Shown here: positions 1 through 64,000 of the stretch, in pieces | How positions within the stretch are numbered: position 1 is the first letter of the stretch | How the letters are laid out: each line of letters begins with the position of its first letter | NCBI GenBank assembly: GCA_015689645.1 | Contig: WVSM01000004.1 | Span: 124,001 to 188,000, forward strand | Origin: Rhodobacterales bacterium HKCCE4037 | GTDB taxonomy: Bacteria > Pseudomonadota > Alphaproteobacteria > Rhodobacterales > Rhodobacteraceae | Reading direction: 5' to 3' | Length of the DNA stretch: 64,000 nt | Notes under the pieces: model-generated | Databases searched by the model: none | What the model was told of the DNA's origin: nothing | What the model saw: the letters and a program-made list of their open reading frames with translations, nothing else | Position numbers and translations under genes: made by a program

Positions 1-1155
1 GCCTTCGCTGACCCGCACCTGCAGCGTGAACGAATCCGCCGCGTTGCCGCCCTCGGCCCGTTCCAGCCGCAGCGTATGGGGGCCGGTGGTCTCCGGCCGG
101 AACCGGAACGAGCCATTGCGCGAGCCTTCCGACCAGCTCTCGCCCCCCGACCGGCCCGAGTAATAGGAAATCGCCCGCTCCGCCGCGACCACCGGGTTGC
201 CGTCCGGCCCCAGCACCTCGACCGCAAAGACCCCCCAGGCGTTCTGAAGGTTGCTCTCCAGCCTGACGCGCGACAGCTGGCTCGGATTGGTGACCTCGAA
301 CGAATAGCTTTCGGGAAGTTCCGACAGCATCATCTGGGGCGTTTCCAGTACCGTTCGGCCCGGCATGAGCAGGAACACGAGCCCCAGCACCAGCGCTGCG
401 ATCGCGGTCAGGCTGAGGACCCGCCTCAGAAGCCCTTCCTCCGCCATCGGCGTGTAGGGCTGCAGCGGATGCCGCTCGGCGGGCCCCAAAGCGCCCAGGC
501 TGAAGCCCATGTCCCTCGCCACCGCGTCCCGGTCCAGAAGCCTGGTCAGCTCCACCTCGCGCTCGGTCGCCGATCTCGACAGCCCCAGCATCGCGTCCGG
601 ACCCAGCAGGCTGACGGTCTGCGTCTTCTCGCCCAGCTTCGGCACCCAGTTGAATTCACCTTCCATGAACTCGATCTCGGCCACCGAGGTCTCGTAATAC
701 TTGTAGGTCTCACCCTCGTAGGACCGGCGCGGCGGCGTCTCCGACTGCTCCACACTCGCCGGGCTCAGCCAGTGGCCCATGTTGAAGTCCCGCACCTTGC
801 GGGTGAAGGTCACATGGCCGTTTTCCACGTTCAGCCACAGGTAGCCGTGGGTCGGCGAAAAGATCTGGTGCTCCACCCAGCGCCAGGTCTTCGCGCCGTA
901 TTTCTCGACCATGCCCAGCGTACCGATCACGGTGAACTCCACGCCTTCGTAAGTCAGCGTCATGCCGATCGTGATCGGGCTTTTCGGGTGGTCCCGCTTC
1001 CCGATGCTGTCCAGCACCTTGTAATTGTCCTGCGTGTCCAGAACCGCGCCGCAATAGCCGCAGACATGGGTCTGAACCCGCCCGCCGCCCAGCACCGACA
1101 GCCCGGCCCCGCAGGAGGTGCAGTTGATCGAACTCAGGCCATGAGTCGCCGTCAT
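1..1155 (-). CDS. DUF4178 domain membrane protein, 3' end cut by window
   Basis: Read on the minus strand from ATG at 1155, this frame stays open to the window edge, so the C-terminus is missing (385 codons visible). The N-terminus has a CxxC...CxxC zinc-ribbon pattern (Cys12, 15, 32, 35), followed by a DUF4178-like beta-rich domain with the W-x-W-V-E-H and F-x-P-T-H-G-Y-L-W-L signatures. One hydrophobic helix lies at about residues 240-262, followed by a domain rich in beta strands that is probably outside the membrane. The start codon overlaps the stop of the upstream gene (ATGA, 1152-1155), so translation is coupled. Function is unknown; the family assignment comes from sequence pattern only. 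Confidence 0.75.
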   Translation of the reverse strand, partial: MTATHGLSSINCTSCGAGLSVLGGGRVQTHVCGYCGAVLDTQDNYKVLDSIGKRDHPKSPITIGMTLTYEGVEFTVIGTLGMVEKYGAKTWRWVEHQIFSPTHGYLWLNVENGHVTFTRKVRDFNMGHWLSPASVEQSETPPRRSYEGETYKYYETSVAEIEFMEGEFNWVPKLGEKTQTVSLLGPDAMLGLSRSATEREVELTRLLDRDAVARDMGFSLGALGPAERHPLQPYTPMAEEGLLRRVLSLTAIAALVLGLVFLLMPGRTVLETPQMMLSELPESYSFEVTNPSQLSRVRLESNLQNAWGVFAVEVLGPDGNPVVAAERAISYYSGRSGGESWSEGSRNGSFRFRPETTGPHTLRLERAEGGNAADSFTLQVRVSEG

Positions 1156-1787
1156 GCCACCCGGCTCCCGTCAAGCCGCTCGACCTTCAGCGTGAAGGGA
1201 TCCAGCCATTCGCCATCGCTCCACGCATGGCCACCCTCCCAGAATTCGCCCGACAGGATCTGCCCCGCCGGGCCGGAGGCATTCACGAAGTAATGCGCGT
1301 CATCGACCTGGATCAGCTCCGGGAATTGCCCGCGCACGGCGATGCACTTGGCAGTATCCCCCTCGGTCACCGTGTAGTCGCGCCCGCCATGGTGGACCTT
1401 CTCGCCCACCGCTGGCGGATCGCTCCGGCTTGGAGCGGACCGCCCTCCCAACGGGTATTGCACGGCCACGTCGCCCTCGTCGATGGACAGCCACGCCCCC
1501 TCGCCGGCGCTGTTCTCGATCCAGAACTCGTCCCACGTCCCGCGCCCGTAATCATACCGCGCGTGCCCCACAACGAGGCATTTCTTTCCGTGGATGGTGA
1601 CGCTGTCGTTCACGTCCAGCAACATCGGGTAGTCGTGCATCTCCCCGTTGTTGCCCACCGGATTGACCGCCGCGCCCTCGCGAAACAGCGTCGTGCCGCA
1701 AGACGGGCAATCGAACATCCGCGTCGATTTGCGAAGGTTGTCAAAGCCGTAACCGCAATTCGGACAGGTGACGTGAGGATCGGACAT
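1152..1787 (-). CDS. DUF4178 domain protein with N-terminal zinc ribbon
   Basis: 211 residues. Cys8/Cys11 and Cys27/Cys30 form two CxxC knuckles typical of a zinc ribbon. They are followed by a DUF4178-type domain (V-V-G-x-x-x-Y-D-Y-G-R-G-x-W-D-E-F) and a C-terminal part ending in H-A-W-S-D-G-E-W-L-D-P. There is no membrane segment or signal peptide. It overlaps the downstream, longer DUF4178 gene by four bases, so the two are co-expressed and probably form one complex. The catalytic or binding role is unknown. Confidence 0.8.
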   Translation of the reverse strand: MSDPHVTCPNCGYGFDNLRKSTRMFDCPSCGTTLFREGAAVNPVGNNGEMHDYPMLLDVNDSVTIHGKKCLVVGHARYDYGRGTWDEFWIENSAGEGAWLSIDEGDVAVQYPLGGRSAPSRSDPPAVGEKVHHGGRDYTVTEGDTAKCIAVRGQFPELIQVDDAHYFVNASGPAGQILSGEFWEGGHAWSDGEWLDPFTLKVERLDGSRVA

Positions 1788-1834
1788 GAAATGCGAAATT
1801 CCGAAGGATAAGCTGTAATCCGCTCACCCTAGCC

Positions 1835-1951
1835 GCAGGGACCCGCCCCCGTAAAGGGGCGGGTGGCCTGCGTTTTCCCAGTAACGCCCGACCTTGAACC
1901 TGCGACACGAATACCCTGTCACGCCTTCGGCGCTCTCGGGACATTCGTGTC
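1835..1951. other. Two inverted repeats between the DUF4178 operon and the transaminase
   Basis: The first hairpin has arms CCCGCCCC (1842-1849) and GGGGCGGG (1856-1863), extended by GCAGG/CCTGC outside. It has no T-tract, so a terminator role for the transaminase is only possible. The second is an inverted repeat with nine-base arms, GACACGAAT (1904-1912) and ATTCGTGTC (1943-1951), separated by 30 bases. It lies at the 3' side of the transaminase and upstream of the DUF4178 operon, where it could be an operator or an RNA stem. Confidence 0.45.
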
Positions 1952-1982
1952 ACGAGACAATTCAGATCAAAGGGCGGGCGTT

Positions 1983-3353
1983 TTACCCCAAGACCTCGTC
2001 GACCGAGGCGCGGGTGGCGGCGATGATTGTATCGGCCTCCTCCCGCGTCAGGCACAGCGGCGGGGCGAAGCCGATCACGTCGGCCTCCGGCATGGCGCGG
2101 GCAATCACGCCGCGCCGGGCCATGGCGGCGGCGATCTGCGGCACGATCTTCTGCGCCGGGTCGAAGCCCTTGCGCGTGCCCGGCTCCGACACCAGTTCCA
2201 CCGCCGTCAGCATGCCGACCCCGCGCACCTCGCCGAGGTTCGGGTGATCCGCCATCGCCTCGCCCATCGCCTGTGTCAGGTACGGCCCCACGCTGCCCGC
2301 ATTCGCCACGAGGTCCAATTCGTCCAGCACCTTCAGGTTCGCGACGCCGGCCGCCGCCCCGATGGGATGCGCCGAGTAGGTCCAGCCATGGCCCAGCGGC
2401 CCGTTCTCGTCGGTGCCGCGCGCCAGAACCTCGAACACCCGGTCATGCACGATCGAGCCGGACAGCGGCGCATAGGCGCTGGTCAGGCCCTTGGCGATGG
2501 TCATGATATCGGGGTCCAGCCCGTAATGGGCCGATCCGAACATCGAGCCGAGCCGCCCGAAGCCGGTAATCACCTCGTCGACGATCAGCAGGATGTCGTT
2601 CTTCTTCAGAACCGCCTGCATCGCCTCCCAATAGCCCTCCGGCGGCGGCACGATGCCGCCCGTGCCGATCACCGGCTCGGCGATGAAGGCCGCGATGGTG
2701 TCCGCGCCCTCCGCCTCGATCAGCGCCTCGAGGTCGGCCACGCATTGCGCGACGAACTCCGCCTCGCTCTGCTGCTCGCTCTCGCGGCGGAAGTAATAGG
2801 GCGCCGTGGTATGACGCACGGTGTCCAACGGCAGGTCGAACTTCTTGTGGAACAGGTGCAGGCCGGTCAGCGAGCCGCTCATCAGGCCCGAGCCGTGATA
2901 GCCCCGCCAGCGCGAGATGATCTTCTTCTTCTCCGGACGTCCGAGGATGTTGTTGTAATACCAGACCAGCTTGATGTTGGTCTCGTTCGCGTCCGAGCCG
3001 CCCTGCCCGAAATAGGTCCGGTTCATGCCCTCCGGCGCGCGTTCCGCGATCATGTGCGACAGCGTGACAGAGGCCTCGGTGCCATGGCCCACGTAGGAAT
3101 GGTAATAGGCCAGCTCGCGCGCCTGCGCCGCGATGGCCTCCGCCACTTCCTGACGACCGTAGCCGATGTTCACGCAGTAAAGCCCGGCGAACGCGTCGAG
3201 CAGGCGGTTGCCGTCGCGGTCGACGATATGGCAGCCCTCGGCGGTCTTGATGACCCGGCCCGGCGCTTCGCCCCGCGAATGCTGGCCCAGGTGGGTCGAC
3301 GGGTGGAAGAAGTGGTCGCGGTCCCACTTGTCGAGTTGGTCATTGGTCAGCAT
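1983..3353 (-). CDS. doeD: Class III (omega) aminotransferase, probable diaminobutyrate transaminase DoeD
   Basis: 456-residue PLP enzyme of the class III transaminase family. Visible marks: the G-Q-G-G-S-D-A-N-E-T substrate/phosphate region, W-R-G-Y-H-G, the PLP-binding D-E-V-I-T-G-F-G-R and the catalytic lysine in T-I-A-K-G-L-T. I chose ATG 3353 rather than a start 39 bases upstream because GGAAGGA sits at good spacing before it. It is divergent from doeA-doeB, which fits the transaminase that converts 2,4-diaminobutyrate to aspartate semialdehyde in ectoine degradation. Substrate is inferred from context; a taurine- or beta-alanine-type omega transaminase would look similar. Confidence 0.7.
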   Translation of the reverse strand: MLTNDQLDKWDRDHFFHPSTHLGQHSRGEAPGRVIKTAEGCHIVDRDGNRLLDAFAGLYCVNIGYGRQEVAEAIAAQARELAYYHSYVGHGTEASVTLSHMIAERAPEGMNRTYFGQGGSDANETNIKLVWYYNNILGRPEKKKIISRWRGYHGSGLMSGSLTGLHLFHKKFDLPLDTVRHTTAPYYFRRESEQQSEAEFVAQCVADLEALIEAEGADTIAAFIAEPVIGTGGIVPPPEGYWEAMQAVLKKNDILLIVDEVITGFGRLGSMFGSAHYGLDPDIMTIAKGLTSAYAPLSGSIVHDRVFEVLARGTDENGPLGHGWTYSAHPIGAAAGVANLKVLDELDLVANAGSVGPYLTQAMGEAMADHPNLGEVRGVGMLTAVELVSEPGTRKGFDPAQKIVPQIAAAMARRGVIARAMPEADVIGFAPPLCLTREEADTIIAATRASVDEVLG

Positions 3354-3794
3354 GGCGCGGTCCTTCCGGTAACAGGGCGGTTTCGCGGGCACGCTACCAG
3401 TCTAAAGTTCCGGCGCAAGGTGCGCGGGGGAAAATGCCTGCGCGGCGGCACGCGACCGTGCCCTCGCCGATGCCCCGCGCGGCAGGCGCCCCCCGCCTGC
3501 GGCTGAGGATCCGGCGCGGCCGAACCTTCCCGACAAGGGGCCTTGAACCCACCGGCAAGCCAGAAGCCGGCGAAGTCCGCGTCAGCGACGCCGCCCGGAT
3601 GGTTCACGGCGTGCCCTTTCATCTTGCCAGAAAAACCTCCGGGGGAGTCGCCCATCGGGCGACGGGGGCAGAGCCCCCATTGCGTCCGAGCAACCACCCT
3701 CCCGACGTCCCATTCCACCCTCCCCCTGCCGCAAACGGGCTGGACCTCCCCCCTGATCCCGGCAAACCTGCCCCCGACAGCCAGGAGGACTCCC
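3354..3794. other. 441-bp divergent intergenic region
   Basis: This stretch separates the divergent transaminase and doeA genes and must carry both promoters. I see no convincing coding sequence in it. It holds one copy of the 60-bp dispersed double-hairpin repeat (3617-3678), and the doeA ribosome-binding site AGGAGGAC lies at 3783-3790. No DoeX-type regulator gene is adjacent. Confidence 0.6.
3617..3678 (+). repeat. Dispersed double-hairpin repeat, copy 1
   Basis: Begins TTTCATCTTGCCAGAAAAAC and continues into two consecutive hairpins, GTCGCCC-ATC-GGGCGAC and GGGGGC-AGA-GCCCCC. Closely similar copies lie at 9399-9458, 17378-17438 and 50701-50761, with a decayed one at 47989-48033, all on the same strand. 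Unlike the others, this copy is between divergent genes, so it cannot be acting as a terminator for a flanking gene. Confidence 0.85.
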
Positions 3795-4973
3795 ATGGTC
3801 GCCCAGATCGACACTTTCCCGACCGAGGAATACCTCGCCCGCATTTCCCGCACCCGCGCCGAGATGGAGGATCGCGGCCTCGACTGGCTGATCGTGACCG
3901 ACCCGTCCAACATGGCGTGGCTGACGGGCTACGACGGCTGGTCCTTCTACGTGCACCAGGCGGTGCTTCTGGGCATGGAGGGCCCGCCGCTCTGGTGGGG
4001 CCGCGCGATGGATGCGCTCGGCGCGCTCCGGACCGTGTGGATGGAGGATGACGCCGTCCACGGCTACGACGACACCTACGTCCAGAACCCCGCCAAGCAC
4101 CCACACGAGACGCTGGCCGACCTGATCCGCGACCAGGGCGGCGCCGGCAGCCGCATCGGCGTGGAACTGGACAATTACTATTACTCCGCCGCCGCGCACC
4201 AGACGCTCCTGCAACATCTGCCGAACACGCAATTCATCGACGCGACCGGCCTCGTGAACTGGCAGCGCGCGGTGAAATCTCCCGGCGAGATCGAGTACAT
4301 GCGCCGCGCCGCCCGGATCGTTGAGGCGATGCACAACCGCATTCTCGAAGTGGCCGAACCGGGCCTGCCGAAAAACCGCCTCGTGGCCGAGATCTTCAAG
4401 CAGGGCATCGACGGCGTGGACGGCCACTGGGGCGACTACCCCGCCATCGTGCCGCTGACGCCTTCGGGCATGGATGCCACCGCGCCGCACCTGACATGGG
4501 ACGAGAAACCGATGAAGGAGGGGGAAGCCACCTTCTTCGAGATCGCCGGCTGCTACCGCCGCTACCATTGCCCGCAATCGCGCACGCTGTTCCTCGGCTC
4601 CATCCCGCCCCATTTCCGCGAGGCCGAGAAGGCGGTGGTCGAGGCGACCCACGCCGCGCTCGAACAGGCCAATCCCGGCAACACCTGCGAGGATGTCGCC
4701 AACGCCTTCAACGGCAGGCTCAACAAGCTCGGCTTCGAAAAGGACAGCCGCTGCGGCTATGCCATCGGCCTTTCCTACCCGCCCGACTGGGGCGAGCGCA
4801 CCATGTCCTTCCGCCGCGGCGACACCACCGTCCTGAAACCCGGCATGACCTTCCACTTCATGCCCGCCCTCTGGCTCGACGACGGCGGGATCGAGATCAC
4901 CGAGCCGATCCTGATCACCGAGGCCGGGCACGAATGCCTCTCGACCCTGCCGCGCGAGGTGTCGCTGAAATGA
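3795..4973 (+). CDS. doeA: Ectoine hydrolase (M24 peptidase family)
   Basis: 392 residues with a creatinase/prolidase (pita-bread, M24) fold: an N-terminal domain (D-W-L-I-V-T-D-P-S-N-M-A-W-L-T-G-Y) and a C-terminal catalytic domain. DoeA opens the ectoine ring to N-acetyl-diaminobutyrate. The metal-ligand residues usual in M24 peptidases are partly replaced (for example H-C-P-Q-S-R where a metal-binding aspartate is expected), as is typical of ectoine hydrolases. ATG 3795 follows AGGAGGAC. The stop overlaps the doeB start (ATGA), giving a coupled doeA-doeB pair. The pair is the main reason for choosing DoeA over a generic Xaa-Pro peptidase. Confidence 0.88.
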   Translation: MVAQIDTFPTEEYLARISRTRAEMEDRGLDWLIVTDPSNMAWLTGYDGWSFYVHQAVLLGMEGPPLWWGRAMDALGALRTVWMEDDAVHGYDDTYVQNPAKHPHETLADLIRDQGGAGSRIGVELDNYYYSAAAHQTLLQHLPNTQFIDATGLVNWQRAVKSPGEIEYMRRAARIVEAMHNRILEVAEPGLPKNRLVAEIFKQGIDGVDGHWGDYPAIVPLTPSGMDATAPHLTWDEKPMKEGEATFFEIAGCYRRYHCPQSRTLFLGSIPPHFREAEKAVVEATHAALEQANPGNTCEDVANAFNGRLNKLGFEKDSRCGYAIGLSYPPDWGERTMSFRRGDTTVLKPGMTFHFMPALWLDDGGIEITEPILITEAGHECLSTLPREVSLK

Positions 4974-5965
4974 CCGCGCTCACGATCCCGCTCGACGAAC
5001 CCGGCCTGCACCACGGCCACATCCGCATCCCACATTCCGCCGACGACAGCGCCTGGGGGCATGTCATGGTGCCCGTCTGCGTGGTGAACAACGGCGACGG
5101 CCCCACCGCGCTGGTGACCGGCGCGAACCACGGCGACGAATACGAAGGCCCAATCGCGATCCGTCAATTCCTGTGGGGCCTCGACGCGTCCGAGATCAAC
5201 GGCCGCCTCATCGCCATCCCCTCGCTCAATCACCCCGCCTTCCTCGCCGCGACGCGCACCTCGCCCATCGACGGCGTGAACTTCAACCGCGCCTTCCCCG
5301 GCGATCCGCGCGGCACGCTGTCCCTGAAACTCGCCGCCTTCGTGAACGACCACCTGATCCCTGAGGCCGATGTCGTCCTCGACTTCCATTCCGGCGGCAA
5401 GACCCTCGACTTCCTGCCCATGGCCGTCAGCCACATCCTCGACGACCCCGAGCAGGACGCCCGCTGCGCCACCGCCGCCCGCGCCTTCTCCGCGCCCTGG
5501 ACCGCCCGCCTGCGCGAGATCGACGATACCGGCATGCTCGACGGCGCCGCCGAGCGCGCCGGCAAGACCTTCGTGACGACCGAGCTTGGCGGCGGCGGCA
5601 CAGCCACCGTCAGAAGCGCCGGCATCGCGCACGCCGGCCTCACCCGCCTGCTCGCCTATCACGGCATCTACCGCGCCGATTACACGCCCGCGCCCTCCCG
5701 CGCGCTCGACCTGTCGGACCCCGCGGGTTTCCACTTCGCCACGCATCGCGGCCTCTTCCACCCGCAGGCCGACCTCGGCGATACCGTCGAGGAAGGCCAG
5801 ACGCTGGCCCATATCTACCACCCCGAGGATCTTGAGGCCGCGCCGAAACAGATCCGCGCCGCCCGCCCCGGCCTGCTCGCCGCCCGCCACGTCCCCGGCC
5901 TGATCCAGCCCGGCGACTGCGCCTTCGTCATCGGCACCGACGACGGCCCGCTCGACCTGCTCTGA
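4970..5965 (+). CDS. doeB: N-alpha-acetyl-L-2,4-diaminobutyrate deacetylase
   Basis: 331 residues, succinylglutamate desuccinylase/aspartoacylase family (zinc carboxypeptidase-like). The first zinc motif is G-A-N-H-G-D-E-Y-E-G (His and Glu ligands), the arginine motif is N-F-N-R-A-F-P-G and the second zinc histidine is in D-F-H-S-G-G. The catalytic glutamate is in the T-T-E-L-G-G-G-G segment. It removes the acetyl group from the DoeA product, giving 2,4-diaminobutyrate for the transaminase. The start ATG overlaps the doeA stop by four bases. The aldehyde dehydrogenase (doeC) and the ectoine transporter are not in the window. Confidence 0.88.
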   Translation: MTALTIPLDEPGLHHGHIRIPHSADDSAWGHVMVPVCVVNNGDGPTALVTGANHGDEYEGPIAIRQFLWGLDASEINGRLIAIPSLNHPAFLAATRTSPIDGVNFNRAFPGDPRGTLSLKLAAFVNDHLIPEADVVLDFHSGGKTLDFLPMAVSHILDDPEQDARCATAARAFSAPWTARLREIDDTGMLDGAAERAGKTFVTTELGGGGTATVRSAGIAHAGLTRLLAYHGIYRADYTPAPSRALDLSDPAGFHFATHRGLFHPQADLGDTVEEGQTLAHIYHPEDLEAAPKQIRAARPGLLAARHVPGLIQPGDCAFVIGTDDGPLDLL

Positions 5966-6134
5966 ACCGGTAAATCCTTAACCTTTTTTTCTAAAATTCA
6001 CTGTTTCCACCGCCCCCCGTTGCCCGCCCGCGCGCGCCGCGCTACCCGCCCCGCGACGCCGACGAAACCGGCCCGGCGGGAGAACCCCGGTCATTCCTTT
6101 TCCGAAAAACCGGAGGCGGCAAAGACCGAACCCC

Positions 6135-6440
6135 ATGGAACCCGATTTCGAAACCCTGCTCGAACAGGTGCTGCATGCCGTCATGGACAGCGGCGCCGAA
6201 CCCCTCACCGTGATCTGGCACCTGCGCCAATCCGCGCCCGACGCCCGTGTGACGGCCCTGATCCGCGCGCTTCTCTCGGCCGACCAGGTCATTGCCAGCA
6301 CGTTCAACGGCAACGCCCCGGGCCGCGCCGATGCCCGCCTCGCCCGCACCATGGCCCTGACGCTGGCCGAGGCCGCCGACGATGCCGAACAGGAGAGTGC
6401 GCCCAAGGCCCCCCTCCGCCTCAGCGATCTGTCGATCTGA
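6135..6440 (+). CDS. Small protein of unknown function, paralogue A
   Basis: 101 residues, acidic and predicted helical, with no signal peptide or membrane segment. It is clearly related to the next gene: both contain L-R-Q-S-A, V-x-A-L-I-R-A-L-L, A-D-Q-[VI]-I and S/T-F, and both end in an acidic tail with L-x-D-L. The related parts start together, at the first methionine of this protein. The two genes lie 111 bp apart on the same strand, ahead of a RecD-like helicase. I do not recognise the family. Confidence 0.65.
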   Translation: MEPDFETLLEQVLHAVMDSGAEPLTVIWHLRQSAPDARVTALIRALLSADQVIASTFNGNAPGRADARLARTMALTLAEAADDAEQESAPKAPLRLSDLSI

Positions 6441-6551
6441 CGCCCTTGGTCCAGCGCCGCCTTGACCTGACGAAAAGCCAACTTGATCGGACCCGCCCGC
6501 GCATCGCTGACTAATTGACTAATTCGATGTGCCCGGCCCCGATTGGAGATC

Positions 6552-6956
6552 ATGAAGAAACTTACTGTTGTCGGCAGCAGCGCCACGCCCACAGGGTCCG
6601 GCCCGACCGGTTTGATCGGGCTGCCCGATCCGCTACCCCGCAGCCCGGACATGGCCGACGGCTCCGAACTCCTGATCGAACATGTTCTGGCCGCCGTCAT
6701 GCAACCCGGGACAACAGCCACCGTTCTGGCCGGACGCCTGCGCCAGAGCGCGGGACATGTCCGGGTTGTCGCGTTGATCCGGGCCTTGCTTGTCGCCGAC
6801 CAGATCATCCGCGACACCTTCGAGCCCTCGCAGGACGGCCGGCCCTATGCCGAGCTTGCGCGCGGCCTTGCATTGCATCTCACGGCCCTGCTGGACGATG
6901 CGGAGATGACCAAGCTCCAGGGCGACACAGTCACGCTCGACGATCTCGCCTCTTAG
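6552..6956 (+). CDS. Small protein of unknown function, paralogue B
   Basis: 134 residues from ATG 6552, with GGAG a few bases upstream. Similarity to paralogue A begins only at the internal Met of S-P-D-M-A-D (ATG 6651), so the first ~33 residues are either an extra N-terminal extension or not translated. The upstream gap carries a tandem GACTAATT GACTAATT (6509-6524), possibly part of its promoter. The gene ends 39 bp before the helicase gene, so co-transcription is plausible. No known domain is recognisable. Confidence 0.6.
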   Translation: MKKLTVVGSSATPTGSGPTGLIGLPDPLPRSPDMADGSELLIEHVLAAVMQPGTTATVLAGRLRQSAGHVRVVALIRALLVADQIIRDTFEPSQDGRPYAELARGLALHLTALLDDAEMTKLQGDTVTLDDLAS

Positions 6957-6995
6957 TCCCTCGCAACTCGGTTTCGCTCGGGCTAGGGTCGCGCC

Positions 6996-8537
6996 ATGAA
7001 TGCGACGCCCCAAGCCCTTGCTCCCACCTTCTCCGACGATCAGGCCGCCGCCCATGACCGCGTGGCCGAGGTGCTGCGCGACATGGGCGTCGATATCGAC
7101 GACGAAACCCTCAGCCCCGCCGCCGAGGGCAAGGGCGCGGTTCTAGCCATCACCGGCAAGGCGGGGTCCGGCAAGACGCTGCTGCTGGCCGAGATCGTCA
7201 AGGCGCTGCAACGCTCCGGCGTCGACATCATCTCCGGCGATTGGGAGGGCAAGCGCAGGAAAGACCGCCGCACCGTCGCCGTCCTCGCGCCGACCAACAA
7301 GGCGGCTTCCGTCCTGCGCGGGCGCGGCGTGCCTGCCACCACGATTCACCGCATCCTCTACACGCCCGTCTACGACCCCGAATTCGAAAAGGTCGCCGAA
7401 TGGATGGCGGGCCAGGGCGAGCGCCCGGTGATCGAGGCGCTGACCGACGCCGCGCTCGACCGCGCAAAGGAAGTCTATGACGCCACCAAGTCCGTGCCCG
7501 CCGCGCTCGCCTCCGCCGGCCTGCGCGGGTCGGATTTCATCACCGGCTGGAAGCGCCGCGAAGACGCGCTCGACATCGGGCTGGTCGATGAATCCTCCAT
7601 GCTCGACGACAAGCAATTCTCCGACCTGAAGGAGATCTTCCCGATCCTGATCCTCTTCGGCGACCCGGCCCAGCTCGCCCCCGTCGGCCAGTCGGGCGAA
7701 ATGGTCTTCGACAAGTTCAAGGGTCCGAACCTCCTGCATCTGGCCCGCATCCACCGGCAGGATGCCGACAACCCGATCCTCGACCTCGCCCATGCCCTCG
7801 GCGACCCGGACCTGCAATTTCCAGATTTCGAGCGCATGATCACCGAGGCCGCCGCCCGCGACGACCGCGTGCAGGTGGCGGGCGCGGTGAATTCGGACAT
7901 GATGGCCCGCTCGCCGGTGCTGGTCTGGCGCAATGCTACGCGCATCCGCCTGATCACCGCCTTTCGCGGCGCCCACGGCGCGTCCGACGACGAGCTTCTG
8001 CCGGGCGAGCCGCTGATCTGCGACGGCATCGAACTGCCTTTGAAGCATCGCAAGAAACGCATCGACCTGGAGGCGCGCGGCCTCATCAAGGGCGCGCCGG
8101 TCATCTACCTCGGGCCGGGCAACCGCCCCGGCTTCTCGCGGCTCCACGTGATCGGCGCGGAAACGCCGCGCTTCTCCGCCGCCTCCATCGTGAAGATCGA
8201 GAAACCGGACGAGGACGAACCCTTCATCCCCTACGCCGCCCGCATGGGCGCGGCCTTCCTGCATGGGGCCGCGGTGACGATCCACAAGGCTCAGGGCTCG
8301 CAATGGCCCGAGGTGCAGGTCTTTGCGCCGGATCTCTACGCCGCCTCCCGCGCGGGCCGGATGGAGGCCGGTCAGGCGCTCTGGAAACGGCTGGCCTATG
8401 TCGCCATCACCCGCGCGGAGGAGCGCCTGATCTGGGTCACGCGCTACCGGCTCTCGCGCCCGACCAAAGCCCTCGGCATCGACGATCTGGAGGTGAAAGC
8501 CGCCCCCCTCGCACTGGAGGCCGAAGACACCCCGTAG
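6996..8537 (+). CDS. RecD-like superfamily 1 DNA helicase / AAA ATPase
   Basis: 513 residues. Walker A is G-K-A-G-S-G-K-T (54-61), motif Ia is L-A-P-T-N-K-A-A, the Walker B/DExx equivalent is V-D-E-S-S-M-L-D and motif III is F-G-D-P-A-Q-L-A-P-V-G. The C-terminal UvrD-like part has T-I-H-K-A-Q-G-S-Q-W (motif V) and Y-V-A-I-T-R-A-E-E-R (motif VI). This is the RecD/Dda 5'-3' helicase layout without the RecD2 N-terminal domains, so a stand-alone accessory helicase is likely. Its stop codon is supplied by the first bases of a dispersed GTAGGGTGGG palindrome. Confidence 0.88.
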   Translation: MNATPQALAPTFSDDQAAAHDRVAEVLRDMGVDIDDETLSPAAEGKGAVLAITGKAGSGKTLLLAEIVKALQRSGVDIISGDWEGKRRKDRRTVAVLAPTNKAASVLRGRGVPATTIHRILYTPVYDPEFEKVAEWMAGQGERPVIEALTDAALDRAKEVYDATKSVPAALASAGLRGSDFITGWKRREDALDIGLVDESSMLDDKQFSDLKEIFPILILFGDPAQLAPVGQSGEMVFDKFKGPNLLHLARIHRQDADNPILDLAHALGDPDLQFPDFERMITEAAARDDRVQVAGAVNSDMMARSPVLVWRNATRIRLITAFRGAHGASDDELLPGEPLICDGIELPLKHRKKRIDLEARGLIKGAPVIYLGPGNRPGFSRLHVIGAETPRFSAASIVKIEKPDEDEPFIPYAARMGAAFLHGAAVTIHKAQGSQWPEVQVFAPDLYAASRAGRMEAGQALWKRLAYVAITRAEERLIWVTRYRLSRPTKALGIDDLEVKAAPLALEAEDTP

Positions 8538-8557
8538 GGTGGGGTTCCACCCCACCA
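8531..8557. repeat. Dispersed GTAGGGTGGG palindrome, copy 1
   Basis: CCCGTAGGGTGGGG-TTCCA-CCCCACC forms a near-perfect hairpin directly at the helicase stop codon. A second copy with the same CCCCGTAGGGTGGG arm and a TGCAA centre is at 49753-49777, after creD. Both lie just after the 3' ends of plus-strand genes and could cap transcripts, though neither has a T-tract. Confidence 0.75.
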
Positions 8558-8594
8558 ATGCGCCGCGTGGCGGCGAAATCCGACGACACCGTGT

Positions 8595-8627
8595 AACTAC
8601 GGAATAACTACAGGTTCACTACAGGAT
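8595..8627 (+). promoter_or_regulatory. Three tandem 11-bp iterons before the SDR gene
   Basis: The units are AACTACGGAAT, AACTACAGGTT and CACTACAGGAT, in direct tandem with no spacer. The last ends nine bases before the ATG, so its AGGA may also serve as the ribosome-binding site. The same three-unit array occurs in front of lpd (18941-18973, opposite strand), sharing an exact 18-bp TAACTACAGGTTCACTAC. An 11-bp period puts each unit on the same helix face, as expected for a cooperative repressor or activator. Confidence 0.6.
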
Positions 8628-8636
8628 CTTGCCCCC

Positions 8637-9365
8637 ATGAAAACCATCCTGATCACCGGCGCCAGCAGCGGGATCGGCCATGCCACGGCCCGCGTCTTCC
8701 TCGAAAACGGCTGGCGCGTCGGCCTGCTCGCGCGGCGCGCCGCACCGCTCGAAGACATGGCCGAGGCGCACGAAAACGCCCTCGCGCTTCCCGGCGACGT
8801 GACCGAATTAAGCCAGGTGGAACAAGCGGTTACCCAGCTTGTCGCGAAATGGGGCCGACTCGACGCCGTCTTCAACAACGCGGGCATCTTCACGCCGCAG
8901 GGCACCATCGACGAGATCGACCCTGAAGACTGGCACAACTCTCTCGCCGTGAACCTCACCGGCATGTTCAACACCGCCCGCACCGCCTTCGCCCAGATGC
9001 GCGCCCAAAGCCCCCAAGGCGGCCGCATCATCAACAACGGCTCGATCTCCGCCCACACCCCGCGCGAGGGAAGTCTCTGTTATACAACGACAAAACACGG
9101 CGTGACGGGCCTCACGAAAACCCTTGCCCTCGACGGCCGTCCCTTCTCCATCGCCGCCGGACAGATCGACATCGGCAACGCAAGAACGGAGCTTGTAGAC
9201 CGCCTCAACGACCGCATCATAGCCGAGGGCAAACCGCTCCTGCCGATGATGGATGTCGAGGACGCCGCCCGCGCGGTCTACCACATGGCCGACCTGCCCC
9301 TCACCGCCAACATCCTGTTCCAGACGGTGATGGCCACCAACATGCCCTACGTCGGCCGCGGCTGA
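8637..9365 (+). CDS. Short-chain dehydrogenase/reductase
   Basis: 242-residue classical SDR with a Rossmann fold. The cofactor motif T-G-A-S-S-G-I-G is at 7-14 and the structural N-N-A-G at 80-83. The catalytic residues are Ser136/138, Tyr149 and Lys153 (Y-T-T-T-K). The usual P-G-x-x-x-T after beta strand 6 is replaced by G-Q-I-D-I-G-N-A. Lack of an acidic residue at the end of strand 2 (L-L-A-R-R) suggests NADP(H). Substrate cannot be told. It stands alone, preceded by the iteron array and followed by a convergent gene. Confidence 0.88.
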   Translation: MKTILITGASSGIGHATARVFLENGWRVGLLARRAAPLEDMAEAHENALALPGDVTELSQVEQAVTQLVAKWGRLDAVFNNAGIFTPQGTIDEIDPEDWHNSLAVNLTGMFNTARTAFAQMRAQSPQGGRIINNGSISAHTPREGSLCYTTTKHGVTGLTKTLALDGRPFSIAAGQIDIGNARTELVDRLNDRIIAEGKPLLPMMDVEDAARAVYHMADLPLTANILFQTVMATNMPYVGRG

Positions 9366-9398
9366 CCTGCCGTCTCTGTCAAACCACCACGCCCATCA

Positions 9399-9458
9399 TT
9401 CATCTTGCCAGAAAAACCTCCGGGGGAGTCGCGTTCAGGCGACGGGGGCAGCGCCCCC
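9399..9458 (+). repeat. Dispersed double-hairpin repeat, copy 2
   Basis: TTCATCTTGCCAGAAAAACC followed by a GTCGC...GCGAC hairpin and the GGGGGC-AGC-GCCCCC hairpin. Same family and orientation as 3617-3678. It lies between the convergent SDR and SnoaL-like genes, where it could block read-through. Confidence 0.85.
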
Positions 9459-9546
9459 TGAAACACGGTTAATCAAAGGTTACCAAAATTCGCTTTTCCG
9501 CTTGAATTCAATTGGATGACCCCAGGCTGCACGCGCACGGCGACCC

Positions 9547-9942
9547 TCAATCCCCCGGCATCCGCACCCACTGCCGCCGCCATTCTGGGGCGTCGAACGG
9601 CTCCGGCCAGAACTCCCGCTGGAAAGCGATCAGATCGCCCCGGACCGTGTGGAACGTCACCACCGTCGCCCGGATCGTCCCGTCGCTGACGACGACCTCG
9701 GTCACGATCTGGTCCCCCTCGCCCACGATGCGTCGCAGGTCGAAGGTCCAGGGTCCGCTCGACGGATAGGCCGTGTTGAGCGCCGCGAAATCCGCGCGCC
9801 CCTCGATCATTTCCTCCGACTGCGGCCATTGCAGGCGGAAATCCTCGGTCAGGCACAGGCTCGCGGCGTGGAAATCGTTGGTGGCCATCGCCTTCCAGAA
9901 CCGGCGGACGACGGACTGTGCCGCAGCCGACACCGCCCTCAC
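9547..9942 (-). CDS. SnoaL/NTF2-like protein
   Basis: About 131 residues from GTG 9942. This GTG overlaps the stop codon of the TIGR02186 gene (GTGA), so I prefer it to an ATG at 9978 that would overlap that gene by 40 bases. The cone-shaped NTF2 fold is suggested by F-W-K-A-M-A-T-N-D-F, the catalytic-region E-D-F-R-L-Q-W-P and alternating strands ending in F-Q-R-E-F-W-P-E-P-F. Members bind or isomerise small molecules; this one's ligand is unknown. It is the last gene of a TauE-TIGR02186-SnoaL operon. Confidence 0.72.
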   Translation of the reverse strand: MRAVSAAAQSVVRRFWKAMATNDFHAASLCLTEDFRLQWPQSEEMIEGRADFAALNTAYPSSGPWTFDLRRIVGEGDQIVTEVVVSDGTIRATVVTFHTVRGDLIAFQREFWPEPFDAPEWRRQWVRMPGD

Positions 9943-10694
9943 GCCCGGATGTAGCGGAACACGGCGGACGCCAGCCATCCCGCGGCAATGGCAATGGCAA
10001 GCGACAGGATGCCGTAGATCAGCGGCCTCTCGTGGGCGAGGTTGTAGATGAACCGCTCCAGCCCGACCTTCCGCACGACGATATCCTGTTCATACACGTC
10101 CAGCACCTCTCCGCCCCGGGTCAAGAATATGCGGGTGCGGTAGTCGCCTTCAACAAGGTTCGCGGGCAAACGGATGGAGGTATCGAACAAGGTTTCGTTA
10201 CGAAGCGTGACGCCCTCTTCGATCAACTGGTAGAGATCCTCGGATTCGCGGATGCGGATCAGGGCGTTGGTGAAGGCCTCGGGCTGCGCGACACCCACGC
10301 CCACGGCGCGGATCGCGCGCGGGATCGAGACGCGGTGGCGCAGGTCCTCGACCTGGCTGATCACCTCCCCCATCGGCGCTGTCGTCGCCACGGCATAGAA
10401 CGAGGGCGCGGCGTCCACCTCGATGGAGGCCGCGTTGACCCAGATCCCCAGAACCCGCTCCTTGCGCCGCACGGCGACCGGCTGCGCCGGCCCTTCCACG
10501 GTGATGATGACCTCAAGCTCCCCCTCCGGCGCGGGCGCGTTGCGTTCGACGGCCCCGAAGATCAGGATCTCGGACCCTTCGAAATTCGCCGTGATGTTGA
10601 TCGCCTCGCGGCTGAGGCCCGCCACGATCGTCTCGGCCCTGAGCGGCAGCGCGCATGCCACGAGGGCGAGAAGGATCGGCAAAAGACGCCTCAA
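9939..10694 (-). CDS. TIGR02186 family transmembrane protein
   Basis: 251 residues. I take TTG 10694 as start because it overlaps the TauE stop (TTGA) and is preceded by GAGGGGG. The sequence has a signal peptide (M-R-R-L-L-P-I-L-L-A-L-V-A-C-A), a periplasmic beta-rich domain and a C-terminal helix (L-I-Y-G-I-L-S-L-A-I-A-I-A-A-G-W) with a short cytoplasmic R-Y-I-R tail. The family is found in Alphaproteobacteria next to TauE/SafE permeases, as here, and is presumably a partner of the exporter. Its biochemical role is unknown. Confidence 0.82.
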   Translation of the reverse strand: MRRLLPILLALVACALPLRAETIVAGLSREAINITANFEGSEILIFGAVERNAPAPEGELEVIITVEGPAQPVAVRRKERVLGIWVNAASIEVDAAPSFYAVATTAPMGEVISQVEDLRHRVSIPRAIRAVGVGVAQPEAFTNALIRIRESEDLYQLIEEGVTLRNETLFDTSIRLPANLVEGDYRTRIFLTRGGEVLDVYEQDIVVRKVGLERFIYNLAHERPLIYGILSLAIAIAAGWLASAVFRYIRA

Positions 10695-11617
10695 TGCCCC
10701 GCCCCCTCGCCAAGGGAATAGAGCTCGCTCGGCATCACCAGCAGGTCGAACGCCAGCTTGCCGCAGACCGCCAGAACCATGAGCGCCAGCAGGATGCGCA
10801 ATTGTTCGGCCTTCAGGCGCGTGCCGATCCGCGTGCCGATCTGCGCACCGACCACGCCGCCGACCAGCAGCAGAACGGCCAGAACCATGTCGACGGTGTA
10901 GTTCGTCGTCGCGTGCATCAGCGTGGCGAAGCCGGTCACGAAGATGATCTGGAACAGCGAGGTTCCCACGACCACCTTGGTCGGCATCCCCAGAAGGTAG
11001 ATCATCGCGGGCACCATGACGAAGCCGCCGCCCACGCCCATGATCGCGGCCAGAACGCCCACGAACAGACCCACGAGGGCCGGCGGGATCACCGAGATAT
11101 AAAGCCCCGAGGTACGGAATCGCATCTTGAACGGCAGTGCGTCGATCCAGCGCCGCTGGCGGCGTTTCGGCGGCGTCACGGCACCACCGGACGCTCGGGA
11201 CCGACGGATCGCGCGCAGGCTCTCGAAGAACATCAGCCCGCCGATGATCCCGAGGAACACCACGTAGCAAAGCCGCACCAGCAGATCGACCTGACCCAGC
11301 TCGGTCAGGAGCGCGAACACGCGCACGCCGATCGCAGCCCCTATGAGGCCGCCGATCAACAGGACGACCCCCATTTTCAGGTCGACCGTCTTTCGTTTGA
11401 AGTGCGCAAGGACGCCCGAAAAGGACGAGGCGACGATCTGGTTCGCCTCGGTCGCGACGGCCACGGCGGGCGGGATGCCGATGAAGAACAACAGCGGTGT
11501 CATCAGAAAGCCGCCACCCACGCCGAACATACCCGAAAGAATGCCGACAAGCCCCCCCAGCCCCAGCAGAAGGAACGCGTTCACGCTCACCTCGGCGATG
11601 GGGAGATAGATCTGCAT
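10691..11617 (-). CDS. TauE/SafE family sulfite/organic anion exporter
   Basis: 308-residue inner-membrane permease with about eight hydrophobic helices in two homologous halves. Each half carries the family signature (G-I-L-S-G-M-F-G-V-G-G-G-F-L and G-V-L-A-A-I-M-G-V-G-G-G-F-V). The family exports sulfite or sulfoacetate, or similar anions, after breakdown of organosulfur compounds, but the substrate here is unknown. The reading frame extends upstream, but ATG 11617 starts right at the first helix and fits family length. It is divergent from the ECF sigma factor and leads a coupled three-gene operon. Confidence 0.85.
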   Translation of the reverse strand: MQIYLPIAEVSVNAFLLLGLGGLVGILSGMFGVGGGFLMTPLLFFIGIPPAVAVATEANQIVASSFSGVLAHFKRKTVDLKMGVVLLIGGLIGAAIGVRVFALLTELGQVDLLVRLCYVVFLGIIGGLMFFESLRAIRRSRASGGAVTPPKRRQRRWIDALPFKMRFRTSGLYISVIPPALVGLFVGVLAAIMGVGGGFVMVPAMIYLLGMPTKVVVGTSLFQIIFVTGFATLMHATTNYTVDMVLAVLLLVGGVVGAQIGTRIGTRLKAEQLRILLALMVLAVCGKLAFDLLVMPSELYSLGEGAGH

Positions 11618-11774
11618 AGCGTGCGGGCTTTCGAGTCTGGGCTTGGTCCCGTGTTGGAGTGCGCGGCGGGTCGCGTCAAGGCGCAACAGGACAAGCGCGG
11701 CCTCTGGCCACCTCGATAAAAAATTCGGGCATGGACCCAAGGATTGCCAATTCGGCTGCGTCCTAGGGTATGAG

Positions 11775-12320
11775 ATGCGCATGAACGTGAGTGACGAAGA
11801 CCTCGCCCTTGCGGCGGCCGGCGGTGACGGGACCGCGTTCGAACTGCTGCTCGGACGGGTCTACGACCGGTTGTTCGCGCTCTGCTTCCGCCTGACCGGC
11901 GCGCGGGCCGAGGCCGAGGATCTGACGCAGGACATCTGCCTTTCCCTGCCCGGCAAGCTCGCGGGGTACAGGGGTGACGCGAAGGTCACGACCTGGCTTT
12001 ACCGCGTGGCGGTGAACGCGGCGACCGACCGGCGCAGGCGCGCGGCGAGTTACGCGCGGGCGACGGACGGATGGGCCGACGTCGAAATCGACCGCCAGAA
12101 AGCGGCGGAGGAGGCGGCGGACAGCGCCGACTGGCTGACCCGGATGATGGCGGGCCTGAGCCCCACGCTCAGGGACACGCTGGCGCTGGTGCTCGACGAT
12201 GTGACCCATGCCGAGGCCGCCGAGATCCTGGGTGTGACCGAGGGAACGATAAGCTGGCGCGTGGCCGAGGCGAAGAAAAAGCTGCGCGAATTGAGAGAGT
12301 TAGAGGAGGAGGGCCAATGA
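11775..12320 (+). CDS. ECF-type RNA polymerase sigma factor
   Basis: 181 residues with the two ECF domains: sigma-2 (D-L-T-Q-D-I-C-L-S-L, then W-L-Y-R-V-A-V-N-A-A-T-D-R-R-R-R for -10 recognition) and sigma-4 (L-R-D-T-L-A-L-V, helix-turn-helix A-E-I-L-G-V-T-E-G-T-I-S-W-R). ATG 11775 and a second in-frame ATG at 11781 are both possible. The stop overlaps the start of the von Willebrand protein gene (ATGA), so the two are co-translated, the usual arrangement of a sigma factor and its regulator. The regulon cannot be read from the window. Confidence 0.88.
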   Translation: MRMNVSDEDLALAAAGGDGTAFELLLGRVYDRLFALCFRLTGARAEAEDLTQDICLSLPGKLAGYRGDAKVTTWLYRVAVNAATDRRRRAASYARATDGWADVEIDRQKAAEEAADSADWLTRMMAGLSPTLRDTLALVLDDVTHAEAAEILGVTEGTISWRVAEAKKKLRELRELEEEGQ

Positions 12321-14440
12321 CCTCCCGTAATGGACGCGATGAATTCGACGATCTGAAGCGCGCGATGGCTGTCGCCACGCCTGCGCCCGATGCCGCGCGC
12401 AAGGCCGCCAACCTTGCGCAGGCCCAGGAAATCTTTGCCCGCACCCAAGGATCGCTGCAGGCCGCCCGTCAAAGCTCTGACCCTTCCCCGAAGAAGGGCT
12501 TTCTTAAAGGAGCTTTCGACATGATCTTTACCCGCACCACCGGCGCATTGACCGCCACCACCGCCCTTGTCGCCGTCGGCGTCCTGACGCTTAGCCCCTT
12601 CGGGCAGGAGATTCTGCGCGGCCCCGCGTCGCTCGTCGAGCCGGGCGTTCAGGAGGTCGAGCCTCGCGCGCTGGACCGTGAGCAACTGGTTCCGAGCGAA
12701 GAAATCGTTCTGGATGAGGCCGCACAGACGGCCCCGAGCATGGATGGCGATCTGGTCGATACACCCGATGCGCCCGTGCCCCAGACCGCTGTGCCCACCA
12801 ACCGGGCGCCGGAACAGGCATTGACCGAGGCCGAGGCCGATACGGCTTTCGAGGCCGCACCGCGTGACGCCGGCAATCTCCTTGGTACGCTTTCCACCGG
12901 TGGCGAACAGGCCCCTGCCGCTGTCCCGGCGCCCGGCATCCAGCAATTCGGAACGGGCAATTCCGGTTATGTTGTGCAGGACGGTCGCATCGCGGGTATC
13001 GTCGCCGACCCGGCCCCCGCGCCGCCCCTCCCCGACACCGAGGAATACGCCAACGCCGACGACAACCCGGTGCAGGTGGTGGCCGAGAACCCCGTCTCGA
13101 CCTTCTCGAGCGACGTGGACACGGCGGCGTATGCGCTCCTGCGATCGACCCTGAACCGGGGGCAGTTGCCCTCGCCCGACGCGGTGCGGATCGAGGAGAT
13201 GCTGAACTACTTCCCCTACGACCTGCCAGCGCCGGATGCGGATGACGTCAGCCCGTTCCGCCCCACGGTGAGCGTGTTCCAGACGCCGTGGAACCCTGAC
13301 ACACAGCTTGTGCATATCGGCATCCAGGGAGAACTTCCGGCCATCGAGGACCGCCCGCCGCTGAACCTCGTCTTCCTCGTCGACACTTCCGGTTCGATGA
13401 ATGACCCGACCAAGCTGCCGCTGCTGATCCAGTCGTTCCGGCTGATGCTCGACCGGCTGAACCCCGAGGATCAGGTCGCCATCGTTACCTATGCGGGCTC
13501 GGCCGGTGTGGCGCTCGAGCCGACCTCGGCCAGCGACACCGAAACCATCTCCGCCGCGCTGACGGCGTTGCAGGCGGGCGGGTCGACCAATGGCGTCGGC
13601 GGCTTGCAGGCGGCCTATGATCTCGCCGCAGAGATGACCGGTGAGGGCGAGGTGTCCCGCGTCCTCTTGGCGACAGACGGCGATTTCAACGTCGGCATCA
13701 GTGACCCCGATGCGCTGGAGGACTACATCAGCGACCAGCGCGAGACGGGGATCTACCTCTCCGTTCTCGGCTTCGGGCGCGGCAACCTGCAGGACGACAC
13801 GATGCAGGCGCTGGCGCAGAACGGGAACGGCACCGCCGCCTTCATCGACACGTTGCACGAAGCGCAGCGCGTGCTGGTCGACCAACTGGCGGGCGCCCTC
13901 TTCCCCATCGCCGACGACCTGAAGATCCAGGTGGAGTTCAACCCCGAGGTCATCGCCGAATACCGGCTGATCGGCTACGAAACACGCGGCCTCGCCCGTG
14001 AGGATTTCGCCAACGACGCGGTCGATGCCGGCGAGTTGGGCGCGGGCCATTCGGTGACCGCGATCTACGAGGTCACGCCGGTCGGCTCGCCCGCCACGCT
14101 GGTCGCGCCCCTGCGCTACGCCGCCGATGACGGCGCACCGGAGACGGAGTTCGCGAACGAATTGGGCTTCATCTCGTTGCGCTGGAAGGAGCCGGGTGAG
14201 GACGAAAGCACGCTGGTGGATTTCGCCATCCCCGCCACCCCGTCGGAGCCGGGACAGGATGCGCAGTTCGCCGCCGCCATCGCGGGCTTCGGTCAGCTTC
14301 TGCGCGGCAACGACTTCCTCGGCGACTGGGGCTATGACGAGGCCATCGCGCTCGCCAATGCCAACCGCGGCGAGGATGAATTCGGCTACCGGCAGGAAGC
14401 GGTGCAATTGATGCGCCTCGCCCAGAGCCTGTCTCGCTGA
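12317..14440 (+). CDS. YfbK-like von Willebrand factor A protein with N-terminal membrane anchor
   Basis: 707 residues. A cytoplasmic N-terminal part (about 1-73) is rich in Ala and charge. One membrane helix follows (about 75-93), then a long acidic, Pro/Ala-rich linker, a YfbK-type N-terminal domain (S-T-F-S-S-D-V-D-T-A-A-Y), a VWA domain with an intact MIDAS (D356-T-S-G-S-M) and the conserved C-terminal YfbK domain ending in R-Q-E-A-V-Q-L-M-R-L-A. Coupling to the ECF sigma gene and the inside/outside topology suggest the N-terminus could act as an anti-sigma region that reports on an envelope VWA sensor. That role is inference. Confidence 0.85.
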   Translation: MTSRNGRDEFDDLKRAMAVATPAPDAARKAANLAQAQEIFARTQGSLQAARQSSDPSPKKGFLKGAFDMIFTRTTGALTATTALVAVGVLTLSPFGQEILRGPASLVEPGVQEVEPRALDREQLVPSEEIVLDEAAQTAPSMDGDLVDTPDAPVPQTAVPTNRAPEQALTEAEADTAFEAAPRDAGNLLGTLSTGGEQAPAAVPAPGIQQFGTGNSGYVVQDGRIAGIVADPAPAPPLPDTEEYANADDNPVQVVAENPVSTFSSDVDTAAYALLRSTLNRGQLPSPDAVRIEEMLNYFPYDLPAPDADDVSPFRPTVSVFQTPWNPDTQLVHIGIQGELPAIEDRPPLNLVFLVDTSGSMNDPTKLPLLIQSFRLMLDRLNPEDQVAIVTYAGSAGVALEPTSASDTETISAALTALQAGGSTNGVGGLQAAYDLAAEMTGEGEVSRVLLATDGDFNVGISDPDALEDYISDQRETGIYLSVLGFGRGNLQDDTMQALAQNGNGTAAFIDTLHEAQRVLVDQLAGALFPIADDLKIQVEFNPEVIAEYRLIGYETRGLAREDFANDAVDAGELGAGHSVTAIYEVTPVGSPATLVAPLRYAADDGAPETEFANELGFISLRWKEPGEDESTLVDFAIPATPSEPGQDAQFAAAIAGFGQLLRGNDFLGDWGYDEAIALANANRGEDEFGYRQEAVQLMRLAQSLSR

Positions 14441-14459
14441 CCCCTTTTCCATGACGATC

Positions 14460-14496
14460 GGGCACCCGGACCCACGCGGCTCGGGTGCCTTATTTC
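14460..14496 (+). terminator. Rho-independent terminator after the VWA gene
   Basis: GGCACCCG (14461-14468) pairs with CGGGTGCC (14482-14489) and is followed by TTATTT. It overlaps the last codon of the convergent hydroxypyruvate isomerase gene. Confidence 0.8.
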
Positions 14497-15263
14497 GCAC
14501 GGAAGGCCGGGTTTTTCAGCCAGCCGAGCGACGCCTCCGTCGCGCCGCGCGGTCTGTATTCGGCCCCAAGCGGCGCGGTCCACCCAAGCGCCCGGATGTG
14601 CCGGAAGAGACGGGGATAATCCACATCGCCTTCGTCGGGCGGCCCACGGTCAGGAACCGAGGCAAACTGGACATGGCCGATCACCGACAGGCAGTCCTCC
14701 AGCAGCCCCGGCAAGTCGCCCTGCATGATCTGCAAGTGGTAGCAATCGAACATCAGCCTGAGGTTCGGCGCGGCCACCGTGTCGATGATTTCTCGGGCCT
14801 TGTGCGTATCGGACAGGTAGTACCCCGGCGCATCGCGCAGGTTCAGCGGCTCGATCAGGACGGTGATGCCGTGCGGTGCGGCCCCGGCGCAGGCATGGCG
14901 GAGATTGGCGATGAAGGTAGCGTCCGCGTCTGACCCCCGCGCAAAACCCGCCATGGCATGCAGGTTCCGCGCGCCTATGGCAGCGGCGTAGGCGATTGCC
15001 TGGTCGATGGCCGCCCGCGCCTCTGCCTCGCGCCCGGGCAGGGCCGACAGCCCGAACTCTCCCGCTTCCACGTCGCCGCGCGCGGTGTTGAGGCCGAGCA
15101 TCGGAAGGCCGGTTTCCGCCAGTGCGGCTGACACGTTCTCGGGCGGGACGTCGTAGGGCCAATGGCATTCGACGGCGTCGAACCCGGCGGCCTTCGCGGC
15201 ACGGATCGCGTCGGGGAGCGGCAGATCAGCCCAGAGGAACCCGAGATTGGCGGAGAAGGACAT
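14490..15263 (-). CDS. hyi: Hydroxypyruvate isomerase family protein
   Basis: 257-residue TIM barrel of the xylose isomerase-like family. Hyi marks include G-F-D-A-V-E-C-H-W-P-Y, the metal-site glutamate in L-I-E-P-L-N, H-K-A-R-E-I-I-D-T, F-D-C-Y-H-L-Q-I-M-Q-G-D-L and G-A-E-Y-R-P-R-G. Hydroxypyruvate isomerase interconverts hydroxypyruvate and tartronate semialdehyde in glyoxylate/glycerate metabolism. Related sugar isomerases share the fold, but the C-Y-H-x-Q-x-x-x-G-D segment favours Hyi. It is a single gene, convergent with the VWA gene. Confidence 0.82.
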   Translation of the reverse strand: MSFSANLGFLWADLPLPDAIRAAKAAGFDAVECHWPYDVPPENVSAALAETGLPMLGLNTARGDVEAGEFGLSALPGREAEARAAIDQAIAYAAAIGARNLHAMAGFARGSDADATFIANLRHACAGAAPHGITVLIEPLNLRDAPGYYLSDTHKAREIIDTVAAPNLRLMFDCYHLQIMQGDLPGLLEDCLSVIGHVQFASVPDRGPPDEGDVDYPRLFRHIRALGWTAPLGAEYRPRGATEASLGWLKNPAFRAK

Positions 15264-15324
15264 GGAGACGGGTTAGCCAGATGCGGCGGGTCTGTCCATG
15301 TGTTGAGGGCTTGGCCTCTCGGGA

Positions 15325-15382
15325 GCTTTTCCTTTGGAAAAGCCCCTGTCGGGCTACGCGCTTTTCGTTTCACGAAAAGCGC
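15325..15382. repeat. Two strong AT-loop hairpins next to tRNA-Ala
   Basis: GCGCTTTTCGT-TTC-ACGAAAAGCGC (15358-15382) is a perfect 11-bp stem that starts one base after the encoded CCA of the tRNA. A second stem, GCTTTTCC-TTT-GGAAAAGC, lies at 15325-15343. On the tRNA strand the first stem could help end or process the transcript, but it lacks a T-tract. The two stems resemble each other (CTTTTC/GAAAAG), suggesting a small repeat element. Confidence 0.6.
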
Positions 15383-15383
15383 T

Positions 15384-15459
15384 TGGTGGAGCCTAGCGGG
15401 ATCGAACCGCTGACCTCCTGCATGCCATGCAGGCGCTCTCCCAGCTGAGCTAAGGCCCC
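15384..15459 (-). tRNA. tRNA-Ala (anticodon GGC)
   Basis: The 76-nt cloverleaf on the minus strand includes an encoded 3' CCA. The acceptor is GGGGCCT/AGGCTCC with one G-T pair, the D-arm is in TTAGCTCAGCTGGGAGAGC, the anticodon stem is CCTGC/GCAGG with loop ATGGCAT (GGC at 34-36), and the T-arm carries GGTTCGATCC. It reads GCC codons for alanine. Confidence 0.97.
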
Positions 15460-15544
15460 ATCGGTGGTGCGGTTTAAGGCCGGTGCGCGGGCCGTGCAAG
15501 CGAAAAAATCGCCCCTCGGCCCATGACCCCGGCCTCAACCAAAA

Positions 15545-15889
15545 TCAGTCGTCGTCGCCCCCATCGGCGGCAACGTCGGCCAGATCGTCGAGCGCGACGG
15601 TATCCTCGTCGTCATCGTCGTCCAGCACATCATCATCGTCGAGATCCGCGTCAGCGTCATCGTCGATGTCGAGATCGTCGTCGAGGACCAGATCATCATC
15701 CTCGACCTCCGCTTCCTTGGCTTTGGTTGCGGATTTGTCGGCGACGAGGCTCTGCGCGCCGCCTTTTCCGGTCTCGAGCACGACAACCTCGCCCGTGTAG
15801 GGGCTGACGATCGGGTCGGCGCCGAGATCGTAGAACCGTTTTCCGGTTGTGGGGCAGACGCGTTTAACGCCCCATTCCTCTTTGGGCAT
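15545..15889 (-). CDS. TIGR02300 (FYDLN acid) family protein
   Basis: 114 residues. The N-terminal half is the conserved TIGR02300 domain (M-P-K-E-E-W-G-V-K-R-V-C-P, then G-K-R-F-Y-D-L and P-I-V-S-P-Y-T-G). The C-terminal half is a run of Asp interrupted by Leu, Val and Ala. The family is restricted to Alphaproteobacteria and has no known function; the acidic tail suggests a role with nucleic-acid-binding or basic partners. I chose ATG 15889, preceded by AAGGGGGTG, over an upstream frame extension because the family begins exactly there. Confidence 0.92.
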   Translation of the reverse strand: MPKEEWGVKRVCPTTGKRFYDLGADPIVSPYTGEVVVLETGKGGAQSLVADKSATKAKEAEVEDDDLVLDDDLDIDDDADADLDDDDVLDDDDDEDTVALDDLADVAADGGDDD

Positions 15890-15989
15890 GACACCCCCTT
15901 GCATAATCGGTATCGCGGGATGCGGTCCTCTGCCATAGTGTCGGAAGACTGTCAAAGGCTTTCCCGAACCCCGCCTGAGAGGTGTGTAT

Positions 15990-16706
15990 TTGGCCGCTCG
16001 CCCGCCCGTTTCAACCTATGTCCTGCCCGGCGACCCGCCGGTGGAGGTCCTGGTGCGCCGCAACGCGCGGGCAAAGCGATTCTCGTTGCGCGTCAGCCGA
16101 GCCGACGGACGCGTGTCGCTGAGCCTGCCGACATGGGCGCCCGAGGCCGAGGCGCTGGCCTTCCTGCGCGCGCGGGAGGATTGGGTCCGGTCGCATCTCG
16201 ACACGGCCGCAAGCGTGCAATCGGCGCGGATCGGCGCGATGGTCCCGGTCTGCGGCATCCCGCGCGAGGTTGTTGCCGGGCAAGGCCGCGCCGCCCGCTT
16301 CACCGAAGGGCGCATCGAGGTGCCCGAAGGCCCCCGTGAAGGGCCTCGCATCAAGGCGCTGCTGACCGCGATGGCTCGGGAGCGTCTGACCGATGCCACC
16401 GCGGGCCATGCCAATGCCCTTGGTCGGCCCTACGGGCGGATCACCCTGCGCGATCCGCGCGCGCGTTGGGGCAGCTGTTCATCGAAAGGCGACCTGATGT
16501 TCTCGTGGCGGCTGATCATGGCGCCGCCAGAGGTCCTCGATTACGTCGCCGCCCACGAGGTCGCGCACCTCGCCGAGATGAACCATTCCGACCGCTTCTG
16601 GACGATCTGCCGCCGCCTTTGCCCCGGAACGGACAAACACCGGCGCTGGATCAGGACCAACGGCGCCGAGCTTCTGGCGTGGCGCTTCGACGGAGACCCA
16701 GGCTGA
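15990..16706 (+). CDS. YgjP-like metallopeptidase (M48-related, DUF45)
   Basis: About 238 residues. The zincin motif is H-E-V-A-H-L-A-E-M-N-H with a downstream third ligand, in the YgjP/WLM arrangement, together with R-W-G-S-C-S-S-K-G. No ATG is near the 5' end. TTG 15990 has GAGAGG seven bases upstream and is preferred to GTG 15984. These small cytoplasmic metalloproteins are widespread; in several bacteria they sit beside restriction genes, but here the neighbours are a FYDLN protein and a GntR regulator. The substrate is unknown. Confidence 0.87.
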   Translation: MAARPPVSTYVLPGDPPVEVLVRRNARAKRFSLRVSRADGRVSLSLPTWAPEAEALAFLRAREDWVRSHLDTAASVQSARIGAMVPVCGIPREVVAGQGRAARFTEGRIEVPEGPREGPRIKALLTAMARERLTDATAGHANALGRPYGRITLRDPRARWGSCSSKGDLMFSWRLIMAPPEVLDYVAAHEVAHLAEMNHSDRFWTICRRLCPGTDKHRRWIRTNGAELLAWRFDGDPG

Positions 16707-16707
16707 C

Positions 16708-17361
16708 ATGCTGATGAACCCCCGCCCGACCGAAACCGGCGCCGCCGTCGCCCACGACCGCGTCTACCGGGCGCTGCGCTCGCGCATCATGCATGGCGAG
16801 GTCGGCCCCGGAGAGGCCATGACCCTGCGCGGGCTGGGGCGCGAATTCGGCGTCTCGATGACCCCTGCGCGCGAAGCGGTGCGGCGGCTTGTCAGTGAAG
16901 GTGCGCTGTTCCTCTCGGCCTCCGGCCGCGTCTCCACCCCGGAACTGTCCAACGAGCGGATCGAGGAGCTGGCCGCCATCCGGGCCTTGCTGGAGCCGGA
17001 ACTGGCGTCCCGCGCGCTGCCCCGCGCCCACCCCGCCCTGATCGAGCGGATGGAGGCGATCAACGCGCAGGTCGCGCGCGTCATCGCCGGACGCGATGCC
17101 GTGGGCTATATCCGCGCCAACCTCGAATTCCACCGAACGCTCTACTTGCGCGCACAGGCCCCGGCGATGCTGGCGCTGGCCGAGACAGTCTGGCTGCAGA
17201 TGGGCCCGACGATGCGGGCGCTCTATGGCCGCTTGGGGCGGACCGAGGCCCCGCCGCACCACAAGCTGATTATCGCCGCATTGCAGGCCGGCGACGAACC
17301 GGGTCTGCGGCTCGCGCTCCGTGCCGACGTCACCAACGGGCTGAGACTGCTGGCCGGATAA
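16708..17361 (+). CDS. GntR-family regulator, FadR/FCD subfamily
   Basis: 217 residues: an N-terminal winged helix (V-Y-R-A-L-R-S-R-I-M-H-G-E-V-G-P-G, then E-F-G-V-S-M-T-P-A-R-E-A-V-R-R-L) and an all-helical C-terminal FCD ligand domain (R-A-L-L-E-P-E-L-A, F-H-R-T-L-Y-L). FCD regulators usually sense small carboxylates. It starts just after the YgjP-like gene (GGAG upstream) and may be co-transcribed. It is the only FCD regulator in the window, so it is a candidate reader of the TGTGATCACA operators near sucC and sdhC, but nothing here proves that. Confidence 0.88.
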   Translation: MLMNPRPTETGAAVAHDRVYRALRSRIMHGEVGPGEAMTLRGLGREFGVSMTPAREAVRRLVSEGALFLSASGRVSTPELSNERIEELAAIRALLEPELASRALPRAHPALIERMEAINAQVARVIAGRDAVGYIRANLEFHRTLYLRAQAPAMLALAETVWLQMGPTMRALYGRLGRTEAPPHHKLIIAALQAGDEPGLRLALRADVTNGLRLLAG

Positions 17362-17377
17362 TCCTCGCCAGCCCCCA

Positions 17378-17438
17378 TTTCATCTTGCCGGAAAAACTCC
17401 GGGGGAGTCGCCCAAGGGGCGGCGGGGGCAGAGCCCCC
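17378..17438 (+). repeat. Dispersed double-hairpin repeat, copy 3
   Basis: TTTCATCTTGCCGGAAAAAC followed by a GTCGCCC...GGGGCGGC-type stem with one mismatch and GGGGGC-AGA-GCCCCC. Same orientation as the other copies. It lies between the convergent GntR and lpd genes. Confidence 0.85.
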
Positions 17439-17446
17439 TCACCTGA

Positions 17447-17476
17447 GGACCGCCCCGCATATGGACGGGGCGGTCC
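17447..17476. terminator. GC-rich hairpin between convergent gntR and lpd
   Basis: GGACCGCCCCG (17447-17457) pairs perfectly with CGGGGCGGTCC (17466-17476). There is no T-tract on either side, so it is a probable but atypical terminator for one or both flanking genes. Confidence 0.5.
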
Positions 17477-17519
17477 GAGGCAAGAAAAACGCGAGCCCCG
17501 CAGGGACTGCAAAACCAGG

Positions 17520-18908
17520 TCAGGAATGGATCGGGCCATCCCCGCAGGCCAGGGCCGCCTCGCGCACGGCTTCCGAATAGGTCGGGTGGGCGTGGCAGGT
17601 CAGCGCGAGATCTTCGGCTGACGCGCCGAATTCCATCGCAACGCAGACCTCGTGGATCAGGTCGCCTGCCATGGGTCCGATGATATGCGCGCCGAGGATG
17701 CGGTCGGTTTCCTTGTCGGCGAGGATCTTCACGAAACCGTCGCCCGCGAAGTTGGCCTTGGCGCGGCCGTTGCCCATGAAGCTGAACTTGCCGACCTTGT
17801 AGGCGCGGCCCGCGTCCTTCAGCGTCTCCTCCGTCTCGCCGACGGTGGAGACTTCCGGATGCGTGTAGATCACGCCCGGAATGACGCCGTAATTCACGTG
17901 GCCGTGCTTGCCCGCCACGACCTCGGCGGCGGCCATGCCCTCGTCCTCGGCCTTGTGGGCCAGCATCGGCCCCTTGATCGCGTCACCGATCGCGAGGATG
18001 CCGTCGACGGAGGTGCGGTATTGCCCGTCCACCTCGATCTGGCCACGGTCCGACATCTTCACGCCGAGCGCGTCGAGACCCAGACCATCGGTGTAGGGTT
18101 TGCGGCCCGTCGCCACCAGAACGACGTCGGCATCCACCGTCGCTTCGCTGTCGTCCTTGCGCAGCTTGTAGGTAACCTTGGCCTTCGTCTTGGTCGCTTC
18201 GACCTTCTGCACAGCCGCGCCCAAGGTGAATCCAAGCCCTTGTTTCGTCAGCAGTCTCTGGAACTGGCGCGAGACCTCGGCATCCATGCCGGGGGTGATA
18301 TGGTCGAGGAATTCGATCACCTGCACCTCGGACCCCAACCGCGAATAGACCGAGCCGAGCTCCAGCCCGATCACGCCCGCGCCGATTACCACCATCTTCT
18401 TCGGCACCTTCGGCAGGCTCAGCGCGCCTTCGCTGTCGACGACGACCTTCTGGTCGATCTCGATGCCCGGAAGGCTCGACGGCTCGGACCCGGAGGCGAT
18501 GATGATATGCTTGGCCTCGTGGACCTCGTCACCGACCTTCACCTTGCCCTTCTCGGGGATCGAGCCCCAGCCTTTCAGCCAGTCTATCTTGTTCTTCTTG
18601 AACAGGAATTCGATGCCCTTGGTGTTCTGGCCGATCACGTCGTCCTTGTAGGCCAGCATCTGTTTCCAGTCGACCGACGGCGACTTCCCCTTCAGGCCCA
18701 TCTTGGCGAAGTTGTGCTCGGCCTCGTGCAACTGGTGCGAGGCATGCAGCAGCGCCTTGGAGGGGATGCAGCCGATGTTCAGGCAGGTTCCACCGAGCGT
18801 TTCGCGCCCCTCCACGCAGGCGGTTTTCAGGCCGAGTTGCGCGCAGCGGATGGCGCAGACATAGCCGCCGGGGCCGGAGCCGATTACGATGACATCATAG
18901 CTGGACAT
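17520..18908 (-). CDS. lpd: Dihydrolipoyl dehydrogenase (E3)
   Basis: 462-residue flavoprotein that reoxidises dihydrolipoamide of 2-oxoacid dehydrogenase complexes. The FAD motif is G-S-G-P-G-G-Y-V, the redox disulfide is [14 protein letters not shown], the NAD motif is [10 protein letters not shown] and the C-terminal active-site base is in H-A-H-P-T-Y-S-E-A. It lies downstream of odhA-odhB on the same strand, so it most likely serves 2-oxoglutarate dehydrogenase. AGGAGACT precedes the ATG. An iteron array at 18941-18973 suggests its own promoter or control point inside the operon. Confidence 0.96.
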
Positions 18909-18940
18909 GGAAGTCTCCTGGTCGGTTTTGCACGGTCCTG

Positions 18941-18973
18941 AAGGTGTAGTGAACCCGTAGTGAACCTGTAGTT
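18941..18973 (-). promoter_or_regulatory. Three tandem 11-bp iterons upstream of lpd
   Basis: Read on the minus strand the units are AACTACAGGTT, CACTACGGGTT and CACTACACCTT, without spacers, ending 32 bases before the lpd ATG. Two units closely match those before the SDR gene at 8595-8627. The array lies in the short gap after the MAPEG gene, so it could drive or modulate lpd separately from odhAB. Confidence 0.6.
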
Positions 18974-18995
18974 ACAACACAATGTCGGCGGCGCG

Positions 18996-19403
18996 TCACG
19001 CCGCCCCACTGAAAAGCACGGCGACCACCATCGCGATGGTCGCAAGAAAGCCCGTGAACCAGACCAGCGACCGCCAGGGTCGCAGGCCGAGCGCATAGGC
19101 CGGAACGTAAAGCACCCGCGCGCCGAGGTAGACCCAGGCGCAGGCGGCGGTGAAGCCGCTGCCCCGGCCGGAGAGGCTCACGAGCACGACGGCGGCGGTG
19201 AAGAGGATCAGACCCTCGAAATGGTTGTTCAGCGCCCGTTGCAGCCGCCCGCCGAGGTCCGACAGGGGCCGCGACGGCTCTCGGTCGCGGGCCGACATCG
19301 CGTAGCCCGGCCCGACGTCGAGATTGGCGCGGACCGAGTAGGCCGCGAATTGCAGCGCCTGCAGCAGGATCGCGAGGGCGAGGGCTGTGAGTTCGGGGGT
19401 CAT
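18996..19403 (-). CDS. MAPEG family membrane protein 1
   Basis: 135 residues with four predicted membrane helices and the MAPEG pattern: N-terminal M-T-P-E-L, the R-x-x-R-A-x-x-N-H-F-E cytoplasmic loop and A-R-V-L-Y-V-P-A-Y-A-L-G. Characterised members of this superfamily handle glutathione or eicosanoids; bacterial relatives are mostly uncharacterised. It is paralogous to the next gene (both start M-T-P-E-L and share R-x-x-Y-[VI]-P-A-Y-A), 19 bp apart, inside the odhAB-lpd operon. Confidence 0.85.
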   Translation of the reverse strand: MTPELTALALAILLQALQFAAYSVRANLDVGPGYAMSARDREPSRPLSDLGGRLQRALNNHFEGLILFTAAVVLVSLSGRGSGFTAACAWVYLGARVLYVPAYALGLRPWRSLVWFTGFLATIAMVVAVLFSGAA

Positions 19404-19422
19404 GGTCTGGATGTCTGCCGTG

Positions 19423-19827
19423 TCACACCGCCGCCCCGCCCGTCAGCGCAACCCATGCCATCATCGCCAGACCGGCCAGCGACACGAAAAAGGCCAGCGA
19501 CCGCACCAGAGGGATGCCCGATGCGTAAGCAGGGATGTAGGCGACACGCGCCCAGAACCAGATCGCAGCCCCCAGAGCCGAGGTCTCGGTCGCGCGGTCT
19601 CCGACCGCCAGAACCACCGCCAGGGCGATGAAGGCCGGCAGCGTTTCGAGATAGTTTCGCAGCGACCGTTGGATCCGCCCGGCGAAGACGTTCTGGTCGC
19701 GTTGCTCGTCCTGCGGGCCGAGCGCCCAACCGAGGCCTTTCGACAGGTCGCTGAACGTCGCCTGCACGAGGACATGCACGACCAACAGGATCGCAGCATA
19801 GGTCAGGTAGATCAGTTCGGGAGTCAT
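19423..19827 (-). CDS. MAPEG family membrane protein 2
   Basis: 134 residues from ATG 19827 (AGGAACG upstream). It has four hydrophobic segments, the loop motif R-I-Q-R-S-L-R-N-Y-L-E-T-L and A-R-V-A-Y-I-P-A-Y-A-S-G. A tandem duplicate of the following MAPEG gene, it sits directly after odhB. Its presence inside an oxoglutarate dehydrogenase operon has no obvious enzymatic explanation. Confidence 0.85.
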   Translation of the reverse strand: MTPELIYLTYAAILLVVHVLVQATFSDLSKGLGWALGPQDEQRDQNVFAGRIQRSLRNYLETLPAFIALAVVLAVGDRATETSALGAAIWFWARVAYIPAYASGIPLVRSLAFFVSLAGLAMMAWVALTGGAAV

Positions 19828-19911
19828 GGGCTCGTTCCTTTCCTGACAGGACACTTGGCGAGTCGTGCCGGTCCGACAAACGCCGGGGTGAAAAACACCC
19901 CGGCGCTGAAA

Positions 19912-21435
19912 TCACAAATCCATCAGCAACCGGCGCGGGTCTTCCAGCGCCTCTTTCACGCGGACAAGGAACGTCACCGCCCCTTTGCCGTCCACGATCC
20001 GGTGGTCGTAGCTGAGTGCCAGGTACATCATCGGGCGGATCACCATCTCGCCGTTGTAGACCATCACGCGGTCCTGGATCTTGTGCATGCCGAGGATGCC
20101 CGACTGCGGCGGGTTCAGGATCGGGGAGGACATCAGCGAGCCGTAGACGCCTCCGTTGGACAGGGTGAACGTGCCGCCCTGCATCTCGGCCATCGAGAGC
20201 TTGCCGTCCCGTGCGCGGCGGCCCTTTTCACCGATTTCCTTCTCGATCTCTGCGAAGCTTTTCTCGTGCACGTCGCGGATCACCGGCACGACGAGGCCCT
20301 GCGGGGTGCCTGCGGCCACGCCCATGTGGACGTAGTTCTTGTAGACAATGTCGGTTCCGTCGATCTCGGCGTTGACCTCCGGCACTTCCTGAAGCGCGTG
20401 CACGCAGGCCTTGGTGAAGAAGGACATGAAACCGAGGCGCACGCCGTGCTTCTTCTCGAAGGCGTCCTTGTACTCGTTGCGGATGTCCATGACCGCGCCC
20501 ATGTCGACCTCGTTGTAGGTCGTCAGGATCGCGGCGGTGTTCTGGGCTTCCTTCAGGCGGCGGGCGATGGTCTGGCGCAGGCGGGTCATCTTGACCCGCT
20601 CCTCGCGGTCGGCATCTTCCGCCGGTGACGGGGCGCGCGGGGCCTGGGCAGGCTGGGCGGGCGCGGAAGCCGAAGGCGACGGGGCCGAGACAGCCTTCAT
20701 CACATCTTCCTTCATGATCCGGCCATCGCGGCCGGTGCCGGTCACGTCTTTGGGGTCGATGCCCTTCTCGGCCATCATCTTCTCGGCCGACGGGGCATTT
20801 TCCACGTCACCGCCGCCCGATTTCGGGGTCGCGGTTTCGGCGGGCGCCTCGGAGGCCGGGGCGGAGGCCGCGACCGCGCCACCGATCACCGCCAGCTTGG
20901 CGGAAGCTTCGACGGTGGTGCCTTCCTCGGCCAGGATTTCCGACAGCACGCCGGCGGCGGGCGCCGGCACCTCCACGGAGACCTTGTCGGTTTCCAGCTC
21001 GCACAACATCTCGTCCTGCGCGACGGTGTCGCCGACCTTCTTGAACCACGACGACACCGTCGCCTCGGTCACGCTTTCGCCAAGGGTCGGGACCATCACG
21101 TCGACCGCTTCGCCTTTCGCCTCTTCGCGGGGCGCGGCGGTTTCGTCATCGGACTTGGCCGATTCCTTGGCCTTGGGCGCCGCGTCGGAGCCTGAGTCGC
21201 CTTCGCTGAGTGTCGCCAGAAGGGCATCGACACCGACGGTCTCGCCTTCGGCGGCGACGATCTCTCCCAGCGTTCCGGCGGCGGGTGACGGCACTTCGAC
21301 CGTCACCTTGTCGGTTTCCAGTTCACACAGCATCTCGTCGACGGCGACGGTTTCGCCCGGCTTCTTGAACCAGGTCGCAACGGTCGCCTCGGTCACGCTT
21401 TCCCCAAGCGTCGGCACACGGATTTCTACGGACAT
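19912..21435 (-). CDS. odhB: 2-oxoglutarate dehydrogenase E2 (dihydrolipoyl succinyltransferase) with two lipoyl domains
   Basis: 507 residues. Two lipoyl domains in tandem carry lipoylation lysines in E-T-D-K-V-T-V and E-T-D-K-V-S-V (residues about 40-46 and 150-156). They are joined by acidic Ala/Lys linkers to a peripheral-subunit-binding domain ([12 protein letters not shown]) and the catalytic domain with the H-R-I-V-D-G active-site motif near the C-terminus. Two lipoyl domains instead of the single one of E. coli SucB explain the extra length. It follows odhA by 6 bp and is followed by the MAPEG genes. Confidence 0.96.
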
Positions 21436-21441
21436 GACTGA

Positions 21442-24393
21442 TTATCCTTCGATGGTCAGAGCGCTGTCGATCAGCGCCGCTTGTTGGGATTTGTGGGCGG
21501 AGGCCAGGCCCGTCGCGGGCGAGGCCGAGGCCGAGCGGCCCGCGTAACGGGGCCGGGTGTGCTTGGCACTGATGCGGGTCAGGACCCATTCGAGGTTCGG
21601 TTCCACGAAGGACCACGCACCCTGGTTCTTGGGTTCTTCCTGGCACCAGACCATTTTCGCGCCCTTGAAGCGCTCAAGCTCCTTGGTGAGCGCCAGCGCG
21701 GGGAACGGGTAGAATTGCTCCAGCCGCAGCAGGTAGATGTCGTCGATGCCACGTGCGTCGCGTTCCTCCAGCAGGTCGTAGTAGACCTTGCCCGAGCAGA
21801 TCACGACCTGCTTGATCTTGTCGTCGGCCACCAGTTCGGTGTCCGAATTGCCCTTCTGGGCGTCGTCCCAGAGCACGCGGTGGAAGCTCGACCCGGTGGT
21901 GAAATCCTCGGCCTCGCTGATCGCCAGCTTGTGGCGCAGCAGGGATTTCGGCGTCATCAGCACAAGCGGCTTACGGAAGTCACGGTGGATCTGGCGGCGC
22001 AGGATGTGGAAGTAGTTCGCGGGCGTCGTGCAATTCGCGACGATCCAGTTGTCCTCGGCGCTCATCTGCAGGAAGCGTTCGAGGCGCGCGGAGGAGTGTT
22101 CCGGCCCCTGCCCCTCGTAGCCATGCGGCAGCAGCATCACGAGGCCGGACATGCGCAGCCACTTGCGTTCGCCCGAGGAGATGAACTGGTCGAACATGAT
22201 CTGCGCGCCGTTGGCGAAGTCGCCGAACTGCGCCTCCCACGCGACGAGCGCGTTGGGTTCGGCCAGCGAATAGCCGTATTCGAACCCGAGCACGGCATAT
22301 TCCGAGAGCATCGAGTCGATGACCTCGTAATGGGCCTGTCCGTCCCGCACGTGGTTGAGCGGGTAGTAGCGTTCTTCCGTTTCCTGGTCGATCAGGCCGG
22401 AATGGCGCTGCGAGAAGGTGCCGCGCGTGGAATCCTGGCCGGACAGGCGGACCGGGTAGCCTTCGGTCATCAGCGATCCGAAGGCCAGCGCCTCGCCGGT
22501 GGCCCAGTCGAAGCCCTTGCCGGTCTCGAACATCTGCGCCTTCGCCTCGAGCAGGCGACCCACCGTCTTGTGGAGGTTGAACCCCTCCGGCGCGGTGGTG
22601 AGGGCCTTGCCGATCTCGGCCATGGTCTCGGGCTTGATCGAGGTGGTGCCGCGGTCGTATTCGGCGGTCTCGCGGTCGAGGTGGCTCCACCGTCCGTCCA
22701 GCCAGTCGGCCTTGTTGGGCTTGTAATCCTTGCCGGCCTCGAACTCGTCGTTGAGGTGGCTCTGGAACGCGGCCTTCATGTCCTCGATCTCGCCCTCGGG
22801 GATCAGGCCGTCCTTCACCAGTCGTTCCGTATAGAGGGCAAGGGTCGTCTTATGGCCCTTGATCTTCTTGTACATGATCGGGTTGGTGAACATCGGTTCG
22901 TCACCCTCGTTATGGCCGAAGCGGCGATAACAGATGATGTCGAGAACCACGTCCTTGTGGAACATCTGGCGGTATTCGGTCGCCACGCGGGCGGCGTGAA
23001 CCACGGCCTCGGGGTCGTCGCCGTTCACGTGGAAGATCGGCGCCTCCACCATCAGCGCGATATCCGTGGGATAGGGGCTGGAGCGCGAGAAATGCGGCGC
23101 GGTTGTGAAGCCGATCTGGTTGTTGACGACGATATGGATCGTGCCCCCGGTCTTGTGGCCGCGCAGGCCCGAGAGGCCGAAGCCCTCGGCCACGACGCCC
23201 TGCCCGGCAAAGGCCGCGTCGCCGTGCAGCAGGATGCCCATGACCTTGGTGCGTTCGGTGTCGCCCTTCTGGTCCTGCTTGGCGCGGACCTTGCCGAGAA
23301 CCACCGGGTTCACGGCTTCGAGGTGCGAGGGGTTGGCGGTCAGCGACAGGTGCACGTTGTTGCCGTCGAATTCACGGTCGGACGAGGCGCCGAGGTGGTA
23401 TTTGACGTCCCCCGACCCGTCCACGTCCTCGGGCTTGAACGAGCCGCCCTGGAATTCGTTGAAGATCGCGCGGTAGGGTTTGCCCATCACGTTGGCCAGA
23501 ACGCTCAGGCGGCCCCGGTGGGGCATGCCGATGACGATCTCTTCCAGCCCGAGCTGGCCGCCGCGCTTGATGATCTGCTCCATCGCGGGGATCAGGCTTT
23601 CGCCGCCGTCGAGACCGAACCGCTTGGTGCCCATGTACTTGACGTGCAGGAACTTCTCGAAGCCCTCGGCCTCGACCATCTTGTTGAGGATCGCCTTGCG
23701 CCCATTCTTGGTGAACTGGATTTCCTTGCCCAAGCCTTCGATCCGCTCTTTCAGCCACGAGGCCTGAACCGGGTCGGAGATGTGCATGTATTGCAGGGCG
23801 AAGGTGCCGCAATAGGTGCGCTTCACGATCTCGAGGATCTGGCGCATGGTGGCGGTCTGAAGGCCCAGAACGTTGTCGATGAAGATCGGCCGATCCATGT
23901 CGGCTTCCTTGAAGCCGTAGGACTTCGGATCGAGCTCGGGATGCGGGGTCTGGTCGCGCATGCCGAGCGGGTCGAGATCGGCGACGAGGTGGCCCCGGAT
24001 GCGGTAGGCGCGGATGATCATCAGCGCCCGGATCGAATCCAGCACCGCGCGCTGGATCTGGTCGTCGGTCAGCTCGACCTTGGCCTCGGCGGCCTTTTTC
24101 TTGATCTTCCTGCCCGCTTCCTTCGCCTCTTCCACCGGCCATTCACCGGTCAGCGCGGCGGTCAGGTCATCGCCCGGCATCGGCGGCCAGTCGCGGCGCG
24201 CCCAGGATGGCCCCTCGGCCTCGGCCGGGGCGGCATCGGCATCGCCAAGCGCCGCGAAGAAATCGGCCCATGCCGCATCCACCGCCGACGGGTCCTTGGC
24301 GTATTGCGCGTAGAGCTGTTCCAGGTATTCCGCGTTATGCCCCTGCATGAAGCTGGAGGCGTGGAACTGGTCGTTGGGGGATTGGTCCGTCAT
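21442..24393 (-). CDS. odhA: 2-oxoglutarate dehydrogenase E1
   Basis: 983-residue thiamine-diphosphate enzyme that decarboxylates 2-oxoglutarate in the TCA cycle. The N-terminal segment (S-S-F-M-Q-G-H-N-A-E-Y-L-E-Q-L-Y) is typical. Active-site stretches include G-M-P-H-R-G-R-L, H-G-D-A-A-F-A-G-Q-G, V-N-N-Q-I-G-F-T and, in the transketolase-like domain, S-G-Q-D-S-T-R-G-T-F-S-Q-R-H. ATG 24393 with GAGGA eight bases upstream is preferred over a TTG six bases earlier. It is transcribed in the order odhA-odhB-MAPEG-MAPEG-lpd. Confidence 0.96.
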   Translation of the reverse strand: MTDQSPNDQFHASSFMQGHNAEYLEQLYAQYAKDPSAVDAAWADFFAALGDADAAPAEAEGPSWARRDWPPMPGDDLTAALTGEWPVEEAKEAGRKIKKKAAEAKVELTDDQIQRAVLDSIRALMIIRAYRIRGHLVADLDPLGMRDQTPHPELDPKSYGFKEADMDRPIFIDNVLGLQTATMRQILEIVKRTYCGTFALQYMHISDPVQASWLKERIEGLGKEIQFTKNGRKAILNKMVEAEGFEKFLHVKYMGTKRFGLDGGESLIPAMEQIIKRGGQLGLEEIVIGMPHRGRLSVLANVMGKPYRAIFNEFQGGSFKPEDVDGSGDVKYHLGASSDREFDGNNVHLSLTANPSHLEAVNPVVLGKVRAKQDQKGDTERTKVMGILLHGDAAFAGQGVVAEGFGLSGLRGHKTGGTIHIVVNNQIGFTTAPHFSRSSPYPTDIALMVEAPIFHVNGDDPEAVVHAARVATEYRQMFHKDVVLDIICYRRFGHNEGDEPMFTNPIMYKKIKGHKTTLALYTERLVKDGLIPEGEIEDMKAAFQSHLNDEFEAGKDYKPNKADWLDGRWSHLDRETAEYDRGTTSIKPETMAEIGKALTTAPEGFNLHKTVGRLLEAKAQMFETGKGFDWATGEALAFGSLMTEGYPVRLSGQDSTRGTFSQRHSGLIDQETEERYYPLNHVRDGQAHYEVIDSMLSEYAVLGFEYGYSLAEPNALVAWEAQFGDFANGAQIMFDQFISSGERKWLRMSGLVMLLPHGYEGQGPEHSSARLERFLQMSAEDNWIVANCTTPANYFHILRRQIHRDFRKPLVLMTPKSLLRHKLAISEAEDFTTGSSFHRVLWDDAQKGNSDTELVADDKIKQVVICSGKVYYDLLEERDARGIDDIYLLRLEQFYPFPALALTKELERFKGAKMVWCQEEPKNQGAWSFVEPNLEWVLTRISAKHTRPRYAGRSASASPATGLASAHKSQQAALIDSALTIEG

Positions 24394-24472
24394 GGTCAAA
24401 GTCCTCGGGTTGAGGGGGAACGGGAATGCTTCGGTCGGGACGCAGGCACGCCGGGATTGGTTTTCGTGTCGG

Positions 24473-25081
24473 TCATTGCGCCACCTCTCGGACGAGCGTC
24501 ACGATAACGGCCTCGCGCACCGACAAGGGCGCAAGCACCGCTTCGTCGCCCTCGAAGCGGATCGCAGTTATTTCCAGAGACTGAACGCCGTCCGGACGCG
24601 CCGGATCGGGGATCGACCCGAACGAAATGGCCAGGTCTTCGGACGCCCGGACATCGGAGGCGAAGATCGTCGCGACATCGGCAACCTCCATGCCTGCAAA
24701 GACGCAGCGCACGGTTACTCGGCCGGGCTGGTCCACATCTGCGGAGATCGAGGCTGTCTGCCCGTCCCGCGTGAAAATCTCGTGAATGCCGAGGGTGCTC
24801 AGGTAGGTCGCAAGCGCCTGCCCGGCAAACTCGGTGGCCTCTTCCACGTCGAGGAAGCTGTACGGCAGGCTACGGGCCGCAAGCTCGACCTCGGCTAGGG
24901 GTGGCGCTGCTTGTTCGCGCCGTTGCGCTGCTGTCAGATGCGTCCAACCCGCGGCTTGCACGTCCGAAAAATCCGCGGTCACCCGCGACGCATCCAGGCA
25001 GGGTGCATAGATCGGATCCTCCTGGGCGGAGGCCGGCGCACCAAGCGCGAGGCAAGCTGCGAGCGGAACGAGGTGTTTCAT
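24473..25081 (-). CDS. Secreted two-cysteine protein, AGW subtype (1)
   Basis: 202 residues with a clear signal peptide cut after A-S-A-Q. The mature part has two cysteines, C28 and C126, 98 apart, probably a disulfide. The D-V-Q-A-A-G-W segment after the first Cys and V-x-C-x-F around the second match the protein encoded at 26209-26856. Its ATG overlaps the stop of the upstream DUF805 gene (ATGA), so it is translationally coupled in a suc-operon segment. No known enzymatic motif is visible; function unknown. Confidence 0.8.
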   Translation of the reverse strand: MKHLVPLAACLALGAPASAQEDPIYAPCLDASRVTADFSDVQAAGWTHLTAAQRREQAAPPLAEVELAARSLPYSFLDVEEATEFAGQALATYLSTLGIHEIFTRDGQTASISADVDQPGRVTVRCVFAGMEVADVATIFASDVRASEDLAISFGSIPDPARPDGVQSLEITAIRFEGDEAVLAPLSVREAVIVTLVREVAQ

Positions 25082-25488
25082 GTCACCGGGTCCTCGCCAT
25101 ACTGGTTCGGTCCCACATTGCCCTTGCTGGCCCAGAACACGATGTTGAGGATCGACAGCGCGGCGAAGCCGACGGCCCCGATCCAGAACACCGGGCCGAA
25201 CGGGTTATCCGTCACCATCCCGATGAGCATGATGATCGCCGGGATGAGCGGCACCAACGTCCACAGGCCCGTGCGGTCGATGTCGTGGAGGCGCCGCCAG
25301 GCCACCGCCGCGTAGGGCAGCAGCGTGGCGAGGTTCCACAGGCTCGAAAGCGCGTCGGAAACAAAGGACAGCGCGATGTCGACGACGGCGAGGAATAAAG
25401 CGAACCACCAGAATTCAGAGCGCCGCGCGCGGCCCGAGAAGACCACGAACTTGCTGAAACAGGTGGCGATGCTTTCGGTGAAGGTCAT
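25078..25488 (-). CDS. DUF805 membrane protein 2
   Basis: 136 residues, four hydrophobic segments. DUF805 marks: the N-terminal F-S-G-R-A-R-R-S-E-F-W-W-F, the W-R-R-L-H-D-I-D-R-T-G-L-W loop and the C-terminal G-P-N-Q-Y-G-E-D-P. It overlaps both neighbours by ATGA junctions, so three genes (25485-26075, this and 24473-25081) form one tightly coupled unit. DUF805 proteins are small inner-membrane proteins of unknown function. Confidence 0.88.
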   Translation of the reverse strand: MTFTESIATCFSKFVVFSGRARRSEFWWFALFLAVVDIALSFVSDALSSLWNLATLLPYAAVAWRRLHDIDRTGLWTLVPLIPAIIMLIGMVTDNPFGPVFWIGAVGFAALSILNIVFWASKGNVGPNQYGEDPVT

Positions 25489-26075
25489 TGCACGGGATCC
25501 TCCCCATGCTGGTTCGGCCCGATGGTGCCGCGTGTCGCCATCCAGATGATGATGAGCAGGCTCGGCAGGGTCTGGATGCCCGACAGGATCGTGGAGGTGC
25601 GGTTGAACTCCTCGAAATCCGCAAGCGCGGTTTCGATCTCGAAATACGTCGACGTCGGATCGAAGGCGACGATCATCAGCTCGGCCGATTGCGGGCCGGT
25701 GATGTTGAAGACCACGACGGACATGATCGTCACGAAGACGATGGTCACGATGAACCACCACGCGGGCCTGTCCTGGTCGTTCATCCGCCGCACGCCGCAG
25801 GCGAGGATCGGCAGGTAGTTCAGCAGGTACCAGAACGTCGTGATCGGCATGACGTTGATGTAGAAATCGGTGATCGACTGGAAGTTCACGGCAAGGAATT
25901 CGGCCACCTGACCGCCGCCCGCACTGGGCCAGAAGATCACGAAATCGAGGATGAAGGCGACGATCGCACCGAGCGACACGAAAAGGACGTACCACCAGTA
26001 GGCCGAGCGAGGATCGCGGCCGCTGAAGGTGGTGCAGTAGACGATGTTGTGCCGGATGGCTTCGGAAAAGGTCAT
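25485..26075 (-). CDS. DUF805 membrane protein 1
   Basis: 196 residues. Same family as the next gene: F-S-G-R-D-P-R-S-A-Y-W-W-Y near the start, C-G-V-R-R-M-N-D-Q-D-R-P-A-W-W in the loop, and an almost identical tail G-P-N-Q-H-G-E-D-P-V. It is longer because of an insert of about 50 residues between the third and fourth helices (around F-E-I-E-T-A-L-A-D-F). Tandem duplication with divergence is the simplest origin. It overlaps the next start by ATGA. Confidence 0.86.
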   Translation of the reverse strand: MTFSEAIRHNIVYCTTFSGRDPRSAYWWYVLFVSLGAIVAFILDFVIFWPSAGGGQVAEFLAVNFQSITDFYINVMPITTFWYLLNYLPILACGVRRMNDQDRPAWWFIVTIVFVTIMSVVVFNITGPQSAELMIVAFDPTSTYFEIETALADFEEFNRTSTILSGIQTLPSLLIIIWMATRGTIGPNQHGEDPVQ

Positions 26076-26208
26076 TTGGGGAACTCCGAAAGGAAAAGCT
26101 GAGAACTCCTTGCAGAGTGCCGCAGGCTGGCGCCGCGCGACAGGTCAGGAAATGCGCCATCGAAGCCCGGTCTGGCGGTGGTCCGGAGCCGGATATGCCG
26201 GGGAACGT

Positions 26209-26856
26209 TCATTGCGGCACCTGGTAGGTGTGGGACACTTCGAGCCCATACCGGATGGACATGTCCAGACCCTCAGCCTCCGGGATATCCGAACGCCAGA
26301 GCACGATGTCGCCGCCATCGGTCGTGTCGCTGACAGTCGAGATCGCGGAGTAGAAGGCCACGGGCCCGCCGCGCACTTCGGCGTCGGGCAGGTCGAGGAT
26401 TGTGTCAGCGCCGGGAAGTTCGGGCGTGGCGAGGGAGCAGAACACGCTCAACGTTCCCTCAAAGGCGCTGAATATAAAGGTCCTCATCACCGCATCGCCG
26501 TTCACGTAAAGCGCCTGGTCGGCTGAGACCTGCGGCTCTTCCGCGATGAAGGCGACGGTGTCTTCGAATTCCGTGCGCCGTTCGTCGGGCGTTGCGCCGC
26601 GCAGCCCGGCGCGGATCGCCAAGGCCTCGATCAACAGGGCTTGCGCGCTTTCATCGGCGCGGCTGCCCGGCTCGACCCGGACCCAACCGGCCGCAATCAT
26701 CGCGTCATCGTGCGCCTCGATGGACGGCACCGGGCTTGCACAGGGCTGGATCATTTCGGGCGCGCCCGAAAGATCGAACTCGAATGCGCCTGCAACTCCC
26801 GCGCCCAACAGGATGGGCGCGGACAGGACGGTGCCGATGAGCCGCGAAAACCGCAT
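26209..26856 (-). CDS. Secreted two-cysteine protein, AGW subtype (2)
   Basis: 215 residues: a signal peptide (hydrophobic 5-24), then mature cysteines C39 and C140, 101 apart. The A-M-I-A-A-G-W segment follows the first Cys at the same distance as in the 24473-25081 protein, so the two are distant paralogues. It begins 4 bp after the sucD stop codon (26861), i.e. directly downstream of sucD. No catalytic motif is visible. The length and pattern suggest a periplasmic binding or structural protein. Confidence 0.78.
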   Translation of the reverse strand: MRFSRLIGTVLSAPILLGAGVAGAFEFDLSGAPEMIQPCASPVPSIEAHDDAMIAAGWVRVEPGSRADESAQALLIEALAIRAGLRGATPDERRTEFEDTVAFIAEEPQVSADQALYVNGDAVMRTFIFSAFEGTLSVFCSLATPELPGADTILDLPDAEVRGGPVAFYSAISTVSDTTDGGDIVLWRSDIPEAEGLDMSIRYGLEVSHTYQVPQ

Positions 26857-26860
26857 GGCG

Positions 26861-27742
26861 TTACCCGATCGCCTCCAGAACCGCTTCCCCCAGCGTCGCG
26901 GGGCTGTCGGCCACGACGATGCCGGCGGATTTCATCGCTTCGATCTTGTCCTCGGCGCCGCCCTTGCCACCGGCCACGATGGCACCGGCATGGCCCATGC
27001 GGCGGCCCGGAGGGGCAGTGCGGCCCGCGATGAAGCCTGCGACCGGCTTCTTGCGGCCCTTCTTGGCCTCGTCCTTGAGGAATTGCGCGGCTTCCTCCTC
27101 GGCGGAGCCGCCGATCTCGCCGATCATGATGATCGAGTGCGTCTCGTCGTCAGCAAGGAACCATTCCAGCACGTCGATGTGTTCCGTGCCCTTGATCGGG
27201 TCACCGCCGATGCCGACGCAGGTGGACTGGCCGAGGCCCACGTCGGAGGTCTGCTTGACCGCCTCGTAGGTCAGCGTGCCAGAGCGGGACACGACGCCGA
27301 CCGAGCCGCGACGGTGAATGTGACCGGGCATGATGCCGATCTTGCAGGCGTCGGGCGTGATGATGCCGGGGCAGTTCGGCCCGATCAGGATCGAGGAGGA
27401 GCCTTCCAGCGCGCGCTTCACCTTCATCATGTCGAGCACGGGGATACCTTCGGTGATGCAGCAGATCAGCTCCATCTCGGCGTCGATGGCTTCGAGGATC
27501 GAGTCGGCGGCGAAGGGCGGCGGGACGTAGATGACCGTCGCGTTCGCTTCGGTCTTTGCCTTGGCCTCGTGCACGGAGTTGAACACCGGCAGGTCGAGAT
27601 GGGTCATGCCGCCTTTGCCCGGCGTCACGCCACCCACCATCTTGGTGCCATAGGCAATCGCCTGTTCCGAATGGAACGTGCCCTGCGAGCCGGTGAAGCC
27701 CTGGCAGATTACTTTGGTGTTTTCGTCGACGAGTACGGCCAT
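26861..27742 (-). CDS. sucD: Succinyl-CoA ligase (ADP-forming) alpha subunit
   Basis: 293 residues. The CoA-binding Rossmann domain opens with [13 protein letters not shown], followed by [15 protein letters not shown]. The phosphohistidine is in [11 protein letters not shown]. It makes succinate and ATP from succinyl-CoA with the beta subunit (sucC, 29329-30522). Unusually, three small secreted-protein genes separate it from sucC rather than direct sucCD adjacency. Confidence 0.97.
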
Positions 27743-27752
27743 GTCTGGGCTC

Positions 27753-28271
27753 CTAGTGGGTCGTTGAGATGACGCCGCGGATCAGCGTCTGGGTCTGCGA
27801 TTGATGCACTTCGAAACGATGTTCGAAGGGCGATGAGAATTGCGCTGGAGTGCCGAACCAGTGAAAGGTCGGGATATTCTCGGGCGCGGTGACTTCGGCG
27901 ACAGCGCCCTGGCGTGTCGCCTCCTGCTGGATGGCGAGTATGGCTTCGGCCCCGAAAGCCTGAAGGGCCGCCGGATCGAGCGCGCGGTCGTCGACTACAA
28001 ATTCGCAGGAGCGTTGCGTCGTTGTGAAGGTCACACCGACACGCACACTTTCGTCGCCTCCCGGGCGGGTCCAGTAGAATTCGGCGGGGCCGGCGAAGGT
28101 TTCGCGGTCGAGGAGAGCCTCGTATCCGTCCGGCAGCTCCATCAGACCCGGAGGCGTGGCGACAAGGCAGGTTTCAGCGAACAGGGTGACAGCTCCGGAC
28201 ACACCGGTCTGGGCCGACGCAAGACAGGGCACGGACATCGCGGCGAGGGCAAGAACGAACCGCATCATCAT
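27753..28271 (-). CDS. Secreted two-cysteine protein, FAxxC subtype (3)
   Basis: 172 residues. The signal peptide ends at A-S-A-Q, and the mature protein has C35 in F-A-E-T-C-L and C89 in R-S-C-E-F-V, 54 apart. The pattern F-A-x-x-C then x-x-C-x-[VF]-x is shared with the next two upstream proteins. Three consecutive ATG codons are available; the first overlaps the upstream stop (ATGA). It lies 10 bp ahead of sucD, so it is co-transcribed with it. Confidence 0.8.
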
Positions 28272-28822
28272 GGCTCGATCGGCATCAGCCGCTCCACGAA
28301 AAGGAAGGTCTCTGTGCCATTCGGGCCGGGCCGCGTGCCGGTGTGGACAACGGCGATGCGGCGCGGGTTGAGCTGCCGCGCGCCCAGGAGGCTGGTGGTG
28401 TCCGTCGCCTCGTAGCGATCCGGCAAGGGGGCCTCGGTGCGAATGCCTTCGGCTTCCAACCCGGCGATCGCCGCGCTGGCGGCCAATTCGCCGTATTCAC
28501 CATCGAAGGCCACTTCGCAGCGGCGATCGGTGCCGATGGTGGCCGGACTGCCGGTGACGGGAGACGGCTCGACATCCGAGAACGGGTCGAGGTCGTAGAA
28601 GTCGACGCGCACGCCTGGGGCTGCCAGAACCTCCTCGGCGCGCTCGGCCGTCATGAAGGGGCTGAAGCAATTCTCGGCGAAGGCGGCGCTGGCGTCCTCG
28701 GCAATGGCGTCCGGGTCGCTCTGCGCATGCACCCGCGTCGCGGCGAGGATCATCAACCCCACGACGCCCGCGACATGGAGGCTTGCCCAGATCAGGCTGC
28801 GGCTGCGCGACGGTGTATTCAT
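28268..28822 (-). CDS. Secreted two-cysteine protein, FAxxC subtype (2)
   Basis: 184 residues with an N-terminal export signal (hydrophobic about 14-29, cut after H-A-Q). Mature cysteines are C52 in F-A-E-N-C-F and C102 in R-R-C-E-V-A-F, 50 apart. A helix rich in Ala and Glu follows the second Cys (A-A-S-A-A-I-A-G-L-E), as in its neighbours. It is coupled by ATGA to the next gene. No family with a known function is recognised. Confidence 0.78.
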   Translation of the reverse strand: MNTPSRSRSLIWASLHVAGVVGLMILAATRVHAQSDPDAIAEDASAAFAENCFSPFMTAERAEEVLAAPGVRVDFYDLDPFSDVEPSPVTGSPATIGTDRRCEVAFDGEYGELAASAAIAGLEAEGIRTEAPLPDRYEATDTTSLLGARQLNPRRIAVVHTGTRPGPNGTETFLFVERLMPIEP

Positions 28823-28865
28823 GCGACCCGCGCTCCGGTCAGGTGCCGCACTTGTTCATTCGTCA

Positions 28866-29321
28866 TCACCACTGCACCTCCACGCTGGCCCGATAGTACG
28901 GGTCGGCCTGGCCTTCCAGCCGGATGATCTCGATATCCTGCGCGCCGATCCCGACCAGCGCCGCAGCGGACTCGCGGAAGACGTCCGCGACGGTCTCGGG
29001 GTCGGCTGCAAGAAACACCATCGAGCAGATCGCACCCGCAGGGTTTACCGACATGTCGAATTGCTGGTGAAAATACGTGCCCGTCTCAGGGTTCGGCACC
29101 ATGCCCAAGCCGGTCAGCAAGGTCTGCGTGTCGGCAAGATTGGCGCTTTGCAGACAGGCCGAGGCAAAAAGGCGGGCGAGCACGGCGGGGTTCGCTGTGC
29201 TGGACCCGACCGACGGGGCCTGCGCATGCACGCTGCCCGCCCCCGCGCACAGCATTGCGACCGCCGAAACCAATCCGATGGTCCGGCGGCGCAATGACCC
29301 TGCCTGGTGGGGGGAGCGCAT
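28866..29321 (-). CDS. Secreted two-cysteine protein, FAxxC subtype (1)
   Basis: 151 residues from ATG 29321, chosen because the export signal (hydrophobic about 15-30, cut after H-A-Q) begins soon after. The mature cysteines are C56 in F-A-S-A-C-L and C99 in A-I-C-S-M-V-F, 43 apart. It starts 7 bp after sucC, so it is translated from the same message. With the two genes below it, it makes a run of three related secreted proteins between sucC and sucD. Confidence 0.78.
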   Translation of the reverse strand: MRSPHQAGSLRRRTIGLVSAVAMLCAGAGSVHAQAPSVGSSTANPAVLARLFASACLQSANLADTQTLLTGLGMVPNPETGTYFHQQFDMSVNPAGAICSMVFLAADPETVADVFRESAAALVGIGAQDIEIIRLEGQADPYYRASVEVQW

Positions 29322-29328
29322 GTCCGGC

Positions 29329-30522
29329 CTAGCCTTTGACGGCCTTGACGATCTTCTCGGCACCGTCCTTCAGGTCATCGGCGGCGATGACGTTCAGGCC
29401 GGAGGAGTTGATGATCTCCTTGCCCTTGTCGACGTTGGTGCCTTCGAGCCGGACAACAAGCGGCACTTCGAGGCCGACTTCCTTGACCGCCGATACCACG
29501 CCCTCGGCGATGATGTCGCAGCGCATGATGCCGCCGAAGATGTTGACGAGGATGCCTTTGACGTTCGGGTCGGAGGTGATGATCTTGAAGGCCTCGGTCA
29601 CCTTCTCCTTCGTCGCGCCACCGCCCACGTCTAGGAAGTTTGCCGGTTCGGCGCCGTAGAGCTTGATGATGTCCATCGTCGCCATGGCAAGGCCCGCGCC
29701 GTTGACCATGCAGCCGATCTCACCGTCGAGGGCGATGTAATTGAGGTCGTACTTGGAGGCGGCGAGTTCCTTCGGATCCTCTTCCGTCTCATCGCGGAGC
29801 GCCGCGATATCCTGGTGGCGGTAGACGGCGTTGCCGTCGAAGCCGACCTTCGCGTCGAGCACTTTCAGATCGCCGCTGTCGGTCACGATCAGCGGGTTGA
29901 TCTCGAGCATCTCCATGTCCTTCTCGACGAAGGCGGTATAGAGTTGGCCCATCAGCTTGACGCATTGCTTGACCTGCGCACCTTCAAGCCCGAGCGAGAA
30001 GGCCACTCGCCGCCCGTGGAACGGCTGATAGCCGGTGGCGGGGTCGACGCTGAACGACAGGATCTTTTCCGGGGTCGATGCGGCGACTTCCTCGATATCC
30101 ATGCCGCCCTCGGTCGAGCAGACGAAGCTGATGCGGCTGGTCTGACGATCCACCAGAAGGGCGAGGTACATCTCGGTCTCGATCCCCGAGCCGTCTTCGA
30201 TGTAGATGCGGTTGACCTGCTTGCCGACCGGGCCGGTCTGGTGCGTGACCAGCGTGCGGCCGAGCATGCGCTTGGCTTCATCGGCGGCTTCCTCGACCGA
30301 TTTGGCCAGGCGCACACCGCCCGCTTCGCCCGCGTCGGCTTCCTTGAAGCTGCCCTTGCCACGTCCACCGGCGTGGATCTGCGCCTTCACGACCCAGAGC
30401 GGACCGTCGAGTTCACCGGCCATGGTCTTGGCTTCCTCGGCCCGGGTCACCACCCGCCCGTCCGAGACCGGAGCCCCATATTGCCGCAGAAGTGCCTTCG
30501 CCTGGTACTCGTGGATATTCAT
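29329..30522 (-). CDS. sucC: Succinyl-CoA ligase (ADP-forming) beta subunit
   Basis: 397 residues with the ATP-grasp domain: N-terminal [28 protein letters not shown] and [10 protein letters not shown] near the C-terminus. It is the first gene of the long minus-strand operon sucC-(three secreted proteins)-sucD-(secreted)-DUF805-DUF805-(secreted)-odhA-odhB-MAPEG-MAPEG-lpd. A paired TGTGATCACA operator lies 111-141 bases upstream. Confidence 0.97.
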
Positions 30523-30632
30523 GGGATCGGTCCGTTCGTTTGGATATGTCTGCTTCGGAGTGGCACAACCAGCGGGTGCAATGAAATGGTTTTATGTCGC
30601 AGATTATGGGTTTCGGCGGAAAACCCGACATT

Positions 30633-30663
30633 TGTGATCACACGATTTGAGGGTGTGATCACA
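30633..30663. promoter_or_regulatory. Paired TGTGATCACA operator upstream of sucC
   Basis: Two perfect 10-bp palindromes TGTGATCACA at 30633-30642 and 30654-30663, centres 21 bp apart (two helical turns). The whole block is itself an imperfect inverted repeat (TTTGTGATCACAC...GTGTGATCACAAAA). The same pair with the same 21-bp spacing precedes sdhC (37592-37622). The TTGT-GATC-ACAA core resembles sites of FadR-type GntR regulators, but the binding protein is unknown. It lies between divergent sucC and the glycosyltransferase gene. Confidence 0.8.
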
Positions 30664-30767
30664 AAAGACAGATGATGGAACGTCTGGCATGCGACTCACC
30701 CGCCGCTTAGGGTTCCGCTCGTTACCGCTAGCACCTGCCGAGCGGGCGCCAGGATCAGGAAAAGGCC

Positions 30768-31781
30768 ATGACAGGCAAGCATCAATGGGGGGTCGTTGCA
30801 ACCGTCGCGGAACCCGCGCCGCTTGTGATGGCCTTCGTGGCGCATCACCTGAGCCTCGGCGCGGCCGAGATCCACATCTACCTCGACGCGCCCGATGACC
30901 CGGCGGGCGAGGTGCTGGACTGGCTTCCGCCGGTCCGGGTGACACGCTGCGACAAGGCGTATTGGCAGGCCGTCGCGCCGCGCCGTCCGCGTCGCCACAA
31001 CAACCGCCAGTCGATCAACGCCACCCATGCGCAATCTGTCTGCAAAGTCGACTTCCTGCTCAGCTGTGATGCGGACGAATTCCTGCGCCCCATGTCGGAC
31101 GTGCAGGCGCAGATCGCTGAAATTCCCGATTGGGCGACGTGGGCGAAGGTCTTCAACCTCGAACGCGCGATGATCCGGGGCGTACCGCAACGCACGATCT
31201 TCGACGGGGCGTTCAAGGTGCATTACCAGGGGCGGGACGACACGCCGCTGCGCCGGTCCGAACTTGCGCCGATGGGCTTTACCGGCCATGCGGCGGGCAA
31301 GCCGCTGGTGCGTACGAAGATCGGCATGAATATCGGCATCCACGTCCCGCGCCATGGTCATATCAAGGACCGCATCGTGCCGCCGCACTATCCCGCCGAC
31401 CAGATCGAGCTGGTGCATTTCGACGGGCTGACGCCGTTGCACTGGGCGGGCAAGTTCATCCGGCAAGCCGCCAAGACGCCGGACCGGCTGGAGCAATTGC
31501 CACCGTTCCGGATCGCCCAGTGGAAACGGATCGCCGCCTGCCTGCACGACGATGCCGCCCTGCGGGCGCTCTACGACGAGGTCAATGGCTACGACGCGGC
31601 GGAGTTGGAGGCGCTGGAGGACGACGGCTACGTCGTGCAGGAGACGTTCGACCCGTCTGCCGCCCTGGCCAGTGTTTTTCCGGGGCAAACCGTTGATCTG
31701 AGCCCCAAGGCGTTCGATGCGCTCTTGCGCCCGCGGGTGGACCAGTGGCTGCGCACGGCAAGAAAGAACGGGGCGGTTTAG
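30768..31781 (+). CDS. Glycosyltransferase family 2/92-like protein
   Basis: 337 residues. The N-terminal V-A-T-V-A-E-P-A-P-L-V-M-A-F-V-A-H-H-L-S-L-G-A and I-H-I-Y-L-D-A-P-D-D are typical of the DUF23/GT92-like group. The metal-binding D-x-D is in S-C-D-A-D-E-F-L. There is no signal peptide or membrane helix, so it acts in the cytoplasm, probably on a surface glycan. The gene is convergent with the LicD-like gene (4-bp overlap), and together with TagD they make a small surface-polymer module inserted between sucC and mdh. Confidence 0.82.
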   Translation: MTGKHQWGVVATVAEPAPLVMAFVAHHLSLGAAEIHIYLDAPDDPAGEVLDWLPPVRVTRCDKAYWQAVAPRRPRRHNNRQSINATHAQSVCKVDFLLSCDADEFLRPMSDVQAQIAEIPDWATWAKVFNLERAMIRGVPQRTIFDGAFKVHYQGRDDTPLRRSELAPMGFTGHAAGKPLVRTKIGMNIGIHVPRHGHIKDRIVPPHYPADQIELVHFDGLTPLHWAGKFIRQAAKTPDRLEQLPPFRIAQWKRIAACLHDDAALRALYDEVNGYDAAELEALEDDGYVVQETFDPSAALASVFPGQTVDLSPKAFDALLRPRVDQWLRTARKNGAV

Positions 31782-32644
31782 CTTGCGATCGCTTTCAGGA
31801 ACCGATCGAACTTCGCGTTCGCTTCTTTCCAGCCAAAGGTCCAGCCTTCGTTCGGCACGCGCCAACTCTCCCCGTAGTTGCAGACCAGCATCGCCTCGGC
31901 ATCCGCCGGAACCTTCAGCCCCGTGGCGCCATGTGTGACCAACGGAACCAGCTGGTCACGGGCCATCTCGCCGAACGTATGCGGATAGACGAACACCTTG
32001 TCCGAGCCATCGATCCATGCTGGGAACAGGTCCACACCAAACGGCCCGATCTTGTGCAGTTTCAGCGTCACACCACTCCAACTCGACCGCTCGACGCCGA
32101 CGCCCGCAGCGATGAGCCGGTCGCACAATCCGATCCATTCCTTGGCGGCTTCGTCCACGTCGCGGGCCTCCAGAAGGACGCCAAGGTCGATGTCATTGTC
32201 GTATTTCAGCAGGGTGCCTTCGCGCACGATGCCAAGGAGTGTCCCTGAGTTTGCAAAGACCTCGAGCCCAAGCTCTTCCATGCGCGCAGCCAGCGCCTGG
32301 CAATCGGTCAGCACCGCGTCCACGTCGGCATTGCGAAACGTTTCAGTGTAGGCGCTGCCATTGGGCAGGTTGAAACCGAGATCATCCTCGATCACCCGCA
32401 GGAATTCGTAATAGTCCGCCTCCTGACCGGCTTTTCGGCAGACCCGGCTGAGTCGTGAGATCAGTCGCTGCGTCGCGAAGGCCTTGTTCCGCGTCGCGCA
32501 ATGAAGAACGATCCAGGCCTGCATCCACGCGACATCATTGCGGTCGCGAACGGCCTCCAACGCGTCGAGCAGACGCTCATAGTCTGCCTTGGAAAAACCT
32601 TCGCCCCGCGCCTTTCTCCAGACCTCGTCAATCACTTCAGTCAC
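31778..32644 (-). CDS. LicD-like phosphotransferase (nucleotidyltransferase fold)
   Basis: About 288 residues from GTG 32644, which overlaps the tagD stop (GTGA). The LicD/fukutin signature is S-G-T-L-L-G-I-V-R-E-G-T-L-L-K with Y-D-N-D-I-D-L-G-V, whose aspartates bind metal. An N-terminal ~100-residue helical part precedes it. LicD-type enzymes transfer phosphocholine or a similar phospho-alcohol from a CDP carrier to a glycan. The coupled CDP-forming TagD next to it suggests CDP-glycerol as donor, an inference from context. Confidence 0.8.
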   Translation of the reverse strand: MTEVIDEVWRKARGEGFSKADYERLLDALEAVRDRNDVAWMQAWIVLHCATRNKAFATQRLISRLSRVCRKAGQEADYYEFLRVIEDDLGFNLPNGSAYTETFRNADVDAVLTDCQALAARMEELGLEVFANSGTLLGIVREGTLLKYDNDIDLGVLLEARDVDEAAKEWIGLCDRLIAAGVGVERSSWSGVTLKLHKIGPFGVDLFPAWIDGSDKVFVYPHTFGEMARDQLVPLVTHGATGLKVPADAEAMLVCNYGESWRVPNEGWTFGWKEANAKFDRFLKAIAS

Positions 32645-33099
32645 AACGAAGCCGCCTTGTTGTTCAGGGTCTCGATCAGGTGCTTGATCTCGCCGATCTG
32701 CTCGGTGCGCAACGCGTCCATATAGGCCTTGAGCGAGGTGGTCGAGACGTCGTCCGTACGCGGAAGATAGACAACCTCGCACAGGTCTTTCAGGTCATCG
32801 AATTTGCCGCTCCAGTCATTGCCCATGGCGAAGATGTCGATCTTCTGTTCCACGATGTCGGTGCGCTTCTGCGCCCAATCGCTTTCGGGCAAAACCGCAT
32901 CGACGTACCGGCAGGCCGACAGGATCTCGGCCCGTTGCTCGTAGGGAATGACGGATTTCTTGCCCTTTACCGCGTTGAATTCGTCGGTGGAGACGCAGAC
33001 CGTCAGGTGATCACCAAGGCTCGCCAGCCGTTGCAACAGTCGGACATGGCCGATGTGGAACAAGTCGAAGGTTCCATAGGTGATTACGCGTTTCGGCAT
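32641..33099 (-). CDS. tagD: Glycerol-3-phosphate cytidylyltransferase-like protein
   Basis: 152 residues. Nucleotidyltransferase motifs: G-T-F-D-L-F-H-I-G-H (HxGH), the L-A-S-L-G-D-H-L-T-V-C-V-S-T-D-E-F-N segment and the R-T-D-D-V-S-T-T end motif (RTxxISTT in TagD). It makes a CDP-alcohol, most likely CDP-glycerol, as donor for the overlapping LicD-like enzyme. A sigma70-like promoter is visible upstream. In Gram-negative bacteria such pairs decorate capsules or lipopolysaccharide. Confidence 0.88.
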   Translation of the reverse strand: MPKRVITYGTFDLFHIGHVRLLQRLASLGDHLTVCVSTDEFNAVKGKKSVIPYEQRAEILSACRYVDAVLPESDWAQKRTDIVEQKIDIFAMGNDWSGKFDDLKDLCEVVYLPRTDDVSTTSLKAYMDALRTEQIGEIKHLIETLNNKAASL

Positions 33100-33130
33100 G
33101 GTCTGCTCTCTGCCTTATTTTGTTGACCCC

Positions 33131-33159
33131 GTTAGAATCCACTCCGCTCGGTCGTTCAA
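33131..33159 (-). promoter_or_regulatory. Putative sigma70 promoter of tagD-licD
   Basis: On the minus strand TTGAAC (33154-33159) is separated by 17 bases from TCTAAC (33131-33136). Each matches four of six consensus positions, and the promoter sits about 30 bases before the tagD start. Confidence 0.45.
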
Positions 33160-33198
33160 GAATTATCTGGCCTGAAAACGAGGGCGCCGCGCCCAACG

Positions 33199-33227
33199 AA
33201 AAAGGCCGGGCGAACTACCCGGCCTTT
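33199..33227 (-). terminator. Rho-independent terminator of mdh
   Basis: On the minus strand AAAGGCCGGG (33227-33218) pairs with CCCGGCCTTT (33210-33201) and runs into TTTTTCG. It lies 23 bases after the mdh stop and separates mdh from tagD. Confidence 0.9.
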
Positions 33228-33249
33228 CAGATCTGTTGTCGTGACGCGC

Positions 33250-34638
<1,389 letters not shown>

Positions 34639-34917
34639 TCAGTCCCTTGTCAGGGGCGCGACTGATTGCCGGCCGAAGCTTGCTGCAATTCGGCGCCCGG
34701 ATTCCTCGTGGAACGACCTCCGAATGGGCAAGGCTCTGCGGGCCTTTGATGCCGTTAGGATGCGTGCAAAAAGGTTAATTCCCGGTGAAGCCGGTCGGAA
34801 AATGTGAAAATCCGCGCGAAATTTTGTTGCGCGACTTTCTGCGTTGCAGCAAGAGACTTGCGCTCGCAGAGCGAATATGGTCCCACAGGGGAAATGACCC
34901 GCAAGGAGTCCGCCACG

Positions 34918-35775
34918 ATGACCCGCCCCTACCGATCCGTCCTCTACATTCCCGCCTCGCGGGACCGTGCGATGGAGAAGGCCAAGACACTTCCCGTCGA
35001 CGCGATCATCTTCGACCTCGAAGATGCCGTGGCGGTCGAGGAAAAGGCCAATGCCCGCGCGCTTCTGAAGGACACGCTGATCGCCGGTGGCTTCGGCGAG
35101 CGTGCACAGATCGTGCGGATCAACGGCTTCGACACCGAGTGGGGCAAGGACGATCTGGCGACGATCGCGTCCGCCAGACCGCAGGCCGTGCTGCTGCCCA
35201 AGGTGAACGGCGCGGGCGATATCGAGGCGCTGGCCGACCTGCTGGACGCCGATCCGGATACGGCGGAGACGCAGATCTGGGCGATGATGGAAACGCCGCT
35301 TGGCATTCTCAACGCCGCCGAGATCGCCGCCGCGCCGCGCATGGCGGGCTTCGTGATGGGCACCAATGACCTGGCCAAGGACCTCGGCGCGCGGTCGCGC
35401 GAGGCGATGCTGACCTCGCTGCAACTATGCCTTCTGGCCGCCCGCGCCCATGGTCTCGTCTGCGTCGATGGCGTCTACAATGCCTTCCGTGACGAGGAAG
35501 GCCTGGCCGCGGAATGTGCGCAGGGGCGCGACTTCGGCTTCGACGGCAAGACCCTGATCCACCCGGCGCAGGTGGCCACCGCGAATGCCGTCTTCGCCCC
35601 CTCACCCGAGGAGGTCGACCTCGCCCGCCGCCAGATCGAGGCCTTCGAGGAGGCCGAGGCGCGCGGTGAAGGGGTGGCCGTCGTCGATGGCAAGATCGTC
35701 GAGAACCTGCATGTCGCCACCGCCCGCGCCACGCTGGCCAAGGCGGACGCGATCGCATCGGCGGAGGCCGCGTGA
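34918..35775 (+). CDS. mcl2: (3S)-malyl-CoA thioesterase / CitE-like CoA ester lyase
   Basis: 285-residue HpcH/HpaI (CitE) family TIM barrel: R-S-V-L-Y-I-P-A-S-R-D-R-A, I-I-F-D-L-E-D-A-V, a metal-binding glutamate in M-M-E-T-P-L-G and G-T-N-D-L-A-K-D-L-G. Its N-terminal region resembles Rhodobacter sphaeroides Mcl2, the malyl-CoA thioesterase of the ethylmalonyl-CoA pathway, more than the longer Mcl1 lyase. AAGGAG precedes ATG 34918. It leads the operon mcl2-nnrU-DUF1737-mch, whose last gene is another enzyme of that pathway, supporting the call. Other CitE-like lyases remain possible. Confidence 0.8.
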   Translation: MTRPYRSVLYIPASRDRAMEKAKTLPVDAIIFDLEDAVAVEEKANARALLKDTLIAGGFGERAQIVRINGFDTEWGKDDLATIASARPQAVLLPKVNGAGDIEALADLLDADPDTAETQIWAMMETPLGILNAAEIAAAPRMAGFVMGTNDLAKDLGARSREAMLTSLQLCLLAARAHGLVCVDGVYNAFRDEEGLAAECAQGRDFGFDGKTLIHPAQVATANAVFAPSPEEVDLARRQIEAFEEAEARGEGVAVVDGKIVENLHVATARATLAKADAIASAEAA

Positions 35776-36341
35776 TGGGCTGGGTTCTTCTGATCGCGGG
35801 CCTCGCGCTCTGGTACGGCGCGCACATGTGGAAACGTCTTGCGCCCGGGTCGCGTGAGCGATTTGGCAATGCAGGCAAGGGCGTTGTCGCCCTGCTGCTC
35901 GTCGTCGCCGTGGTGCTGATGGTGTTCGGCTATCGCAACGCCTTCGGGCCGGTCTGGTGGGGCCGCAGCGGCGCGCTCGTCGGCATCAACAACCTGCTGA
36001 TGATCGTGGCCTTCTACATCTACGCCAGCGGCGCGACGCCGCCGGGCCGCCCGCGCAACTGGGTCGGCACCAAGCTGCGCCATCCGCAGTTGACCGGCTT
36101 CTCGATCTGGGCCTTCGCGCACCTGATCCCGAACGGCGATCTGGCGTCTTTCGTGCTGTTCGGCGGTCTGCTGGTCTGGGCGCTGCTGGAAATCGCGCTG
36201 ATCAACCGCGCGCAACCGGGCTGGACCCCGCCGGAATGGGGCGGCAAGGCCTCGGAAATCCGCATCGCCGTGATCGGCGCGGTCGTCCTGATCGTGACCA
36301 TGCTGATCCACAATTGGCTTGGCGTAACGCCCTGGGGCTGA
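35775..36341 (+). CDS. NnrU family membrane protein
   Basis: 188 residues with about five to six hydrophobic helices and the NnrU/isoprenylcysteine-methyltransferase-like pattern H-P-Q-L-T-G-F-S-I-W-A-F-A-H-L and G-D-L-A-S-F-V-L-F-G. NnrU-like proteins were first noted with nitric-oxide reduction genes, but no denitrification gene is nearby. The ATG overlaps the mcl2 stop by one base (TGATG), so it is co-translated in the mcl2-mch operon. Confidence 0.85.
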   Translation: MGWVLLIAGLALWYGAHMWKRLAPGSRERFGNAGKGVVALLLVVAVVLMVFGYRNAFGPVWWGRSGALVGINNLLMIVAFYIYASGATPPGRPRNWVGTKLRHPQLTGFSIWAFAHLIPNGDLASFVLFGGLLVWALLEIALINRAQPGWTPPEWGGKASEIRIAVIGAVVLIVTMLIHNWLGVTPWG

Positions 36342-36344
36342 GAC

Positions 36345-36548
36345 ATGAAAATCTACCGATTGCTGACCGAGGATGACACCTCCGCCTTCTGCCACAAGGT
36401 GTCCGAGGCCCTGTCGAAAGGGTGGGAGTTGCATGGCGACCCGACGATGACCTTCGACGCGGCGCGGGGCGTCGTGCGCTGCGGGCAGGCCGTCACCAAG
36501 GTGATCGACACGCCCTATTCGCCCGAGATGAAGCTGGGGCAGCAATGA
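36345..36548 (+). CDS. DUF1737 small protein
   Basis: 67 residues, cytoplasmic: M-K-I-Y-R-L-L-T-E-D-D-T-S-A-F-C-H-K-V-S-E-A-L and G-W-E-L-H-G-D-P match the DUF1737 pattern (often G-W-x-L-x-G). It sits 3 bp after nnrU, and its stop overlaps the mch start (ATGA). The role is unknown. Confidence 0.82.
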   Translation: MKIYRLLTEDDTSAFCHKVSEALSKGWELHGDPTMTFDAARGVVRCGQAVTKVIDTPYSPEMKLGQQ

Positions 36549-37582
36549 CGATTTCGAAGACCAATGCCGGGTATTTCTTCGAGGATTATACCGTCGGGCA
36601 GGTGCTGAACCACGCCACGCCGCGGACGCTGCATGACGGCGACGTGGCGATGTACCAGGCACTTTACGGGCCCCGCTTCGCGTTGCAATCCTCGTGGGAT
36701 TTCGCGCAGCCCGGGTCCGCGACGCGCCAGCCGGTCATCGACGACTGGATGACGTTCCACACCGTGTTCGGCAAGACCGTGCCGGACGTATCGCTCAACG
36801 CGGTGGCCAATCTCGGCTATGCCGAGGGCCGGTTCCTTGAACGGATATCCTCGGGTGACACGGTCCATTCGACCTCGGAAGTGATCGGGCTGAAGGAAAA
36901 TTCCAACGGCAAGACCGGGATCGTCTGGGTGCGCACGAAGGGCTATGCCAACGGTGATGTGCCGATCCTCGAATATGTCCGCTGGGTGATGGTGCGCAAA
37001 CGGGACGAATCCGCCCCCGCGCCCGACCCGGTCGTGCCGGATCTCGCCAAGGCGGTGCCGGCCGACAGGCTGGTCATCCCCGGCGGCATCGATTGGGATC
37101 ACTACGATTTCGCCGCCGCGGGAGAGCCGCACCGCTGGGGTGATTACGCGGTGGGCGAGATCATCGACCATGTCGACGGCGTGACCCTGACCGATCCCGA
37201 GCACATGATGGCCACGCGCCTGTGGCAGAACACCGCGAAGGTGCATTTCGACGTGACCGCCCGGCCTGACGGCAAAAGGCTGATCTACGGCGGGCACATC
37301 ATCTCGATGGCGCGCGCTCTGTCGTTCAACGGTCTCGCCAACGTGCAGCTGATCGCCGCGATCAACGCGGGCGCCCACGCCAACCCCGCGATGGCGGGCG
37401 ACACGGTCTACGCCTGGTCCGAGGTTCTCGACACTGCCGAGACCACCGATCCGAATGTCGGCGCGCTGCGCCTGCGGCTCGTGGCGACCAAGGGAAAGGC
37501 GGGCGTCCTGAAGGGCGATGACGGCAGGTACCTGCCCGAAGTATTGCTCGATCTGGATTACTGGGCGCTGATTCCGCGCTAG
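36545..37582 (+). CDS. mch: Mesaconyl-C1-CoA hydratase (MaoC-like)
   Basis: 345 residues with two MaoC/hotdog halves. Family marks: Y-F-F-E-D-Y-T-V-G-Q, H-A-T-P-R-T-L-H-D-G-D, Y-Q-A-L-Y-G-P-R-F, and in the second half N-T-A-K-V-H-F-D and Y-G-G-H-I-I-S-M-A-R-A-L-S-F-N-G. It hydrates mesaconyl-C1-CoA to beta-methylmalyl-CoA in the ethylmalonyl-CoA pathway of acetate assimilation. Other enzymes of this pathway in the window are Mcl2 (34918-35775), Ecm and Ccr. Last gene of its operon. Confidence 0.93.
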   Translation: MTISKTNAGYFFEDYTVGQVLNHATPRTLHDGDVAMYQALYGPRFALQSSWDFAQPGSATRQPVIDDWMTFHTVFGKTVPDVSLNAVANLGYAEGRFLERISSGDTVHSTSEVIGLKENSNGKTGIVWVRTKGYANGDVPILEYVRWVMVRKRDESAPAPDPVVPDLAKAVPADRLVIPGGIDWDHYDFAAAGEPHRWGDYAVGEIIDHVDGVTLTDPEHMMATRLWQNTAKVHFDVTARPDGKRLIYGGHIISMARALSFNGLANVQLIAAINAGAHANPAMAGDTVYAWSEVLDTAETTDPNVGALRLRLVATKGKAGVLKGDDGRYLPEVLLDLDYWALIPR

Positions 37583-37591
37583 CGCAAACAA

Positions 37592-37622
37592 TGTGATCAC
37601 ACTTTCCAAATGCGTGATCACA
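37592..37622. promoter_or_regulatory. Paired TGTGATCACA operator upstream of sdhC
   Basis: TGTGATCACA at 37592-37601 and CGTGATCACA at 37613-37622, centres 21 bp apart, the same arrangement as upstream of sucC. It begins 9 bases after the mch stop and ends 143 bases before sdhC, so it most likely controls the sdh operon. Confidence 0.8.
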
Positions 37623-37765
37623 AATCGCCGCTCTGCGGCGTTACGCCCCAAGAGCGCCCGTATTTTCAACCACTGGCGGCGTGACAGTGGCGTGAAACTT
37701 GTTATTGATACCGGAACGACCGGCATCCGCCAGACCTGACGGCAACCCAAAGGGGGACTCCAGCC

Positions 37766-38149
37766 ATGGCCGACGTGAACCGCGGGAACCGCCCGCTTTC
37801 ACCGCACCTGACGATCTATCGTCCGCAGCTCAACTCCATCACCTCGATCTTCATCCGCATCACCGGCAACGCGATGCTGGTGTCGGCGATCCTCGTGGTC
37901 TGGTGGATGATGGCGGCGGCCTCGGGGCCGGAATATTTCGACACGATCGACGGGCTGATCACGTCGGTCCTCGGTGATCTCGTCATGACGCTGTCGGTCC
38001 TGGGCCTCTGGTACCACGCGCTTGGCGGCGTGCGGCACCTGATCTGGGACAGCGGCCATGGCCTCGACGTCAAGACCTCCGACCGGATGGGCTGGGGCAT
38101 GATCATCGGCTCGGTCGCGCTGACCTTCCTGACACTCATCGCGATCTGA
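37766..38149 (+). CDS. sdhC: Succinate dehydrogenase cytochrome b556 subunit
   Basis: 127 residues, three membrane helices. The conserved N-terminus R-P-L-S-P-H-L-T-I-Y and R-I-T-G-N-A lie at the quinone site, and the haem-ligand histidine is in Y-H-A-L-G-G-V-R-H-L-I-W-D. It anchors the SdhAB dimer to the inner membrane and passes electrons to ubiquinone. First gene of sdhCDAB, AAGGGGG before ATG, with the paired operator upstream. Confidence 0.95.
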   Translation: MADVNRGNRPLSPHLTIYRPQLNSITSIFIRITGNAMLVSAILVVWWMMAAASGPEYFDTIDGLITSVLGDLVMTLSVLGLWYHALGGVRHLIWDSGHGLDVKTSDRMGWGMIIGSVALTFLTLIAI

Positions 38150-38160
38150 GAGGCTGAAAC

Positions 38161-38532
38161 ATGGCATTTCTGACCGACCGCAAACGCGTCTCCGGCCTTG
38201 GCTCCGCCCGCTCGGGCACCGGCCATCACTGGACGATGACCGTGACCTCCATCGCGCTGCTGATCCTGACGCCGTTCTTCCTCGGCATCATCGGCACCGG
38301 CCTTGGATCCGAGCATGGGGACGTGATCGCCCTGCTGTCGCGCCCGATCCCGGCGCTGGTCGTCGCCGCCTACCTGATCGTCGGCAGCCATCACCTGCGC
38401 CTCGGCATGCAGATCATGATCGAGGATTACACCCACGGCATGACGCGCAAGGCCGCGATCATCCTGTCCACGATCCTGTGTTACGGCATCGCGCTCGGCG
38501 GCCTCGTCGCGCTGATCCAAATCGCTCTCTGA
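38161..38532 (+). CDS. sdhD: Succinate dehydrogenase membrane anchor subunit
   Basis: 123 residues with three hydrophobic helices. [11 protein letters not shown] near the start, and [16 protein letters not shown], with the histidine that could serve as second haem ligand. It completes the membrane domain of complex II. 11 bp after sdhC, 13 bp before sdhA. Confidence 0.94.
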
Positions 38533-38545
38533 GAGGCTTGTCTCG

Positions 38546-40366
38546 ATGACTGATACCGCTTCCCCCGCCTATGAGCTCACCCACCATTCCTACGACGTCG
38601 TCGTCGTGGGTGCCGGCGGCTCGGGCCTTCGCGCAACCCTCGGCATGGCCGAACAGGGCCTCAAGACCGCGTGCATCTCCAAGGTTTTCCCGACCCGCTC
38701 CCACACCGTGGCCGCGCAGGGTGGCATCGCCGCCTCGCTCGGCAACATGGGCCCCGACAGCTGGCAATGGCACATGTACGACACCGTGAAAGGCTCGGAC
38801 TGGCTGGGGGACACGGACGCGATGGAATACCTCGCCCGTGAAGCGCCCAAGGCCGTCTACGAGCTTGAGCACTACGGCGTGCCCTTCTCGCGCACCGAGG
38901 ACGGCAAGATCTACCAGCGCCCCTTCGGCGGCCACACCACCGAATATGGTGAAGGCCCGCCGGTGCAGCGTACCTGCGCCGCTGCCGACCGGACCGGCCA
39001 CGCGATCCTGCACACGCTTTACGGCCAGTCGCTCAAGAACGACGCGGAATTCTTCATCGAGTATTTCGCCACCGACCTGCTGATGAACGAAGCGGGCGAA
39101 TGCGTCGGCGTCGTGGCCTGGAAACTGGACGACGGCACGATGCACGTCTTCCACGCCAAGATGACCGTTCTGGCCACCGGCGGCTATGGCCGCGCCTACT
39201 TCTCGGCCACGTCCGCCCACACCTGCACGGGTGACGGCGGCGGCATGGTCGCGCGGGCCGGTCTTCCGCTTCAGGACATGGAATTCGTGCAGTTCCACCC
39301 TACCGGCATCTACGGCTCGGGCTGCCTGATCACCGAAGGCGCGCGCGGTGAAGGCGGCTACCTGACGAACTCCGAGGGCGAGCGATTCATGGAACGCTAC
39401 GCGCCGACCTACAAGGACCTCGCCTCGCGTGACGTGGTTTCGCGCTGCATGACGATGGAAATCCGCGAAGGGCGCGGCGTGGGCCCCGATGGGGACCACA
39501 TCCACCTGCACCTGAACCACCTGCCGCCGGAAACGCTGGCCGAGCGTCTGCCGGGCATCTCGGAATCCGCCCGCATCTTCGCCGGTGTGGACCTGACGAA
39601 GGAACCGATCCCGGTCCTGCCCACTGTGCATTACAACATGGGCGGCATCCCGACGAACTACTGGGGCGAAGTGCTGAACCCGACCAAGAAGGACCCCGAC
39701 GCGATCGTGCCGGGCCTGATGGCCGTGGGCGAAGCAGGCTGCGCGTCGGTCCATGGCGCGAACCGCCTTGGCTCCAACTCGCTGATCGACCTTGTCGTGT
39801 TCGGCCGCGCCGCCGCGATCAAGGCCGCCGAGGTGGTGGACGCAAACGCAGCCGTGCCCACCGCACCGCAGGCCGCGATCGACAAGGCGCTCGATCGCTT
39901 CGATGCGATCCGCTACGCCGACGGGGGCACGCCCACTGCCGAACTGCGGCTCGAGATGCAGAAGACCATGCAGCAGGACGCCGCCGTCTTCCGCACCGAC
40001 AAGACGCTCGCCGAAGGGCTGGAGAAGATGAAAGAGGTTGCCGGCAAGCTCGACGACATCAAGGTCACCGACCGCTCGTTGATCTGGAACTCCGACCTGA
40101 TGGAAACGCTGGAGCTGACCAACCTCATGCCCAACGCGCTGGCGACCATCGCCGGAGCCGAGGCGCGCAAGGAAAGCCGGGGCGCCCACGCGCACGAGGA
40201 TTATCCGGACCGCGACGACGAAAAATGGCGCGTGCACACGATCGCGCACGTCGACGGCGCGAAGGTCGATCTCGAGTATCGCCCCGTGCACCTCGACCCG
40301 CTGGTCAAGCACGAGGATGGCGGCATCGACCTCGACAAGATCAAGCCGAAGGCGCGGGTCTATTGA
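38546..40366 (+). CDS. sdhA: Succinate dehydrogenase flavoprotein subunit
   Basis: 606 residues. The FAD dinucleotide motif is V-V-G-A-G-G-S-G-L, the covalent FAD histidine is in [10 protein letters not shown] and the catalytic region includes R-G-E-G-G-Y-L. The substrate histidine segment is H-Y-N-M-G-G-I-P, and [11 protein letters not shown] is near the C-terminal part. It oxidises succinate to fumarate. Unusually, sdhB does not follow directly: a low-GC sulfotransferase-like gene and a 247-bp spacer intervene. Confidence 0.97.
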
Positions 40367-40388
40367 TCGGCGTTCCTGGCAGTGTGAA

Positions 40389-41126
40389 ATGAAACGCGTT
40401 ATCCTGCATGCAGGCCTGCCCAAGACTGGATCAACGTCGATCCAATCAATGCTTTGCGACAGGGCCGACGAACTCGCAGAGCTAGGCATCTGCGTCATGT
40501 CACGCACTACGACGACGCGTCAGGTGTCTCGGGCCGCGCGCACGTTTCTGAACAACAAGGCCGTTTTTCCGGCTTTTCTCTGGGCAGCCTTGAAACTCCG
40601 CTTGGCGATCATTTCGCAATCTTGCACGACAATTCTTGTGTCCAACGAGAACCTGCTTGGTCTCTACAGCTCCGAAATGTTTGGCCGTAACTTTGAAAAT
40701 CGGTCGCGACTTCTGGTCAATACTTTGCTTCTGGTCCTACGTGGGTGTGACGTTTCGATCGTCCTTTACGACAGGGATGCGAGCAGTTTGCATCGATCAG
40801 CCCTAAAACAAAGATGGAACAAGAGTAAGGAGATTTCTGAGGACGAATGGTACAGGAAGTTCCCCGACCCTCTTGTTCCATCGCGCTATATCGAAGCAAT
40901 GAAGACTTCGTTCCCCGGATTGGTCGAATGCGTCCGAATGGAGGACGAGATTTCAGCCGGTCACTATCTCGGGGAGCGCCTTTTGGAAATGTCCGGAGCC
41001 TCTGTCCTAGGTCCACCGCAAAAAACATATCACGAAAATGTTGGTTCGCCTTCACCAAAAGCTTCTGAGCGCGATGCGATTGACGCTCCCTATGGCGCTG
41101 AGGTTTCAAATGTTCCGGATCAGTAA
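40389..41126 (+). CDS. Sulfotransferase-like protein inserted in the sdh operon
   Basis: 245 residues. The N-terminus R-V-I-L-H-A-G-L-P-K-T-G-S-T-S-I-Q is the PAPS 5'-phosphosulfate (PSB) loop of sulfotransferases. The 3'-phosphate region is weak (L-Y-D-R-D-A-S-S-L-H-R-S), so a degenerate or different nucleotide-dependent transferase is possible. Two 60-base blocks within it have only 29 and 25 G+C, far below sdhA, and codon use differs. Its position between sdhA and sdhB points to recent transfer. It starts 22 bp after sdhA and probably uses the sdh promoter. Confidence 0.8.
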   Translation: MKRVILHAGLPKTGSTSIQSMLCDRADELAELGICVMSRTTTTRQVSRAARTFLNNKAVFPAFLWAALKLRLAIISQSCTTILVSNENLLGLYSSEMFGRNFENRSRLLVNTLLLVLRGCDVSIVLYDRDASSLHRSALKQRWNKSKEISEDEWYRKFPDPLVPSRYIEAMKTSFPGLVECVRMEDEISAGHYLGERLLEMSGASVLGPPQKTYHENVGSPSPKASERDAIDAPYGAEVSNVPDQ

Positions 41127-41373
41127 AAAAAGAACATCGGGGATGATAGCCGCCCTGGACTGTGTTGATGTGCATCGACCCGATACCTTCGCCTTTCAAT
41201 TTCGGTGGGGCTGCAAAACAGTGCATGTGCTGCGTCCCTATGTGCACACTCGGCGCCCTCGGCCCCTGGTCGGTGGTGGCCAGAACATCTTGCGGGGGCT
41301 GCTGTAAGCCATGCCCCGCGCCTGCATATCCCGCGCGTCCGCCGCGCAGACAGAATGACCCAAGGAGCTTGAG
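41127..41373 (+). other. Spacer before sdhB with a possible Cys-rich short ORF
   Basis: From ATG 41168 a frame encodes about 55 residues with nine cysteines before reaching sdhB, including C-M-C-C-V-P-M-C and C-G-G-C-C-K-P-C. The frame has no stop before sdhB and would overlap it by over 200 bases, so it is unlikely to be an ordinary gene as it stands. It could be a decayed gene, a frameshifted one, or a regulatory short ORF. No terminator is seen, so sdhB can still be reached from the sdhC promoter. AAGGAG lies just before sdhB. Confidence 0.35.
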
Positions 41374-42153
41374 ATGGTTGAATTTACGCTTCCGAAAAAC
41401 AGCCGCATCCGCACCGGCAAGACATGGCCGAAGCCCGAGGGTGCGTCGAACGTGCGCAAGTTCCAGATCTACCGCTGGAACCCGGATGACGGCGAGAATC
41501 CCCGCGTCGATACCTATTTCGTCGATATGGATACCTGCGGGCCGATGGTTCTGGACGCGCTCATCAAGATCAAGAACGAGATCGACCCGACGCTGACCTT
41601 CCGCCGCTCCTGCCGCGAGGGCATCTGCGGGTCCTGCGCGATGAACATCGACGGGATCAACACGCTCGCCTGCATCTACGGCATGGACGAGGTGAAGGGC
41701 GACGTGAAGATTTACCCCCTGCCCCACATGCCCGTGGTGAAGGACCTGATCCCCGACCTGACGCATTTCTACGCGCAGCACGCCTCGATCATGCCGTGGC
41801 TGGAGACCAAGACGCGCCGGCCCGAGAAGGAATGGCGCCAGTCCATTGAAGATCGCAAGAAGCTCGACGGGCTTTATGAGTGTGTGATGTGCGCCTCCTG
41901 CTCGACCGCCTGCCCGTCTTACTGGTGGAACGGCGACCGCTACCTTGGGCCGGCCGCGCTGCTGCACGCCTACCGCTGGATTATCGACAGCCGGGACGAG
42001 GCGACGGGCGAGCGTCTGGACGACCTTGAAGACCCGTTCAAGCTCTACCGCTGCCACACGATCATGAACTGCACCAAGACCTGCCCCAAGGGCTTGAACC
42101 CGGCCGAGGCGATTGCGCAGATCAAGAAGATGATGGTCGAACGACAGCTTTAA
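41374..42153 (+). CDS. sdhB: Succinate dehydrogenase iron-sulfur subunit
   Basis: 259 residues. The [2Fe-2S] ligands are in C-R-E-G-I-C-G-S-C and the later L-A-C. The [4Fe-4S] cluster uses C-V-M-C-A-S-C, and the [3Fe-4S] cluster [12 protein letters not shown]. It passes electrons from FAD to the quinone site. ATG 41374 follows AAGGAGCTTGAG. The 3' end overlaps the convergent map gene by four bases. Confidence 0.97.
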
Positions 42154-42980
42154 GCCGCCCGCCCCTCCATCAGGGCATTCGCCCGCACTGTCCCGGCACC
42201 CCGGTGCCGGGATTGGAGCATCGGGCGCTCGTTTTCCCTCAGCGTCAGGACCTCCACGCCGGTCTCGGTCACCGCAACTGTATGCTCGAACTGCGCCGAG
42301 AGGCGGCGGTCACGGGTGATGATCGTCCATCCGTCGTCGAGTTTCTCGACACGCCTGGTGCCCTGGTTGACCATCGGCTCGATCGTGAAGACCATCCCGG
42401 CGCGCACCACCATGCCGGTGCCGGGCCTGCCGAAATTCAGCACGCTCGGCTCTTCGTGCATCTCGCGTCCGATGCCGTGGCCGCAATACTCGCGCACCAC
42501 GGAATACCCCTTCCGTTTCGCGTGACGCTCGATTGCGGCCCCGACATCGCCCAGGCGCGCACCGGCGCGGACCTGCCTGATACCGGCCCAGAGGGCCTCG
42601 CGCGCCACCCGCACCACGCGCCGCGCGGGGGCCGAAGTTTGGCCCACGAGGTAGGTCTTGCTGGCGTCGGCAATGAACCCGTCCTTCTCCAGCGTGATGT
42701 CGAAATTGATGATGTCGCCGCTTTCGATGACCTGCCGCCTGCTCGGGACACCATGGCAGACCACGTGGTTCGGCGAGGCATTCAGGACGAAATCGTAGCC
42801 GTATTGCCCCTTGCTTGCCGGACGCGCCCCGAGGTCATGGCGGATGTAGCGTTCGACCAATTCATCCACCTGCAACGTCGTCATTCCGCCGAGGCTCTGC
42901 CGGTCGAGCATCTCGAACACACGCGCCAGAAGGCGCCCGGACCGGCGCATCAGGTCCAGCTCTTCGGGGGTTTTCACCAT
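42150..42980 (-). CDS. map: Methionine aminopeptidase, type I
   Basis: 276 residues, pita-bread fold. The metal ligands occur in order: D in I-N-F-D-I-T-L, D in I-A-D-A-S-K-T-Y, H in C-G-H-G-I-G, E in T-I-E-P-M and E in S-A-Q-F-E-H-T. The S-K-T deviation after I-A-D-A is notable, because many type I enzymes have G-D-x-x at the second aspartate. It removes initiator methionine from nascent proteins. It starts one base after the ParD-like gene, so it is co-transcribed with a putative antitoxin; whether this is the housekeeping copy cannot be told. Confidence 0.93.
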
Positions 42981-42981
42981 G

Positions 42982-43188
42982 TCAGGCGGCTGCGTCGTCG
43001 ATGACGTTGACCTTGGCTGCTTTCAGCTCTCTCTGAACGATCTCGCTGAAAGTCAGGGTCGGATGGCTCTCGGCCAGCATGCCGATTTTCATCCAGAACT
43101 CCGCCTGCGCATTGATCGAGCGGCACATCACAGCGCTTGCCTTGCGCAATTCCTCGTGCTGCGCGTCACTGATCTTCACGATACCCAT
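42982..43188 (-). CDS. ParD-like antitoxin family protein
   Basis: 68 residues from ATG 43188 (AGAGG upstream): M-G-I-V-K-I-S-D, E-E-L-R-K-A-S, M-C-R-S-I-N-A-Q-A-E-F-W-M-K-I-G-M-L-A. This is the ribbon-helix-helix ParD-like family (PF11903). No ParE-type toxin follows; instead map begins one base after its stop. Upstream DNA is AT-rich compared with its surroundings. The pairing suggests the RHH protein autoregulates a map-containing operon. Confidence 0.88.
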   Translation of the reverse strand: MGIVKISDAQHEELRKASAVMCRSINAQAEFWMKIGMLAESHPTLTFSEIVQRELKAAKVNVIDDAAA

Positions 43189-43199
43189 GCAGATGCCTC

Positions 43200-43251
43200 T
43201 TATATAAAATATAGTCAATTCATATACGATTCGTCTGCATCTGTACAATGT
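43200..43251 (-). promoter_or_regulatory. AT-rich promoter region of the ParD-like/map operon
   Basis: On the minus strand TTGTAC is followed after 16 bases by TATATG, with further AT-rich sequence (ATATTTTATATAAG) before the AGAGG ribosome-binding site. The low GC contrasts sharply with flanking genes. An RHH operator is expected here, but I cannot define one. Confidence 0.4.
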
Positions 43252-43262
43252 CGATTAGGATG

Positions 43263-43958
43263 TCACGCGAGCGGCACCAACTCCTCGAAATGCGTCATAT
43301 CCGCAAATCGACAGAACGCGGGCGGGTGTAGCGGCAGCACAGGCGCAGCGCGTTTCAGTTCTGCCTCGATTCGCGCAAGGCCCTCTTCCCAGATCGGCAG
43401 CAGGTCATCGCTCAGCCATGCCACCGGGTAGGCGAAGGTCATGTGAAAGGCGTATCCGTCATGCTCTGCCTGCCTGTAGCCGAACGCGCTCGACAGCGCC
43501 TCGCGCCACGACCGCATCATCGCCTCGTCCGCCTCGGTCGCACCTTCAAGCACGAGCCCCGTGGGCCGGACCGACACCACGCGCACGTCGAACCTGCCGG
43601 GCCCTTCGAACCCGTCGAGCCGCGTCCGCATCTCCTCCGTCACGGCCCCGACCGATGCGTCCCGATCCATCCAGGCGGGCCAGGCATCGGCCACGCGACG
43701 GTTGTCCAGAACGCCTTCGAACACGGTCATGTGCAGGCTTTCGACCGGCGTGAACAGGAATCGGTCCGCGCCCGGCAAGTCCTGCATCGCCTCCCGCGCC
43801 GCCAGCACCGCCCCGGCCCCGGGCGCGGCGCGATCCAGGTGGCAGACCACCGTGTTGCCCGGATCGGGCAGGAAGCGCCCGGTCTCGTAGCGTTGCCCCA
43901 AACGCGGCGGCGGACCCTTGTGGGCGCGCTCCGCAAATGCCTCGATCGACCAATCCAT
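43263..43958 (-). CDS. DUF1868, 2H phosphoesterase superfamily protein
   Basis: 231 residues from ATG 43958. Two H-x-T motifs, S-L-H-M-T-V-F and F-H-M-T-F-A-Y, spaced about 90 residues apart, define the 2H (2'-5' RNA ligase/cyclic phosphodiesterase-like) fold. The D-P-G-N-T-V-V-C-H-L segment is typical of the DUF1868 group. The substrate is unknown, probably a cyclic phosphate of RNA or a nucleotide. It is divergent from the Asp-box protein gene, with 58 bp between starts. Confidence 0.85.
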   Translation of the reverse strand: MDWSIEAFAERAHKGPPPRLGQRYETGRFLPDPGNTVVCHLDRAAPGAGAVLAAREAMQDLPGADRFLFTPVESLHMTVFEGVLDNRRVADAWPAWMDRDASVGAVTEEMRTRLDGFEGPGRFDVRVVSVRPTGLVLEGATEADEAMMRSWREALSSAFGYRQAEHDGYAFHMTFAYPVAWLSDDLLPIWEEGLARIEAELKRAAPVLPLHPPAFCRFADMTHFEELVPLA

Positions 43959-44016
43959 ATCTTCCACCTTCGCAGGATCATTTTGCCGTATGCTACACGC
44001 AAAGCATGAGGGCACC

Positions 44017-45144
44017 ATGACAGACTCACCCCAAACCGTTCTCGTCGGCACCACCAAGGGCGCATTCCTCCTCACCGACGGCCCCGGCGGCTGGCAGGCG
44101 TCCGGCCCCCATTGCGACGGCTGGCGCATCAGCCACGTCGTCTCGGATGGTAAGACCATCTACGCCGGCGGCGGTGCCGAATGGTCCGGCGCCGGTATCT
44201 ACCGCTCCTCCGACAGGGGCGCGACCTGGGCCTTCTCCAAGCTGACCAAGGGCAAGATGGACGACTGGGCCGCCAACGATCCGGACTTCGCCGCGATGAT
44301 CGGCTGGACCCCGGAGACGCCGCCCTTCGGCGACAGTTTCGGCGCGATCTGGTCGCTTCATGCGGCCCATGGGCAGGTCCACGCGGGCACCAACCCGGCG
44401 CAATTGCTGACCTCGACCGACGGCGGCGAGACGTGGGTCCAAAACGACGCGCTGGCCAATTTCGCCGACCGCGACCAGTGGAGTCCCGGCGCGGCCGGCC
44501 TCTGCCTGCACACGATCGTCACCGCGCCCGAGGATCCCTCGAAACTCTGGCTCGGCATCTCGGCGGCGGGCGTCTTTGCCTCGGAAGACGGCGGCAACAG
44601 CTGGGAGCGGCGCAATCGCCTGTCGAACGCCGAGGCCTGCGAAGGCCACAGCCACCCCGCCGGCCCGTCGAACGGCGAAACCGGCCATTGCGTGCACAAC
44701 ATCGCACGCGGCCCGGGCGACCTGCTCTACCAGCAGAACCATCACGGCGTCTGGCGGTCCAATGATGGCGGACGGCACTGGGACGACATCACCGAGGGGC
44801 TTCCCTCGACCTTCGGCTTCCCCATCGCGCTCGACCCCGAGGATGCGCAGACCCTCTGGACCTTCCCGCTGAACGGCGACATGGCGGGCCGCTTCCCGCC
44901 CGATGCAAAGCCCGCGGTCTGGTGCTCCAAGGACGGAGGCGAGACATGGAGCGCTCAGCGTAAAGGTCTGCCGGATAGGGCGTGGTTCACCGTCCTGCGG
45001 CAGGCCATGGCTTCGACCCCCGGCCACGTTGCTTTCGGTACCAACACCGGATCGGTCTTCCTCAGCCGTGATGGCGGCACCAGCTGGGACGAGGTCGCCC
45101 GCCACCTGCCCACGGTGCTTTCCGTGGAACTGGCCGCTCTCTGA
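44017..45144 (+). CDS. Asp-box (BNR) beta-propeller protein, sialidase-like fold
   Basis: 375 residues with at least six Asp-box motifs (S-S-D-R-G-A-T-W, S-T-D-G-G-E-T-W, S-E-D-G-G-N-S-W, S-N-D-G-G-R-H-W, S-K-D-G-G-E-T-W, S-R-D-G-G-T-S-W), hence a beta propeller. There is no signal peptide, which argues against a secreted sialidase; cytoplasmic exo-alpha-sialidase-like or photosystem-assembly-like proteins are common and mostly uncharacterised. GAGGG precedes ATG 44017. Function unknown. Confidence 0.8.
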   Translation: MTDSPQTVLVGTTKGAFLLTDGPGGWQASGPHCDGWRISHVVSDGKTIYAGGGAEWSGAGIYRSSDRGATWAFSKLTKGKMDDWAANDPDFAAMIGWTPETPPFGDSFGAIWSLHAAHGQVHAGTNPAQLLTSTDGGETWVQNDALANFADRDQWSPGAAGLCLHTIVTAPEDPSKLWLGISAAGVFASEDGGNSWERRNRLSNAEACEGHSHPAGPSNGETGHCVHNIARGPGDLLYQQNHHGVWRSNDGGRHWDDITEGLPSTFGFPIALDPEDAQTLWTFPLNGDMAGRFPPDAKPAVWCSKDGGETWSAQRKGLPDRAWFTVLRQAMASTPGHVAFGTNTGSVFLSRDGGTSWDEVARHLPTVLSVELAAL

Positions 45145-45189
45145 CGCGAGGCTCTGGCCCTCCGCAGGCCACCGCCCTAGGCTCCGGCC

Positions 45190-45915
45190 ATGTTCGACTT
45201 TCTATCGACCCTGCCCGGCGGCCTCCTTCTGGCGACCCTGGCCGGCCTCTCCGTCCCCATCGGCGCGGCGCTCTCCCGCGTGCCATCGCTCCTGCCCGGC
45301 TGGAGCACCGAGGAATACCGCCACGCCGTCATCGCCTTCGGCGGCGGCGCGCTCGCCTCCGCGATCTGCTTCGTCCTGGTTCCGGAGGCCTCCGACCGCC
45401 TGCCCGCCCCGCTCTGCGTCCTGATGTTCATCTCCGGGGGCATCGCTTTCCGCCTGATCGACGCGGCCCTCGCGCGGCGCGGCGGGGCCGGGTCGATGTT
45501 CCTCGCCATGCTGCTCGATTACCTGCCCGAGGCCATCGCGCTTGGCGCGGTCCTGCTGATCGACCCGGCCGCCGCTCTCCTGACCGCCGGCCTGATCTTC
45601 CTGCAGAACGTCCCCGAAGGCTTCAGCGCATGGCGCGAGATGGACGAGGCCCATACCATCCCGCGAAGCCGCCTCTGGCTGCTCTTCGCCCTGACCGTGC
45701 CCCTCGGCCCGCTGTGTGCATGGCTTGGGCGCGATTTCCTCTCGCAAGCCCCGCTCACCCTCGGCTCCATCCTCGCCTTCGCGGGCGGCGGCATCCTCTA
45801 CCTGATCTTCGAAGACATCGCTCCCGACGCCCGGATCGAAGGCTCCTCCCGCCCGGCGCTTGGCGCGGTCTTCGGCTTCGCGCTGGGGCTGGCGGGCCAC
45901 CTCGCACTGGGCTGA
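45190..45915 (+). CDS. ZIP family metal transporter
   Basis: 241 residues, about eight hydrophobic helices. The paired metal-site helices carry D-Y-L-P-E-A-I-A-L-G and L-Q-N-V-P-E-G-F-S (H/N-x-x-P-E-G type), as in ZIP transporters, although the usual H of the first motif is replaced by D-Y. Import of zinc or another divalent metal is likely. Located 45 bp after the Asp-box gene and 49 bp before the flavoprotein gene, so the three may be one transcript. Confidence 0.8.
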   Translation: MFDFLSTLPGGLLLATLAGLSVPIGAALSRVPSLLPGWSTEEYRHAVIAFGGGALASAICFVLVPEASDRLPAPLCVLMFISGGIAFRLIDAALARRGGAGSMFLAMLLDYLPEAIALGAVLLIDPAAALLTAGLIFLQNVPEGFSAWREMDEAHTIPRSRLWLLFALTVPLGPLCAWLGRDFLSQAPLTLGSILAFAGGGILYLIFEDIAPDARIEGSSRPALGAVFGFALGLAGHLALG

Positions 45916-45964
45916 CGCAACGCGCCATTCGACAGGCGTGCGCAAAGCCCCTAGCCTGCCTGTC

Positions 45965-47596
45965 ATGGCTTACGACACGATCATCATCGGCGCAGGCATT
46001 TCCGGCCTCGTCGCCGCCTTCCACGCCGCCGAGCGGGGCCGCAAGGTTGCGCTTCTCGACATGGAAGGCCCGCAATCTCTCGGCGGTCAGGCATGGTGGA
46101 GCCTGGGCGGTCTCTTCATGATCGACACACCCGAACAGCGCCGCCTTGGCTTGAAGGACAGCCGCGCGCTGGCCGCGTCCGACTGGTTCGGCTCCGCGCA
46201 ATTCGACCGCCCCGAGGACGCGATGCCGAAGGCCTGGGCCGAGGCCTATCTCGACTTCGCCGCCGGTCCGATGCGGGGCTACCTGCACGATCTCGGCATG
46301 CGCTGGTTCCCGGTCGTCGGGTGGGCCGAACGCGGCGGCGCCCACGCGGGCGGCCACGGCAATTCCATCCCGCGCTTCCACATCACATGGGGCACCGGCA
46401 CCGGCGTGGTGAAGCCCTATGCGGAGCGAGTGACGGCGCATCCGAACATCACGCTTTACTTCCGCCACCGCGTCACCGCGCTGACCGTCACCAACGGCAC
46501 CGTCACCGGCGTCGAAGGCGATATCCTCGCCGACGATCCCGCCGAACGCGGCCGCGCCACCAATCGCGAGGTCACCGGCACCTTCGCGCTCAAGGCCGAA
46601 ACCGTCGCCATCACCACCGGCGGCATCGGCGGCAACCACGACCTCGTCCGCCAGCACTGGCCCAAGGGCCGGCTCGGGCCGCCCCCGGCGCACATGATTT
46701 CCGGCGTGCCCGACTACGTCGACGGTCAGATGACGACGCAGGCCAAGACCCAGGGCGCCGCCGCCATCAATGAAGACCGCATGTGGCACTACACCGAGGG
46801 CCTCCGGAACTGGGACCCGATCTGGCCCAACCACGGTATCCGCATCCTGCCCGGACCGTCCTCGATGTGGTTCGACGCCAACGGCACCCGCATTGACGCC
46901 CCCTGTTTCCCCGGCCACGACACCACCGGCACGCTCAAGCGCATCCTCTCCACCGGGCACGACCACAGCTGGTTCATCCTCACCCAGAGCATCATCGAGA
47001 AGGAATTCGCCCTCTCCGGGTCCGAGCAGAACCCCGACCTGACCTCCGGAAAATGGCGCGCCGTCCTGCGCGAACGGCTCGGGAAAGGTGCCACCGCCGC
47101 CGTAGAGGCGTTCAAGACCCGTGGCGAGGATTTCATCGTCGCCGACGATCTCGACACCCTCATCGCCGGCATGAACGCGCTGACCCCCGACACGCCCCTC
47201 GACCCGGCCCGCGTCCGCGCGCAGATCGAGGCGCGCGACGCCCAGATCACCAACAAGGTCTCCAAGGACGCGCAGATCAACGCCATCCGCGCCGCCCGCG
47301 CCTACATCGGCGACAAGCTGATCCGCGTCGCCAAACCCCACCGCATCCTGGACCCTGCCCACGGCCCCCTGATCGCCGTGCGCCTCAACATCATCACCCG
47401 CAAGAGCCTTGGCGGTCTGCACACCGACCGGACCGGCCAATGCCTCCGCCCCGACGGCTCCGTATTCCCGGGCCTCTACGCAGCAGGCGAGGCCGCAGGC
47501 TTCGGCGGCGGCGGCTACCACGGGCACAACGCGCTCGAAGGCACCTTCCTCGGCGGCTGCATCTTTTCCGGGAGGACGGTGGGCGAGATACTCTGA
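45965..47596 (+). CDS. FAD-dependent dehydrogenase (KsdD/fumarate-reductase-like)
   Basis: 543-residue flavoprotein: the N-terminal dinucleotide motif I-G-A-G-I-S-G-L, then L-G-G-Q-A-W-W-S-L-G-G-L-F, T-T-G-G-I-G-G-N, and the C-terminal FAD-binding G-L-Y-A-A-G-E-A-A-G-F-G-G-G-G-Y-H-G-x-N-A-L-E-G. It belongs to the FAD-binding dehydrogenase group related to 3-ketosteroid delta-1-dehydrogenase and fumarate reductase flavoproteins. No steroid genes are nearby, so the substrate is open. No signal peptide. Confidence 0.86.
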   Translation: MAYDTIIIGAGISGLVAAFHAAERGRKVALLDMEGPQSLGGQAWWSLGGLFMIDTPEQRRLGLKDSRALAASDWFGSAQFDRPEDAMPKAWAEAYLDFAAGPMRGYLHDLGMRWFPVVGWAERGGAHAGGHGNSIPRFHITWGTGTGVVKPYAERVTAHPNITLYFRHRVTALTVTNGTVTGVEGDILADDPAERGRATNREVTGTFALKAETVAITTGGIGGNHDLVRQHWPKGRLGPPPAHMISGVPDYVDGQMTTQAKTQGAAAINEDRMWHYTEGLRNWDPIWPNHGIRILPGPSSMWFDANGTRIDAPCFPGHDTTGTLKRILSTGHDHSWFILTQSIIEKEFALSGSEQNPDLTSGKWRAVLRERLGKGATAAVEAFKTRGEDFIVADDLDTLIAGMNALTPDTPLDPARVRAQIEARDAQITNKVSKDAQINAIRAARAYIGDKLIRVAKPHRILDPAHGPLIAVRLNIITRKSLGGLHTDRTGQCLRPDGSVFPGLYAAGEAAGFGGGGYHGHNALEGTFLGGCIFSGRTVGEIL

Positions 47597-47646
47597 AACT
47601 CCAAACACTCCACAAGAATGCCACGTTCTCTTTCTATCTGGCACCG

Positions 47647-48075
47647 ATGGAGAACCAGAATCCAATCGTATTCCATTCCCCGTTCCGGGACGCGACCACG
47701 GCCAATTCGCTGGACGGTCTGACGCTTGTGGTGCTCAGCGCTGTCGCTCTCTTCATCATTATTCTCGCCGTACGACTTTCTCTGCGACGCAAGATTCCAA
47801 TGGTCGTCGCCACGAACCCTGCAATACCCGCGAAGACAGCCTGCGAATGGCACCGCGCAACAGGCACCGGTACGCAATTATTGACACGGTGGGAGTGCGC
47901 GACTTGCCGCGCGGATGGCCACACGTCAAAGAACCGGCCCCCACTCGAATGCAAACGGTCTGTCAGGCACGCGCCGCTCAAACGCGCCTTTCATCTTGCC
48001 CAAAAACTCCGGAGGCTTGGAGGCAGAGCATCCAATCGGGCCACAGGCCCGACGGCCGCGTGCCAACGCAAATAA
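47647..48075 (+). CDS. Small membrane protein with zinc-ribbon-like tail; 3' end runs into a repeat
   Basis: 142 residues from ATG 47647. One membrane helix (about 22-45, L-T-L-V-V-L-S-A-V-A-L-F-I-I-I-L-A-V) is followed by a basic turn. Then comes a soluble part with C-E-W, W-E-C-A-T-C-R and R-P-P-L-E-C-K-R, a four-Cys pattern resembling a small zinc ribbon. Local G+C (34 and 33 of 60 in two blocks) is below the neighbours. The last ~30 residues, beginning A-F-H-L-A-Q-K-L-R, are encoded by a decayed copy of the dispersed repeat, so the original C-terminus was probably shorter. Confidence 0.6.
   Translation: MENQNPIVFHSPFRDATTANSLDGLTLVVLSAVALFIIILAVRLSLRRKIPMVVATNPAIPAKTACEWHRATGTGTQLLTRWECATCRADGHTSKNRPPLECKRSVRHAPLKRAFHLAQKLRRLGGRASNRATGPTAACQRK
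47989..48033 (+). repeat. Dispersed double-hairpin repeat, decayed copy 4
   Basis: TTTCATCTTGCCCAAAAACT then CCGGAGG and GGAGGCAGAGC, a truncated and mutated version of the element, same orientation. Both hairpins are damaged. It is translated as the tail of the overlapping small membrane protein frame. Confidence 0.65.
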
Positions 48076-48202
48076 AATCGAACGCGGCGCAAGCCGCTCC
48101 TTTCGATCAGTCAAAACACCCCGAAACCTGCACAACACCTGCACATCTTCGGGACCGTAGCCCCCTAGGGTCAGCGCAACCTGTTCGACCAAAGGACTTT
48201 CC

Positions 48203-49657
48203 ATGCGCTCCCTCGGCACCCGTTTCCTGATCGTCGGCCTTCTGGTCGTCCTGATGTTCATTCCCACCTTCTTCGTCTCGCTCGTGGTCGAGGAACGCGA
48301 CGAACTCGCCCGCGAAACGCTCTTCTCCGTCAGCCGCGAATGGGGCGGCGCGCAGCTTCTCTCCGGCCCGGTGCTCATCATTCCCGTGCAGGGCACGTTC
48401 CAGGTCACCGAGACCTACATGGTCACCGATCCCGACACCGGCGAAGAGACCGAGCAGACCCGGCAGGTCCCGCGCATCCGCCGGACCGAGCCGATCTACC
48501 TCCTGCCGGAGGAGTTCACCCTCGACATCGTAACGGAGACCGAGATCCGCTCCCGGGGCCTCTTCGATGTGCCGGTCTTCCAGGCCCTCGCCGCCATGGA
48601 GATGACCTACGATCTCGACAGCGCGCCCGCGCAAATCCAATCCAACGAGGAGATTCTCTGGGACGAAGCCTCCCTTCGCCTCACCGTCTCCGACAACCGG
48701 GCCCTGCGCGGTGACGCCGAATTGACGACCGGCACCCAAACCGTCCCGCTGGAGCCGCGCGACGATGGCATCGCCGGCATCGTCGCCGCCCTCGGCGACC
48801 CGCGCGGGAACGAGGTCTATTCCCTGACCCTCGGCTTCAACGGCGCCGACACGCTCAGCGCCACGCCGATGGGCCGCCAGTCCACCGTCACCTTCAGCTC
48901 CGACTGGCCGCACCCCAGCTTCACCGGCGCCTTCCTGCCCAACACCCGCGAGATCACCGACTCCGGCTTCACCGCAAGTTGGACCATCCCCCACCTCGCC
49001 CGTCCCCTGCCGCAAGTCTCGCGGCAGGACCACGACATGGCCGCCCGCGCGCAATCCGCCTTCGGTGTCCAGTATTTCCAGCCCAACGATTTCTACCAGA
49101 AGGCCTACCGCGCCGCCCGCTACGGCATCCTCTTCGTCGCGCTCACCTTCCTGACCGTCCTGCTGATCGAAGGCGGCACCAAGCGCCCCACCCACCCGGT
49201 GCAATACATCCTGATCGGCCTCGCGCAGTCGACATTCGTGCTGCTGATGGTCTCCTACGCCGAACAGATCGGCTTCGGCGCGGCCTACCTGCTCTCCGCC
49301 GGCGCCACGACCGCGCTGCTCACCCTCTTCGGCGCCATCGCCCTGAAACTGGGCCTGCGCACGCTGATCCTCGGGCTGATGCTCGCCATCACCTACGCCG
49401 TCCTCTACCTGATCCTGCAATCGGCCGATTACGCTCTGCTGGCAGGCTCCACCCTCGCCTTCCTCGCCCTCGCGCTCACCATGTACATGACGCGAAACGA
49501 GGATTGGTACGCCCCCCCGCGCGACCCGTCGAAGACCATCTTCGGCACCCCGCGCCACGGCCATTCGCAGACATCCACAGGTCCCCGGCAGAAGACCCCG
49601 GCCCCCGAGGCCCCACAGGCGCCGCCCGAGCTTCCCGAGACGCCTCGTAGCTCCTAG
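48203..49657 (+). CDS. creD: CreD-like inner membrane protein (cell envelope integrity)
   Basis: 484 residues: an N-terminal helix (about 8-28), a large periplasmic domain containing E-W-G-G-A-Q-L-L-S-G-P-V-L-I-I-P-V, and a C-terminal block of about five helices with F-L-T-V-L-L-I-E-G-G, H-P-V-Q-Y-I-L-I-G-L-A and L-L-M-V-S-Y-A-E-Q-I-G-F-G-A-A-Y. A Pro-rich cytoplasmic tail ends it. CreD belongs to the CreBC regulon in enterobacteria; no creBC genes are seen here. It has a strong terminator downstream. Confidence 0.93.
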   Translation: MRSLGTRFLIVGLLVVLMFIPTFFVSLVVEERDELARETLFSVSREWGGAQLLSGPVLIIPVQGTFQVTETYMVTDPDTGEETEQTRQVPRIRRTEPIYLLPEEFTLDIVTETEIRSRGLFDVPVFQALAAMEMTYDLDSAPAQIQSNEEILWDEASLRLTVSDNRALRGDAELTTGTQTVPLEPRDDGIAGIVAALGDPRGNEVYSLTLGFNGADTLSATPMGRQSTVTFSSDWPHPSFTGAFLPNTREITDSGFTASWTIPHLARPLPQVSRQDHDMAARAQSAFGVQYFQPNDFYQKAYRAARYGILFVALTFLTVLLIEGGTKRPTHPVQYILIGLAQSTFVLLMVSYAEQIGFGAAYLLSAGATTALLTLFGAIALKLGLRTLILGLMLAITYAVLYLILQSADYALLAGSTLAFLALALTMYMTRNEDWYAPPRDPSKTIFGTPRHGHSQTSTGPRQKTPAPEAPQAPPELPETPRSS

Positions 49658-49690
49658 GCGGCAGGCCAACGGCCCGTCTTCTGCCCCCCT

Positions 49691-49724
49691 GACCCCGAGG
49701 CCTGTCCCGCCTCGGGGTCCTTTT
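49691..49724 (+). terminator. Rho-independent terminator of creD
   Basis: GACCCCGAGGC (49691-49701) pairs with GCCTCGGGGTC (49709-49719) over 11 bases, then CTTTTC. Confidence 0.92.
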
Positions 49725-49752
49725 CATTCCCCCCTCGCATCCCGCAGCAATC

Positions 49753-49777
49753 CCCGTAGGGTGGGTGCAACCCACCA
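49753..49777. repeat. Dispersed GTAGGGTGGG palindrome, copy 2
   Basis: CCCCGTAGGGTGGG-TGCAA-CCCACC, nearly the same as 8531-8557. Lies between the creD terminator and the DUF1989 gene. Confidence 0.75.
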
Positions 49778-49792
49778 CCGCCGGAAGCCGCC

Positions 49793-50647
49793 ATGCCCAA
49801 CCGCCGCCCCAAGCTCTCGCCACCGCCCCCCGACGCCGACACCCGCCGCGCCATTGCTCCCGTCGTCTGCTACCCGCCCGAAACCCTGCCCGAGCCGCGG
49901 AACCTCGGTCCCGCCACGCCCACCGGCCCGGTCACCACGACCCTCGCCGCCCCGCGCGACGCCGCGACCTTCCGTGCCCGCGCCGGCCAGACAATCCGCA
50001 TCACCTCCGTCGACGGCCCTCAGGTGGGCGACCTGAACCTCTGGAACGCCCACGACCTGACCGAGCGGTTCTACTCCGGCAAGACCCGCGCGCTGCATGG
50101 CACCCATGTCACCACCGGCGACACGCTCTGGTCGACCCTGCCCCACCTGCGGCCCATGGCGACCGTGACCTACGACAGCCTCGATTGGTACGGCATCGAC
50201 AGCTACGGCGGCGCGGTCCACGACGTGATCGGCACCCGTTGCGACCCCTACACCAATGCGCTCCTGAACTCAGGCGACCAGTATCACTATTGCTGCCACT
50301 CGAACCTCACCCGTGCGCTGGCCGACGAGACAGGCCTGCCCCTCCATGACGCCGAACTTCTTGTACATGATGTCCTGAACGTCTTCATGTGCACCGGCTT
50401 CACCCGCGACACCGGGCAATACTTCATGAAAGCCTCGCCCGTCCGCCCCGGCGACACGTTCGAATTCCGGGCCGAGATCGACCTTCTGGGCGCGCTCTCC
50501 GCCTGCCCAGGCGGCGATTGCGGGGCGGAGCATTCCTCAGACACGACCCCGTGTTACCCGCTGAAGATCGAGGTCTTCGACACCGCCCACACGGCCACCC
50601 ACCAGCCGCCGAACCCGAACCCCTACGACCGCAACCACGGCCGTTAA
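49793..50647 (+). CDS. DUF1989 / urea-carboxylase-associated family protein
   Basis: 284 residues, cupin-like. Family marks: A-G-Q-T-I-R-I-T-S-V-D-G-P-Q-V-G-D-L-N, the H-D-L-T-E-R-F-Y-S-G-K-T-R segment, and a Cys/His-rich part (Y-H-Y-C-C-H-S-N-L-T, C-P-G-G-D-C) likely to bind metal. Relatives lie beside urea carboxylase or glycine/one-carbon genes and some act as deaminases; no such partner is adjacent here, so the reaction is unknown. ATG 49793 falls shortly after a palindromic repeat. Confidence 0.84.
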   Translation: MPNRRPKLSPPPPDADTRRAIAPVVCYPPETLPEPRNLGPATPTGPVTTTLAAPRDAATFRARAGQTIRITSVDGPQVGDLNLWNAHDLTERFYSGKTRALHGTHVTTGDTLWSTLPHLRPMATVTYDSLDWYGIDSYGGAVHDVIGTRCDPYTNALLNSGDQYHYCCHSNLTRALADETGLPLHDAELLVHDVLNVFMCTGFTRDTGQYFMKASPVRPGDTFEFRAEIDLLGALSACPGGDCGAEHSSDTTPCYPLKIEVFDTAHTATHQPPNPNPYDRNHGR

Positions 50648-50700
50648 CCGCCCATCAAGGTTAACGCGCCCGGCCCAATCAAGGGCACCTCGCCCCCCTT

Positions 50701-50761
50701 TCTTCTTGCCAGAAAAACCTCCGGGGGAGTCGCCTTCAGGCGACGGGGGCAGCGCCCCCAA
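50701..50761 (+). repeat. Dispersed double-hairpin repeat, copy 5
   Basis: TTTCTTCTTGCCAGAAAAAC, then GTCGCC-TTCA-GGCGAC and GGGGGC-AGC-GCCCCC, almost the same as copy 2. Located after the DUF1989 gene, where it could end that transcript before the ornithine decarboxylase promoter. Confidence 0.85.
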
Positions 50762-50805
50762 AAAAATATTCAAGCCGCCCAAAAAACCTCTTGATCCGAC
50801 TCAAG

Positions 50806-50834
50806 CTTTGCCCCAAATGCGCTTCACATATAGA
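50806..50834 (+). promoter_or_regulatory. Putative promoter of the ornithine decarboxylase leader
   Basis: TTGCCC (about 50808-50813) and TATAGA (50829-50834) are spaced by 15 bases, slightly short, giving a start near 50841 and a leader of about 150 nt. Confidence 0.4.
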
Positions 50835-50840
50835 CGCCAA

Positions 50841-50993
50841 CGCACGCGCCTCTGTCACGGGTGGTAAGTCGGGTCCGCGCACGTTCAGTACGCTGACTCG
50901 GGATAACCATCGCAGTTACGTAGCGACGGTAACGTCTCCCTTTGAATGCAACGCGTCCCCTTAAATGGGGCGTTACGTCACTTGGAGATCGTG
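50841..50993 (+). ncRNA. Probable speF-type structured leader RNA
   Basis: The 150-nt untranslated region before the ornithine decarboxylase gene contains several possible stems, such as GTTAC-GTAGCGACG-GTAAC (50914-50932) and the block GTCACGGGTGGTAAGTCGGG. It carries no sensible reading frame of its own. A conserved speF leader RNA family is known upstream of ornithine decarboxylase genes in Alphaproteobacteria, and position and gene match. Assignment is by context; I could not score it against the family model. Confidence 0.6.
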
Positions 50994-52163
50994 ATGACCG
51001 CTACGTTCAACGCCCTTTCGGGCGCCGCTTCCGTATCCGTTTCCCGCGCCGAAGTTTTCGCACGCGCCAACACGTTCGAGCGTCCGACGCTGATCCTCGA
51101 CGTGGACCGTGTCGCGCAGCAATACACCGCGCTGAAAACCGGCCTCGGCCAGGCGCATATCCACTACGCGGTCAAAGCCAACCCGCAGCCCGAGATCCTC
51201 GAGCGCCTCGTGGCACTTGGCTCCGGCTTCGATGCCGCGTCGCGCCACGAGATCCAGATCTGCCTCGACGCAGGTGCCGCGCCCTCGCACATCTCCTTCG
51301 GCAACACCGTCAAACGCCCCGCCGACATCGCCTTCGCCCACTCGGTCGGCGTCGATGTCTTCGCGGCCGACGCCAGCGAAGAGCTTGAGAAAATCGCCGA
51401 GCACGCCCCCGGCGCGCAGGTCTACATCCGCCTGCTCGTCGAAGCCTCGGGCGCAGACTGGCCGCTGACCCGCAAGTTCGGCACCACCCGCGACAACGCG
51501 ATCACCCTCATGCACGAGGCCCGCGCCCTCGGCCTGCGCCCCGTCGGCCTGTCGTTCCATGTCGGCTCGCAGACCCGCGACCCCGCCATGTGGGCGCCTG
51601 TCCTCGACGGCATCGCGCAGGTGTGGCAGCTGGCCCATGACGAAGGCTTCGCGCTCGACCTGCTGAACATCGGCGGCGGCTTCCCGGCCTTCTACGGCGA
51701 CGACATCCCGCACCCCACGGCCTATGCCGCCCGCGTGATGGAGCTGGTCAACGCCCGCTTCGGCAACGTGCCGCGCATCATGGCAGAGCCGGGCCGTGGC
51801 CTCGTCGCAGAAGCCGGCATGATCTCGGCCGAGGTCCTGCTCGTGTCGCGCAAATCGCCCGACGACCTGCACCGCTGGGTCTACCTCGATATCGGCAAGT
51901 TCTCGGGCCTCGCAGAGACGATGGACGAGGCGATCCGCTACCAGTTCGCCACCGACCGCGACCACGAGACCTTCGGCCCCTGCATCCTCGCAGGCCCGTC
52001 CTGCGACAGCGCCGACGTGCTCTACGAGAAGCGCCCCGTCGCCCTGCCGCTCGGCCTGAAAGCCGGCGACCGCATCTGGATCCGCAACTGCGGCGCCTAC
52101 ACGACGACTTATGCCTCCATCGGCTTCAACGGCTTCCCGCCGCTGGACGTCGTCGTCCTCTGA
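50994..52163 (+). CDS. Ornithine decarboxylase, alanine-racemase-fold (type III) PLP enzyme
   Basis: 389 residues. The PLP lysine is in Y-A-V-K-A-N-P-Q-P, the phosphate-binding histidine region is S-F-H-V-G-S-Q, the glycine loop is N-I-G-G-G-F-P, and E-P-G-R-G-L-V-A-E-A-G follows. The C-terminal active-site cysteine is in G-P-S-C-D-S-A-D. It converts ornithine (or lysine) to putrescine (or cadaverine) for polyamine synthesis. I chose ATG 50994 (GGAGA upstream) over a frame extension because similarity begins after it. The structured leader suggests polyamine feedback. Confidence 0.92.
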   Translation: MTATFNALSGAASVSVSRAEVFARANTFERPTLILDVDRVAQQYTALKTGLGQAHIHYAVKANPQPEILERLVALGSGFDAASRHEIQICLDAGAAPSHISFGNTVKRPADIAFAHSVGVDVFAADASEELEKIAEHAPGAQVYIRLLVEASGADWPLTRKFGTTRDNAITLMHEARALGLRPVGLSFHVGSQTRDPAMWAPVLDGIAQVWQLAHDEGFALDLLNIGGGFPAFYGDDIPHPTAYAARVMELVNARFGNVPRIMAEPGRGLVAEAGMISAEVLLVSRKSPDDLHRWVYLDIGKFSGLAETMDEAIRYQFATDRDHETFGPCILAGPSCDSADVLYEKRPVALPLGLKAGDRIWIRNCGAYTTTYASIGFNGFPPLDVVVL

Positions 52164-52174
52164 TTGAAACAGGC

Positions 52175-52276
52175 AGGCCCGGGCACGTGCCCCGGGCCAC
52201 CCCGTCCTGCCGCCGCGCATTCAACAGCGCGAAGCGGGACACATGGCGTCGGAACCGGCAGGGAGGCCGGTTCCGG
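52175..52276. terminator. Two GC-rich hairpins between convergent ODC and aldo/keto reductase genes
   Basis: GGCCCGGGCACGTGCCCCGGGCC (about 52175-52197) is a near-perfect palindrome with one bulged base. A second stem, GGAACCGGC...GCCGGTTCC, lies at 52253-52276. No T-tract follows either, so they are probable structure-based or Rho-assisted stops for the two convergent genes. Confidence 0.5.
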
Positions 52277-52294
52277 CGCTTTATCGTCCGGGCC

Positions 52295-53278
52295 TCAGCC
52301 GTATTGCTCGACGCCCACCCATTGCGCGTCGCTGTAGCGCCCGCCATGGGCGAAGCCTGCAGGCAACAGCCGCTCGATTTCTGCCAGGTCGTCCACGCTC
52401 AGCGAAATCTCCGACCCCTTTGCCAGTTCTTCGAGGTGCGCCGCGCTGCGGGTGCCGGGGATCGGCAGAACGTGGTCGCCCCGCGACAACACCCAGGCAA
52501 TCGCGACCGAGGCCGTGGGCCACCCCCGCTCGGCGCACCAGGCCTTGAACCCGGCGATCTGCTCCATGTTCGGCCCGTAGTTCGGGTCCACGAACCGGGG
52601 CTGCGCCCGCCGGAAATCGGTGTCGCGGAAACTCTCCCGCCCCGGAAAGCCGTCCGACAGAACGCCGCGCGCGACGGGCGAAAAGGCCACGAAGGTCACG
52701 CCCAATTCCGCGCAGGCCTGCAACATTCCCAACTCCGGCTGCCGCGACCATAGCGAATATTCCGACTGCACCGCGGCGACGGGGTGCACCGCATGGGCGC
52801 GGCGCAACGTGGACGGCGCGATCTCGGAAAAGCCGATGGCCCCGATCATGCCTTCCTCGATGAACCCGACCAGCGTTTCCATCACCTCTTCCACGGGCCG
52901 CGCGGCCTCGCGCCGGTGGATGTAGAACAGCTCCACCGACGACCGGCCAAGCCGCTCCAGCGAACCCTCCAGCGACGCGCGCAGCCGGTCCGGCGCATTG
53001 TCGAACCCGCGCCCGCCCGGCCCGTCGGGATAGATCCCGGCCTTCGTCGCGATCGAGACATCCGCCCCGCTCTGCGCCAGGAAGCGGCCCATCACGGCCT
53101 CGCTTGCCCCGTTGCCGTAGCGCTCCGCCACGTCCCAATGGTCGACGCCCAGATCCAGCGCGGCCTGCATGCAGGCAAAACTCGCCTCGTCATCCGTCGG
53201 CCCGTACATGCCGCCGAAGCTCATGCACCCAAGGCCGATCTCCCCGACCGATCGTCCCGCAAGCGTTCGCTGTTTCAT
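52295..53278 (-). CDS. Aldo/keto reductase
   Basis: 327 residues, TIM barrel AKR. Catalytic set: D and Y in W-D-V-A-E-R-Y-G, Lys in S-I-A-T-K-A-G and His in L-F-Y-I-H-R-R-E; the last position is usually Asp in this subfamily. The cofactor region R-S-A-A-H-L-E-E suggests NADP(H). Its ATG overlaps the deoD stop (ATGA), an unusual pairing of a reductase with a purine phosphorylase. Substrate unknown. Confidence 0.88.
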
Positions 53279-53979
53279 GCGAATGCCGCCTCGAGGGCGA
53301 TTTCCACCATGTCCGAGAAGCTCGACTGCCGGTCTTCGGACGGCAGCGCCTCTTCCGTCAGCAGGTGATCCGACACGGTCAGCACCGCCAAGGCGCGGCA
53401 CCCGTGACGCGCGGCCAGCGTGTACAGCTCCGCCGCTTCCATCTCGACGGCCAGCACCCCGTGGCGCACCATCTGCTCGTTCAGATCGGGCCGCTCGTCG
53501 TAGAACACGTCCGAGGAATAGATTCCGCCCACGTGGATCGCCGCCCCCATGCCGTCCGCCGCCGTGTAGGCCGCCTGCAACAGCCCGTAATCGGCGCAGG
53601 GCGCGTAGTTCAATTCGCGGAATATCCCGCTCGACGGCGTCGACAGGGTCGAGGAGGTCATGGCCAGGATCACGTCGCGCAGCTTGACGTGGCTTTGCAT
53701 CGCCCCGCAGGACCCGATGCGGATCAGCGTTTTCGCCCCGTAATCCCGGATCAGCTCGTTGGCGTAGATCGAAAGGCTCGGCATTCCCATGCCCGAGCCA
53801 TGGATCGTCACCCGGTTGCCCTTCCACGTGCCGGTGAACCCCAGCATGCCGCGCACCTCGTTCACGCAGACCGGATCGTCGAGGAACTTCTCCGCCGCCC
53901 ATTTCGCCCGCAGCGGGTCGCCCGGCATCAGGACTGTCTCCGCGATATCTCCGGGTTGTGCGCCGATATGAACCGTCAT
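53275..53979 (-). CDS. deoD: Purine-nucleoside phosphorylase, DeoD type
   Basis: 234 residues. The hexameric PNP family is shown by [29 protein letters not shown] and the substrate-binding V-E-M-E-A-A-E-L-Y. It cleaves purine (deoxy)nucleosides with phosphate for salvage. GGGAG precedes ATG 53979; an upstream extension of the frame is discounted because the family starts at M-T-V-H-I-G-A. Coupled to the aldo/keto reductase gene. Confidence 0.95.
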
Positions 53980-54051
53980 GATGGATCTCCCTGATGAACC
54001 GTTTTTATCGGGATACCCTGCCCGGCTCGCGGCGCATAGACCAGCGCAACG

Positions 54052-54084
54052 AAAAAGGCCGTTCCCCGAGGAACGGCCCTTTTT
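54052..54084 (-). terminator. Rho-independent terminator of the H-NS-like gene
   Basis: GGCCGTTCC (54057-54065) and GGAACGGCC (54070-54078) form a perfect 9-bp stem with A-tract before and T-tract after, so it can work in both directions. It lies about 25 bp after the H-NS-like stop codon. Confidence 0.9.
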
Positions 54085-54104
54085 GGTCTGCCCGAGGTCC
54101 GGGT

Positions 54105-54422
54105 TCAGATCGCCATGCTTTCGAGCGATTTGCCCTTCGCCAGAGCATCCTTGATCCAGTTCGGCTGACGCCCGCGTCCGGTCCAAGTCTGGCTCGGATC
54201 GGCGGGATTGGCGTATTTCGCCACGCCTTTGGATTTCGGGCCGCCTTTCGGCTTTCCGCCGGTGAATTCGTCCAGCGAGAAACCGTGCTTCTTTGCGACG
54301 GCTTTCAATTCCGCAAGACAATCGGCGCGGCGTTTCTTTTCGTAGCCCTTGATTGTAGCAGCAACTTCCTTCTGGTGAGCCTCAAGCTCTTCCAGTGTCA
54401 TCTTGTCCAATGCTTTTGCCAT
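54105..54422 (-). CDS. H-NS family nucleoid protein
   Basis: 105 residues. The N-terminal coiled coil ([17 protein letters not shown]) supports dimerisation. The C-terminal DNA-binding motif is [23 protein letters not shown], with the T-W-[TS]-G-R-G-R-x-P core of the H-NS/HvrA family. It binds AT-rich DNA; likely targets in the window would include the low-GC islands. Single gene with its own terminator. Confidence 0.94.
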
Positions 54423-54529
54423 TTGGCGTTCCTTTCACAGCCCCCTGCAATGCGCCATTGCAGGAATGACATGCCAATGGCAAGCAAACTTTTAGACATG
54501 TCTTTTTTCGGCAGGAAGTGTCTCAGCCC

Positions 54530-56491
54530 TTATTCCGCTGCGATTGCCGTTGGGTCAACCAAATGGACAATGTCCATCATGATCCGATTCAATTCGAAAT
54601 CTTTCGGTGTGTAAACCCGCGCTACGCCATATCCCAATAAGGTCGCGCGATCCTCGTCCGGGATAATCCCGCCGACCAGAACCGGGATATCCAGGCCCTC
54701 GTCCCGCAACCGCTCCATCACCTCCCGGATCAACGGAACGTGACTGCCCGAAAGGATCGACAACCCGATGACATGGGCTCCGTCGGCTTTCGCACTCCGG
54801 ACAATTTCCTCCGGCGTCAGTCGAATACCTTCGTAGGAAATATCCATTCCGCAATCCCGCGCGCGGAAGGCAATCTGCTCAGCGCCATTGGAATGGCCGT
54901 CCAATCCCGGTTTGCCGACAAGGAATTTCAGGCGGCGCCCCAGTTTGTCCGAGACGGCATCAACCGCCTCACGAATATCATCCAGGCCCTCGGTCTTGTT
55001 GGACACGGCGCGCGAAACGCCGGTCGGCCCCCGGTATTCCCCATGTACCGCACGCATCACGCCGGCCCATTCGCCCGTGGTCACACCGGCCTTGGCCGCC
55101 GCGATGGAGGCCGGCATGACGTTGCGCCCCTCGCTTGCCGCCTGCCGCAGGTCGGCCAGCGCCTGCGCCACGGCGTCATCGTCCCGCGCCGCGCGCCAGT
55201 CCTCCAGTCGCGCGATCTGGTCCTGCTCCACCGCCGGGTCAACCACCATGATGCCACCATCCTCGCCCATCAGGGGCGACGGCTCGGAGGCCGTGTACTT
55301 GTTCACGCCCACGACCACGGTTTCCCCGCGTTCGATTGCATTGACCCGGTCGGCATTGGATTCCACCAGCCGGCCTTTCATGTAATCAATTGCGGCAATC
55401 GCGCCGCCCATCGACTCCAGATTGGCCAATTCTGCCCGCGCGCCCTCTTTCAGCGCCTCGACTTTCGCATCGACCACCGGGCTCCCATCGAAAAGATCGT
55501 CGTATTCCAGCAAATCGGTCTCGAATGCCATGATCTGCTGCATCCGCATCGACCATTGCTGGTCCCACGGGCGTGGCAGACCCAGCGCCTCGTTCCACGC
55601 CGGCAATTGCACCGCGCGGGCGCGGGCCCTCTTCGACAGCGTCACCGCAAGCATTTCAATCAGGATCCGGTAGACATTGTTTTCCGGCTGCTGCTCGGTC
55701 AGCCCAAGCGAATTGACCTGCACCCCATACCGGAACCGTCGCATTTTCGGATCGGTCACGCCATAGCGCGTTTCGCAGATTTCGTCCCACAGATCGACGA
55801 AGGCGCGCATCTTGCACATCTCGGTGACAAAGCGGATGCCCGCATTCACGAAGAACGAGATACGTCCGACGAGAACAGGGAAATCCTCTTCCGGCACGCG
55901 CGGGCGCAATTCATCGAGAACCGAGATTGCGGTGGCCAGCGCAAAGGCCAATTCCTGCTCCGGCGTCGCGCCCGCTTCCTGCAGATGGTAGGAGCAGACG
56001 TTCATCGGGTTCCATTTCGGAACTTCCTTGTAACAATACTCCGCGACGTCCGCGATCATCGCGAGGCTCGGCTTCGGCGGGCAGATATAGGTGCCCCGCG
56101 ACAGGTATTCCTTCATCAGGTCGTTCTGCACCGTGCCTTGCAGCTTGCCGACATCCGCCCCCTGCTCTTCCGCCACCGCGATATAAAGCGCCAGAAGCCA
56201 CGGCGCCGTCGCGTTGATCGTCATCGAGGTGTTCATCTGCTCCAGCGGAATCTCGTCGAACAAGGTCCGCATGTCGCCCAGGTGGCTGATCGGCACGCCC
56301 ACCTTGCCGACCTCGCCCCGCGCCAGAACATGGTCGCTGTCATAACCGGTCTGGGTCGGCAGATCGAACGCCACCGAAAGGCCGGTCTGCCCCTTGGCGA
56401 GGTTGCCACGGTAGAGCGCGTTCGACGCCTTGGCGGTCGAGTGCCCGGCGTAAGTGCGGATCAACCAGGGGCGGTCCTTCTGGGCAGTCAT
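54530..56491 (-). CDS. ecm: Ethylmalonyl-CoA mutase (MeaA)
   Basis: 653-residue coenzyme-B12-dependent mutase. The TIM-barrel part begins R-P-W-L-I-R-T-Y-A-G-H-S-T-A-K-A-S-N, and the C-terminal cobalamin domain has G-L-D-G-H-S-N-G-A-E, L-S-I-L-S-G-S-H and V-G-G-I-I-P, the base-off D-x-H-x-x-G motif. It converts (2R)-ethylmalonyl-CoA to methylsuccinyl-CoA. I chose ATG 56491 where the family starts rather than an upstream frame opening. It is the third enzyme of the ethylmalonyl-CoA pathway found here, near ccr. Confidence 0.95.
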   Translation of the reverse strand: MTAQKDRPWLIRTYAGHSTAKASNALYRGNLAKGQTGLSVAFDLPTQTGYDSDHVLARGEVGKVGVPISHLGDMRTLFDEIPLEQMNTSMTINATAPWLLALYIAVAEEQGADVGKLQGTVQNDLMKEYLSRGTYICPPKPSLAMIADVAEYCYKEVPKWNPMNVCSYHLQEAGATPEQELAFALATAISVLDELRPRVPEEDFPVLVGRISFFVNAGIRFVTEMCKMRAFVDLWDEICETRYGVTDPKMRRFRYGVQVNSLGLTEQQPENNVYRILIEMLAVTLSKRARARAVQLPAWNEALGLPRPWDQQWSMRMQQIMAFETDLLEYDDLFDGSPVVDAKVEALKEGARAELANLESMGGAIAAIDYMKGRLVESNADRVNAIERGETVVVGVNKYTASEPSPLMGEDGGIMVVDPAVEQDQIARLEDWRAARDDDAVAQALADLRQAASEGRNVMPASIAAAKAGVTTGEWAGVMRAVHGEYRGPTGVSRAVSNKTEGLDDIREAVDAVSDKLGRRLKFLVGKPGLDGHSNGAEQIAFRARDCGMDISYEGIRLTPEEIVRSAKADGAHVIGLSILSGSHVPLIREVMERLRDEGLDIPVLVGGIIPDEDRATLLGYGVARVYTPKDFELNRIMMDIVHLVDPTAIAAE

Positions 56492-56703
56492 GGCGGCACT
56501 CCGACTCAATTCAAGCAATATCGTTTCGTCATGACGCTTGTAGGCGGAATAAAATGACCCTGTCAATTCGCTGCGCCCGCAAAGCCGCAACGCAGAAACA
56601 TCGCGCAAACACGGGACGGCGGGAGGGGCGACGTGCGGCCCCGCCGCGCAAGCGTCTCCCCGTCCCGATTGCGCCGTCTCGAAAATCCTGACACCTTCCG
56701 TCC

Positions 56704-58098
56704 ATGAACGCGCCGATCACAATGCCGCTTTGGCTTTTCGTGCTGATCCTGCTCTTTGCGGCGGTCACCTTCGCGTCCCACTTCCTGTTTCCCTCGGTCC
56801 GCTGGTTCCTCCGCCGCCGACTCGAGGCCGCTGTGGCCCGCCTGAACACGCGGCTCAAACGTCCGATCCAGCCGTTCAAGCTGGCCCGCCGCATGGATAC
56901 CGTCCGCCGCCTCGTCTACGACCCCGAGGTCGCGCAGGCGATCGCCGACTACGCCCATGACAACAAGGTCCGCGAAGACGTCGCCGCCGAACAGGCCGAA
57001 CGCTACGCGCGTGAAATCGTGCCGGGCTTTTCCGCCTTCACCTATTTCGCCTTCGGCATACGCGTCGCCCGCTGGCTCAGCCAATCGCTCTACCGCGTGC
57101 GCCTGACCAACCCCAATGACGAGGCGCTGGAGGCGATCCCGTCCGAGAGCACCGTCATCTTCGTGATGAACCACCGCTCCAACATGGACTACGTGCTGGT
57201 GACGTGGCTGGTCGCCGAACGCTCCGCGCTGGCCTATGCCGTGGGCGAATGGGCGCGCGTCTGGCCGCTCCGCTCTCTCGTGCGGGCGATGGGCGGCTAC
57301 TTCATCCGCCGCCGCCACAACAACCCGCTCTACCGCAAGGTGCTCGCGCGCTACGTGCAGATGGCGACCGAGAACGGCGTCACCCAGGCGATCTTCCCCG
57401 AAGGCGGCCTGTCGCGCACCGGGGGCCTGGGCAAACCCAAGCTCGGCCTGATCTCCTACATCCTCGACGGCTTCACCCCGGGCAAAAGCCGAGACGTGGT
57501 CTTCGTGCCGGTGGCGCTGAATTACGACCGCGTGATGGAGGACCGGAACCTGATCGCCGCACAATCCGGCGGCACAGCAGGCTTCCGCTTCTCGCTCCTG
57601 CCGATCTTCCGCTACCTGCGCCGCCAGATCTGGCACCGGATCACGCGCAAGTTCCACCGCTACGGATATGCCGCCGTGAGCTTCGGCACGCCGCTGAGCC
57701 TCACCGAGTTCATGACGCAGGACCTTGTCGACCCACCCCAGGCCCTTGGCGAAGACCTGATGTCGCGCATCGCCGCCGTGGTGCCCATCGTGCCGGTCCC
57801 GCTCGTCGCCCACGCGCTCCGCGACGGCCACGTCACCGCCGAGGCGCTCGACGCCGCCATCGACGCCCGCATCGCGCGTGCCGAGATGCACGGCACCGGC
57901 ATCCACCTCGCCCGCGACGACCTGCAATACACCATCGAGGCCGGCCTGCGCGCGCTGGAGGAACGCGGCTTCATCGACCGCGACTCCGATGACGAGGCGA
58001 TCCTCATCACCGAGCGCGGCCAACCCGTCATCGACTATTACGCCGCCTCCGTCGCGCACCTGCTCGACGGTGCCCGGCTGGAGGACGCGGCGGAGTGA
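56704..58098 (+). CDS. Membrane-bound glycerol-3-phosphate/lysophosphatidate acyltransferase
   Basis: 464 residues. An N-terminal helix (about 8-29) precedes a PlsC/PlsB-type acyltransferase domain with the H-x4-D motif N-H-R-S-N-M-D-Y and the F-P-E-G-G-L-S-R-T-G block. The long N-terminal helical region and C-terminal extension resemble PlsB-like glycerol-3-phosphate acyltransferases more than small PlsC enzymes. It acts on the cytoplasmic side in phospholipid synthesis. Its stop overlaps the next start (GTGA). Confidence 0.87.
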   Translation: MNAPITMPLWLFVLILLFAAVTFASHFLFPSVRWFLRRRLEAAVARLNTRLKRPIQPFKLARRMDTVRRLVYDPEVAQAIADYAHDNKVREDVAAEQAERYAREIVPGFSAFTYFAFGIRVARWLSQSLYRVRLTNPNDEALEAIPSESTVIFVMNHRSNMDYVLVTWLVAERSALAYAVGEWARVWPLRSLVRAMGGYFIRRRHNNPLYRKVLARYVQMATENGVTQAIFPEGGLSRTGGLGKPKLGLISYILDGFTPGKSRDVVFVPVALNYDRVMEDRNLIAAQSGGTAGFRFSLLPIFRYLRRQIWHRITRKFHRYGYAAVSFGTPLSLTEFMTQDLVDPPQALGEDLMSRIAAVVPIVPVPLVAHALRDGHVTAEALDAAIDARIARAEMHGTGIHLARDDLQYTIEAGLRALEERGFIDRDSDDEAILITERGQPVIDYYAASVAHLLDGARLEDAAE

Positions 58099-58577
58099 CT
58101 GTCGTTGAAGACACCCCGTCCCGGCTTGTCGTCACGTTCCGCCAACAGAGCTTCCTTTATCTCGCCCTCGGATTTCTCGCCTTCGGGATCGCGCTTTGTG
58201 CGGCAGGCATCGCAGGGGGCCAGACACCCCTCGGATGGTCCATCGGCTTCGCCGTAGCCGGCGCCATATCGGCCATCTTCCTTCTCGGGATCGAGCGGCA
58301 TTCCCGCATCACCTTCGACGCGGCCAGCGCCGAACTCGTGGTCACCACACGCCAATTCTGGCGCGACACGACATTCCGCGCCCCGCTTTCCGATGTGTCG
58401 GACATCATCATCGAAAGCCGCAGGCAAGGTCCAAAAACGCTCTTTGCCCTGCGCTTTCTCGACACCGGCGGAGAGCCTCATCCGTTCCGGCGCTACATCG
58501 AGCCGGGGCCGAAGGTCGAACTGCCGCTCGTTGCCATGCAGGGCTGGATCGCCACCTATCACGGCCGCACCCCGTGA
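58095..58577 (+). CDS. Small membrane protein of unknown function (1)
   Basis: 160 residues from GTG 58095, overlapping the acyltransferase stop. Two hydrophobic helices (about 20-38 and 49-65) are followed by a cytoplasmic beta-rich domain that looks PH-like (R-I-T-F-D-A-A-S-A-E-L-V-V-T-T-R, then L-F-A-L-R-F-L). The N-terminus V-E-D-T-P-S-R-L-V-V-T matches I-T-E-N-T-P-S-R-F-T-I-T of the gene at 58678, so the two are related. Function unknown. Confidence 0.72.
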   Translation: MTVVEDTPSRLVVTFRQQSFLYLALGFLAFGIALCAAGIAGGQTPLGWSIGFAVAGAISAIFLLGIERHSRITFDAASAELVVTTRQFWRDTTFRAPLSDVSDIIIESRRQGPKTLFALRFLDTGGEPHPFRRYIEPGPKVELPLVAMQGWIATYHGRTP

Positions 58578-58677
58578 CACGCGGCAGACCGGCCCGGCAT
58601 CGGACGTCGGACAAAATTGATCTTTACCGCTTGCGGCAACTCCGGTCATCGTCGCCCGGTCAAGCCATAAGTGCCTT

Positions 58678-58950
58678 ATGAAGATCACCGAAAACACGCC
58701 GAGCCGTTTCACGATCACCTGCCGTCGGCCGGTCCTCGCGGACATCGTGTTGCTCGCCTTCCTGCTTTTCCGCACCGGGCTCATCTACGCCATGCTTACC
58801 AGCGAGCGCACAGTTCTCACCGCCTTGCTACTCGTGATCGGGTTTGTCTTGGCCCTCGTCCGCGCACGGGGCCTGATCCGCGACGCGCCCACGCTGCCCT
58901 TCGACGTGGCGAAACGGCTGGAACGCTGGCTTGCAGGCGCCACAAAATGA
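58678..58950 (+). CDS. Small membrane protein of unknown function (2)
   Basis: 90 residues, two hydrophobic helices (about 21-39 and 45-62). It shares the N-terminal E-[DN]-T-P-S-R motif with the preceding gene but lacks that protein's C-terminal domain, so it may be a shortened paralogue. Its stop overlaps the next gene's start (ATGA). Confidence 0.65.
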   Translation: MKITENTPSRFTITCRRPVLADIVLLAFLLFRTGLIYAMLTSERTVLTALLLVIGFVLALVRARGLIRDAPTLPFDVAKRLERWLAGATK

Positions 58951-59456
58951 CCGCCCCGCCCCAACCCGACCGGACCCTCATCATAAGGGGCGACCGGATG
59001 AACGAGAAATACATCGTCGCGACCCTCGGCACGCTCGCGGGCCTGGCCCTCTATGCGTCTTACATGCTCGGAGACGGTCCGTTGGCGTGGGTGGCCCTGC
59101 CCTTCCTGTTGCCTGCAATCGGCCTCGGCCTCCTGATGCGTCGCAACGTCGTGACCCTGACTGTGACCGGGGACCGGTTGACCGTGACCAAGACCGGGCC
59201 TTTCGGCTTTCGCCCCAACACCGGCACCGTCCCGCTTGGCATGGTCATCGGCATCCGGAAAATCCAGCAACGGCACAGCCTGTGGCGCGTCGCGCTGGCG
59301 GTGATGGACCGCAACACCGGTCTGTGCCTCGACCTGTCGAACGGCCAACTCCTTGTTCTCGCGCGGTTCGTGTCCACACGCACGCCCGCCTACCGTCGCG
59401 CCGCCGCGGCGCTGGAAGCGTTTTTCAGTCTGCGATCCGGCAGTTCCGCGACCTGA
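58947..59456 (+). CDS. Small membrane protein of unknown function (3)
   Basis: 169 residues from ATG 58947, which overlaps the preceding stop; a second in-frame ATG at 58998 is possible. Two hydrophobic helices (about 21-52) are followed by a PH-like domain (V-T-L-T-V-T-G-D-R-L-T-V-T-K-T and L-C-L-D-L-S-N-G-Q-L-L-V-L). The layout matches the protein at 58095 without clear sequence identity. It forms a coupled pair with gene 58678. Confidence 0.68.
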   Translation: MTAPPQPDRTLIIRGDRMNEKYIVATLGTLAGLALYASYMLGDGPLAWVALPFLLPAIGLGLLMRRNVVTLTVTGDRLTVTKTGPFGFRPNTGTVPLGMVIGIRKIQQRHSLWRVALAVMDRNTGLCLDLSNGQLLVLARFVSTRTPAYRRAAAALEAFFSLRSGSSAT

Positions 59457-59586
59457 GCGACATAAAATTACCAAAACGGTGACTTTCGTGTTGCTTTCTT
59501 GCGCGCCCACCCATATCTCTCGCAGTAGCAGCAATTGATTCCGCAGCGCGGCATGCCCGACGGAGACCAACATGACGGAGACAGCC

Positions 59587-60879
59587 ATGGCCCTCGATGC
59601 CCCGAAAGACGCCCCCTACGATGCGCCGATGAAGGACCTCTACGAGATGGGCGAAATGCCCCCGATGGGCTACGTGCCGCCCAAGATGTACGCCTGGACC
59701 ATCCGGCGCGAACGTCATGGTGAGCCCGACAAGGCCTTCCAGGTCGAAATCGTGGATACGCCCGTGCTCGACAGCCACGAGGTGCTGGTCCTCGTGATGG
59801 CCGCCGGCGTGAACTACAACGGCGTGTGGGCCGGTCTCGGCAAGCCGATCTCGCCCTTCGACGGCCACGGCGCGCCCTACCACATCGCGGGTTCCGACGC
59901 GTCGGGCATCGTCTGGGCCGTGGGCGACAAGGTGAAGCGCTGGAAAGTCGGCGACGAGGTCGTGATCCACTGCAACCAGGACGACGGCGACGACGAGGAA
60001 TGCAACGGCGGCGACCCGATGTTCTCCACCTCCCAGCGCATCTGGGGCTACGAGACGCCCGATGGCTCCTTCGCGCAATTCACCAACGTGCAGGCGCAGC
60101 AGCTGATGGAACGGCCCAAGCACCTGACCTGGGAAGAGGCCGCCTGCTACACCCTGACGCTCGCCACCGCGTACCGGATGCTCTTCGGCCACGAACCCCA
60201 TGACCTCAAGCCCGGCCAGAACGTGCTGGTCTGGGGCGCGTCCGGCGGCCTCGGCTCCTATGCGATTCAGCTGGCCAATACCGCCGGCGCCAATGCCATC
60301 GCGGTGATCTCGGACGAAAGCAAACGCGACTTCGTGCTGTCCCTCGGCGCGAAAGGCGTCATCAACCGTAAGGATTTCAACTGCTGGGGCCAGCTTCCCA
60401 CGGTCAACACCCCAGAATATGCCGAATGGTTCAAGGAAGCCCGCAAGTTCGGCAAGGCGATCTGGGACATCACCGGCAAGGGCGTGAACGTCGACATGGT
60501 CTTCGAACACCCCGGCGAGGCGACCTTCCCGGTCTCCACGCTGGTCTGCAAGAAGGGCGGCATGGTGGTGATCTGCGCCGGCACCTCCGGCTTCAACTGC
60601 ACCTTCGACGTCCGCTACATGTGGATGCACCAGAAGCGCCTGCAGGGCTCCCACTTCGCTCATCTCAAGCAGGCCTCCGCCGCCAACAAGCTGATGTGCG
60701 AACAACGCCTCGATCCTTGCATGTCCGAGGTCTTCCCCTGGGCGGAACTCCCGGATGCACACATGAAAATGCTGCGCAACGAACATAAGCCCGGCAACAT
60801 GTCGGTCCTCGTTCAGGCCCCGCGCACGGGCCTGCGGACGCTGGAGGATGTGCTGGAAGCCGGCCCCACCGCCTCCTGA
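59587..60879 (+). CDS. ccr: Crotonyl-CoA carboxylase/reductase
   Basis: 430 residues from ATG 59587, the start matching the usual M-A-L-D N-terminus. Another ATG at 59572 is equally well served, since both follow GACGGAGAC. It is a medium-chain dehydrogenase/reductase: V-M-A-A-G-V-N-Y-N-G-V-W-A-G-L-G, W-G-A-S-G-G-L-G-S-Y for NADPH, and F-E-H-P-G-E-A-T-F-P with C-A-G-T-S-G-F-N in the CO2 site. It makes ethylmalonyl-CoA from crotonyl-CoA, CO2 and NADPH, the key step of acetate assimilation without glyoxylate bypass. Confidence 0.96.
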   Translation: MALDAPKDAPYDAPMKDLYEMGEMPPMGYVPPKMYAWTIRRERHGEPDKAFQVEIVDTPVLDSHEVLVLVMAAGVNYNGVWAGLGKPISPFDGHGAPYHIAGSDASGIVWAVGDKVKRWKVGDEVVIHCNQDDGDDEECNGGDPMFSTSQRIWGYETPDGSFAQFTNVQAQQLMERPKHLTWEEAACYTLTLATAYRMLFGHEPHDLKPGQNVLVWGASGGLGSYAIQLANTAGANAIAVISDESKRDFVLSLGAKGVINRKDFNCWGQLPTVNTPEYAEWFKEARKFGKAIWDITGKGVNVDMVFEHPGEATFPVSTLVCKKGGMVVICAGTSGFNCTFDVRYMWMHQKRLQGSHFAHLKQASAANKLMCEQRLDPCMSEVFPWAELPDAHMKMLRNEHKPGNMSVLVQAPRTGLRTLEDVLEAGPTAS

Positions 60880-60905
60880 TCGCACGGGACAGCCCGACAT
60901 CCGAC

Positions 60906-60930
60906 AAGCCCCCGCCCCGGCGGGGGCTTT
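60906..60930 (+). terminator. Rho-independent terminator of ccr
   Basis: AAGCCCCCGCC-CC-GGCGGGGGCTTT, an 11-bp stem including the A-T closing pairs, followed by TCC. Lies 27 bases after the ccr stop. Confidence 0.85.
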
Positions 60931-61596
60931 CCGATTCTCCCACAAGGGAATCAGCGGGCCCGCCGACAGGGGGTCTGCACGACTCGCAATGCGGGCAAAC
61001 CATGGCAACTGCGGAAAGATTCCGGCGAAACACGCCATGGACCGAACAATGCTTTTCGCAACGCCGCGATTGTTTCCCGGGTACTCTGAGGGACATGACC
61101 TTTTGGTCAACTAGGCGGGAGGGGGGCACTTCGGGCATACAGTCCGTGTGTCGGATGTCTCCAGCATCTGACGCGCGTACGAGTGCCGCGTGACCACACG
61201 TTGTGGTTCTGTAACGAACATTGTGATTTCACATCGCGACGTGCCGGGGCAAGCTCCGAGGAACCGCGATGAAGTATCGAGGCGAGGGTTGCTCCGGCGA
61301 TCCTCGCCTCTTTCGTTACAGCCCCAGGATCAGCCCCGCATACAGATCGCCGCAAGACCTGTTGCCGCAAGGCGCCACCCCGACCTGTCTCGAAGCTTAC
61401 CGCTTCTTGATCGGCGACAGGATCGACCATAAGCTAACCGCACGGCGGCGATCCCCGCCTGATGGAGATTTCATGCAAGAGGCCCGGGCATAAGCCCGTT
61501 CCCCGGCTCCGGCCATGGGAACACCTGACACCACGACCGCTCACGCGACAGGCTGAGCGGCCGTCTGCTGTGCTCTCATGAAATCGAGAAATCCAA
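60931..61596 (+). other. 666-bp region without a recognised gene; possible leader or sRNA
   Basis: No convincing protein is encoded. On the plus strand there is a small perfect hairpin ACCACA-CGT-TGTGGT (61193-61207) and a strong hairpin GAGGCGAGG...CCTCGCCTC followed by TTTCG (61279-61314). Further on, ACCGCTCA...TGAGCGGC lies at about 61540-61562. The region precedes the yjhX-GNAT pair. It may hold a long regulated leader of that operon or a separate small RNA ending at 61314. Confidence 0.4.
61279..61314 (+). terminator. Intrinsic-terminator-like hairpin upstream of yjhX
   Basis: GAGGCGAGG (61279-61287) pairs perfectly with CCTCGCCTC (61302-61310); TTTCG follows. No gene ends just before it, which suggests either a noncoding transcript or an attenuator in a long leader. 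Confidence 0.55.
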
Positions 61597-61854
61597 TTGA
61601 ATATCTCAAAACACGAACAGCGTGTTTTGCACGAACTCGCGCTTGGTGGCGCCATCCACCACGAACGCGCGGGCAACGGCAAGATCCACGCCATCACCTG
61701 CTACACCCGCGACGGCCACGTCCTGGCCGACTGCACCCTCGCGGTATTCCTGCGCCTCAGGAAACGGCGCTTCATCCGTTCCAGCGGCGGCGCGCCCTAC
61801 CGCGTGTCGAAACGCGGAATCGAAGCGGTACGTGCGCAACTCAATCAACGATGA
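61597..61854 (+). CDS. yjhX: YjhX/TopAI family protein (UPF0386)
   Basis: 85 residues from a TTG start: N-I-S-K-H-E-Q-R-V-L-H-E-L-A-L-G-G, I-T-C-Y-T-R-D-G, L-A-D-C-T-L-A-V-F-x-R-L and P-Y-R-V-S-K-R-G, the full YjhX pattern. In E. coli YjhX (TopAI) inhibits topoisomerase I and is countered by the acetyltransferase-like YjhQ. Here a GNAT gene follows by 20 bp, so the toxin-antitoxin pair appears conserved. GAGAAA is the only ribosome-binding match, suggesting low expression. Confidence 0.9.
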   Translation: MNISKHEQRVLHELALGGAIHHERAGNGKIHAITCYTRDGHVLADCTLAVFLRLRKRRFIRSSGGAPYRVSKRGIEAVRAQLNQR

Positions 61855-61874
61855 CCCGAAGGAGGAATTGGATC

Positions 61875-62414
61875 ATGGACGTCACGACCGAATATCAGGA
61901 CAAGGCCCGGGACATCGCCGCGATGTTCCGGGACAGTTTCACCGTCTCCGAAGGGCCGGAGGCGGGCCAGCAGATCGCGGCGCTGGTGGCCGAGATGCTT
62001 GGCACCGTATCCGCGCAGGACATGCACGTCTTTTCGGCCATGGAAGGGGCCGAGGTTCGGGCCAGCATCCTCTTCACGCGCATGCGCTATCCGGAGGACA
62101 CACGAACGGTGTTCATCCTGTCCCCGGTCGCGGTTGCGCCCGACCAGCAAGGCAAGGGGGTCGGTCAACGCCTGATCACCCATGGCCTTGCGGCGCTGCG
62201 GGAATCCGGGGTCGATATCGTCCTGACCTACGGCGACATCGCGTTCTACTCGAAGGTGGGTTTCACCCAGATCACCACGGAAGACGCCCAACCCCCGCTC
62301 CCCCTTCAACACCCCCATGGCTGGCTCGGGCAGGCCTTGGCAGACACCGGATTCGCCCCCCTCCAAGGCCCGTCCGAATGCGTCCCCCCGCTTGGCGATC
62401 CGGACTATTGGTGA
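61875..62414 (+). CDS. GNAT N-acetyltransferase, probable YjhQ-type partner of YjhX
   Basis: 179 residues. GNAT motif A is S-P-V-A-V-A-P-D-Q-Q-G-K-G-V-G-Q-R-L-I (R/Q-x-x-G-x-G/A), and the later Y-G-D-I-A-F-Y-S-K-V-G-F completes the acetyl-CoA fold. An excellent ribosome-binding site (GGAGGAATTG) precedes ATG 61875, much stronger than that of yjhX, as is common for antitoxins made in excess. The pairing with yjhX suggests the YjhQ role. A general small-molecule acetyltransferase cannot be excluded. Confidence 0.85.
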   Translation: MDVTTEYQDKARDIAAMFRDSFTVSEGPEAGQQIAALVAEMLGTVSAQDMHVFSAMEGAEVRASILFTRMRYPEDTRTVFILSPVAVAPDQQGKGVGQRLITHGLAALRESGVDIVLTYGDIAFYSKVGFTQITTEDAQPPLPLQHPHGWLGQALADTGFAPLQGPSECVPPLGDPDYW

Positions 62415-62567
62415 GGCGTTGGCCATGCTCGGCAGGCGTCCCGGCCGACGGCCGTGACGTCATTTCTGCCGCTCCGACTTGCCGGTCGTTCTACGACAAA
62501 ACTTGCCACCCTTGGCTATGCGCCCCTACGCTGCCTTTCGACTCACTTTGCGAAGAGGCTGGATTCG

Positions 62568-63218
62568 TTGGAAATCATCGTCTTCGGCGCGATGCTCGGC
62601 ACCATCATCGTCATTGCAGTTCGGGTCTTTTCGAAAGGCGTCGATGCCGAGCCGCCGCCAACGGACGACTGGCCACGCCGCAAGTCGCAGCCGCCACCAC
62701 CCAAAACCAAAAACCTTCCATCCCACCCTCGGCCAATCCATCGATCCTCGCCGTCCCAGCCGGAACCGTTCTCCGCCACAACCGCGCAGCCCGCCCCACA
62801 GCCCACAATCCTGCGTGGGCGCGCCTACGTTGTCGACGGAGACACCATCACGATCCGCAAGACCCAGATACGCCTCTTCGGCATCGACGCGCCCGAGATG
62901 AATCATCCCCACGGCAAGAATGCGAAATGGGCACTGGTGAAGCTCTGCAAGGGGCACGAGATCCGCGCCGAAATTCTCGAAACCGACGACCACGGGCGCA
63001 CCGTCGCAAAATGCACCCTCGCCGATGGGCGTGATTTGTCCGCCGAAATGGTGAAGGCCGGCCTCGCCATCGACTGGCCGAAGTTCTCCGGCGGCATCTA
63101 CACAAGGTTCGAGGTGCCCGACGCCCGCCGCAAGATGTGGCTGGCCGACGCGCGCCAGAAGGGTCGGATGCACGTCTGGGAAGCTTTCGAGGCCCGCCAG
63201 CGCAGCAGCGGGAAGTGA
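62568..63218 (+). CDS. Membrane-anchored thermonuclease-like (SNase) protein
   Basis: About 216 residues from TTG 62568 (AAGAGG ten bases upstream). The frame is open from GTG 62454, but the extra residues look non-conserved. A membrane anchor (I-V-F-G-A-M-L-G-T-I-I-V-I-A-V) is followed by a Pro-rich linker and an SNase domain: V-V-D-G-D-T-I, I-R-L-F-G-I-D-A-P-E, then V-K-A-G-L-A-I-D-W. The catalytic arginine pair is only partly visible (I-R-L-F and G-R-T-V-A-K). It likely cleaves nucleic acid in the periplasm. Confidence 0.8.
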   Translation: MEIIVFGAMLGTIIVIAVRVFSKGVDAEPPPTDDWPRRKSQPPPPKTKNLPSHPRPIHRSSPSQPEPFSATTAQPAPQPTILRGRAYVVDGDTITIRKTQIRLFGIDAPEMNHPHGKNAKWALVKLCKGHEIRAEILETDDHGRTVAKCTLADGRDLSAEMVKAGLAIDWPKFSGGIYTRFEVPDARRKMWLADARQKGRMHVWEAFEARQRSSGK

Positions 63219-63287
63219 CGCGCCAAGAGGTTAAGAAATGGTTAAAGAGAAATGGATTGTTGTTTATTTCTAGATGGTTGACCGCCT

Positions 63288-63303
63288 TGTGCAAGCTTGC
63301 ACA
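63288..63303. promoter_or_regulatory. 16-bp perfect palindrome TGTGCAAGCTTGCACA
   Basis: A perfect two-fold palindrome with no loop, located between the convergent nuclease and aminotransferase genes, 7 bases from the latter's stop codon. The shape suits a dimeric DNA-binding protein better than an RNA hairpin, but the convergent location is odd for an operator. Confidence 0.45.
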
Positions 63304-63309
63304 CCACTC

Positions 63310-64000
63310 CTAGGAATGCGCCTTTATCGCCGCCACATGGTCGGCCACCGCCTGCTTGTAGAGGTCCCTGATCCGCGCCGTGACCGGCCGCTCGCCATTG
63401 CCGACAGGTTTGCCATCCAGCGAGGCCACCGGCGTCTGCGCCCCGAAGGTGCCGGTCAGGAACGCCTCCTCCGCGCCATGAACATCGACCAGGGAGAAGT
63501 TCCGCTCGAAAACCGGAATCCCGTCCTTCCGGCACAGCTCGATCACCTTCGCCCGCGTGACCCCGTTCATGCAGTAATCGCCCGTCGAGGTCCAAACCTC
63601 GCCTTTCTTCACGATGAAGAAGTTGCAGGCATTGGTCGTGTTCACGAAACCATGCGGATCGAGCATCAGCGCCTCGTCCGCGCCTGCTTCCTCCGCCTGA
63701 AGGCAGGCGATCACGCAGTTCAGCTTGGAATGCGAGTTGTATTTCGCATCCTGGCTCATCGGCAGCCCCCGCACCTGCGGCACCGTGGCGAGCCGGATGC
63801 CCGCGCCCTGAAGGCGGTCGACGGGCTTGGAATGCTCCATGATGATGACAAAGGTCGGCCCCGAGCGGCTCAGCGACGGATGCTGGAACGGCCGCACCTT
63901 CACGCCCCGCGTCAGCATCAGGCGGCAATGCACGTCCGTCTCCATCCCGTTCGCCCTGCGCGTCTGCTCCAGCGCATCGAACACGCCCTGCCGATCCATC
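63310..64000 (-). CDS. Class IV aminotransferase (BCAT/D-amino acid type), N-terminus outside window
   Basis: The frame reads from the right edge to a stop at 63310, about 230 residues. Marks of fold-type IV PLP enzymes: the catalytic lysine in N-S-H-S-K-L-N, E-A-L-M-L-D-P-H-G-F-V-N-T-T-N-A-C-N-F-F, then G-V-T-R-A-K-V-I-E-L and F-L-T-G-T-F. The family is usually 280-310 residues, so roughly 55 N-terminal residues are missing. Branched-chain amino acid, D-alanine or aminodeoxychorismate chemistry are all possible; the sequence here favours the branched-chain group. Confidence 0.85.
   Translation of the reverse strand, partial: MDRQGVFDALEQTRRANGMETDVHCRLMLTRGVKVRPFQHPSLSRSGPTFVIIMEHSKPVDRLQGAGIRLATVPQVRGLPMSQDAKYNSHSKLNCVIACLQAEEAGADEALMLDPHGFVNTTNACNFFIVKKGEVWTSTGDYCMNGVTRAKVIELCRKDGIPVFERNFSLVDVHGAEEAFLTGTFGAQTPVASLDGKPVGNGERPVTARIRDLYKQAVADHVAAIKAHS

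Follow-up and report, generated by a model that had tools for sequence, protein, structure and literature searches.

Two families of exported two-cysteine proteins at a probable insertion site within the suc operon of Rhodobacteraceae

Organization of the suc cluster

The window, which is the whole 64,000-nucleotide stretch of DNA that was analysed, includes a Roseicyclus suc cluster with the minus-strand order sucC - A - B - C - sucD - D - two DUF805 genes - E - odhA. Three anchor genes delimit two slots. The gene sucC (29329..30522), found in 80 of the 80 fetched loci, lies upstream of the first slot; sucD (26861..27742), present in 239 of 248 genomes from the family, separates the two slots; and odhA (21442..24393), found in 79 of the 80 loci, lies downstream of the second. 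Between sucC and odhA the initial annotation had placed five genes whose products are exported and carry two cysteines, and all five open reading frames were found on the minus strand. The first slot contains A (28866..29321), B (28268..28822), and C (27753..28271), which are separated by 7 bp from sucC to A, 43 bp from A to B, a 4-bp overlap of B and C, and 10 bp from C to sucD. The second slot contains D (26209..26856), the DUF805 membrane protein genes DUF805a (25485..26075; PF05656, E = 3.4e-18) and DUF805b (25078..25488; PF05656 match within its own genome), and E (24473..25081). D starts 4 bp from sucD, DUF805a overlaps DUF805b and DUF805b overlaps E by 4 bp each, and the gaps of 133 bp between D and DUF805a and 79 bp between E and odhA are the two exceptions to the otherwise correct observation that overlaps or gaps shorter than 50 bp join most of the genes.

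Two families of two-cysteine proteins

The cysteines that follow the predicted signal peptides, which were called by a simple in-house rule rather than a trained predictor, are at positions 56 and 99 in A, 52 and 102 in B, 35 and 89 in C, 39 and 140 in D, and 28 and 126 in E, corresponding to spacings of 43, 50, 54, 101, and 98 residues. The motif F-A-x-x-C with a second cysteine 43–54 residues further on was confirmed for A, B, and C, as was the A-A-G-W segment with a cysteine spacing of 98–101 for D and E. However, the description of the five proteins as related was too strong. Judged from their sequences, they are two families rather than one. Type I has the signature F-x3-C with the second cysteine 43–54 residues on, and includes A (subfamily Ia), B (subfamily Ib), and, weakly, C, which is assigned to it tentatively. 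Type II, identified by profile search, includes D and E and has the signature C...GW with the 98–101 residue spacing. Even within type I the profile comparisons are weak, with 39% and 26% in two hhalign comparisons of A and B, and 59% and 32% in two of A and C. The connection between D and E runs through a protein from another genus. No sequence link was found between the two types (hhalign 1.9%, with only the region of the first cysteine aligning); it is possible that they belong to one superfamily in which type II has an extra helix pair between the cysteines. The cysteine columns are invariant in the alignments of Ia, Ib, and II; of the four members of the small group Id, only two retain the second cysteine. 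For A, B, and E, comparison with congeners gave a pN/pS ratio lower than 1, which, together with the recovery of these three in congeneric genomes, indicates genes rather than chance open reading frames.

Two of the five proteins were modelled with AF2. The model of A (pLDDT 83.0) is predicted to be a well-formed domain, and that of E has a pLDDT of 75.6. In both, the first cysteine is positioned on an early helix and the second on a strand preceding the next helix. This common placement, which was compared by element order without superposition, is suggestive only. The initial annotation had named unrelated folds as an outcome that would refute its interpretation; the structures predicted for two of the five proteins do not cleanly give that outcome. 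Searches with Foldseek and VIA returned no clear structural match for E or for A, for which BFVD was also searched. No usable match for the two-cysteine proteins was found in Pfam, NCBIfam, PADLOC, PHROGs, or the sequences of the PDB, and profiles of anti-phage systems from PADLOC-DB matched neither A–E nor the two DUF805 proteins (no family with an E of 0.1 or lower).

Two candidate assignments were rejected. A–E have no match to YbjN (PF10722) at E up to 1, and hhalign comparisons of the families with YbjN of Rhodobacteraceae gave only 0.06–0.38%. A shared fold with the secretion-chaperone/YbjN arrangement (SycN-YscB, SycT, SycE, YbjN, AmyR) is conceivable, with a Z within the range of common arrangements and the T4 MotA C-domain (5.4) ranking above it; unlike the proteins of that arrangement, A is predicted to be exported and has a cysteine pair. 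A also weakly resembles the NMCC_0638 family (lipo)protein NF047650 (E = 0.14), as do two of nine relatives (best E = 0.0032). However, the bit score of A, 12.2, falls short of the cut-off of 28, and B–E are unlisted at E up to 1.

Distribution and slot fidelity

The gene order mdh-sucC-sucD-odhA-odhB is kept in nearly all of the 80 loci, which represent one locus per genus. Gaps of at least 250 bp occur between sucC and sucD in 46 of 80 loci and between sucD and odhA in 54 of 79, and between odhA and odhB in none of 78; the first two are open gaps and the third is closed. A recognizable member of the families is present in 23 of the 80 loci and, in the union of the type I, type II, and Ib searches, in 49 of the 248 family genomes, sampled as one genome per species. 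Members keep to the mdh-sucC-sucD-odhA cluster in 27 of 30 type I loci (18 of 21 once seed genomes are set aside) and in 17 of 20 type II rows (9 of 12 without seed genomes). The same fidelity is seen in 12 of 14 Ruegeria loci, and 11 of 12 family matches of B adjoin sucD. In this bacterial family, exported two-cysteine proteins recur in the suc cluster and are bound to that locus. Family members outside the cluster were observed at L126, L133, L135, and G032:C42, and as three paralogues in G222.

In tblastn searches of 12 congeneric genomes, B was found in 12, A in nine, E in three, and C and D in none; across the 80 loci, A was found in two, B in four, E in one, and C and D in none. The other outcome named in the initial annotation as refuting, a lack of conservation next to suc genes in related genomes, is likewise not cleanly given: the neighbourhood is kept for the families and hardly at all for orthologues. 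Types I and II are fast-evolving and bound to fixed slots.

The remaining content of the gaps is varied. Between sucC and sucD it includes sulfotransferases, GT25 enzymes, and methyltransferases, which look like modifiers of surface sugars. Between sucD and odhA, DUF805 proteins account for 26 of the 42 open reading frames called in the 80 loci. Close species swap inserts: in the pairs L173/L174 and L177/L178, the inserts differ between flanking blocks that are 89–96% identical.

The initial annotation suggested that the proteins could form a system of the envelope that is tuned to the flux of carbon. On such a reading, the exported and DUF805 proteins would aid uptake, sensing, or assembly linked to the TCA enzymes and would have to be produced together with them. 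The tight packing of the genes, the strong slot fidelity over many genera, and the presence of B in all congeners agree with such a role. However, most genera with the same operon do not have the families, inserts are exchanged rapidly between close species, and the other cargo of the same gaps consists of sugar- or surface-type enzymes. Because the families are missing from most genera and swapped by close species, the role in carbon flux is unsupported, and we regard it as improbable.

A different account of such genes stems from work on Ruegeria pomeroyi by Christie-Oleza, Miotello, and Armengaud 2012 (PMC3305630), the available part of which describes novel genes in the sucCD/sucAB region of Roseobacters. 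There, inserts are reported in all the Roseobacters compared, are termed not conserved, and are treated as orphans with their function left open. One of them, SPO_PG006 (169 aa), was detected by five peptides and is co-transcribed with sucCD, and comparable inserts are described in sdhCDAB. It is suggested there that such genes could be young, unrelated open reading frames that are expressed owing to their origin in a highly expressed operon. C, which has no homologue detected in the 12 congeners or in any other of the 248 genomes, would suit this account. By contrast, many of the exported inserts belong to recurring families with invariant cysteine pairs (with the exception of the second cysteine in Id), and A is predicted to form a well-formed domain, which makes a young origin of the inserts in general very improbable.

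Scars of anchor genes

A truncated second start of sucD is present in 11 of 144 slots, from nine distinct genomes, and a second end of sucC in two of 137; shuffled slots gave 0 in both cases. A single genus accounts for seven of the nine distinct sucD scars, which may therefore go back to one event or a few. The window has no scar (best 5 or 6 of 15, equal to shuffles). Scars of the odhA start (0 of 166 slots) and of the sucD end (0 of 169) are absent, so that evidence of this type is confined to the first slot. Some scars adjoin type I and Ib genes. In the relatives L311 and L250, the junction patterns fit one homologous and one illegitimate joint. The type-I-like open reading frame of L250 was named from its LFAELC...FEC pattern and has an hhalign value of only 1.8%. 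From the scars we infer that cargo moves together with its anchor genes through one homologous and one illegitimate joint.

The two types could instead have been present in the operon of ancestral Rhodobacteraceae and have diverged rapidly with many losses, with no insertion site for them. Slot specificity and the order Ia-Ib-(third)-sucD, which recurs in several genera, are in line with such descent. Distances between Ib proteins weakly track those of SucC and SucD (Spearman 0.41, with 50 of 2000 permutations as high), which fits vertical descent in part. However, Ia distances are uncorrelated (Spearman 0.09, with 518 of 2000 permutations as high), although with identity near saturation this value is uninformative, and the swaps between close species, together with the scars that border genes of types I and Ib, argue against purely vertical inheritance, which is unlikely.

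A probable insertion site in a TCA-cycle operon

The families, their slot fidelity, the turnover of the inserts, and scars in a few relatives are observed. We consider A–E to be, probably, the cargo of a standing insertion site within the mdh-sucC-sucD-odhAB operon of Rhodobacteraceae, added by recombination in anchor genes. The typical cargo would be small exported proteins with one cysteine pair, DUF805 membrane proteins, and enzymes resembling surface-sugar modifiers, with type I settling in the first gap and type II in the second. A donor piece with the composition 'sucC end - cargo - sucD start' would be joined at one end by homology, inside a highly conserved anchor gene, and at the other end illegitimately. 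The new cargo would be placed beside the older cargo and the anchor gene would remain intact, with a remnant of the previous sucD start or of the sucC end of the donor occasionally left over. Such a mechanism would explain the slot fidelity, the tandem paralogues, and the differences in content between close species, and it is the mechanism by which we infer that the slots of the window were filled. The vehicle of transfer could be gene transfer agents, which is a guess from general knowledge, and the benefit to the cargo may be that of riding a well-expressed operon.

The role of the two-cysteine proteins can be approached by conjecture. They may be disulfide-stapled factors of the periplasm or outer membrane directed against fast-changing partners, such as phages or the toxins of neighbours, rather than helpers of the TCA cycle, which is conceivable although we would not presume it. 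A broader idea, likewise less likely than not, is that the suc operon is a self-propagating diversification locus and that the two-cysteine families are an unrecognised, always-expressed repertoire for envelope immunity or receptor shielding. The essential TCA genes would then serve as recombination handles through which enzymes for surface sugars and small exported proteins with a disulfide bond are exchanged, and the constant expression of the repertoire would follow from that of the host operon. A functional tie that holds the genes near suc is possible.

Comparison with known systems

The presence of inserts in this operon was already known from the available part of the study of R. pomeroyi (PMC3305630), the only description of the locus found in a literature search; the part consulted of a paper on a Phaeobacter phage (PMC7643831) has no bearing on it. 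The positions are the same, between sucC and sucD and between sucCD and sucAB, and in both cases the genes are variable and poorly conserved. In the window, A, B, and C lie between sucC and sucD, whereas D, the two DUF805 genes, and E precede odhA, and the low recovery of A, B, and E among the 80 genus loci matches the poor conservation between genera. SPO_PG006 was not tied to type I: there was no match at its published coordinates, and the R. pomeroyi genome is perhaps outside the 54 that were searched. Unlike in the account given there, many of the inserts described here fall into two exported two-cysteine families with fixed slots and scars that hint at the mode of addition. The two families, the slot fidelity, the confident model of a type I protein without a clear PDB match, and the scars are new. 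The question raised in 2012, as presented in the available text, was whether unconserved genes of TCA-cycle operons aid the cycle or just profit from the way it is expressed. The families, slots, and anchor-gene scars render it testable, with the predictions that the proteins are exported, disulfide-bonded, and have envelope phenotypes, and that homology in sucD drives gene addition. The results suggest that some 'orphans' are fast-diverging family members, visible mainly through their position. They also suggest that an operon of core metabolism may serve as a landing site.

The locus also resembles the chromosomal hotspots of horizontal transfer of Oliveira et al. 2017 (PMC5635113), where, in the available part of that study, the genes lying between core genes turn over quickly, in many cases with no mobile element present, and the core genes on either side recombine. 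By contrast, the site described here is within a core metabolic operon, and its gene-sized inserts come from recurring families and are slot-specific. Homology-facilitated illegitimate recombination (PMC3240628) combines a homologous with an illegitimate joint, a pattern that the junctions of L311 and L250 fit; the window shows none. The available text of that work concerns the integration of linear DNA in the laboratory, whereas here the process is deduced from scars at a natural locus of relatives.

Two families of exported proteins

The window contains the gene order sucC-A-B-C-sucD-D-DUF805a-DUF805b-E-odhA. The open reading frames (ORFs) A (28866–29321), B (28268–28822), C (27753–28271), D (26209–26856), and E (24473–25081), all on the minus strand, are confirmed as predicted exported proteins with two cysteines each past the signal peptide. 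The initial annotation is also right on the cysteine spacings and on the motifs F-A-x-x-C and A-A-G-W; however, the exported two-cysteine set, real as such, forms two families instead of the one that was claimed. None of the five proteins has a usable match in Pfam, NCBIfam, PADLOC, or PHROGs. Fast-evolving exported two-cysteine ORFs are numerous in the gaps of the fetched loci, and profiles built from them assign A, B, and, less strongly, C to type I (F-x3-C); D and E fall into type II (C...GW). Profile comparisons are weak for both A-B (39% and 26%) and A-C (59% and 32%), with F-x3-C and the second cysteine aligned in each. One protein of another genus, in locus L102, is matched by both D and E. 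Wherever the residue is present, the two cysteine columns are kept in subfamilies Ia (29/29 and 27/27) and Ib (20/20 at both positions) and in type II (26/26 and 23/23); the second column drops to two of four in Id, a small group. Rhodobacteraceae also have exported proteins (L304, L305) that combine a YbjN domain with a C-x5-C pair; these have no sequence relation to types I and II. Another small exported-looking two-cysteine protein of 101 residues (34329–34634, minus strand), located upstream of mdh, has no match in a Pfam search.

Intergenic distances across the A–E stretch are -4 to 43 bp, except for 133 bp between D and DUF805a and 79 bp between E and odhA. The operon scan found no promoter-like sites, versus 1.0 expected in shuffles, and three terminator-like sites with both strands counted, versus 4.3 expected; these counts give no sign of an operon break. 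The odhB-lpd interval holds a tandem pair of MAPEG-family genes (18996–19403 and 19423–19854, minus strand).

Distribution and turnover

In a family sample of 248 genomes, one per genus, sucD is present in 239. Eighty loci were fetched among the best-matching sucD rows listed, and the sample is therefore not random; in these, tblastn found sucC in 80, sucD in 80, odhA in 79, odhB in 78, mdh in 73, A in two, B in four, E in one, and C and D in none. Profile Ia matches 31 of the 248 genomes (36 rows), Ib 12, and II 16 (20 rows), with a union of 49. At class level, across 240 genomes, the window's own genome alone was matched. Protein C as a query matched only its own genome among the 248. A broad type I profile matched 12 of 54 Ruegeria genomes.

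Among 12 congeners, tblastn found B in 12, A in nine, E in three, and C and D in none. The position directly before sucD in the genus is taken by C (in the window), a membrane protein, an FkbM-type methyltransferase, or no called gene. The median pN/pS relative to the window is 0.59 for A, 0.31 for B, and 0.71 for E, versus 0.075 for sucD and 0.09 for sucC, with synonymous changes near saturation. Identity between loci L173 and L174 is 95–96% towards odhA and 90% towards sucD, yet their DUF805-odhA intervals hold different exported two-cysteine ORFs; the aligned blocks of L177 and L178 are 89–93% identical, yet three places differ. Distances among Ib proteins correlate weakly with those of SucC+SucD (Spearman 0.41; 50 of 2000 permutations as high), and those among Ia proteins do not (0.09; 518 of 2000).

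Placement in the suc operon

Profile Ia returned 30 loci, of which 24 lie in the sucC-sucD slot, three beside mdh or between mdh and sucC, and three elsewhere (L126, L133, L135); without the nine seed genomes, 18 of 21 are at mdh/suc slots. Six of the 36 Ia rows had no locus: the weak rows G004:C509 and two of G017 were left out of the placement, G032:C51 and G158 adjoin sucD by coordinates, and G032:C42 is elsewhere. Eleven of 12 Ib members adjoin sucD, the twelfth being weak and having an internal stop, and 12 of 14 Ruegeria type I loci adjoin suc genes. For type II, 17 of 20 rows are between sucD and odhA or adjoin either (9/12 with seeds removed). The other three are paralogues from a single genome, G222 (L152, L164, L165), remote from all suc genes; a fourth type II-like ORF lies beside one of them in L164. 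Under a null of uniform placement (a 10-kb target in a 3.8-Mb genome), which is crude and ignores shared descent, the probabilities are 5e-44 for type I and 1e-21 for type II. Of 173 sucD-centred loci, 56 have a member by HMM, a count in which profile seeds were drawn from such slots and at least 12 locus pairs are duplicates within sets; among the matches listed, type I is always in sucC-sucD and type II always in sucD-odhA.

Inserts and scars of the anchor genes

Gaps of at least 250 bp occur in 46/80 sucC-sucD and 54/79 sucD-odhA intervals, and in 0/78 odhA-odhB intervals. The 38 ORFs called in sucC-sucD include Pfam matches to sulfotransferases, GT25, methyltransferases, and PMT-like mannosyltransferases, each with 2–3 members, and DUF805 accounts for 26 of the 42 in sucD-odhA. 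The sucD-odhA gaps of L064, L067, and L220 encode exported alpha/beta-hydrolase-like proteins, the Pfam matches coming from an ORF set that includes L064 and L067; SPO_PG005, near this position, is given as an esterase-lipase in PMC3305630.

An extra short sucD match beside the full gene in Ruegeria loci was the first sign of scars, leftover copies of anchor-gene ends. Defined as truncated copies with at least 8 of 15 residues, sucD-start scars occur in 11 of 144 scorable sucC-sucD slots versus 0/144 shuffled (shuffled maximum 6); two pairs come from the same genome, leaving nine distinct: L197, L202, L309, L310, L311, L314, and L315 in Ruegeria, L215 in Sulfitobacter algicola, and L042. Long identical stretches common to L316, L306 and L197, L202 identify genome G043 as Ruegeria. 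The copy starts at the sucD start codon, with unrelated sequence upstream, and its identity to sucD fades after ~30–60 bp (~130 bp in L311). It is preceded by a type I gene, or in L042 by another exported two-cysteine ORF, and the insert called 3' of it is GT25 in L202 and L315, methyltransferase-like in L311, and type Ia in L042. Copies of the sucC end occur in 2/137 slots versus none shuffled. In L311, a 45-codon sucD' continues as a fusion into a sucC tail, after which come the methyltransferase-like gene and the complete sucD; in L250, the order is an ORF with a type-I-like cysteine pattern, a sucC tail of ~30 codons, a type Ib gene, and sucD. The same scan found no scar in the window slots, no odhA-start scars (0/166), and no sucD-end scars (0/169). 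The Ruegeria scars have upstream sequence in common and may derive from one or a few events; counted by name, without a tree, scar lineages number at least four (Ruegeria, L215, L042, L250).

A donor piece would bring cargo flanked by the end of sucC and the start of sucD, entering by a crossover within sucD on one side and an illegitimate joint upstream on the other; the scar joints seen are those expected under this scheme. The locus is best read as an anchor-driven insertion site within a core operon, with the ORFs as cargo and the exported two-cysteine proteins as its most characteristic load, whose role is a matter of inference. The proposed envelope system tuned to carbon flux lacks support.

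Relation to known inserts

The mdh-sucC gap of the window (30768–33099) holds surface-sugar-type genes: GT2 (plus strand), LicD-like (minus), whose match is just under the cut-off, and cytidylyltransferase-like (minus). Within the sdh operon, the sdhA-sdhB gap holds a 245-residue sulfotransferase-like ORF with a PKTGST motif (40389–41126, plus strand; Sulfotransfer_4, E 0.026, under the cut-off), an insert of the same kind as those in the suc slots of other genera. The literature searched on the locus and mechanism yielded no earlier description of the families, slots, or scars. The observation is real and partly known: PMC3305630 gives an account of inserts in Ruegeria pomeroyi, which makes the phenomenon itself already known, reports inserts also in sdhCDAB, and poses the question of whether they help the cycle or exploit its expression.
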